Shown here piece after piece: positions 1-33,588 of a stretch of 33,588 nt of DNA. The notes below the pieces were generated by a model, which was given only the letters and a program-made list of their open reading frames with translations, ran no database searches and was not told the origin of the DNA. Where the stretch lies: NCBI GenBank assembly GCA_025358765.1, contig JANYIG010000117.1:1-33588 (forward strand), in the 5' to 3' direction. The stretch's first letter is position 1. Each line of letters starts with the position of its first letter. This stretch comes from Candidatus Kapaibacterium sp. GTDB taxonomy: Bacteria > Bacteroidota > Ignavibacteria > Kapaibacteriales > UBA4661. The position numbers were made by a program, and so were the translations under genes.

Positions 1-674
1 TAGAAGCCGTAGAGCGGGCGCAGGAGTTGAAGCCTGGGTTGATATTGATGGATATGCGGATGCCGGAGATGGACGGCACACAAGCGGTGGAGATATTGAA
101 GGCAGATGCTACAACGGCGGGGATACCAATCATAGCGGTGACGGCATCGGCGATGACGGAGTTCGAGCAGCAGATGCGACAGGTGTGTGACGGATTTTTG
201 AGCAAGCCGGCGAATCGGCGGGCGGTGTTGACCGAAGCGATGAAATTCGTGGCGTACCGACGGCGTTTGACGGGAACCACATTTGAGGATGGAGCGGATG
301 GAGCGGACGGAGCGGGCGAGGCAGAGGAATCGTTGCTGGCAGAGCGGCGGTTGACGGCAGAGGAGCAGGAGCGTTTGGCGGAAGTGGTGGGCGCATTAGA
401 AGGTGACTTGCGGCAGCAATGGCAGGCTCTCAAGGGAGCAATCATGCCGAGCAAGGTGAGGGTGTTTGCGGTGAATGTCAAGGAATTGGCGCATCGGCTT
501 CGGAGTGATGGGTTGCCGTTTGCCGAGCTGACGGAATACGCCGAGCGTTTGGAGGGAGCGGCGGCGCGGTTTGATATTTCGATGTTGGTAAAACTATTGA
601 ATGATTATCCTGAGATTGTACGTTCTACTACAATCTATTCTGACACTTCTTCAAACGGAAAGGCGAACTCGTGA
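1..674 (+). CDS. C-terminal part of a receiver-domain signalling protein, probably a hybrid histidine kinase (5' end outside window)
   Basis: The reading frame is open from the left edge (codons in phase from base 3), so the start lies outside the window. The TTG at 27 falls inside the receiver fold and is not a start. The first residues carry the phospho-acceptor strand of a response-regulator receiver (LILMDMRMPEMDG, with the Asp in MDM), then the switch Thr/Ser strand (IPIIAVTASA) and the conserved Lys (FLSKP). A Gly/Ala/Asp/Glu-rich linker (GADGADGAGEAEE) leads to about 100 mostly helical residues that resemble the histidine-phosphotransfer-like tails of hybrid kinases; no clear HPt histidine motif was assigned. 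The G+C content is very high here (about 70 % by hand count at 301-360) with strong G over C, unlike the next gene. The stop overlaps the next start by four bases, implying translational coupling. The receiver call is firm; the upstream kinase part is inferred. Confidence 0.85.
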   Translation, partial: EAVERAQELKPGLILMDMRMPEMDGTQAVEILKADATTAGIPIIAVTASAMTEFEQQMRQVCDGFLSKPANRRAVLTEAMKFVAYRRRLTGTTFEDGADGADGAGEAEESLLAERRLTAEEQERLAEVVGALEGDLRQQWQALKGAIMPSKVRVFAVNVKELAHRLRSDGLPFAELTEYAERLEGAAARFDISMLVKLLNDYPEIVRSTTIYSDTSSNGKANS

Positions 675-1837
675 ATACTATTCTCCATAACAGTAAACAG
701 GAAAAAGCATTAGTAATGATTGTTGATGATGTATTGGAAAATTTGCAGGTACTTGGTCATATTCTCGACGAGAATGGATATGATGTGGCGTTTGCCACAA
801 GCGGCGCACAGGCACTGGAAAGTTTATCTGAAATTGTTCCGGAGGTCATCCTTTTAGATGTTTCCATGCCAGGAATGGATGGGTTTGAGGTATGTCGTCG
901 CCTCAAGGCAAATCCAGCTACACAGGATATCGCTGTCATTTTTTTAACTGCCCATACAGAAATAGAATCTGTTATTCAGGGATTTAGCTTAGGCGCGGTG
1001 GATTATGTGACAAAACCATTTAACCCCGCAGAGCTACTGTCGCGAGTGCAAACACATGTGCGGCTTCGTCGTGCACTTCATCATATTGTTCAGCAAAGCG
1101 AGCAGATTGCCAACCAGAACAAGAAACTGCGTGCGTTAGATGACGAAAAAAACCAATTTCTTGGTATTGTTGCCCATGATTTAAAAAGCCCACTGAGCGG
1201 TGTCGTATTGCTTTCCGGGCTGATAAGAAGGTATCGCCATAAACTTTCTGACGACGAGATTGATACACACCTCGACAATATAGAATCTGTAGCCTTACAA
1301 ATGACGGAGCTTATTGATAATCTTTTGGATATTAATGCGTTGGAATCCGGCGAACTGAAGATGACTATCGAGACACTCAGCATATCTGTATTGGTAGAGA
1401 ACTTGGCGGAATCATATCGTCACCGTGCTGTAGAGAAGGAAATTTCGCTTTTCCTTGAGCTTCCTCAGCATAATATTGCGATTCGCTCCGATGTCGGCAA
1501 AACACGGGAAGTATTGGAAAATTTAATCTCTAATGCCATTAAGTATTCGCCGTATCGCAAAAGTGTCTGGATACGTGTGAGTATAGACCCTGATGGCGTA
1601 CGTGTTGCTGTGCAAGATGAAGGACCGGGGTTAACCGACGAGGACAAAGAAAACCTTTTTGGTCGTTTTATGCGACTTTCTGCGAGACCTACGGGTGAAG
1701 AATCCTCAACGGGTTTAGGGTTAAGCATTGTCAAAAAACTTGTCGAGGCGATGAATGGTCGCGTGTGGTGCGAATCTGAGTTGGGGCAAGGTGCGACATT
1801 TATTGTCACGTTGCCTTTCGACTCGGCAACGGGATAG
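671..1837 (+). CDS. Response-regulator receiver / histidine kinase fusion (REC-HisKA-HATPase)
   Basis: A 388-residue soluble protein. Residues about 14-130 are a receiver domain (acidic pair in MIVDDV, phospho-acceptor in VILLDVSMPGMDGF, Lys in VTKPF). A coiled linker rich in Gln/Lys/Asn follows, then a HisKA dimerisation helix with the phospho-accepting His in FLGIVAHDLKSPLSG. The HATPase_c domain has an N box (LENLISNAIKYSP), G1 (VQDEGPGL) and G2 (SSTGLGLSIVKKL). There is no membrane segment, so it probably acts as a cytoplasmic relay that receives phosphate at the receiver and controls its own kinase, as in other REC-first kinases. The GTG start overlaps the stop of the preceding receiver gene by four bases, so the two are very likely co-expressed and may form one relay. 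Composition is A+T-rich compared with that gene. Confidence 0.93.
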   Translation: MNTILHNSKQEKALVMIVDDVLENLQVLGHILDENGYDVAFATSGAQALESLSEIVPEVILLDVSMPGMDGFEVCRRLKANPATQDIAVIFLTAHTEIESVIQGFSLGAVDYVTKPFNPAELLSRVQTHVRLRRALHHIVQQSEQIANQNKKLRALDDEKNQFLGIVAHDLKSPLSGVVLLSGLIRRYRHKLSDDEIDTHLDNIESVALQMTELIDNLLDINALESGELKMTIETLSISVLVENLAESYRHRAVEKEISLFLELPQHNIAIRSDVGKTREVLENLISNAIKYSPYRKSVWIRVSIDPDGVRVAVQDEGPGLTDEDKENLFGRFMRLSARPTGEESSTGLGLSIVKKLVEAMNGRVWCESELGQGATFIVTLPFDSATG

Positions 1838-1869
1838 CCTTACGTTAGTGGATAAAAGTACATACTGTC

Positions 1870-2117
1870 TTACGTACCGAGTGCTTTAGCAAACAAAAGA
1901 TAGAGCGGAATATACGCTAATCCAGCCGGAACCACAACCGCATATACTGTTCCTACACGCCGCAGAATGGGCGCAACACGGCTGTTATTTTCCAATAAGA
2001 GCGCCGTATTCTGGCGGAATCGTAATTGTATAAAATCTTCCTGTAAAAGCAAACACTATCAATATCGCCAACGCGACACCTACACCAATGGTCAAGAAAG
2101 AAGGCTGTCGAATCCAT
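1870..2117 (-). pseudogene. Possible decayed small two-helix membrane protein
   Basis: Downstream of the glutaminyl cyclase gene on the same strand, the 286-base gap reads as protein-like in pieces. An ATG at 2117, six bases after the upstream stop, begins MDSTAFF. One frame over there is a hydrophobic helix (FLTIGVGVALAILIVFAF). In the third frame there is an open stretch to a stop at 1870 that includes NNSRVAPILRRVG and a second hydrophobic helix (VYAVVVPAGLAYIPLYLLF). Joining them needs two frameshifts, giving a protein of about 80 residues with two membrane spans. This could be a frameshifted remnant, a sequencing error, or chance hydrophobic frames. No family is recognised. Confidence 0.3.
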
Positions 2118-2123
2118 AACGTC

Positions 2124-3041
2124 TTACTTTGCAGAAACAGGCATATCGCGTAATTTCAATTTCACTTCAAACATTTTGCTCCAAAGTTTCCCTGTTACAA
2201 GCATCCTATCGCGCTTGGGGTCGTAGGCAACGCCGTTCAGGACGTTGTTTTCTTGCCTGTCTTGTGTGCTAATGAGGCTACTCATGTCTATCCACCCCGT
2301 CACTTTACCCGTGGTAGGATTGATGCGGGCTATGGAGTCTGAGAACCACACATTAGCATAAACTTCGCCCTTGATAAACTCCAGTTCGTTCAAATTTTTG
2401 AGCGCCGTAGTGTAACCGTTGGCTTCGTAGGTGACGGGAATCGTCTTGCGAACGGATAAATCCGTCGTGTCCATAAAGCGCAATAGGTTCGATCCGTCGC
2501 TCATTATCAAAAATTCACCGTCGTTGGTCAATCCCCAGCCCTCGCCAAAATAGCTCAATGTACGTTTCGCTTTGAAGGAATGTGCGTCGTAAACGAAGCA
2601 CGTTTGCTCACGCCACGTAAGTTGAAAAACCTGGTCGTTTACAATCGCCATACCCTCAGCAAAAAATTCCGCCGGAACGTTGATTTGCTTTAATACCTTG
2701 CCTGTGTTCCAATCCACTTTCCGCAAGCTGGACGACGCATATTGCCCTGTACTTTCATAGAGTTCACCTTTATAAAAACATAATCCTTGCGTGAATGCTT
2801 CGGGGTCGTGCGGAATGGTGCGGATAATCTCTGGAATATAGACGGGAAGCGGTGGAGCGGCATTCATAGTCGGCGAAGATTGATTGGGATTTTGATTGGA
2901 AGTGGGTTTGGAAGAATCTGTTGTTTGCGGGTTCTGGGCGGATTGCGAACCGTCAATTTTGGGTCTGTTGCACCACGTCAGTGCCAGCAAAACAAGGATT
3001 GAAGCGGCTACAATGGGAACGGCGTTGCGAAATTTATTCAT
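2124..3041 (-). CDS. Glutaminyl-peptide cyclotransferase (plant/bacterial beta-propeller type)
   Basis: 305 residues. The enzyme converts N-terminal glutamine of peptides to pyroglutamate with release of ammonia. The N-terminus has a hydrophobic export segment ending in a Cys (LALTWC), which could be a lipidation site although the Trp before Cys is atypical. A Ser/Thr/Asn/Gln/Pro-rich tether covers residues about 30-65. The propeller carries the recognisable family stretches FTQGLCFYKGELYESTG, TWREQTCFVYD, GEGWGLTNDGEFLIMSDG, NELEFIKGEVYANVW and NVLNGVAYD. Length fits the family. It probably acts in the periplasm or on the outer envelope. It lies downstream of a lipase-like gene on the same strand with about 100 bases between them, so it may be co-transcribed. 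The family assignment is strong; native substrates are unknown. Confidence 0.9.
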   Translation of the reverse strand: MNKFRNAVPIVAASILVLLALTWCNRPKIDGSQSAQNPQTTDSSKPTSNQNPNQSSPTMNAAPPLPVYIPEIIRTIPHDPEAFTQGLCFYKGELYESTGQYASSSLRKVDWNTGKVLKQINVPAEFFAEGMAIVNDQVFQLTWREQTCFVYDAHSFKAKRTLSYFGEGWGLTNDGEFLIMSDGSNLLRFMDTTDLSVRKTIPVTYEANGYTTALKNLNELEFIKGEVYANVWFSDSIARINPTTGKVTGWIDMSSLISTQDRQENNVLNGVAYDPKRDRMLVTGKLWSKMFEVKLKLRDMPVSAK

Positions 3042-3143
3042 GGATTTAGCTATGAGGTTGCGAGAGATTGTAACGCTAATGCTACAAAATACGGAACTTG
3101 AATTGAATTTACCGCGAAGGAATTTACCGCGAGGGGTTCAAAA
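3042..3143. repeat. Two-copy 15-base tandem repeat in a short intergenic gap
   Basis: Between the lipase-like gene and the glutaminyl cyclase gene, the 15-base unit GAATTTACCGCGARG occurs twice in tandem at 3105-3134, differing at one position. The rest of the gap shows no clear terminator. Two units are too few to call a functional repeat; it may be replication slippage. Confidence 0.5.
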
Positions 3144-4517
3144 TCATCGTACAACCCAACTTTTTGTGTTGGTAAATTGGTTTCCGTAGGAGTTTTTGAC
3201 AGTGAAGGAAAATTCCATTGGCTTGCTGACATCAAGCGATGACGGAAACGGGAGTACCGCTTGCGCCACAACGGTGCCGTTTTGCTTGCGAACGAGGCTA
3301 ACGCTTTCGTTCGGGATGCTGAAGCGCTGTGGTGTGGCTTTGGGGTTCTGCAAGTCGCTTACGGTAATTGTCACTGTAAGCGTTTGTGGTGGAAGATTGT
3401 CGCCGAACTCTACGACGAGTGCTGGCTTCCCGCCAATTTGATAAAACTCCGCGCCCTTAAATTCTGGCTGATCTTCGAGCGACACGCGCTGAATTTCCGT
3501 GCTATTGCGAAGATGATCTTCGTGGACGGTCGAAAGCGTGATGGTACGGGCAATGCGACGGCGATTCGGGTCTGCCTGAAACCACGGTAATTCCGTAATC
3601 GTCTGGCTTTTAGCGCTGACTACACCGTCACCTTCGGTAAAAAGCGATTCTAATCCAAAACCCAAGAACTCCAGCACCCGTCGCAAAAGTTCCTGTACAC
3701 CTGCTTTACTCAAACCTTCCAGCTCTTTGAATACCTCTACTTTCCCGACTATGCTGATGTATTCAATGTCAAGCGGATGTTGCGTGACTCCGGTGCGCCG
3801 CATAAACTCACCACCATCTTCAGGGCGCAATAAATCTCGTACGGCAAACGCATCAAACGGCACATCGCGCTCCAAACCCTTCACTACATTGAGCGCTTGA
3901 TTCAGCGCTATTGATGCGAGCGGATTCGATGTTTCCCTCGCAGCATTCGCTAAGGCTGTTTTCCATTGATAGACTTTTGCATATGGTGAGCCTTGATGCG
4001 GACTACCGACTGTCACCAAACGCCGAACGTGGTGGTCGTTGATGTGCTCCGTCAGGTAATATCTGCCAGCCACGCCGCCCATGCTGTAGCCTATCAATAT
4101 CACTTTTTCTGCCCGCGTCCGCTCCAGCACAAGCCGGATGTACTGTTCAAGCTCATTTTTCCATGCACCGATGGAATCAATAGGATTGGAAAACGACACC
4201 GTAAAAAAATCAGACGCGCCCGATGGATTTTTGCTTTCAAGCATATATTGACCATTCGTCTTTTTCAAAACACCGCCATACCGAAGTTTCATATCCCGTT
4301 CGTAATATTGCACGGCGTAGGCATCCCATACGGCAGATTTTTGCCCCAATCCGTGCAATAGCAAGATAGGATATGGCACTTGCGTAGTAGTGATGCGCTC
4401 TTGCGGTGGTAGCTCCGGCAGTAGTACGGTTTGTTTGACCGATGCACATTGTACAAGGAGCAACACAAGCAATGACGAGGCTATGGGCAGAAACAGTAAA
4501 CGGAAAATTCGTGTCAT
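3144..4517 (-). CDS. Lipase-like alpha/beta hydrolase, probable lipoprotein
   Basis: About 457 residues from the ATG at 4517; an upstream in-frame ATG at 4535 would add six residues, but the later one gives a normal export signal. The N-terminus MTRIFRLLFLPIASSLLVLL is followed by VQCAS, so it is either a cleaved signal or an atypical lipobox. The hydrolase core starts at PYPILLLHGLGQKSAVW, typical of the oxyanion-hole strand of PGAP1/DUF676-type lipases. The nucleophile elbow is VILIGYSMGG with the catalytic Ser in GYSMG. A later region (LVTVGSPHQGSP) matches the family strand after the nucleophile, and TVHEDHLRN could hold the catalytic His. The last ~100 residues look like a beta-sandwich extension. 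It probably hydrolyses a lipid or ester outside the cytoplasm; the substrate is unknown. It is the upstream gene of a probable two-gene unit with the glutaminyl cyclase. Confidence 0.8.
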   Translation of the reverse strand: MTRIFRLLFLPIASSLLVLLLVQCASVKQTVLLPELPPQERITTTQVPYPILLLHGLGQKSAVWDAYAVQYYERDMKLRYGGVLKKTNGQYMLESKNPSGASDFFTVSFSNPIDSIGAWKNELEQYIRLVLERTRAEKVILIGYSMGGVAGRYYLTEHINDHHVRRLVTVGSPHQGSPYAKVYQWKTALANAARETSNPLASIALNQALNVVKGLERDVPFDAFAVRDLLRPEDGGEFMRRTGVTQHPLDIEYISIVGKVEVFKELEGLSKAGVQELLRRVLEFLGFGLESLFTEGDGVVSAKSQTITELPWFQADPNRRRIARTITLSTVHEDHLRNSTEIQRVSLEDQPEFKGAEFYQIGGKPALVVEFGDNLPPQTLTVTITVSDLQNPKATPQRFSIPNESVSLVRKQNGTVVAQAVLPFPSSLDVSKPMEFSFTVKNSYGNQFTNTKSWVVR

Positions 4518-4696
4518 ATTTTGGCAATAAAGCATGATATAAAATCTGTTCGCCCCAAAACTACAAAACCACGAGCATTTTTTCGCCTATGTGATGAAAA
4601 AATCAAAAAAATCATTACCATTGAAAAATCGTTGTACATCATTACCAGAAGCGATAAGTTGTTGCCTCTTGATATTCACAAACACCGATGCCGGTT

Positions 4697-5029
4697 ATGA
4701 GCGACGCAGAACAACTCTTTCGTGATATTGCCAATCAAATAGTATCAACCAACGATGCAGCGCTTGGTACGATGTTTGGCAAACCCGTCGTGATGATAGC
4801 AAAGAAGGCATTTGCAGTGTTTTTTAAGGATACAATGGTTTTCAAACTGAGCGAAGAAGACCATCGTTTTGCAATGGCATTGTTCGGAGCAGAACTGTGG
4901 GATCCATCCGGCAAACACCGCCCAATGCGCGAATGGGTACAAGTGCCTTACGAACACCGCGAACACTGGCTTGGATTAGCCGCATCAGCACTCAAACACG
5001 TCCAAAGCACGATTCAACCCGAGGCTTGA
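4697..5029 (+). CDS. TfoX N-terminal-domain-like protein
   Basis: A 110-residue protein (113 if the ATG at 4688 is used; neither start has an obvious ribosome site). The middle, TMFGKPVVMIAKKAFAVFF, followed by FKLSEEDHRFAMAL and the C-terminal REWVQVPYEHREHW, fits the small TfoX-N/YjbR-like fold seen in stand-alone bacterial proteins. In gammaproteobacteria TfoX/Sxy activates competence genes. Stand-alone members of this family elsewhere have no established role, so no competence function is claimed. It lies 19 bases upstream of a histidine kinase gene on the same strand, which suggests co-transcription. Confidence 0.7.
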   Translation: MSDAEQLFRDIANQIVSTNDAALGTMFGKPVVMIAKKAFAVFFKDTMVFKLSEEDHRFAMALFGAELWDPSGKHRPMREWVQVPYEHREHWLGLAASALKHVQSTIQPEA

Positions 5030-5048
5030 GACTCTATTCCAAAATCTC

Positions 5049-7139
5049 ATGTGCTGGAACAGATGGAACGTTGCTTCGATACTTCTCGTTATTACCATTC
5101 TATTGTGGTGCGCCGCGCTGCAATCCGCATCCGCACAGCCTGTCAGTACATCCGAACTTTCAACTGCCGATAGCACGTTCGGCATCACGCGCTTGCAGAG
5201 CGGTCAGCACGCCTACAATCTTACCACAAACCTGCTTCTTTACGAGGATACAACAAATAAACTTTCGCTCGACGACATCCTCGCAAATCCGCTTTTGCCA
5301 CGCTTCCAGCATTACACACAGCCCGCGCTGAATATAGGTTATTCTAATTCCTCGTATTGGATAAAGATGGTGTTCGTAAACGATATACCCGAAAAAGAAG
5401 GCACGGACTGGCTTTTAGAGTTCAATAACCCCAATATCGGCTTTTTAGAGTTTTTCGTCCAAGATCCGACGGGACATTTTCAAACTATCACAACGGGAAC
5501 ATATCTGCCGTTCGTACAACGCCCCACACAACACCGCCATGTCATCATTCCATTCGCATCGCTGCCTGTCCAGTACGGGAAGCCGTTCGTGTGTTATGCT
5601 CGCATCTGTTCCGGCGAACCAATACGTCTTGCGCCGACGATTTGGCGGACTGCTCAATTTTACGAATACGATTCCGCCCGAACGTTGGTTCTGGGTTTGT
5701 ACTACGGCATTTTGATGATTGTTGCGTTGTACAATCTTATGTTGTTTCTGATTGTCCGCGAACGGAGTTATCTTTTTGCATCACTGTTTATGCTGATTGC
5801 GTGGCTAATCCAATTCACGAACGACGGCTTGGCGTATCAATATCTTTGGTCACGGGCAAACGTCTGGAATCAAGAAGGGCGCGGCTTGTTGAACGGCGCA
5901 GTGTTTGTGTTTTTGACACTGTTTGCACGGAATTTTTTGCAAACAGCGAACTCAATGCCACGCTCTGATGCCATTTTGCAGATTTTTACCATTGCGTCGG
6001 TGCAATTGGTGGCATTAAAATTTCTTGTCTATATTCACAATGCTGGATACGTACACACCTGGCAGGCGGACACGCTATTTTTTATTGCTGTGGTGGCTCT
6101 GCCTTCTTTCTACCTTGTGCGGCAGGCACGACGCGAGCAATGGAATAAGGCGCTTCGAGCAGCAATGATGATTTCGTCGGTGTTTTGGATTGCAGGCTTC
6201 ACCACCAACAAATTCGTGGAGCATGGATTGAGCACATTCGACCGAATTATGAACGCTCTTATTCCCACCGGCAGCGTCGTAGTGATGACCCTTGTTGCGC
6301 TGATGCAAACACGGCGCGGAAACCGCACGGCGCGGGTATTTCTGGCAGCGGCGTGGACGCTCTCGGCAGCAATTTTGGTCGAAGAATTACTGCATATTGG
6401 CGTGTTACCATCGAATATCCTCACAGAATCCTTCATGAAATCTGGGACTGTTATGATGGCTATATTGTTTTCTCTGCCGCTTGGCGACCGCATCCGCAGC
6501 CTTCGCCAGCGCACAGAGGAATTAGAACTTACCTCGCTGGCAGCACAGAAGGCTGCTGCCGAAGCTCGGTTGGAAGCGCTTCAGGCGAAAATCAATCCTC
6601 ATTTTTTGTTCAATACGCTGAATTCCATTGCAAGCCTCATCAGTATTGATGCGGCAAAAGCAGAACAAGCAGTAGTGCGACTTTCTAAACTTTTTCGCTA
6701 TACGCTTCATCGTTCCGGCGCTTCCGCCAAAAACACGGCAACGCTCGCCGAAGAGATTGACGTGGTGCGAATGTACCTTGAGTTGGAGCATCTGCGGCTT
6801 GCCGAGCGGCTCCGCACCACGATTGACGTGCAAGGCGACGCGAAAACCGTGCTGTTGCCCGCACTCACGCTACAGCCGCTCGTCGAGAATAGTGTGAAAT
6901 ATGCCGTTGCACCACGAGCAGCGGGCGGAACGATTGTTATCACTGCCATAGTGGATGAACGTTCATGCCGCATCGTTATCCGCGATGATGGTGCGGGGTT
7001 GACAGGACGCGCCTCCGACAGCGGACACGGGCTTCAAAGCGTTCAGGAACGGTTGGCATTGATGTTTGGCGAGCGATGTTCGTTTGAATTGCGCGACCAC
7101 GACGGCGTAGAGATCGTCATTACTCTGCACTCAGCCTAA
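5049..7139 (+). CDS. 7TM-DISM sensor histidine kinase of the LytS/YehU type
   Basis: 696 residues. A signal segment (about 1-30) is followed by an extracytoplasmic 7TMR-DISM extracellular domain (about 60-200, with YSNSSYWIKMVF and WLLEFNNPNIGFLEFF). Then come seven hydrophobic segments (about 213-470, starting GLYYGILMIVALYNLMLF). The His_kinase domain has its phospho-accepting His at about residue 518 in AKINPHFLFNTLNSI. The ATPase part has PLVENSVKYAV as N box and RDDGAGLTG plus HGLQSVQERL as glycine boxes. It therefore senses a ligand outside the membrane, possibly a carbohydrate, and phosphorylates a partner. Kinases of this type normally pair with a LytTR response regulator, but none is encoded in this window, so it is an orphan here. 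The ATG at 5049 is only 19 bases after the TfoX-like gene. Confidence 0.93.
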   Translation: MCWNRWNVASILLVITILLWCAALQSASAQPVSTSELSTADSTFGITRLQSGQHAYNLTTNLLLYEDTTNKLSLDDILANPLLPRFQHYTQPALNIGYSNSSYWIKMVFVNDIPEKEGTDWLLEFNNPNIGFLEFFVQDPTGHFQTITTGTYLPFVQRPTQHRHVIIPFASLPVQYGKPFVCYARICSGEPIRLAPTIWRTAQFYEYDSARTLVLGLYYGILMIVALYNLMLFLIVRERSYLFASLFMLIAWLIQFTNDGLAYQYLWSRANVWNQEGRGLLNGAVFVFLTLFARNFLQTANSMPRSDAILQIFTIASVQLVALKFLVYIHNAGYVHTWQADTLFFIAVVALPSFYLVRQARREQWNKALRAAMMISSVFWIAGFTTNKFVEHGLSTFDRIMNALIPTGSVVVMTLVALMQTRRGNRTARVFLAAAWTLSAAILVEELLHIGVLPSNILTESFMKSGTVMMAILFSLPLGDRIRSLRQRTEELELTSLAAQKAAAEARLEALQAKINPHFLFNTLNSIASLISIDAAKAEQAVVRLSKLFRYTLHRSGASAKNTATLAEEIDVVRMYLELEHLRLAERLRTTIDVQGDAKTVLLPALTLQPLVENSVKYAVAPRAAGGTIVITAIVDERSCRIVIRDDGAGLTGRASDSGHGLQSVQERLALMFGERCSFELRDHDGVEIVITLHSA

Positions 7140-7289
7140 GAACTTGTCTCAGAATTTTCTTCCACATTCGTTTGTCGTTTGATAATGCGAATTTTGCTAT
7201 CTTGCAAACTTGCAGATAAGCTGGAGGGCTGGCGCTACGAACCCAATACATCAGCACGAATCACGATAGTTTTTCCACGATCATTTTTC

Positions 7290-9398
7290 ATGGAACACAA
7301 GCATACAAACGCGCTCATTCACGAGAAATCACCGTACCTGTTGCAGCACGCGCATAATCCGGTGAACTGGAACGCATGGAACGACGAAACGTTTGCCCGC
7401 GCTAAACACGAGGACAAACCGATTTTTCTTAGTATCGGCTACGCCACGTGTCATTGGTGTCATGTGATGGAGCGCGAATCTTTTGAAAACGAAGAAACGG
7501 CAGCGTTTCTGAATGAGCATTACATCGCCGTGAAAGTTGACCGCGAAGAACGACCGGATATTGACGCTATTTATATGGCATTTTGTCAGGCATTAACAGG
7601 GCATGGCGGCTGGCCCCTCTCCGTGTTTATGACACCAGCTCAAAAGCCATTTTTTGTGGGAACGTATTTTCCACCGCAGAATCATTCCAACCGCCCCGGT
7701 TTTCCGCATATCCTTGACCAAATCCAGCACGCATGGGTGAATGAACGTGAAAAGCTCGAAGAGTCCAGCGAATCAATCACTGGGCAAATAACCAATCGCA
7801 CAGCTTCGTCGGAAGCCCGTGAATTACCTGCGGACATTACTGCTCGTGCCTTTGAACGCTATGAACAAACCTTCGACCCGCACTATGGCGGCTTTAACAG
7901 CCAACCGAAGTTTCCGTCGCCGCAAAATCTGATGTTGTTGTTGCGCTATCACAAACGCACGGGCAACGCCGCTGCGCTTACGATGGTGGAGCAGACGATT
8001 CGCTCTATGCGACAAGGCGGGGTGTATGACCACATCGGCTATGGGTTCCACCGCTACAGTACGGATAGATTTTGGCTTGTGCCGCATTTTGAGAAGATGC
8101 TCTACGACCAAGCAATGATGGCAATTGCTTGTCTGGAAACCTTCCAAGTCACGCACAATGATGTGTACAGTCGTATTGCCGAAGAAATCTTTACCTACGT
8201 GCTGCGCGACATGACCGCGCCGAATGGCGGCTTTTATTCTGCCGAGGATGCCGATAGCGAAGGGCATGAAGGAAAGTTTTACGTCTGGACGCATACAGAA
8301 ATTTTGGCAACCCTTGGTGGCGAGGATGGCGCGTTGTTTTGCGCGGCATACAACATCCGCGAAGACGGCAATTTCGCGGATGAAGCCACTGGCGCACAGA
8401 CGGGTGAGAATATTCCTCATTTACGAACGCCCCTTAGCGAGGTTGCCGCCGCACAAGGCATTGATACAGATGAACTCCGAATGCGGCTTTCCATCATGCG
8501 TACGCATCTGTTCGACGTGCGAGAAAATCGCATTCACCCGCTTAAAGATGATAAAGTGCTGGCGGACTGGAACGGATTGATGATAGCAGCATTTGCTATC
8601 GGCGGTAAAGTGTTGGAAAACGCCGTATATCTGCAAGCCGCCGAACGTTCGTGGGAGTTTATTTCCCGCCAGATGACACACGAAGGACGCTTTTTGCACC
8701 GTTGGCGCGAGGGAGAAGCGGCTATTCCGGCGTTTTTGGATGATTATGCGTTTTTGGCGTGGGGCGTGTTCGAGTTATATCAAGCAACGTTCAACCTCAC
8801 GTATCTGAAAGCCTCTTTACATCTGTGTGAGGAGATGTTGCGACTCTTCAAAAACAACGCCAACGAAGGTGGATTAGCTCTTGCAGCACAAGACAATGAA
8901 ACACTGATTATGACAACGAAAGAAGCGTATGACGGTGCAATTCCGTCGGGCAATTCCGTTGCGGCAATGGTGCTGGCGCGGGTCGGTAGGCTTACGAGCA
9001 ATCAAACATACCTCGATGCTGCACAGGGCATTGTTACCCACTTTGCGTCCTCCCTACAGTCCTACCCGACGGGCTTCGCGCAAATGCTCATAGCGGACGA
9101 TTTTTTGCGTGGTGGAACACAAGAAATAATTATTGCCGGAAAGTCGCAGATGCCCGAAACAACAGCAATGATGCGTCTTGTGGCAACAACATTTTTGCCT
9201 CATGCGGTCGTGGCACTCAACGCCGCACCAAATGAGATAGCGCCGTTTATCGAACAAGCGCACTATCAAATCGCTCACAATGGCGTGACAACAGCATATA
9301 TCTGTGAAAATTTCGTTTGTCAGCAACCGCTCATGAGTGTAGAAGCCCTTCAACAGGCGCTTGCAGTCACGTTGACCATTTCAACGCTGTTCACCTAA
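7290..9398 (+). CDS. Thioredoxin-domain-containing protein of the YyaL/SSP411 family (DUF255)
   Basis: 702 residues from the ATG at 7290. The frame extends upstream to 7179, but the extra 37 residues are not family-like, whereas the protein from 7290 begins [20 protein letters not shown], the standard family N-terminus. Residues about 20-180 form a thioredoxin-like domain ([25 protein letters not shown]) with a CHWC pair at about 54-57. The rest is an (alpha/alpha)6-barrel glycosidase-like region ([47 protein letters not shown]). The family is widespread and its biochemical function is not settled; roles in redox or carbohydrate handling have been proposed. Upstream 7140-7289 has no clear terminator or promoter. 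Confidence 0.92.
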
Positions 9399-9454
9399 AT
9401 TCTTTCGTTCCATTTCTCACTTCATTTTTCTTAAACGCAAAGCGAAACAAAGCT

Positions 9455-10354
9455 ATGTTCAATGAACTTATTGCCAAAACACTCCCCCTTGTCCCAAAAT
9501 CGGTTGTTCGCATGGTTGCAAGCCGTTATATTGCTGGCGAAAGCGTGCAGGATGCCGTTAATAGCGTCCGCAAACTCAATAGCATCGGCGCGAGCGGCAC
9601 GGTGGATGTATTAGGTGAATTTGTCACATCGCGCGTACAGGCAAGCGAGGAAACCGCGATGTCGTTGCGGGTTTTGGATGCCATCCATCAAAACGACCTC
9701 AGATCGGGGCTTTCGGTAAAACTTACGTCGTTGGGCTTGGATATTGACGAGGAATTTTGCTATCAAAACGTTCGTTCCATCATTGAGAGGGCGCGTGAAA
9801 TCAAACGTTTTGTACGGTTGGATATGGAAAATTCACCCTACACGACGCAAACTATCGGCATTTACCGTCGCTTGTACGACGAAGGACTGACAAACACAGG
9901 CGTGGTGATTCAAGCATACATGCACCGTAGTGCGGATGATATTCGTTCACTTATTCCGCAAAAGACCTCTGTGCGGCTCTGCAAGGGCATCTACAAAGAA
10001 GCTGCATCTATTGCCTTCCAAGACCGCGCCGCAGTACAGGACAATTACAAAACGCTTCTTGAGCTGCTGTTCGACAACGATATGTACGTTGGCATTGCCA
10101 CGCACGACGATGTATTGCTCGATTTTGCCCGCAATGAAATCGCCAAACGCGGCGTGGCAGCTGATCGCTATGAATTCCAAATGCTGCTTGGCGTACGGGA
10201 AACAAAGCGCGATGAGATTATCCGTGATGGTCACAAAGTGAGGATTTACGTGCCATTTGGACATGATTGGTATGGTTATTCAGTGCGTCGCCTGAAAGAA
10301 AATCCTGATGTGGCAGGGCATATCTTCAAAGCAATGTTTACAGGACAAAGTTAG
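9455..10354 (+). CDS. Proline dehydrogenase (monofunctional, FAD-dependent)
   Basis: 299 residues. The enzyme oxidises proline to pyrroline-5-carboxylate and passes electrons to the quinone pool. The frame is open from 9317, but the ATG at 9455 gives the standard short N-terminus (MFNELIAKTLPLVPKSVV) after the upstream stop at 9398. Hallmarks of the catalytic barrel are VRLDMENSPYT, VVIQAYMHRS, VRLCKGIYKEA, YEFQMLLGVR and the C-terminal VRIYVPFGHDWYGYSVRRL. Length matches the stand-alone enzymes of Bacillus, Thermus and Bacteroidota rather than the large PutA fusion. No pyrroline-5-carboxylate dehydrogenase lies in the window, so the second step must be encoded elsewhere. Confidence 0.95.
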   Translation: MFNELIAKTLPLVPKSVVRMVASRYIAGESVQDAVNSVRKLNSIGASGTVDVLGEFVTSRVQASEETAMSLRVLDAIHQNDLRSGLSVKLTSLGLDIDEEFCYQNVRSIIERAREIKRFVRLDMENSPYTTQTIGIYRRLYDEGLTNTGVVIQAYMHRSADDIRSLIPQKTSVRLCKGIYKEAASIAFQDRAAVQDNYKTLLELLFDNDMYVGIATHDDVLLDFARNEIAKRGVAADRYEFQMLLGVRETKRDEIIRDGHKVRIYVPFGHDWYGYSVRRLKENPDVAGHIFKAMFTGQS

Positions 10355-10377
10355 CCGTATCTAAAAAGGTCAGATGG

Positions 10378-10399
10378 AGTACGAACTTCCGTTCGCACT
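10378..10399 (+). terminator. Weak hairpin downstream of proline dehydrogenase, followed by a short tandem repeat
   Basis: AGT-A-CGAAC, a TTCC loop, then GTTCG-C-ACT make an imperfect eight-pair hairpin 24 bases after the stop. No clean U-run follows, so termination is uncertain. Just beyond, GACTTT is repeated three times at 10404-10421. Confidence 0.3.
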
Positions 10400-10458
10400 C
10401 TATGACTTTGACTTTGACTTTATTCGATTATCACTCCTTAGCGCGAAAATCCATACGT

Positions 10459-10499
10459 CCGTGAAACGTCTTTGCAAACATTCATACGATGTTTCACGG
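10459..10499. promoter_or_regulatory. Perfect 9-base inverted repeat just upstream of the ABC transporter start
   Basis: CCGTGAAAC at 10459-10467 and GTTTCACGG at 10491-10499 are exact reverse complements separated by 23 bases, ending 14 bases before the ATG at 10514. It could be an operator or an RNA hairpin masking the start region. It argues for the ATG start rather than the TTG at 10472, which would place the repeat inside the coding sequence. Confidence 0.4.
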
Positions 10500-10513
10500 T
10501 TGTTCTTGTTTGT

Positions 10514-12400
10514 ATGCCCGTTTCTACAGCTCTTCGTTCTTTTTTCGCAGCGTTTAATCCGTTTGCATCGCCTACAAGCCGCTCTCATCCTTCAGGAAAA
10601 ACGCCATCGTTCAAAGAGCGTTTCACCGCGTTGCAAAATCTACCGCGCTTTTTTCGGCTTATCTGGCAAACCAGCAAGTGGCTCACGCTTGCAAGCGTGA
10701 CTTTACGCCTGTTTCGCGCAGCATTGCCCGCATCGGCGTTGTATGTGGGCAAGCTCATTATTGACGAAGTAGTGCGGCTTGTGCAACATCAAACGCAGGA
10801 TGCAAGCCATCTTTGGGAATTTATTGCGCTGGAGTTCGCATTGGCATTAGCTTCCGATCTGCTCAGTCGTGGCGTTTCGCTTGCCGATAGTCTTCTCGGC
10901 GATTTGTTCGCCAACAGAACTTCCATCGAACTCATGCAACACGCCGCCACGATGGATTTGGAGATGTTCGAGGACTCTGAGTTTTACGATAAACTCGAAA
11001 AAGCGCGTCGCCAAACAACATCCCGCATTAATCTGATGTCACAAGCATTGATGCAAGGTCAAGATTTGATTTCGATGGTATTATTGGCGGCAGGACTTAT
11101 CTATTTTGCGCCTTGGCTTATGCTGTTGCTGCTTGTGACGGTGATACCGGGTTTCATCGGCGAAGCAAATTTTAACGCGCGGAGTTATTCGCTAATGAAT
11201 TCATGGACACCCAAACGCCGCGAACTCGATTACCTGCGCTTCATCGGAGCCAGTGATGAAACGGCGAAGGAAGTAAAAATTTTCGGTTTATCGGATTTTC
11301 TGACCGACCGTTACAAAACACTTTCCGATGAATATTACCGCGAAAACCGCACCCTTGCCATCAAACGAGCAAGTTGGGGTGTTACGCTTGCTGCGGTGGC
11401 AAGTACAGGCTACTACGCAGCATACGTTTACATTATCCTGCAAACTGTTCGTGGAGCCATTTCGTTGGGAGATTTAACGTTTTTAGCGGGTTCGTTCCGA
11501 TCACTGCGGAGTTCGCTCGAAACCGTTCTGTCGCGCTTTGCAGGCATAGCCGAAGGAGCCGTTTATTTGCGCGATTTGTTTGAGTTTTTTGAAATTAAAC
11601 CCGTCATCACGTCGCCCCAAAAACCGCTTCCTTTCCCGCATCCGATTCGGGAGGGATTTGTCTTTGAGAATGTGGGGTTTAAGTATGCCAATTCCGAACG
11701 CTGGGCGTTGCGGAATCTCTCGTTCACGCTGCAAGCAGGTGAAAAATTGGCGCTCGTTGGGGAAAATGGTGCTGGTAAAACCACACTTGTGAAGCTGCTC
11801 GGAAGACTTTATGAACCAACGGAAGGGCGAATTTTATTAGACGGATGCGACCTCCGCGACTACGATGTGGCGGAACTTCGGAGCGAAACGGGCGTGATTT
11901 TTCAAGATTTTGTACGGTACCAGATGACAGCAGGAACGAATATTGCTGTCGGGCGCATCGAAGAGCAAACAAACAAGCCGCGCATTGAACATTCTGCCGC
12001 GCAAAGTCTGGCAGACAGCGTTGTAGATGGGCTTCCGCAGGGCTATGAACAGATGATTGGGCGGCGTTTTGCGGGCGGGACAGAACTTTCGGGCGGACAA
12101 TGGCAAAAAATGGCGCTTGCGCGGGCGTATATGCGCGATGCTCAGGTGCTAATTTTGGACGAACCCACCGCAGCGCTTGATGCCCGTGCCGAATATGAAA
12201 TTTTTCAACGGTTTGCAGAATTGACGCAAGGTAAAACGGCGGTTTTGATTTCCCATCGGTTCTCGACCGTGCGGATGGCAGATAGAATTTTGGTTTTGGA
12301 CGGCGGAACGCTGGCAGAGATTGGTTCGCACGAGGAACTTCTGGAACAGGGTGAACGATATGCGGAATTGTTCCGCTTGCAAGCAAAAGGATACATGTAA
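10514..12400 (+). CDS. ABC exporter, fused permease and ATP-binding half-transporter
   Basis: 628 residues from the ATG at 10514 (a TTG at 10472 in the same frame is less likely). The N-terminal half carries the membrane domain with hydrophobic segments such as LISMVLLAAGLIYFAPWLML and the stretch LAAVASTGYYAAYVYIILQ. The C-terminal half is the nucleotide-binding domain: Walker A VGENGAGKTTL (about 416), Q-loop VIFQDF, signature LSGGQWQKMALARA, Walker B VLILDEPTAALD and switch His in VLISHRFSTV. A half-transporter of this kind works as a dimer and exports lipids, peptides or drugs. No accessory gene next to it reveals the substrate. Upstream are a proline dehydrogenase and a 159-base gap with inverted repeats, so it probably has its own promoter. 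Confidence 0.92.
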   Translation: MPVSTALRSFFAAFNPFASPTSRSHPSGKTPSFKERFTALQNLPRFFRLIWQTSKWLTLASVTLRLFRAALPASALYVGKLIIDEVVRLVQHQTQDASHLWEFIALEFALALASDLLSRGVSLADSLLGDLFANRTSIELMQHAATMDLEMFEDSEFYDKLEKARRQTTSRINLMSQALMQGQDLISMVLLAAGLIYFAPWLMLLLLVTVIPGFIGEANFNARSYSLMNSWTPKRRELDYLRFIGASDETAKEVKIFGLSDFLTDRYKTLSDEYYRENRTLAIKRASWGVTLAAVASTGYYAAYVYIILQTVRGAISLGDLTFLAGSFRSLRSSLETVLSRFAGIAEGAVYLRDLFEFFEIKPVITSPQKPLPFPHPIREGFVFENVGFKYANSERWALRNLSFTLQAGEKLALVGENGAGKTTLVKLLGRLYEPTEGRILLDGCDLRDYDVAELRSETGVIFQDFVRYQMTAGTNIAVGRIEEQTNKPRIEHSAAQSLADSVVDGLPQGYEQMIGRRFAGGTELSGGQWQKMALARAYMRDAQVLILDEPTAALDARAEYEIFQRFAELTQGKTAVLISHRFSTVRMADRILVLDGGTLAEIGSHEELLEQGERYAELFRLQAKGYM

Positions 12401-12507
12401 CCTACACATCGGCATTCCTTCTGACTTTTTGTCATGAATGCAAAGAGACAAAATTTGTTAATTTCACTGTGATGATATTTCTTGGGTAATCGTTGGAGCT
12501 GAGAACT

Positions 12508-15500
12508 ATGAACAGATTTTTTATACGATTTGTGTGCTTATGCTGTGTTGTTGTTGCTTTCTTGTGGTGCGACAATATCCAATCACAACCCCTCACATTT
12601 CGTCGCATTGGCACAGAGCAAGGACTCTCCCAGTGTACAGTCGTGGCGATGCTACAAGACCGCTATGGATTTATGTGGTTTTGTACGCAAGACGGGCTTA
12701 ATCGCTTTGATGGTTATACGTTCAACATCTACAAACATAACCCCGCCGACTCCACCTCACTTTCCAGCAGTATGATTCTTAGCATCTATGAAGACCATGA
12801 AGGTATTTTGTGGGTGGGGACGTATAACGGCTTAAATCGTTTTGATCGAGCAAGTGGAACATTTACCCGATATTACCCAGACAGTGTTCGCACTCCTCAA
12901 AAATGCGGTATTTGGAATATGAGCGAACTACTCGATGGGCGATTCGTTGTTACCACCAGCAGCGGACTTTTCCAGTTTAACGCTCGCAATCGGCAACTGG
13001 TCACGTTTGCCACTTCCGATGAAAGTAATAACGTATTTCGGGGAAAATTTTGCCAACGAGTTCCAAATCATCATGGACGCTTTTTAGTTCGGGTCGAACG
13101 GCAATTATTTGAATATGATGCTCAGGCAAATCGTTTTGTTGCTGTTTCTTATACGCCGTCTTCTATTCATCCGTATCGGAATATACTACTGCCTGTGTAT
13201 GTGGACAAAGCTGGTTCATACTGGTCGGAGACCGAGGCATATGCAGATTCAACAATTAGGGGTATCTACCGATTTATCCCCGCATCTGCGGGACGACAAG
13301 AACAGTGGATTCGTTGTAACAACAGTTCTCAAACTTTCCATAAACCAATTGATATGATTGGCAGACCATATCAAGACAGGCAAGGTAGGATGTGGGTGCA
13401 ATCGTTAAATGGTTTGAATTTATACGATACTGTTCAGAACAAATTTACGCAGTACCATCATATCCCTTCCAACCCCTTATCGCTCGGCGCTGACCAAATA
13501 TTGTGTATGTATGAGGACAGGTCGGGATTATTGTGGGTATCTTCCAATGGAAGTGGTCTTAACATCATGCTGCCCCAGAAGTTTGAGCAATACGTCCTGT
13601 CAAATTCTATAGTATCAAAACAGGACGAGCGCTTTCATTTTTTGAAAGGCATTGCAGAGGATGGCAATGGAGTATTATGGATTGCGGAATATGACCATAA
13701 CCTGCGTACATTTAACTCTACATCGGGCTTGTTTACAGAATACAAGGATGCAAAATCTTCAACGGATGTGCGGATAAATTCTATTTTGTGTTTACATCCG
13801 GACGACGATGGCAATATTTGGTTTGGTGGCTCTTTCAATCGTTTAGGAAAATATTCTCCGCGCACTCATACTTTCCGCTATTTTAACCAGCTCGATTCCA
13901 CCACACCAACGGGTGATTTATTGCTAAGGCGTTCTATGCGCCATATTGCCGAAGATAAGCATGGTTTTTTGTGGTTAGCCACAGACAGAAGCGGGTTACA
14001 GGTATTTCACAAACAGACGGAGCGTTATGTAAAACGCTTTCTGGGTAATCTTGATGTGAGCAATGTTTTTGTGAGTCGTTCCGGTATAGTCTATGCGGGT
14101 ACTGACGGGTCGGGTGTTTATGCTTTTACGCCAATTTCAAATTCGGCTGCTTCAAAAAACTCGTTGCCAGAATACGCAGTGAGCCACTATGCTCATGACC
14201 GCAACAACCCCCAGAGCCTTAGTCCACATAATACGGTGAAGTGTTTTTATGAAGATGCAAACGGCAATATATGGATCGGGCTTGATGGCGGCGGGTTGAA
14301 TTGTTTGAACCCTACCACGCAAACATTCAAGCGTTATACAGAACAAAACGGTCTGCCGAACAATGTTGTTTATGGTATTTTGCCAGACGATGTTGGTAAC
14401 CTTTGGCTCAGTACTAATAAAGGCATATCAAAATTTTCTCCGGCAACAACGACATTTCGTAACTATGATGTGTCGGACGGCTTGCAGGCAAATGAATTTA
14501 ACACCAATGCTTTTTGTCGTTTACGCAACGGGAAAATGGTATTTGGGGGCATTGGCGGCATCAACATGTTTTTTCCTGATTCTGTGCGTGACAATACCCA
14601 CCTGCCACCAGTGATGCTCACCGATATATTAGTGAATGACAAGCCCAAATATATGCCGCAAGGATTGGAACAGTTGCAAGAACTTACGCTACCGTACAGC
14701 GAAAACACCGTATCGCTTACGTTTGCTGCGTTAGATTACACGAATTCCGCAAAAAATCGCTATATATACAAAATGGAAGGCATTGATAAGGATTGGGTGC
14801 AAAGCGGTGCGGTGCGTACCGTTCGGTATGCTGCGCTTCCATCGGGAGAATATTTTTTTCGGGTCAAAGCCTGCAATAATGACGGGGTATGGAATCAAGA
14901 AGGTATTATGCTCCGCATCCGTCTGATTCCACCGTTCTGGCAGACGGCGTGGTTTTATGCATTGTGTGTGGTCGGTACGCTTGGCGGGGTGGCGGGAACG
15001 GCACGATTTGTGTCGCGGCAGCGTTTGCTCAAGCGCATTGAGCATTTGGAACACGAGCGTGCAATAGAGCGGGAGCGCTTAGAGCGGGCATTGGCGATTG
15101 AGCACGAACGCGGGCGCATTTCCCAAGATATTCATGACGAGGTAGGCCCGGGCATGACCAAAATCTTATTGCTTTCCGGTTTTGCCGACAGCATCGGCGC
15201 AAACAGCAGCCATCGTGACAATGGAAGTGGTGAATTAGGGCGGGCAACGCAGGAAGTCATTGAGTCTTTGAACAGTATTATCTGGATGACTAATCCCAAA
15301 AACGACACGCTCGACCATCTTGCAGCATACATTCGTGAATATACCATTGAGTATCTTGATAAAACTGCGATTACATGTCGTTTTAATTTCCCAGATACAG
15401 TACCTATGCTGCATCTGTATGGAACATTGCGACGGAATATTTTCCTGACGGTGAAAGAGGCGCTGAATAATATTGTCAAACACGCCCAGGCAAGCCAAGT

Positions 15501-15750
15501 TACTATCATGCTACAGATGGAAACGCCTATCGAGTTTCAGATACAAATTGCAGATAACGGACAGGGTTTTGCCACGGGGGAAACTTCTCGTCTTGGGAAT
15601 GGTTTAGGGAATATGCGAAACCGCATGAGGGAGTGCGGGTGCGGGTTCGAGCTAATGAGTATGGAGGGCAGGGGGACAAATGTTACTCTTTATATCCAAT
15701 CCACTGGGCTGCCCGAGACAAGCCTTGTCAAACATGGAACAAAATACTGA
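12508..15750 (+). CDS. Two-component-propeller sensor histidine kinase (NarX-like kinase core)
   Basis: 1080 residues from the ATG at 12508, preceded by GGAG about ten bases upstream; a TTG at 12493 is less likely. A signal peptide (MNRFFIRFVCLCCVVVAFLW) leads to two seven-bladed propellers built of ligand-sensing repeats of the pattern 'DxxGxxWxGTxxGLxRFD' (for example DRYGFMWFCTQDGLNRFDGY and DHEGILWVGTYNGLNRFD). Next is a Y_Y_Y domain (about 735-800, with YIYKMEGIDKDWVQ) and one membrane helix (about 808-830). The kinase has a HisKA_3 dimerisation helix with the His at about 876 in ISQDIHDEVGPGM, then HATPase_c (TVKEALNNIVKHAQAS, IADNGQGF, GNGLGNMRNRM). Such proteins sense extracytoplasmic ligands, often glycans in Bacteroidota. 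The LuxR-type regulator at 15885 is the likely partner. Confidence 0.95.
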   Translation: MNRFFIRFVCLCCVVVAFLWCDNIQSQPLTFRRIGTEQGLSQCTVVAMLQDRYGFMWFCTQDGLNRFDGYTFNIYKHNPADSTSLSSSMILSIYEDHEGILWVGTYNGLNRFDRASGTFTRYYPDSVRTPQKCGIWNMSELLDGRFVVTTSSGLFQFNARNRQLVTFATSDESNNVFRGKFCQRVPNHHGRFLVRVERQLFEYDAQANRFVAVSYTPSSIHPYRNILLPVYVDKAGSYWSETEAYADSTIRGIYRFIPASAGRQEQWIRCNNSSQTFHKPIDMIGRPYQDRQGRMWVQSLNGLNLYDTVQNKFTQYHHIPSNPLSLGADQILCMYEDRSGLLWVSSNGSGLNIMLPQKFEQYVLSNSIVSKQDERFHFLKGIAEDGNGVLWIAEYDHNLRTFNSTSGLFTEYKDAKSSTDVRINSILCLHPDDDGNIWFGGSFNRLGKYSPRTHTFRYFNQLDSTTPTGDLLLRRSMRHIAEDKHGFLWLATDRSGLQVFHKQTERYVKRFLGNLDVSNVFVSRSGIVYAGTDGSGVYAFTPISNSAASKNSLPEYAVSHYAHDRNNPQSLSPHNTVKCFYEDANGNIWIGLDGGGLNCLNPTTQTFKRYTEQNGLPNNVVYGILPDDVGNLWLSTNKGISKFSPATTTFRNYDVSDGLQANEFNTNAFCRLRNGKMVFGGIGGINMFFPDSVRDNTHLPPVMLTDILVNDKPKYMPQGLEQLQELTLPYSENTVSLTFAALDYTNSAKNRYIYKMEGIDKDWVQSGAVRTVRYAALPSGEYFFRVKACNNDGVWNQEGIMLRIRLIPPFWQTAWFYALCVVGTLGGVAGTARFVSRQRLLKRIEHLEHERAIERERLERALAIEHERGRISQDIHDEVGPGMTKILLLSGFADSIGANSSHRDNGSGELGRATQEVIESLNSIIWMTNPKNDTLDHLAAYIREYTIEYLDKTAITCRFNFPDTVPMLHLYGTLRRNIFLTVKEALNNIVKHAQASQVTIMLQMETPIEFQIQIADNGQGFATGETSRLGNGLGNMRNRMRECGCGFELMSMEGRGTNVTLYIQSTGLPETSLVKHGTKY

Positions 15751-15884
15751 ATTTTCAGTATGGCATCTTTCTACAGGTCTGTCTAACTTGCATCGTTCGT
15801 TAAAAACACCGTGCCAACCCGATGCCCACGTTGTTATTTGTGAAGGTACATCGGATATCGTAGGACATTCCTGAGGACAATATT

Positions 15885-16502
15885 ATGACCACGCTTGCTG
15901 TCGTCGAGGATATTCACGAGTATCGCAGTTTTCTTCAAACGCTCATAAATGGCGCGGAGGGGCTACAATGTGTTGGTGTTTTTGCGAATGCGGAAGACGC
16001 TCTTGCGAATATTCCCACATTACAACCGGAAATCATCCTGATGGATATTGGTTTGCCGCGTATGTCTGGCGCTGAATGCGCAGAACGTCTGAAAATATTA
16101 TGCCCCAACATACAAATTATGATGTTGACTATTTTTCAAGATTCCGACCGAATTTTTGAGGCATTAAAGTCAGGCGCAACGGGGTATTTGCTCAAAAAAA
16201 CATCGCCAGCACAGATTGTGGAAGCTATTTACAATCTACGCGATGGCGGAGCGCCGATGTCCGCGCAAATTGCCCGTAAGGTTGTCGAAGCATTCCAGCC
16301 CGATCCCGCACTCCAAACATTGACTCCACGGGAAAAAGAACTGCTCTCCTATCTTGCCAAAGGGTATTCGTACAAAGAGATTGCTGCTGTTGTCTTTATC
16401 AGCGTCAAAACAGTGAATAAACACATCTATAACATCTACGAAAAACTTCACGTGAACTCAAGCACGGAAGCTGTTGCCAAGTTTTGGGGTAAAAATTCGT
16501 AG
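15885..16502 (+). CDS. NarL/FixJ-family response regulator (receiver + LuxR HTH)
   Basis: 205 residues. The ATG at 15885 is preceded by GAGGA. The receiver domain has the acidic pair E8-D9 in VVEDIHEY, phospho-acceptor Asp54 in IILMDIGLP, the switch Thr in MMLTIF and Lys104 in LLKKT. The C-terminal LuxR-type helix-turn-helix (about 145-200) contains LTPREKELLSYLAKGYSYKE and the recognition helix region VKTVNKHIYNIYEKL. HisKA_3 kinases characteristically pair with this family, and the propeller kinase ends 134 bases upstream on the same strand, so this is very likely its cognate regulator. The gap holds no terminator I could see. Target genes cannot be told from the sequence. Confidence 0.94.
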   Translation: MTTLAVVEDIHEYRSFLQTLINGAEGLQCVGVFANAEDALANIPTLQPEIILMDIGLPRMSGAECAERLKILCPNIQIMMLTIFQDSDRIFEALKSGATGYLLKKTSPAQIVEAIYNLRDGGAPMSAQIARKVVEAFQPDPALQTLTPREKELLSYLAKGYSYKEIAAVVFISVKTVNKHIYNIYEKLHVNSSTEAVAKFWGKNS

Positions 16503-16538
16503 CGATTTCTGGTTCCATTCTCTCTCTCTCATGTTCCT

Positions 16539-18287
16539 CTACAGCTGATACGCCCTGACGTGATGGCTGCCGCCCTTAACCTTCACATCAAACGAGGGTA
16601 ATTCACCCAAACTGTCTTCAATCATAGTGTAGGTCGCCTGGGAGAGAAGGCAGCCATTGGCTCCGGCGCTGCGCTGAAGCGCTTTCGCAACGTTGATGCC
16701 GTCGCCAATCATAGAATACGACAGACGATGTTTTTTGCTGCCGAAATTTGCCAAAATAAACGTGTCGGAGTGAATGCCAATGCGAACTTTGATAAGCTCG
16801 GTAGCATCGTCGTTGTAATTATCCAAATATTCAAATATCGAGACTGCCGTGTCAATCGCATTCAGCGCGTCATTCAGCCGATCGCCGGAAGAATCAAAAC
16901 GCACCAACAGCTCATCGCCCACGATGCTGTCAATCGTGCCTTGTTTTTCGATGATAATCCCCATCACCGCCTCGAAATAGCTATTCAGTTCGTTCACGAT
17001 TTTTCCGGCATCGCTCCACGCACCGATTTTCGCGGAAAAACTACACATATTACACGACATCAACGTCGAGAAGCGCTCTTCCGGCGCGGGGTCATCCTTA
17101 ATACCCGCAATCACGTCCCACACGGCTTTCATTGCGTCAGGCGAGGCGTATTTTTCGAGGCGCTCTTCGCGTTTGCGACGTAACCCTTGCGCGGCAGTGG
17201 TTTTCACAATACGCTCCAAATCATCCGCCGTAAACGGTTTTGTTAAATACGCCGAAATGCCGAGCGAACGCGCTTTACGCTTGTCTGTCACGGTCGAACG
17301 CGACGACACCATAATCACCGGAATGCCTGCCGTTTCCTCATTCGAGCGAACATTGCTGCAAAATTCCCATCCATCCATCACGGGCATGTCGTAGTCGGAC
17401 GTGATGATGTCGGGTTTCTGCTGCGCCATGAGTTCAAGCGCCTCGCGTCCGTCGGCGGCAGTCAACACTAAGTAGCCAAGCTGTTTGAACATCTTGGAAA
17501 TTAGGTTTCGCACGGTCACACTGTCGTCCACCACGAGCGCAATCAAACGTTTGCCCTTTTTGGGCGGTTTGACGACGTTGTAAATGATGGGAAGATGTTT
17601 TGCGCGGTCGAACGGATACATAAGCACATCGTTGGAACCGGCTTCAAAACAATCCTCGATGATATCCGCGTTGTTTGTGCGTGCAAAGACGATAACGGGT
17701 ATCTGCCCCAGCAAATGTGAACGCTTAATAAGTGTGCTGAACTCCGCACCACTGCGCTGTGGCAAGTCGTAGTCGCACAAAATAAGGTCGGGGAACTGGT
17801 CGCTGGCAATTTTGACCGCTTCCTCCGCAGAACGCGCCCACGTGACCGTAAAATCAAACAGCTCTTTTGCTTGCTCTAATGACGAGGTAAGCTCTCCCAA
17901 TTTGCTGACGACAAGAATTTCCTTCGGCATGTTCAGGATAGAACGCAAGATTTGGTCAAATTGTTCTGCCTTGAATGGAATCGGTAAAAAACCATCGGAG
18001 CCAACTTTGTAAGCAAATTCCGCACCTTCCGGGCGCGACGCAAACACCACAATGTACGCGCCTCCGAGCGATTCGTCCGCTTTGATTTTGGCAATAAGGT
18101 TTTCGCCCGGTTTATCTATCAGCGAGGCTTGCAGGAAAATCAAATCCGGCGCTGCGAGCTGCAATTCCTCGAATAAATTCCCTTCAAGATTCATAAACGT
18201 CGTATCCATGCCCTTGGTTGTGCAGGCATCTTTGATGAATTTTGACAGAACTTTACTGTTCGAGGCAACGAAGGTTTTTACATTCAT
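16539..18287 (-). CDS. Triple-receiver protein with a degenerate class III nucleotidyl cyclase domain
   Basis: 582 residues. Three receiver-like domains stand in tandem. The first (about 3-118) lacks the acidic pair and the phospho-acceptor. The second (about 122-240) keeps an Asp in LILCDYDLP but lacks the acidic pair and Lys. The third (about 247-365) is canonical (VVDDS, Asp298 in TSDYDMPVMDG, Lys350 in LTKPF). Residues about 400-582 match a class III adenylate/guanylate cyclase fold (LNSYFEAVMGIIIEKQG, IVGDELLVRF, RIGIHSD, YSMIGDGINVA). By eye alignment the first metal-binding Asp is Asn413, the base-specifying Lys is Ser454 and the transition-state Arg is Ala536, while Asp458 and Asn532 are kept. 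It may therefore be inactive, or act as a nucleotide sensor. It is divergent from the membrane protein at 18449. Confidence 0.88.
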   Translation of the reverse strand: MNVKTFVASNSKVLSKFIKDACTTKGMDTTFMNLEGNLFEELQLAAPDLIFLQASLIDKPGENLIAKIKADESLGGAYIVVFASRPEGAEFAYKVGSDGFLPIPFKAEQFDQILRSILNMPKEILVVSKLGELTSSLEQAKELFDFTVTWARSAEEAVKIASDQFPDLILCDYDLPQRSGAEFSTLIKRSHLLGQIPVIVFARTNNADIIEDCFEAGSNDVLMYPFDRAKHLPIIYNVVKPPKKGKRLIALVVDDSVTVRNLISKMFKQLGYLVLTAADGREALELMAQQKPDIITSDYDMPVMDGWEFCSNVRSNEETAGIPVIMVSSRSTVTDKRKARSLGISAYLTKPFTADDLERIVKTTAAQGLRRKREERLEKYASPDAMKAVWDVIAGIKDDPAPEERFSTLMSCNMCSFSAKIGAWSDAGKIVNELNSYFEAVMGIIIEKQGTIDSIVGDELLVRFDSSGDRLNDALNAIDTAVSIFEYLDNYNDDATELIKVRIGIHSDTFILANFGSKKHRLSYSMIGDGINVAKALQRSAGANGCLLSQATYTMIEDSLGELPSFDVKVKGGSHHVRAYQL

Positions 18288-18448
18288 GATGATACTGTGC
18301 GATGATGTGGAAAAAATGTCGTCCGGTGTGCATGTTAGGAAGCAGCAACATAAGGGAAAAAAATCGTATCTTCAAACCCGTTACCCTACGATACAAAATA
18401 ATACGAGAATATAGTTGTGGTGGATGCTTGTACTCACGCTTTTCAACG

Positions 18449-19093
18449 ATGGATTTAACAACGATGCAATCACTTTCTGAACTTCCGATAGACGATTTTC
18501 GCCGTGCGCTGACCACAAACAATCTCCGCGTGTTGCAGATTATCTACGCCGCATTAGGAGCGGGTATTGTAATATTTCTGGCAATGATTATATTTTTAGC
18601 CATATCGTACCAAACGCCAGCTATGATGCTTGCTGCGGGTGAATCGCTGCAAACACCCTTTCAAGCTGCACCGCAAGCGATAGCGTTCATGCGGATGATA
18701 AGCATTCTTCACGGTTGTGTGGCATCCGTTCTGTACTTGCTGGCATACGTCGTATTTCAAGCGCAATTCGGCTCGCATCGGCTAAGAAATTACGCGACGG
18801 TAGCCATGCTCGACAGTCGTGGACGAACCGTTACCGCACCAGAAGAAAAGGCGCTGGCGGTTATCCGTATGGCGCTGTTAGTGCGGTTGGCGTTTTGCGA
18901 AGGCGCAGCGCTTGTAGGCTTGCTCACCTGTTTGGCGGGCGTAAGTTCCGGTGTTCTCCGTGCGGAACCGCTCTACTGGCTGAATGTAGCTTCTGCGGCG
19001 ATTATGCTCGCACTCGTCGTGTTCACGTTTCCCACAGAAAGCCGTTTGGAACGTGTGTTTTTACGGTCTGTTCGGAAGATTCACAACGCATGA
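18449..19093 (+). CDS. Unrecognised integral membrane protein with four predicted helices
   Basis: 214 residues from the ATG at 18449 (MDLTTMQSLSELPIDDFRR). The frame is open from 18302, but the upstream part is Cys/Lys/Arg-rich and not protein-like; an ATG at 18464 is an alternative. Four hydrophobic stretches are visible: LQIIYAALGAGIVIFLAMII, ILHGCVASVLYLLAYVVF, LAFCEGAALVGLLTCLAGV and LNVASAAIMLALVVF. Charged loops lie between them, and a basic tail (ESRLERVFLRSVRKIH) ends the protein. I do not recognise the family and no catalytic motif is apparent. It is transcribed away from the receiver-cyclase gene across a 161-base divergent gap, so the two may share a control region; a functional link is only a suggestion. 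Confidence 0.75.
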   Translation: MDLTTMQSLSELPIDDFRRALTTNNLRVLQIIYAALGAGIVIFLAMIIFLAISYQTPAMMLAAGESLQTPFQAAPQAIAFMRMISILHGCVASVLYLLAYVVFQAQFGSHRLRNYATVAMLDSRGRTVTAPEEKALAVIRMALLVRLAFCEGAALVGLLTCLAGVSSGVLRAEPLYWLNVASAAIMLALVVFTFPTESRLERVFLRSVRKIHNA

Positions 19094-19279
19094 TTTCTCG
19101 CCGATTTTTCATCTATTCGAACATCATGCAAGAATTTTTACAGACAAACGTCCGCAACGATGGACGAACGATAATTTTTTTGATGAATTTTTTGTAATTT
19201 ATATTGCTTTGCTTGATTGCAAACTGAAACTCGAATAATCGTTTTATATACAATCAATTTCAAACAGGAGTTTATCATT

Positions 19280-21490
19280 ATGGCAACCTCGAAAAAAGCT
19301 ACTGCGGCAGTGAAACCTAAGAAAGCAGAAGCTCCCGCAGCCACCAATGGCAACAGTGCCCACAAAAGCAATAGCAAAACGAACGGCTCTGCAAACAGTC
19401 CTGCAAAAAGCCCTGTAAACAGCCCCGCATCGAAATCGGCAGTCAGACCAGCAAATTACCTCTTCGATACAACAGGATTCGATAATGCAACTATCGTCGA
19501 GTGGTACAAAATCATGCACTTAGGTCGTCGCCTCGACGAAAAAGCCGCGAACTACCTGAAACTTGCCAAAGGTTGGTCGTACCACGCTCCATATGCTGGT
19601 CACGACGGCATCCAGCTTGCTATTGGCAAAATCTTCCGTCAAGCGAAGGATTATTTTTACCCGTATTACCGCGACATGCTTTCGTGTTTTGCTGCTGGCG
19701 TGACGATTGACCAAATTTTGATGAACGGTCTGAGCAAAGATGCCGATGTGAGTTCCGGTGGTCGCAACATGAGCAATCACTTTGCTAACATTCCGCTTCA
19801 CATTCAAAACCGTTCAGCACTCACGGGTAATCATTGTCAGATGGCGGTCGGCACGGCTCGCGCTATCAAAAAATACAACGGCGATGAGTTTGTGATTTAC
19901 TCTGGTGGTGATTCCGCCTGCTCCGAAGGCTATTTCTACGAAGCCGTTAATGGCGCAACCAAAGAAAAAGTGCCGGTAATTTTCGTGATTCAGAATAACA
20001 GATTCGGTATTTCCGTGCCGCTCAAAGACCAAACGGCAAATCTGACGGTTTCCGATAATTTTCGGGGTTTTGCGAACCTGAAAATCATCAATTGCGATGG
20101 GCGAGACCCGTTTGCGTCGTACCGCGCAATGCAGCAAGCAAAAGAATACGTTCTCTCTGGCGCTGGTGCTGCAATGGTTCATGCTGATTGCGACCGCTTG
20201 CTTTCTCACTCGAATTCCGATAATCACGAGCTATACCGCACAAAAGAAGAAATCGAGGCAATGCGCCAATTCGATCCGCTTCCACGCCTTCGCGCAACGA
20301 TTATCGAAAAAGGAATTTTGACGGAAAAAGAAATAATTACGTTAGAAGAACAAAACAAAGTAGAACTCTATGCCGCCGCAGACCGCGTGGAGCCGCTCCC
20401 AGAGCCTGACCCTGAATCGTACACACAGTTTCTTATTCCTGACCCACTATTGTCGTACAACGAAGGCACAGAGGCTGTCAGCGACCCGAATGCGACGCAG
20501 TTGACGTTCCGCGAGGGCATCAACACCGCAATGAAAGAGGAATTTCGCCGCAACCCGCACACATTCTTGTGGGGACAAGATGTTGCCTCGAAGGAAAAAC
20601 AAGGCATTTTTAATGTTCCAAAGGGCATGCTCACGGAATTTGGCAATGACCGTGTATTTAATGCGCCAATCGCAGAGGATTTTATCGTCGGAACGGCAAA
20701 CGGTTTCTGTCGCTATCGGGACGACGTGCGTGTGGTGGTCGAAGGCGCAGAATTTGCCGATTATTTCTGGCCCGCAATGGAGGCATATATTGAATGTACG
20801 CATGAATACTGGCGCACAAAAGGGCAATATACGCCCAACATGGTGATTCGCCTTGCAAGCGGCGGGTTTATTCAAGGTGGGTTGTACCATTCGCAGAATC
20901 TCGACGCACTTTTTACGCATTTGCCGGGTGCGCGGGTAGTTTGTCCGGCGTTTGCCGACGACGCGATTGGTCTGATGCGCCATGCACTGCGGTCGCGCGG
21001 GTTGACGGTGTTCATCGAACCAAAATTTCTCTACAATTACCGTCCGGGTTCGACATCGCATCCGGGCGAGGAGTATATGATTCCGTTTGGCAAAGCGAAA
21101 ATCCGCCGCGCTGGTTCGGATGTAACGGTCGTGAGCTATGGCAATGCGATTCATCTCGCGCTGCAAGCCGCAGATGACCTTGCCGCAGAGGGCGTAAATG
21201 CTGAAGTGATTGACCTGCGTTCGCTCGCGCCGTGGGATAAACAAACGGTCTTCGCTTCGGTGATGAAAACAAACCGCGCAGTCGTGGCGCATGAACACTA
21301 CTTGAACGTGGGCATCGGCGGTGAAATTTCCTCCTCAATTCAAGAAGAACTTTTCCGCTATTTGGATGCACCCGTAGCTCGCGTGGCATCAAAAAATTAT
21401 CCGGTGGGTTTTGCAAAAGTGTTGGAACGCAAAATTTTGATTAGCAAAGAAGATATTGTGGAAGCTGTTCGTAAAACGGTAAAATATTAA
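19280..21490 (+). CDS. 2-oxoacid dehydrogenase E1 component, alpha and beta subunits fused (branched-chain type)
   Basis: 736 residues from the ATG at 19280, with AGGAG nine bases upstream. It catalyses thiamine-diphosphate-dependent decarboxylation of a 2-oxoacid and transfer of the acyl group to the lipoyl E2, most likely 2-oxoisovalerate-type substrates. The first ~60 residues are a low-complexity Lys/Ala/Ser/Asn/Pro tail. The alpha part (about 65-400) includes YYRDMLSCFAAGV, GNHCQMAVGTARAIKK and the thiamine-diphosphate motif GGDSACSEGYFYEAVNGA...QNN. The beta part (about 410-736) includes TFREGINTAMKEEFRRNP, FLWGQDVASKEKQGIF, VVEGAEFADYFWPAMEAY and VTVVSYGNAIHLALQAA. The fused form is common in Bacteroidota. 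No E2 or E3 gene is adjacent. Confidence 0.93.
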   Translation: MATSKKATAAVKPKKAEAPAATNGNSAHKSNSKTNGSANSPAKSPVNSPASKSAVRPANYLFDTTGFDNATIVEWYKIMHLGRRLDEKAANYLKLAKGWSYHAPYAGHDGIQLAIGKIFRQAKDYFYPYYRDMLSCFAAGVTIDQILMNGLSKDADVSSGGRNMSNHFANIPLHIQNRSALTGNHCQMAVGTARAIKKYNGDEFVIYSGGDSACSEGYFYEAVNGATKEKVPVIFVIQNNRFGISVPLKDQTANLTVSDNFRGFANLKIINCDGRDPFASYRAMQQAKEYVLSGAGAAMVHADCDRLLSHSNSDNHELYRTKEEIEAMRQFDPLPRLRATIIEKGILTEKEIITLEEQNKVELYAAADRVEPLPEPDPESYTQFLIPDPLLSYNEGTEAVSDPNATQLTFREGINTAMKEEFRRNPHTFLWGQDVASKEKQGIFNVPKGMLTEFGNDRVFNAPIAEDFIVGTANGFCRYRDDVRVVVEGAEFADYFWPAMEAYIECTHEYWRTKGQYTPNMVIRLASGGFIQGGLYHSQNLDALFTHLPGARVVCPAFADDAIGLMRHALRSRGLTVFIEPKFLYNYRPGSTSHPGEEYMIPFGKAKIRRAGSDVTVVSYGNAIHLALQAADDLAAEGVNAEVIDLRSLAPWDKQTVFASVMKTNRAVVAHEHYLNVGIGGEISSSIQEELFRYLDAPVARVASKNYPVGFAKVLERKILISKEDIVEAVRKTVKY

Positions 21491-21513
21491 CGTTGTAGTT
21501 CAAAAACTCCCCT

Positions 21514-21552
21514 ATCAGCCCGCTTAAAGACTACGATTTTAAGCGAGCTGAT
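21514..21552. promoter_or_regulatory. Long inverted repeat between the E1 gene and the toxin-antitoxin pair
   Basis: ATCAGC-C-CGCTTAAA at 21514-21528 and TTTAAGCG-A-GCTGAT at 21538-21552 pair over 14 of 15 positions around a nine-base loop. It begins 23 bases after the E1 stop and ends 28 bases before the antitoxin ATG. No U-run follows on the plus strand. It could act as a terminator for E1 or as the palindromic operator that VapB-type antitoxins usually bind. The sequence alone does not decide. Confidence 0.55.
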
Positions 21553-21580
21553 ACAAACTATCTACGTGATGGAAGGGATC

Positions 21581-21811
21581 ATGAAACTCACTATAGAACT
21601 GGCGGATACGGCTGAATTAGAAAAGGTCATGACATTGTTCTCGACGTTGCGTCTTGAGAATGTGCGGGTTATTTCCCCAACTATAGCTCCGACTATTAGG
21701 AAAGGGAATAAAAAACTCAATGCGAAAGAACTCTTTGGCATTTGGAAAGCTCAGCCCAGAAATTTGGAAGATCTGCGAGCTAAGAACTGGCAACGGGATT
21801 GGAACGTATGA
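21581..21811 (+). CDS. VapB-like antitoxin
   Basis: 76 residues from the ATG at 21581, which has a good ribosome site (GGAAGG, five bases upstream); GTG at 21566 and ATG at 21569 are alternatives. The N-terminal strand MKLTIELADTAELEKVM resembles small antitoxins of PIN-domain toxins. The C-terminal half (NAKELFGIWKAQPRNLEDLR, ending in Trp-rich NWQRDW) looks like the extended toxin-binding tail. The stop overlaps the toxin ATG by four bases, the usual coupled arrangement. The exact antitoxin family is not assigned; the call rests mainly on its position before a clear PIN toxin. Confidence 0.8.
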   Translation: MKLTIELADTAELEKVMTLFSTLRLENVRVISPTIAPTIRKGNKKLNAKELFGIWKAQPRNLEDLRAKNWQRDWNV

Positions 21812-22194
21812 TTCTGTGTGACACCAATATTTTTATTCACGCCTTTAACGGCAGACAAGAGACTATTCACGCATTGGAAATCATCGGTCTAAGTAACGTC
21901 GGTCTTTCTTCCATCACGGTTATGGAGCTGTATCAGGGAATGCACGACAAAAACGAACTTGCCCGAATGAAGAAGAATATCAGGTATTATGATGTGATTG
22001 AGATAGATTCCGATATTTCGCAAGTAGCAACCCAACTCATTGAAAAATTCAGGCTTAGTCACGGATTGCAGATACCCGATGCCATCATTGGTGCGACATC
22101 AGTAGTACACAGCATTGAACTCTACACCTATAACCAACGTGATTTTAGGTTTATACCAAACATTCAACTGTATGAGCCGAAAAATATAGCATAA
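21808..22194 (+). CDS. PIN-domain toxin, VapC-like ribonuclease
   Basis: 128 residues from the ATG at 21808, which overlaps the antitoxin stop; a TTG at 21799 is unlikely. PIN-domain acidic residues are visible: Asp5 in MILCDTNIF, Glu in ITVMELYQG and Asp in IPDAIIGATS. These build the Mg2+ site that cleaves RNA, in characterised VapC proteins often tRNA or rRNA. Length fits the family. The pair sits between metabolic genes and carries no sign of adjacent mobile DNA. The toxin appears intact, so the pair is probably functional, but the target is unknown. Confidence 0.9.
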   Translation: MILCDTNIFIHAFNGRQETIHALEIIGLSNVGLSSITVMELYQGMHDKNELARMKKNIRYYDVIEIDSDISQVATQLIEKFRLSHGLQIPDAIIGATSVVHSIELYTYNQRDFRFIPNIQLYEPKNIA

Positions 22195-22237
22195 TCGGTT
22201 TCTCTACAGGATTTGGGTGTTTTTGCTTAATAACTTT

Positions 22238-22783
22238 ATGGGCAAACTTTTCGACGAAATAGACGCATCGCTGCAAGCGTGGGTTCGTGAGCAGCAGATG
22301 TTTTTTGTGGCAACGGCTCCGCTTGCGGCAACAGGTCACGTTAATTGTTCTCCGAAAGGTCTTGATTGTTTGCGGATTGTGGACGGGAACACTGTTGCGT
22401 ACATGGATTTAACGGGAAGCGGCGCAGAGACTATTGCCCACGTCCGCGAGAACAAGCGCATTGTGCTGATGTTCTGTTCGTTCTCCGATAAACCCAAGAT
22501 TGTGCGGTTCCACGGCGAGGGCGAGGTCGTGCTGGAAGGCGATACGGACTTTCAAGCATTATACAGCCTCTTCCCGCCGAAGGCTGGCATCCGCTCCATT
22601 ATTCGTGTACACGTCACACGGATTTCCGATTCTTGTGGCTTCGCCGTTCCCATCTACGAGTTCCAGCGTGAACGTGATGTATTGGATAAATGGACGCAGC
22701 ATCAGGATGAGAAAAAATTGCATGAGTACCGAAGCCTCAAAAATGCAGTCAGTATTGATGGTTTACCAGCATTAGACGTATAA
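22238..22783 (+). CDS. Pyridoxamine 5'-phosphate oxidase-fold (FMN-binding split-barrel) protein
   Basis: 181 residues from the ATG at 22238 (MGKLFDEIDASLQAWV); a GTG at 22217 would add seven. The split-barrel pattern of the PNPOx-like family is visible: FFVATAPLAATGHVNCSPKG, VAYMDLTGSGAETIAHVREN, RIVLMFCSFSDKPKIVRFHG and a C-terminal IYEFQRERDVLDKW. Members bind FMN or F420 and carry out assorted oxidoreductase reactions or only bind flavin. This one is not the vitamin B6 enzyme itself by length and pattern. The gene starts 43 bases after the toxin and may be read through from it, but no functional link is implied. Confidence 0.85.
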   Translation: MGKLFDEIDASLQAWVREQQMFFVATAPLAATGHVNCSPKGLDCLRIVDGNTVAYMDLTGSGAETIAHVRENKRIVLMFCSFSDKPKIVRFHGEGEVVLEGDTDFQALYSLFPPKAGIRSIIRVHVTRISDSCGFAVPIYEFQRERDVLDKWTQHQDEKKLHEYRSLKNAVSIDGLPALDV

Positions 22784-22857
22784 ACGTATCATCCGTTCAG
22801 CGTTATTCACACAGACATACATTATTCTTTCTCTCACAGTTTTTATAGGCATGCGTT

Positions 22858-23856
22858 TTGAACACACATTTGAATACACAATCGAAATCTCTCACATATC
22901 TCGTAACGGGCGGAGCTGGATTTATCGGTTCGCACTTGTCTGAACACCTCTTAAATCAAGGCAACACCGTGTTTGCGCTTGATAACCTTTCCACGGGAAA
23001 CATTGATAATATCCAGCGTTTGCAAGGGCATCCGAATTTTCATTTTGTTCGTGATGATATTATGAACCAGATGGTACTTGACCGTTTGGCATCACAATCC
23101 GACATTGTCGTGCATCTGGCGGCGGCGGTCGGTGTACAGCTGATTGTGGAACGCCCTGTGCATACGATTGAAACGAATATTATGGGCAGCGAAATGGTGC
23201 TGAAAACCGCGCTACGCTATGGCTGCCGTGTGTTGATGGCAAGTACATCGGAAGTGTATGGCAAAGGCATCAAAATTCCGTTCAACGAAGGTGATGACGT
23301 GCTTTTGGGAACGACCGATAAATCGCGCTGGGCGTATGCTGCCAGCAAAATGGTGGATGAGTTTTTGGGGTTGGCGTATTGGCAGGAATATGGCTTAGAA
23401 GTTGTGCCATTTCGTTTATTCAATACCGTCGGTGCGCGGCAGACAGGACAATACGGCATGGTGATTCCGCGTTTTGTGCAACAGGCACTTCGCGGCGACC
23501 CAATTAAGGTTTATGGCGATGGCACACAAAGCCGTTGTTTTTGCGATGTGCGTGATGTAATCCTCGCAATCGCAGGTTTGGCAGAACACTCCGACGTTGC
23601 GGGAAAACTCTACAACATCGGCAGCACCGAAGAAGTCTCGATTCTCGCACTTGCCGAAAAAGTAAAAACTCAAACAGGCAGCGCATCAGAAATCGTCCTT
23701 ATCCCCTATACCGAGGCGTATCCATCGGGCTTCGAGGACATGCAGCGCCGTGTGCCAGACATTGGACGCATCAACGCTCGGCTCGACTGGAAACCAACGC
23801 GCGACCTCACGGAAATTTTGACCAGCGTTATTGAGTTTGAAAAAAGCAGAATGTAA
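22858..23856 (+). CDS. NAD-dependent sugar-nucleotide epimerase/dehydratase (extended SDR)
   Basis: 332 residues. The Rossmann NAD-binding motif VTGGAGFIGSHL is at the N-terminus, with LDNLSTGNIDNI, the catalytic Ser/Thr region MASTSEVYG and the YAASK dyad, followed by VVPFRLFNTVGARQ and VYGDGTQSRCFCDVRDV. The pattern fits UDP-glucose 4-epimerase or UDP-glucuronate decarboxylase-like enzymes that supply activated sugars for cell-surface glycans. The precise reaction cannot be assigned. No ATG is in frame near the start: an in-frame TAG at 22846 limits the gene, and the first possible starts are TTG at 22858 or 22870. The ATG at 22851 is in another frame. It ends at a strong shared terminator. 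Confidence 0.88.
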   Translation: MNTHLNTQSKSLTYLVTGGAGFIGSHLSEHLLNQGNTVFALDNLSTGNIDNIQRLQGHPNFHFVRDDIMNQMVLDRLASQSDIVVHLAAAVGVQLIVERPVHTIETNIMGSEMVLKTALRYGCRVLMASTSEVYGKGIKIPFNEGDDVLLGTTDKSRWAYAASKMVDEFLGLAYWQEYGLEVVPFRLFNTVGARQTGQYGMVIPRFVQQALRGDPIKVYGDGTQSRCFCDVRDVILAIAGLAEHSDVAGKLYNIGSTEEVSILALAEKVKTQTGSASEIVLIPYTEAYPSGFEDMQRRVPDIGRINARLDWKPTRDLTEILTSVIEFEKSRM

Positions 23857-23860
23857 CAAA

Positions 23861-23905
23861 AAAGCCGCACAAATAATCTTTTTTAAGATGATATTGTGCG
23901 GCTTT
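23861..23905. terminator. Bidirectional Rho-independent terminator between epimerase and L33 genes
   Basis: AAAGCCGCACAA at 23861-23872 and TTGTGCGGCTTT at 23894-23905 form a perfect 12-pair stem with A- and T-runs on both sides. It lies five bases after the epimerase stop and about 45 bases beyond the L33 stop on the other strand, so it can serve both converging genes. A small nested ATCTT/AAGAT hairpin lies in the loop. Confidence 0.88.
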
Positions 23906-23949
23906 ACTATTTCTACCGCAAGGTAAAGATGCAAAAGCTATTTCGTAGC

Positions 23950-24129
23950 TTACTTCACTTCTTTATGAACCGTATGGCGACGCAAGAACGGGTTGTATTT
24001 CTTGATTTCCATGCGGTCAGGGCTATTTGTTTTGTTCTTTTGGGTTGTGTAGCGGGAAGCAGGTTTGCCTTCTTTTTTTGCTTCGGTACACTCCAACGTA
24101 ATAATCAGGCGGGCGGTCTTCTTTGCCAT
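23950..24129 (-). CDS. rpmG: 50S ribosomal protein L33
   Basis: 59 residues plus stop, starting at the ATG at 24129 and ending with TAA at 23950-23952. The translation begins [20 protein letters not shown] and ends [14 protein letters not shown], with [20 protein letters not shown] between, which is unmistakably bacterial L33. Only one Cys is present, so it is the non-zinc-binding (C-minus) form. It is a small protein of the large ribosomal subunit near the exit-site tRNA. It stands alone here, not with rpmB or secE, and is followed by a strong shared terminator. It is divergent from folP. Confidence 0.95.
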
Positions 24130-24231
24130 GACGTTTTTTGTATAAATTGATATAAAAACTGTTGTTTACATTGCAAGATTGCCAAAATACGGAAATTCTC
24201 TGAAATTTTGCACAACTTTTTTTGTTTGCTA

Positions 24232-25062
24232 ATGCCGCCAGCTTTCTCCGACCTCGTATTTCCTCGCATCATGGGTGTGGTGAATGTCACGCCCGACTCA
24301 TTTTCGGATGGCGGGCGTTTTTTTACGCCAGATCGTGCCGTACAACATGCAATGGAACTCGTCGCGCAGGGAGCTGATATGGTGGACATCGGCGGCGAAA
24401 GTTCGCGTCCGGGAGCGGAAAGTGTACAGGAACATGAGGAAATACGCCGTGTAGTCCCAGTGATTGCCGCTATACGCGCAGCACATCCGACGATTCCTAT
24501 TTCGATTGATACGGTGAAATACGGCGTTGCCAAAGCTGCGCTGGAAGCAGGTGCGACGATGCTCAATGATATTTCAGGTTTGCAACAGGAACCACGTTTG
24601 GCGGAACTTGCGGGGGAATTTCGTGTGCCACTTGTGTTGATGCACTGCAAAGGCACACCACGCACCATGCAACAAAACCCACACTACGACGATGTTGTGC
24701 AGGAGGTACACACATTTTTGGCAAAGCAGATTGCCTTTGCGCGGTCGTGCGGCGTTCAGGAAGTATATGCGGATGTGGGCATTGGTTTCGGCAAGACGGT
24801 CGAACACAATGTAACATTGCTCAAGCATCATCATGAGTTTGCCACGCTTGGAGTGCCGCTGTTGTTGGGTGTTTCGCGGAAATCTCTGTTTGGAAAATTG
24901 CTTGGCATTGCTGAGCCTCAAGAACGGGATTACGCAACACTTGCGACACACCTGTTTCTGTTGCAAGCACAAGCAAGTGTTACAAACATTATCCGCGTTC
25001 ACAATGTGGCAATCTTCGCACAAGCACGGACGCTGCTTCATGCCTTGCAGAGTGCTTTGTAG
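24232..25062 (+). CDS. folP: Dihydropteroate synthase
   Basis: 276 residues from the ATG at 24232 (the frame is open from 24208 with a less likely start). The enzyme condenses p-aminobenzoate with dihydropterin pyrophosphate in folate synthesis and is the sulfonamide target. Family motifs are present in order: IMGVVNVTPDSFSDGG, VDIGGESSRPGA, ISIDTVKYGVAKAAL, MLNDISG, LVLMHCKGTPRTMQ, GIGFGK, GVSRKSLFG and IIRVHNVA. The usual Asp-Pro before GIGFGK is Asp-Val here. Length is normal. It is divergent from rpmG across about 100 bases and converges on a phosphatase gene with only 20 bases between stops. Confidence 0.95.
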   Translation: MPPAFSDLVFPRIMGVVNVTPDSFSDGGRFFTPDRAVQHAMELVAQGADMVDIGGESSRPGAESVQEHEEIRRVVPVIAAIRAAHPTIPISIDTVKYGVAKAALEAGATMLNDISGLQQEPRLAELAGEFRVPLVLMHCKGTPRTMQQNPHYDDVVQEVHTFLAKQIAFARSCGVQEVYADVGIGFGKTVEHNVTLLKHHHEFATLGVPLLLGVSRKSLFGKLLGIAEPQERDYATLATHLFLLQAQASVTNIIRVHNVAIFAQARTLLHALQSAL

Positions 25063-25082
25063 CTGGGTGTTGATACGGCATT

Positions 25083-25940
25083 TCACGGAAAACGGTATTC
25101 GAGTGCAAGCCCGTTGAATGTAGGATAAATATGGAACCCGCTCTGTACACCACTCTGTACGTTATTTTGCGCACTGCCGCTTGAGGCTCGTTCCACACGC
25201 TCGCGTTCCCAGCGTGTAACGGCAAGCCCGGCGGTTGCCCCGATGATGCTCCCTAACACTACATCCGATGCCCAATGTTGCGTGTTGTACATCCGCGAAA
25301 GCGCTGTAACGGTAGCCAACCCATACAATCCCACGCTCACCCACGTATTTCCAATCCGCTCCGACAACACCGACGATACCGCAAACGCCACTGTTGCATG
25401 TCCAGACGGCAGCGAAACACGCTCGTTGTTTATCTGTGGTGGCGAAAATTCAAATGCTCCACGTTCAGCGTAGGGACGGGTTCTACCGATGAGTGATTTC
25501 AAAGCCGTCGTCGTCACTCCCGCACAAAACAACGCTTCCACCATCAAACGCCCCGTGACACGAACGTCCTCGTTGCCCGCCGCCAAACCACTTGCATACA
25601 GTCCCGCCGCCAGCATTGCCGGATACAAAAGATCGCCGTAGGTGCGACCAATATCCGCCAGTCCGTTGTTGAACGTTGAACGATTGCGAAGCATGAGATT
25701 ATTGAGTGGCTCATCGGTGGGAAACAAAACAGCCGTCACGCCAACCGTGCCTGCAACGAACAGCCAATCACGACCCGATGCTCGAACGGGCGAGGAAAAA
25801 TACCGCAGTGCATCCTGAGTGCCTGCAAAAATATCGTCAACAAGAATTTTTCCCGCAGATCGCGTAGAATCTGGAGTTTGGGCAGGACAAACAGTAACAA
25901 GCGTTATAGCGAGAAGGGAAACGGTAAAGAATATTTTCAT
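25083..25940 (-). CDS. Secreted or membrane PAP2-superfamily phosphatase
   Basis: 285 residues. The signal peptide MKIFFTVSLLAITLVTVCPA is followed by AQ, a likely cleavage site. The three PAP2 signature blocks are intact: KSLIGRTRP, LPSGHAT and SRMYNTQHWASD, giving the Arg, two catalytic His and Asp used by vanadium-haloperoxidase-like acid phosphatases. Hydrophobic stretches around 55-75 and 115-140 and the domain after PSGH suggest either membrane spans or buried helices. The enzyme probably removes phosphate from lipid phosphates or isoprenoid pyrophosphates in the envelope. The C-terminus (GFHIYPTFNGLALEYRF, ending in an aromatic) looks like an added strand. It lies about 100 bases downstream of the DUF2156 gene on the same strand. 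Confidence 0.9.
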   Translation of the reverse strand: MKIFFTVSLLAITLVTVCPAQTPDSTRSAGKILVDDIFAGTQDALRYFSSPVRASGRDWLFVAGTVGVTAVLFPTDEPLNNLMLRNRSTFNNGLADIGRTYGDLLYPAMLAAGLYASGLAAGNEDVRVTGRLMVEALFCAGVTTTALKSLIGRTRPYAERGAFEFSPPQINNERVSLPSGHATVAFAVSSVLSERIGNTWVSVGLYGLATVTALSRMYNTQHWASDVVLGSIIGATAGLAVTRWERERVERASSGSAQNNVQSGVQSGFHIYPTFNGLALEYRFP

Positions 25941-26040
25941 GCAACGTTGGAATGCCGAAAAAGTAAGAGAACATTTTGTGTTTCGTAAGCAAATATAATA
26001 AAAAGCCGCTCTGCTCTATAGCTTGCTTTATGGGAACGGT

Positions 26041-27141
26041 TTATTGATTGGTGCGTTTGCACAACTGGCTCCACTCTTGCCGCACAGCAAGCCCTAACGC
26101 TTTGATAGCAAGCAATACGGGCGACATCCCACCAAACACGCCCGCAATAGCATAAAGCGTTCCTACCGTGAACGAGCGCTGTCCCGTAACAGCGTAAATA
26201 GGCTCCCAATAATCCGGCATAAATTTCGCCTTAAACGTTTCTAATCCGCCGAAATTGTAAAATCGCCGTCCATGAGTGCGAACAAGGCTGAATACTGCGC
26301 GAAGCCAACAACGTTCGGATGATGACGGAAGCTCTGTGCCAATGTCACGCTTGCGAGCAAGCGGTGATAATCCCAGTGTTACGTATTCGACACACTCATC
26401 GGCAAACTGACGCATAGCCGCATCGAACAATAGCTCGTTTGTGCCATTTGGAGCGCCTTGTCCGCGAATAATTTGTTCAATGAGCCATCCTTTCCGTTGT
26501 GGCACGGGCGAAGCAATGAGAAAGCCGACAACTTTATTTTGCTGCTCCGCAACAAATATTCGTCGGTCATTGAGGTTGTCAAGAATATACGGTTCGACCA
26601 AAAAACCGAGCGGCGGCAATCCTCGTGCGGATAACCATTCGCTTAAACATTGCTCCAATGCTGGGTTTTGGGAGGCGCGTTCTGGTTGCCATAATGACAT
26701 GCGAACGCCTTTGTTCGCCGCGCGATTTAATTGCCCACGCAACGAAGGTTTCGAGGCGAGGGTAGCCTGCCAACGTCCAAGCGACGGGTTCCACACAGGC
26801 TGTGCGCCAAGTAATACTCTATCCCACGGACCTCGCGCTGCAAGCGCCTCCACAAGGCGTGTTCCAGCGCCAAAATAGCAAATGTTCACCCCTTGTTGGT
26901 GCAATGTTCGTTCAAACTCATCTACAACAATTGTCAATTGCTCGTTCGTGCAAATCGGAGCACCTGCAACAATGGCATAGCGTCCATAGCGCTTGTAGCC
27001 AATGACCGCGTTACCATTTGCGCTAAACCAATACCGCATACCAGCATTCAAAATTTGATATGCCATTGCATTCCAACCGTAGAGCATCACGAGGCGATGT
27101 GCTTGTGCAAAAGTTTTGTCCATCGTGTCCGTTATGTCCAT
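26041..27141 (-). CDS. DUF2156 / phosphatidylglycerol lysyltransferase C-terminal-domain protein
   Basis: 366 residues (an ATG at 27123 is an alternative start). It resembles the soluble C-terminal domain of MprF/LysX-type aminoacyl-phosphatidylglycerol synthases, a tandem GNAT-like fold: FSANGNAVIGYKRYGRYAIV, GAPICTNEQLT, INICYFGAGTR-like strand (VNICYFGAGTR), LRGQLNRAANKGVRM, LPPLGFLVEPYIL, VAEQQNKVVGFLIASPV, GTNELLFDAAMRQFA, YVTLGLSPLA and YNFGGLETFKAKFMPDYWEPIY. It lacks the large flippase membrane domain of full MprF; two weak hydrophobic segments lie near the C-terminus. Stand-alone members may transfer aminoacyl or acyl groups to lipids or peptides, but the reaction here is unknown. 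It follows the frr terminator, so it probably has its own promoter. Confidence 0.82.
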   Translation of the reverse strand: MDITDTMDKTFAQAHRLVMLYGWNAMAYQILNAGMRYWFSANGNAVIGYKRYGRYAIVAGAPICTNEQLTIVVDEFERTLHQQGVNICYFGAGTRLVEALAARGPWDRVLLGAQPVWNPSLGRWQATLASKPSLRGQLNRAANKGVRMSLWQPERASQNPALEQCLSEWLSARGLPPLGFLVEPYILDNLNDRRIFVAEQQNKVVGFLIASPVPQRKGWLIEQIIRGQGAPNGTNELLFDAAMRQFADECVEYVTLGLSPLARKRDIGTELPSSSERCWLRAVFSLVRTHGRRFYNFGGLETFKAKFMPDYWEPIYAVTGQRSFTVGTLYAIAGVFGGMSPVLLAIKALGLAVRQEWSQLCKRTNQ

Positions 27142-27173
27142 TTGCGCCCGTACCGTCCAAGAGTTGAAGAAAA

Positions 27174-27199
27174 CAAAAAATCCCCACTACGGGGGACTT
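27174..27199 (-). terminator. Rho-independent terminator after frr
   Basis: Read on the minus strand, TCCCC, a five-base loop and GGGGA are followed by a run of six T. It lies about 35 bases beyond the frr stop, ending the frr transcript before the DUF2156 gene. Confidence 0.75.
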
Positions 27200-27230
27200 T
27201 AAGGAATCATATGGTCGAAAAATTGCTATC

Positions 27231-27791
27231 TCAGATTTCCATCACTTCTTTTTCTTTTTTCTCCAAAACGTCATCCACGTTTTTGATGAATTTGTCGGTA
27301 AGTTTTTGGATATCTGCCTCGCCTCGTTTACGATCATCTTCGGACAAATGCTCATCTTTCTCAACTTTTTTGAGAACCTCGTTGTGATCGCGGCGCACGT
27401 TGCGAATGGCTATGCGGCTATCTTCGGCGATTTTTTTGCACATTTTCACAAATTCTTTGCGGCGCTCTTCGGTGAGCATCGGTACGGGTACACGGATAAC
27501 ATTGCCGTCATTACTGGGATTGAAGCCTAAATCTGCCTCACGAATCGCCTTTTCTACAACGCCGAGCATCGGCTTTTCGTAGGGTTGCACGACGATGGTA
27601 CGCGCGTCTGGCACAGACAGTGTGCCTATTTGACTCAACGGCGTTGGCGTACCGTAATAATCCACCCGAACAGAATCCAACAACGCCGTGGAAGCGCGTC
27701 CGGTACGGATTCTGACGAGTTCTTGCGTTAAATGGTCTATTGCTTTTTTCATTGCCGCTTGGGCGTTATTCACGACATCTTGCACTGGCAT
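27231..27791 (-). CDS. frr: Ribosome recycling factor
   Basis: 186 residues, the standard length. With EF-G it splits post-termination ribosomes. Recognisable stretches are LVRIRTGRASTALLDSVRVDYYG, LSQIGTLSVPDARTIVVQPYEK, AIREADLGFNPSNDG, IRVPVPMLTEERRKEFVKM and ADIQKLTDKFIKNVD. It lies downstream of pyrH in the usual pyrH-frr order, with 77 bases between the genes. A good terminator follows. The ATG at 27791 matches the family start (MPVQDVVNNAQAAMKKAI). Confidence 0.97.
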   Translation of the reverse strand: MPVQDVVNNAQAAMKKAIDHLTQELVRIRTGRASTALLDSVRVDYYGTPTPLSQIGTLSVPDARTIVVQPYEKPMLGVVEKAIREADLGFNPSNDGNVIRVPVPMLTEERRKEFVKMCKKIAEDSRIAIRNVRRDHNEVLKKVEKDEHLSEDDRKRGEADIQKLTDKFIKNVDDVLEKKEKEVMEI

Positions 27792-27868
27792 AATGGTTCA
27801 GAAAATGTTGGGAATTCAATGAATATTAAATGAGTACTACATTGGTTTGGAGGTCGTTCATTCATCGC

Positions 27869-28594
27869 CTAATTCGTCACAATCGTTCCAACAGACTCAC
27901 CCATTACGAGGCGTTTGAGGTTGCCAGTTTTGCCCATATCGAAAACAATAATCGGCAAATTATTCTCTTGGGCAAGGGTAAATGCTGTTAGATCCATAAT
28001 GCGAAGATTGTTTTCCAGCGCATAGCGGAACGTGATTCTATCAAAACGTTTAGCGTTTGGATTTTTTTCGGGGTCAGCGTCATAGATACCATCAACGCGC
28101 GTTCCCTTGATGATCAAGTCAGCGTTGATTTCCGAGGCACGCAATGATGCGGTTGTATCGGTCGTGAAATAAGGATTGCCGGTTCCTGCCCCAAAAATCA
28201 CGACGCGACCTTTCTCCAAATGCCGCACTGCTCGGCGCTTAATGTACGGTTCGGCAATTTGCGACATCGTAATCGCTGTTTGTAACCGCGTCGGCACACC
28301 ACGTAACTCTAAAGCATTCTGGAGCGCAATCGAATTAATCACGGTGGCAAGCATCCCCATATAATCACCCGAAACGCGGTCTATGCCCTGCTCTTCGGCG
28401 TTCATTCCGCGATAAATATTCCCACCGCCAATCACTAATGCTACTTCCACGCCAAGCTCGTGAACGGCTTTCACTTCGGTCGCAACGTAGCTCAACACCG
28501 ACGAATCAATGCCGTATTGTTGCGAGCCAAGCAACGATTCGCCACTGAGTTTAAGCAGAATGCGTTTGTAGGTTGTCTGTGTGGTTTGCATCAT
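27869..28594 (-). CDS. pyrH: UMP kinase
   Basis: 241 residues from the ATG at 28594 ([20 protein letters not shown]); the frame is open to 28627 but the extra residues are not family-like. A bacterial UMP kinase of the amino-acid-kinase fold that phosphorylates UMP in pyrimidine synthesis. Motifs include [60 protein letters not shown] and [18 protein letters not shown]. It follows tsf after a strong terminator, so it may be expressed separately from the rpsB-tsf unit while keeping the conserved order with frr. Confidence 0.96.
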
Positions 28595-28651
28595 AGAAAT
28601 TGGGAATAGCTTGAATATTAAATTCAAGATTAAAACCGCATGGAATCATAG

Positions 28652-28686
28652 AAAAATGGCTCGAAAGGAAATCCTTCGAGCCATTT
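28652..28686 (-). terminator. Rho-independent terminator after tsf
   Basis: AAATGGCTCGAA at 28654-28665 and TTCGAGCCATTT at 28675-28686 form a perfect 12-pair stem with a nine-base loop. Read on the minus strand, T residues follow the stem. It starts 14 bases after the tsf stop and separates rpsB-tsf from pyrH-frr. Confidence 0.85.
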
Positions 28687-28699
28687 GTATCAATGACGA

Positions 28700-29566
28700 T
28701 TAGTTTTTTGAGGCTTCTTCGCCCAAAAAGTAGCGGCGGAATTTCACAACGTCCACCGTGCCGCCGTTGGCAGCACTCAGTTCTTTCAAAACATCAGTGA
28801 CAGTTTTGCCGGAATCCTTCACGAACGTCTGCTCAAGCAAGCAGAATTCCTGATAGTATTTCTCGACGCGACCTTGCGCTACTTTTTCTGCGATTTCCGG
28901 CTCTTTTCCTTGCTCGATAGCCTGTTGGGTGTAGATTTCTTTTTCCTTATCCAAGGTTGCACCCGAAACCTCCTCGCGGCGCACGTAGGATGGGCTCATT
29001 GCCGCAATCTGCATAGCAATATCGCGCATTTGAGAGCGAACACCATCATTGACAGGAGCGGCGGTAAATTCTATCAATACGCCCAATTTGTTGCCCGTGT
29101 GGATGTAATCCAACACGAAGCCAGTGGTTTGAATATGTTCGTGCCGCTTGATAAGTATGCGTTCGCTGAATTTCGCCAGCATTTCATTGAACAAGTCACC
29201 GAGCTTTTTGCCGCCGATGTCTTCCGAAAGAAGCGATTCTTCGTTTGATGGATTTTTCGTCAATATCACGTTCACAACGTTTGATGCAAAATCCACAAAC
29301 TCATCGTTACGAGCCACGAAATCTGTTTCGCAGTTGATTTCCACGATAGCAGCAGCTTTGCCGTCTGTTGTCGTTTTTGCGAAAATAACGCCTTCATTGG
29401 AAGAACGGTCAGCCCGCTTTGCAACCGAGGCAGCACCACGTTTGCGAAGGAATTCAATCGCGCCTTCCATATCACCATTGGATTCGTCTAAGGCTTTTTT
29501 ACAATCTGCCATGCCCGCACCGGTCTTATCGCGCAGGTCTTTGACAAGTTCAAGAGTAGCAGCCAT
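28700..29566 (-). CDS. tsf: Translation elongation factor Ts
   Basis: 288 residues. It is the nucleotide-exchange factor for EF-Tu. The N-terminal UBA-like domain reads LVKDLRDKTGAGMADCKKAL with DMEGAIEFLRKRGAA. The dimerisation/core region has AAIVEINCETDFVARNDEF, and the C-terminal part has LLEQTFVKDSGKTV. Length and order are standard. The gene lies 77 bases downstream of rpsB, the conserved rpsB-tsf pair, and is followed by a strong terminator. Confidence 0.97.
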   Translation of the reverse strand: MAATLELVKDLRDKTGAGMADCKKALDESNGDMEGAIEFLRKRGAASVAKRADRSSNEGVIFAKTTTDGKAAAIVEINCETDFVARNDEFVDFASNVVNVILTKNPSNEESLLSEDIGGKKLGDLFNEMLAKFSERILIKRHEHIQTTGFVLDYIHTGNKLGVLIEFTAAPVNDGVRSQMRDIAMQIAAMSPSYVRREEVSGATLDKEKEIYTQQAIEQGKEPEIAEKVAQGRVEKYYQEFCLLEQTFVKDSGKTVTDVLKELSAANGGTVDVVKFRRYFLGEEASKN

Positions 29567-29643
29567 GATACTTTAAGATTTTAAGGTTGTAGTTGTACGT
29601 ATTTGGAATTTCTACTGTTCGCCATTACCAATCGGAGTTAGCA

Positions 29644-30585
29644 TTATTCTGCCGCTTGTTCGCTCACTGCTGATTCAACAGGCTCTACAGCTGTTGCTAC
29701 AGGCGCTTCGGCTACTACAACATCCGCTTGAGGAGCTGGTCGGCGAGCTGTACCACCACCACCGCTATTGCCACCACGCTGTTGGTCAGGACGGTCATTG
29801 CGTTTGCGACCACGCATCTGACGATGTGCACGGTCATCTTGGTTGTCGTCTTCCGATCCTTCTTTGTCTTGGGCAGCACCGGAGTCTATAGCGTTGATAC
29901 GAGCATACTCCTTGCCTTCAAGCACTGCGTCGGCAAGCACTTTTGTGATAATCTCAATCGTGCGAACGGAATCATCATTTGCTGGAATTGGATAATCCAC
30001 CAAGTTCGGGTCGGTATTCGTGTCAACAATTGCGAAAATCGGAATGCCAAGTTTACGTGCTTCTTCAATAGCAATGTGTTCTTTTTTGATGTCCACGATG
30101 AACAATGCACCTGGAAGGCGCGTCATCTCACGGATACCGCCAAAAACACGATTGAGTTTTTCTTGCTCTCGCGTAAGCACAAGGCGTTCTTTTTTCTTGA
30201 GTTTTTCGGTTGTACCGTCGGCTTCCATTTTCTCAATCACATCAATACGACGAATGCTCTTGCGAATCGTCGAAAAATTTGTGAGCATTCCACCCAACCA
30301 ACGATCGGTTGCGTAGTATGCGCCACAACGGGTAGCTTCGCGGGAAACAGCTTCTTTTGCCTGTTTTTTCGTCCCGACAAACATGAATTTTGAACCGCGG
30401 CTGGCAATTTCGAGCGCCGCATCGTGTGCTATGTCCACCAGAAGCTGGGTTTTGCGGAGGTCAATAACATGGATGTTATTGCGCTGGGTAAAGATAAAAC
30501 TCCGCATTTGCGGGTTCCACCGACGGGTAAGGTGACCAAAATGGGCACCAGATTCGAGCAACTGCTCGACGGATAGATACGACAT
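29644..30585 (-). CDS. rpsB: 30S ribosomal protein S2 with a long C-terminal extension
   Basis: 313 residues. The conserved core (about 1-240) has [77 protein letters not shown] and [21 protein letters not shown] long tail of about 70 residues follows, first acidic and Arg/Gly-rich ([19 protein letters not shown]), then Ala/Val/Glu-rich to the end. The E. coli protein has no such tail. The ATG at 30585 has AGGAG seven bases upstream. It lies in the rplM-rpsI-rpsB-tsf-pyrH-frr order; the 205-base leader between rpsI and rpsB may carry its own promoter or control. Confidence 0.96.
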
Positions 30586-30740
30586 GAATACTCCTACGAG
30601 ATAAAAAGGTTGTGTTAAACACCTGCGCCGTTCTTCTTGTGCGGCTAACGCCCGAAATCAATTGTATAAAAAATGACTTGCAAAGCGCCACACACCGCAA
30701 CAATCCCGGCACATGAGGGTTAGTTGAGAATGGATACAAT

Positions 30741-30763
30741 GGGCAATTATTTGAAAATTGCCC
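30741..30763. terminator. Hairpin in the rpsI-rpsB gap, possible attenuator or weak terminator
   Basis: GGGCAATT at 30741-30748 and AATTGCCC at 30756-30763 form a perfect eight-pair stem with a seven-base loop. It begins about 27 bases after the rpsI stop on the minus strand. No strong T-run follows, so partial termination or rpsB leader structure are both possible. An overlapping AATGGG/CCCATT pairing (30738-30743 with 30767-30772) could form an alternative fold. The rest of the 205-base gap shows nothing else I can assign. Confidence 0.45.
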
Positions 30764-30790
30764 GTACCCATTATTTTCCGTTCAATTATT

Positions 30791-31183
30791 TTAGCGTTTC
30801 GAGAATTGGAAGCGTTTACGAGCTTTTTTACGACCGCATTTTTTACGTTCCACCATGCGGGGGTCGCGCGTGGTCAAGCCTACAGCACGGAGCATCGGAC
30901 GAAATTCTTCGTTGATGGTCATCAGCGCACGAGCAATACCCAAACGCATTGCACCGGCTTGACCGCTTTTACCGCCGCCAAGCGCCATTACTTTTATGTC
31001 GTAGGTTCCAAGCGTACCAGTAACGGTGAGCGGAAGCATGATGTCTTGACGCTGAAATTCCGATGTGAAATACACCTCCAAGGAGCGCGAATTTACGATT
31101 ACTTTGCCGTTGCCAGCCGACAAATAGACCTTCGCAATCGAAGTCTTGCGTTTGCCGGTTGCGTAATGTTTTGTTGTTGCCAT
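30791..31183 (-). CDS. rpsI: 30S ribosomal protein S9
   Basis: 130 residues, the standard length. The hallmark regions are YATGKRKTSIAKVYL at the N-terminus, ALGGGKSGQAGAMRLGIARA in the centre and the basic C-terminal tail GLTTRDPRMVERKKCGRKKA ending KRFQFSKR, which reaches toward the P-site tRNA. It lies 92 bases downstream of rplM, the conserved L13-S9 pair. Confidence 0.97.
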   Translation of the reverse strand: MATTKHYATGKRKTSIAKVYLSAGNGKVIVNSRSLEVYFTSEFQRQDIMLPLTVTGTLGTYDIKVMALGGGKSGQAGAMRLGIARALMTINEEFRPMLRAVGLTTRDPRMVERKKCGRKKARKRFQFSKR

Positions 31184-31275
31184 GATTGCAAGAATTTTTT
31201 TTGAATTGTAATGTTGTATGTTTTATTGTATCGTGCTTCAACAGCCAGCTTCATAACAGAGCCAGCATTTTGACA

Positions 31276-31737
31276 TCACTTTCTCGTATCGTACGGAAGC
31301 GTGTAAGCAATTGGCTGTTGAGCCGCGTGGTCATGCTCGCTGCCGCCATAGACGCGCAATTTTTTCAACAAAACAGCGCCAAGCGAATTTTTCGGCAACA
31401 TACCTTTTACCGCATGTTCGATGGCAAATTCAGGTTTTTCAACGTTCACTTTGGTGAACGATTGGAACCGTGCGCCGCCCGGATACAGCGTGTTATGGTA
31501 ATATTCTTTTTTGTCACGACGTTTTGCATGGATTTCAATGTCTTTCGCATTGATGACGATAACGTAATCACCACAATCCACATGCGGTGTGTAAAACGGC
31601 TTATTCTTGCCACGCAGAAGCGTTGCAATCTGGGTTGCAAAACGTCCAAGTGTTTGCCCTTTTGCGTCAATGATGAACCATTTACGCTCAATATTCTCAG
31701 CTTTTGCCGAGGTAGTTGATTTTGTGTACGGTGTCAC
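31276..31737 (-). CDS. rplM: 50S ribosomal protein L13
   Basis: 153 residues from a GTG start at 31737, with AAGGA about nine bases upstream. Family stretches include RKWFIIDAKGQTLGRFAT, IATLLRGKNKPFYTPHVDCG, DYVIVINAKDIEI, YYHNTLYPGGARFQSF and AVKGMLPKNSLGAVLLKKL with LRVYGGSEHDHAAQQP. The short N-terminal extension (MTPYTKSTTSAKAENIE) is like that of Bacteroidota L13. It heads the minus-strand translation cluster; the long upstream gap of repeats separates it from mazG. Confidence 0.96.
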   Translation of the reverse strand: MTPYTKSTTSAKAENIERKWFIIDAKGQTLGRFATQIATLLRGKNKPFYTPHVDCGDYVIVINAKDIEIHAKRRDKKEYYHNTLYPGGARFQSFTKVNVEKPEFAIEHAVKGMLPKNSLGAVLLKKLRVYGGSEHDHAAQQPIAYTLPYDTRK

Positions 31738-31782
31738 GGAAATAATCCTTTGAAAATTTAAGAATGAAATATAAATAAATGT

Positions 31783-31807
31783 CGTTATCTACGTTATACG
31801 TTATCTA
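31783..31807. repeat. Short direct repeats CGTTATCTA in the rplM leader region
   Basis: CGTTATCTA occurs at 31783-31791 and 31799-31807, with a third CGTTAT at 31792-31797 between them. They lie about 46 bases upstream of the rplM start on that gene's side of the gap. They might be binding sites or slippage products. Confidence 0.45.
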
Positions 31808-31982
31808 ATGACTTAACCTCGTTCTGCAAAAACACGATTTTTCTTTTTCTGTCGTTCCAGCGAAGGCTGGAATCCACTGGCTTATAGAAGACATGGATGC
31901 CAACCGAAATTTATCCCAGTGAAAGCTGGGGTTGGCATGACAATCAAAAAAACACTATCTAATTCAAGAACGATGTCATTAG
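31805..31982. repeat. MITE-like segment with imperfect terminal inverted repeats
   Basis: The left end reads CTAATGAC (31805-31812), then TCGTTCT at 31819-31825. The right end read inward on the other strand is CTAATGAC (31982-31975), then TCGTTCT at 31973-31967. The two ends thus share 15 positions with a five-base spacing difference. The 178-base segment encodes no convincing protein and encloses a second palindromic repeat (31850-31942). No target-site duplication is evident. This looks like a small non-autonomous element or a composite intergenic repeat. Confidence 0.45.
31850..31942. repeat. REP-like composite palindromic repeat
   Basis: The 93-base segment starts TGTCGTTCCAGC and ends in the near reverse complement GCTGGGGTTGGCATGACA. 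Inside are two short palindromes of the same type, CCAGCGAAGGCTGG and a CCCAGTGAAAGCTGGG stretch. This architecture is typical of dispersed intergenic palindromic repeats (the 'GTCATTCCAGCGAAAGCTGGAAT' type, shortened here) found in many bacterial genomes. Copy number elsewhere cannot be seen from this window. Confidence 0.6.
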
Positions 31983-32001
31983 CAATTGCACGTTTTGGTC
32001 G

Positions 32002-32094
32002 TACACGGCTTTCCGTCTTGCTTCGCAAACCTCCGGGACGGGAGTATTATCAAGCATCGAACGTTTGCCTCGCCTGTGGCTATCAGACGGTACA
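32002..32094. other. Foldable segment with nested pairings, possible structured RNA or repeat
   Basis: Three nested pairings exist: CCGTCT 32013-32018 with AGACGG 32085-32090; GCAAAC 32025-32030 with GTTTGC 32063-32068; and CTCC 32031-32034 with GGAG 32041-32044. A small GCC/GGC hairpin lies at 32072-32080. Together they could form a branched structure about 80 bases long. It lies beside the MITE-like segment between the divergent rplM and mazG. Strand and function are unknown; it could be a structured RNA, part of the element, or a regulatory leader. Confidence 0.35.
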
Positions 32095-32235
32095 TGCCTA
32101 AAAACAGAGCAAAAAATACAGTTCTGTATTTTTGATACAGCTTACAAAAATATTATTTGAACCAGAAATATCCAAGTCGTATTTTTGAAAGCGGTAAAAT
32201 ATTATCGCACAAGCCTTTACCATCAATACGCCACT

Positions 32236-33099
32236 ATGCCTCCATCATCAGTATCTATGACCGCTACAGCCGTTTCAAGCGGCAATCACCCCGTTCCTCC
32301 AATTTCTAACCTTGACGACCCCATTGAACAATTTCGCGCATTTGTAGAACTCGTACAGATTTTGCACATCGAATGTCCGTGGGACAAAGAGCAAACGCAC
32401 ACCTCATTGATGCCGTTGTTGATTGAAGAAGTTTATGAGGCACAGGAAGCCGCTGACGCACACGACGCGAAGGAGCTTTCCAAAGAACTCGGCGATGTGC
32501 TACTCCACGTGGTGATGAATGGCGTGATTGCTGAAGAAGCGGGGACGTTCACCCTCGCACAGGTGCTGAACCGCGTGCGTGAAAAGCTCATCCACCGCCA
32601 TCCACACGTGTTTGGAAGCGTTGCTGCGGGTGATGCCAATGCCGTGAAAGTCAACTGGGAGCAATTAAAAATGCAGGAAGGGCGAACTTCCGTGTTGGAA
32701 GGCGTTCCCAAGCATCTGCCCGCCTTACTCCGCGCCCAACGCACCCAAGAAAAAGCGTCTCGTGTTGGGTTTGATTGGGACAATGCGCCCGACGTTTGGA
32801 AAAAAGTCGAAGAAGAACTTGCGGAACTCCATGCGGAACTGACAAATCAAGAATCAAGCAATCAAGCGGCTGTTGAAGAGGAATTTGGCGATGTTATGTT
32901 TGCGCTCGTAAATGCTGCACGGTTCCAGAACCTGAACGCCGAACAAGCGCTCCAACATGCCACAAGCAAGTTCACAAAACGGTTTCAGCGCATTGAGCAG
33001 ATGGCAGCCGCGCAGGGCAAGGCGCTCAATGACATGACGCTCGCGGAAATGGATGAACTGTGGAACGAAGCCAAAAGAGAATTACGAATTACGAAGTGA
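32236..33099 (+). CDS. mazG: Nucleoside triphosphate pyrophosphohydrolase
   Basis: 287 residues from the ATG at 32236 (TTG at 32185 and ATG at 32257 are alternatives). The enzyme hydrolyses NTPs to NMP and pyrophosphate, cleaning the nucleotide pool. Two MazG helical domains are visible: the N-terminal one has CPWDKEQTHTSLMPLLIEEV and ELSKELGDVLLHVVMN with the Mg-binding EExxE/ExxD pattern, then HRHPHVFG and VKVNWEQLK; the C-terminal one has KASRVGFDWDNAPDVWKKVE and EEEFGDVMFALVNAARF. This is the long, two-domain form as in E. coli. It is divergent from rplM and is followed by a 68-base gap before an unrelated gene. Confidence 0.95.
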   Translation: MPPSSVSMTATAVSSGNHPVPPISNLDDPIEQFRAFVELVQILHIECPWDKEQTHTSLMPLLIEEVYEAQEAADAHDAKELSKELGDVLLHVVMNGVIAEEAGTFTLAQVLNRVREKLIHRHPHVFGSVAAGDANAVKVNWEQLKMQEGRTSVLEGVPKHLPALLRAQRTQEKASRVGFDWDNAPDVWKKVEEELAELHAELTNQESSNQAAVEEEFGDVMFALVNAARFQNLNAEQALQHATSKFTKRFQRIEQMAAAQGKALNDMTLAEMDELWNEAKRELRITK

Positions 33100-33167
33100 G
33101 GTTCCGAACAAAGAATCCCAACACTGTCCAAATTTTTCCTTCAATCAATTTACGTGGAGAACCCTTG

Positions 33168-33461
33168 ATGATTACGGAGTTTTCTATCAATAAAAGCACC
33201 ACACGCCGCTTACTGTGCTGTCTTGCCGCCTTGCTGCTCTTGAGCGCAGTGCCGAATCACGCTCAAACTGTTTCCACTCTTGCAGGAACCATTCCTTTTG
33301 CCGATGGCGCAGGAGTAACCGCACAATTCAATAATCCAACGGGCGTGGCGGTGGACGGCGCGGGGAATGTATCCGCCGCTGTTGGGTCACGTTTCGGGCG
33401 ATTGCGGCGATTCGGAAGATCGCTCCTTGCGAGTCGAAGAAGGGAATCAACGCGGTGTTGA
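33168..33461 (+). CDS. Secreted NHL-repeat protein, N-terminal part, interrupted near 33371
   Basis: The ATG at 33168 has GGAGA upstream; an earlier in-frame start at 33060 lies inside mazG and is rejected. A basic N-terminus and hydrophobic core (LLCCLAALLLLSAVPNHAQ) form a signal peptide with Ala-Gln cleavage. The mature part begins TVSTLAGTIPFADG and AQFNNPTGVAVDGAGNV, the standard opening of an NHL-type beta-propeller whose next residues should be 'YVAD...'. Instead the frame continues as Arg/Ser-rich nonsense to a stop at 33461. From about 33371 on, the DNA instead encodes a PAS domain on the other strand. The real gene is probably much longer and is cut here by a junction. Confidence 0.7.
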   Translation: MITEFSINKSTTRRLLCCLAALLLLSAVPNHAQTVSTLAGTIPFADGAGVTAQFNNPTGVAVDGAGNVSAAVGSRFGRLRRFGRSLLASRRRESTRC

Positions 33462-33588
33462 AGCAGACCCGACCGAATGGGAAGTCGAGCCAGTGCTCGT
33501 ACGAGATTGCCTTTCGCGACTGCATCACCTGGCGGTGTTTTGCCATCAGCAGGTCGGCGGTCTCCTCGAGAAGCACCTCGTGGGGTGT
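33371..33588 (-). CDS. PAS-domain fragment running off the window, probably from a G+C-rich foreign or misassembled sequence
   Basis: On the minus strand the frame is open from the right edge. It reads TPHEVLLEETADLLMAKHRQ, then EHWLDFPFGRVCFNTALIPF, DSQGAIFRIAAIARNVTQQR, which is the second half of a PAS/PAC sensor domain of the kind that precedes histidine kinase or diguanylate cyclase domains. Codon use is strongly G+C-ending and the G+C content is near 60 % by hand count, above its left neighbour. The PAS sequence ends where the NHL gene's sequence begins, with no normal gene boundary. Confidence 0.65.

Follow-up and report, generated by a model that had tools for sequence, protein, structure and literature searches.

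Gene organization at the locus

The window, meaning the whole stretch of DNA that was analyzed, comprises 33,588 nucleotides of a Candidatus Kapaibacterium genome. An open frame of 582 codons runs from 18287 to 16539 on its minus strand, and the plus strand there is interrupted by stop codons. The encoded protein consists of three receivers followed by a class III cyclase domain (Table 1), as a sequence-only reading of this DNA had described. Pfam assigned three Response_reg stretches (165.7 bits) and a Guanylate_cyc domain (PF00211) at 38.6 bits against a cut-off of 21.9, a match that is weak but above the curated threshold, and the match of the predicted fold to CyaC described below agrees with the cyclase assignment.

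Table 1 Features of the pseudo-cyclase gene and its product in the window.
Feature	Position	Strand	Basis
Whole gene (PsR-PsR-REC-pseudo-cyclase), 582 aa plus stop	16539..18287	-	Open reading frame and Pfam; full-length orthologs begin at the same Met
Receiver 1, pseudo-receiver, aa 1-119; S9/N10, Q53, A83 and I103 at the five active positions	17931..18287	-	Pfam, alignment
Receiver 2, pseudo-receiver, aa 122-242; S128/K129, D172 (Glu in all relatives), A202, Y224	17562..17924	-	Pfam, alignment
Receiver 3, complete, aa 248-366; D254, D255, D298, S328 and K350, invariant in 9/9 sequences	17190..17546	-	Pfam, alignment
Linker, aa 367-405, helical stalk into the cyclase domain (low-confidence model); lowest conservation	17073..17189	-	
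Class III (IIIb-type) cyclase domain, degenerate, aa 406-582	16542..17072	-	Pfam, phmmer, alignment, predicted fold
N413 at the first metal (Me1) Asp position	17049..17051	-	phmmer and MAFFT alignments
S454 at the base-selecting Lys position	16926..16928	-	phmmer and MAFFT alignments
D458, second metal (Me2) Asp, kept; GDE throughout the family	16914..16916	-	Alignment
N532, transition-state Asn, kept here; Gly in L032 and L033	16692..16694	-	Alignment
A536 at the transition-state Arg position	16680..16682	-	phmmer and MAFFT alignments

Thirty-six bases separate the end of the gene from that of a convergent gene (15885-16502), which, judged from its sequence, encodes a LuxR-type response regulator and comes after a beta-propeller histidine kinase gene (12493-15750). 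On the other side, a divergent gene (18302-19093, plus strand) encodes a small hydrophobic and probably membrane-bound protein with no Pfam match. Neither this neighbor nor the arrangement of regulator and kinase was seen at the orthologous loci.

Receiver domains

Receiver 3 carries the full five-residue set of a response regulator (DD, D, S/T and K). In receiver 1, where the five active positions were placed by hand through alignment with receiver 3, all five residues are lost, and the phosphorylation site is occupied by Gln53, or by His in the relatives. In receiver 2 the acidic pair, the Ser/Thr and the Lys are all missing; the Asp at its phosphorylation site, Asp172, is kept in the window protein only and is Glu in all eight relatives. 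A pseudo-receiver has been defined as a receiver in which any one of the five residues is missing (PMC12632262), and receivers 1 and 2 both count as pseudo-receivers under this definition. The initial claim that two of the three receivers had lost the phosphorylation site is thus correct for receiver 1 and inexact for receiver 2, in which that Asp remains and the other four residues are gone. The functional conclusion drawn from it stands, since both are pseudo-receivers.

Active site of the cyclase domain

In the class III dimer, each site is built of the metal-binding aspartates of one chain and the Lys, Asn and Arg of the other (PMC4174876). The same placement of these residues was obtained from phmmer alignments to CyaC (1wc1), Cya2 (2w01) and CyaB (3r5g), of which the CyaB alignment begins past the Me1 position and covers only the Lys, second Asp, Asn and Arg positions, and from MAFFT alignments with the cyclases of the same genome and with 46 canonical domains. 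The numbering proposed from the sequence alone, with positions 413, 454 and 536 altered and Asp458 and Asn532 kept, was reproduced in full. Misplacement of the catalytic positions by misalignment was rejected because the alignments to solved cyclases, the alignment with the 46 domains and the fold match concur.

All 46 canonical class IIIb domains have D, K, D, N and R at the five positions. Among the eight full-length members of the family (the window protein and seven orthologs), the Me1 position is Asn and the Me2 position Asp without exception, and the Lys position is Ser, or Ala in L034. The transition-state Asn is kept in six members and replaced by Gly in two, and the Arg position is Ala in the window protein and Gln or Leu in the seven orthologs. 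A truncated ninth member, L035, has N, S and D at the Me1, Lys and Me2 positions. The three losses therefore recur in every full-length family member, a comparison that had been proposed as a check.

By its residues the domain lacks a complete metal Asp pair, the base-selecting Lys and the NxxxR motif of a class III enzyme. A complementary half-site would keep either the metal pair or the Lys/Asn/Arg set intact, and here both halves are damaged. As Me1 is lost together with the Lys and Arg in the same chain, no intact site is left in a homodimer or in a mixed dimer with a normal cyclase, and neither should have a working site that uses the pseudo-cyclase. Catalytic complementation by any partner was rejected on this residue argument.

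Activity could be retained if displaced residues (E459, K535 and R539) took over from the lost Asp, Lys and Arg. Two of them, K535 and R539, do not vary within the family, all three are absent from the 46 canonical relatives, migrated residues are described for at least some pseudoenzymes (PMC10211241), and the atypical class III cyclase Rv1900c is cited as active in spite of lacking the transition-state Asn. Yet three of the five catalytic positions are lost and a fourth is variable, and E459, common to the family, is also found in ordinary relatives with an intact Asp (such as L063 and L070), so that it looks ancestral rather than a replacement. We regard a still active cyclase or related enzyme as very improbable.

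Several features of the pocket are kept in the window protein: the phosphate-loop Phe417, Ser525, the Me2 Asp, Asn532 and a basic residue at the position of the conserved VKG Lys. Ser525 lies at the adenine-selecting Asp/Thr position, which was missing from the initial list of positions; it is no defect, because 31 of the 46 canonical class IIIb domains also have Ser there. Ten family-invariant residues (K420, R463, D465, R502, H506, K535, Q538, R539, N544 and C546) have no counterpart in the aligned canonical domains, and K420, R463, R502, H506, K535, R539 and C546 point to a new constrained role. The domain might accordingly be a sensor, whose altered pocket binds a nucleotide with one metal or a new small ligand and whose signal changes upon binding. 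Some nucleotide binding is possible given Phe417, Ser525, the Me2 Asp and Asn532, the new invariant charged residues are close to the catalytic motifs in sequence, and the pseudo-site of tmAC binds forskolin. Ordinary metal-NTP binding is doubtful, however, because every member has lost the residues that hold metal, base and phosphates (Me1 Asp, Lys and Arg); even Asn532 is Gly in two of them. The second site of RGC1/NeoR, moreover, lost nucleotide binding once one metal Asp was disrupted, in the reading of its authors (PMC12264004). A sensor role of this kind seems distinctly unlikely.

Predicted fold

The structure of residues 372-582 was predicted with AF2 from 54 sequences (pLDDT 84.4, pTM 0.81). 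Viral contigs had been scanned with canonical domains solely to deepen the alignment for this prediction. In comparison with solved structures by VIA-align 2, the best match of the predicted model was CyaC (1wc1; Z 25.6, rmsd 1.7, 180 residues aligned), with CyaB tied at Z 25.3, and Foldseek concurred. Prediction followed by superposition on adenylate cyclases, which had been suggested at the outset, thus assigns a class III fold to the modeled domain. The full-length model was poor (pLDDT 66, pTM 0.35), and the arrangement of receivers and cyclase domain cannot be taken from it.

Distribution and selection

Orthologs with 55-59% identity are present in eight of the nine other genomes searched of the same Kapaibacterium family, and the one family genome without an ortholog is 70% complete. 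No ortholog was found in 51 genomes of the same order outside the family, and a search of viral contigs for the pseudo-cyclase gave no match. Across 84,980 species genomes, a pattern scan, which reaches close relatives only, returned eight such relatives and otherwise receiver matches alone. As far as searched, the pseudo-cyclase is restricted to one Kapaibacterium family.

Pairwise dN/dS values of the cyclase domain among near relatives are about 0.04-0.08 as simple NG86 estimates, which indicates that the domain is upheld by purifying selection, as a maintained pseudo-cyclase and not a decaying one. Its identity to the window protein (48%, versus 67% for receiver 3) shows that it evolves somewhat faster. 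Sequencing error or gene decay was rejected because the frame is open in the window and in eight relatives and dN/dS is low. The orthologs, the purifying selection and the structure prediction together support the original proposal of a pseudo-cyclase with one live receiver. Judged from these sequences, the protein probably serves as a conserved regulator and not as an enzyme.

Origin among class III cyclases

Genomes of this Kapaibacterium family contain 13-26 class III cyclase domains each, counted as PF00211 places. Eighteen such places were found in the genome of the window, and the pseudo-cyclase is by far the weakest (41.9 bits versus 98.4 for the next). The other 17 domains are all of the IIIa type, and the genome thus encodes no like-type partner. 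In a tree of 52 cyclase domains, whose bootstrap was not fully settled, the eight full-length pseudo-cyclases are united in a single clade (100/100), which is set off by a long stem (2.83). The clade lies on the class IIIb side, apart from the 17 other cyclases of the genome, and its exact sister group is unsure owing to the long stem. Descent from one of the genome's own cyclases was rejected, as those are IIIa whereas the pseudo-cyclase groups with IIIb.

The catalytic residues are intact in ordinary relatives with the same GDE motif and Ser525, L063 and L070 among them. This pattern suggests that the pseudo-cyclases arose by loss from a catalytically competent ancestor. No intermediates were found in 395 genomes of the phylum, where scores fall from 341 to 108 bits, and all 21 loci read below this gap are canonical.

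Two other unusual cyclases were encountered. A second degenerate family comprises L017/L187 in the genome of the window (G000:C277:2987-5053, plus strand) and the orthologs L188-L192. It keeps both metal aspartates (one is Glu in L188), the Lys and the base-selecting Asp, and in six of six members the transition-state Asn is replaced by Ile, Met or Gln and the Arg by Ala, Thr or Asp. Its residues resemble the NeoR pattern, which a half-site subunit of a heterodimer would be expected to show. About 1.2 kb downstream of L017/L187 lies a gene for a cNMP-binding protein. Separately, L076 (461-1951, minus strand), a class III cyclase of a different family within the class, carries Glu where the base-selecting Lys would be; its other catalytic residues are intact, and its substrate preference is possibly different.

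Neighborhood of the orthologous genes

An intact IIIa cyclase gene with a beta-propeller sensor part is the divergent neighbor at L028, L030, L031 and L035, and dnaA lies beyond it. In these neighbors (2411-5875, minus strand, at L028) a Reg_prop/Y_Y_Y beta-propeller is fused to the intact class III cyclase and not to a histidine kinase. The gene adjoins frr, pyrH and tsf at L029 and L034, and the same block starts about 9 kb off in the window. The neighbors at L032 and L033 encode a PASTA protein and a VWA protein. No constant neighbor, kinase or partner, was found across the window and the orthologous loci. In a Pycsar system the PycC cyclase is paired with a PycTM or PycTIR effector. Scanning of part of the neighboring open reading frames revealed no TIR or cNMP-binding effector, and PycC profiles gave weak matches (best 40 and 54 bits), as expected of any class III domain.

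These loci bear on the idea of a dominant regulatory subunit, in which the pseudo-cyclase would pair with an active IIIa cyclase and block or tune it while receiver 3 controls pairing. In its favor, PF00211 places are numerous in the family genomes, the gene is divergent from an intact cyclase gene at four of eight orthologous loci, and in tmAC and the NeoR/RGC heterodimer degenerate sites regulate the active site. The four cyclase-adjacent loci nevertheless belong to near relatives and count as one event, and a cyclase neighbor is absent from the window and from the stretches read of L029 and L032-L034. In addition, IIIb and IIIa domains are distant from each other, and neither site of a mixed dimer would be intact, whereas the tmAC and NeoR pairs have complementary losses. 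Such a subunit is unlikely on balance.

Proposed function

We consider it rather likely that the protein works as an atypical response regulator, with a class III cyclase domain that is no longer catalytic as its output. The loss of residues from both half-sites favors a non-catalytic output switched by receiver 3; the assignment of the switch to this receiver is inferred from the architecture only. The position of the live receiver directly before the cyclase domain suggests control by phosphorylation, as in PleD. In the mechanism we propose, a histidine kinase would phosphorylate D298 of receiver 3, and the pseudo-receivers may aid dimerization or partner binding. Phosphorylation would act via the helical stalk to rearrange the pair of pseudo-cyclase domains, in the way that a receiver and pseudo-receiver do in PleD, and the pair would act by binding a partner protein or ligand without making cAMP or cGMP.

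More tentatively, this lineage-specific family may have turned the class III dimer into a purely structural, phosphorylation-gated module, which either binds a partner or ligand via the family-specific charged residues or dominantly restrains the cell's many active cyclases. With about 20 other cyclases per genome, there would be a use for a regulator of these enzymes. If such a gated module exists, it would be a bacterial counterpart of the pseudokinases. The family is a tractable example of a cyclase fold kept for signaling other than catalysis.

Comparison with known systems

Spirulina platensis CyaC is under receiver-type control, shares the class IIIb fold and is the best structural match of the predicted domain. 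The Bacteroidota REC-cyclases of 348-351 residues (L065, L075, L089 and L090) likewise have receiver-type control. Unlike the window protein, CyaC and these REC-cyclases keep D, K, D, N and R, and the short REC-cyclases have one receiver in place of three.

Dead class III domains are already known. Rv1359 of Mycobacterium tuberculosis and MSMEG_0545 are expressed and conserved, have no first metal Asp (nor, in Rv1359, the critical Arg) and are predicted to be inactive as homodimers (PMC3961136). In these proteins the Asp is replaced by Gly or Arg rather than Asn, and a link to a receiver is not described in that study. A few cyclase-like proteins with a single metal Asp have also been noted (PMC4886424). 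NeoR of the chytrid heterodimeric rhodopsin-guanylyl cyclase has a class III domain without the NxxxR motif (PMC12264004); it keeps both metal aspartates and serves as a half-site donor, which the window protein, without Me1, cannot do. In tmAC and the NeoR pair, losses in the two chains are complementary and one site survives (PMC4174876; PMC12264004).

The description of this protein as the most unusual in the window is arguably apt, although it has to be qualified by the dead cyclase domains known elsewhere. What seems new is the combination of receivers and pseudo-cyclase. The open-licence literature searched yielded no family that joins two pseudo-receivers and a live receiver to a class III domain with damage in both half-sites, nor anything on pseudo-cyclases in this bacterial group. 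Class III pseudoenzymes seem little studied in bacteria, and each precedent found is an individual protein for which no switch is defined.

The arrangement resembles PleD in joining a live receiver, a pseudo-receiver and a cyclase-type output, there a diguanylate cyclase (PMC12632262). PleD is an active GGDEF enzyme, whereas the window protein has two pseudo-receivers and a dead class III output. The family thus combines an intact receiver and two pseudo-receivers with a cyclase domain that is conserved except for its active site.
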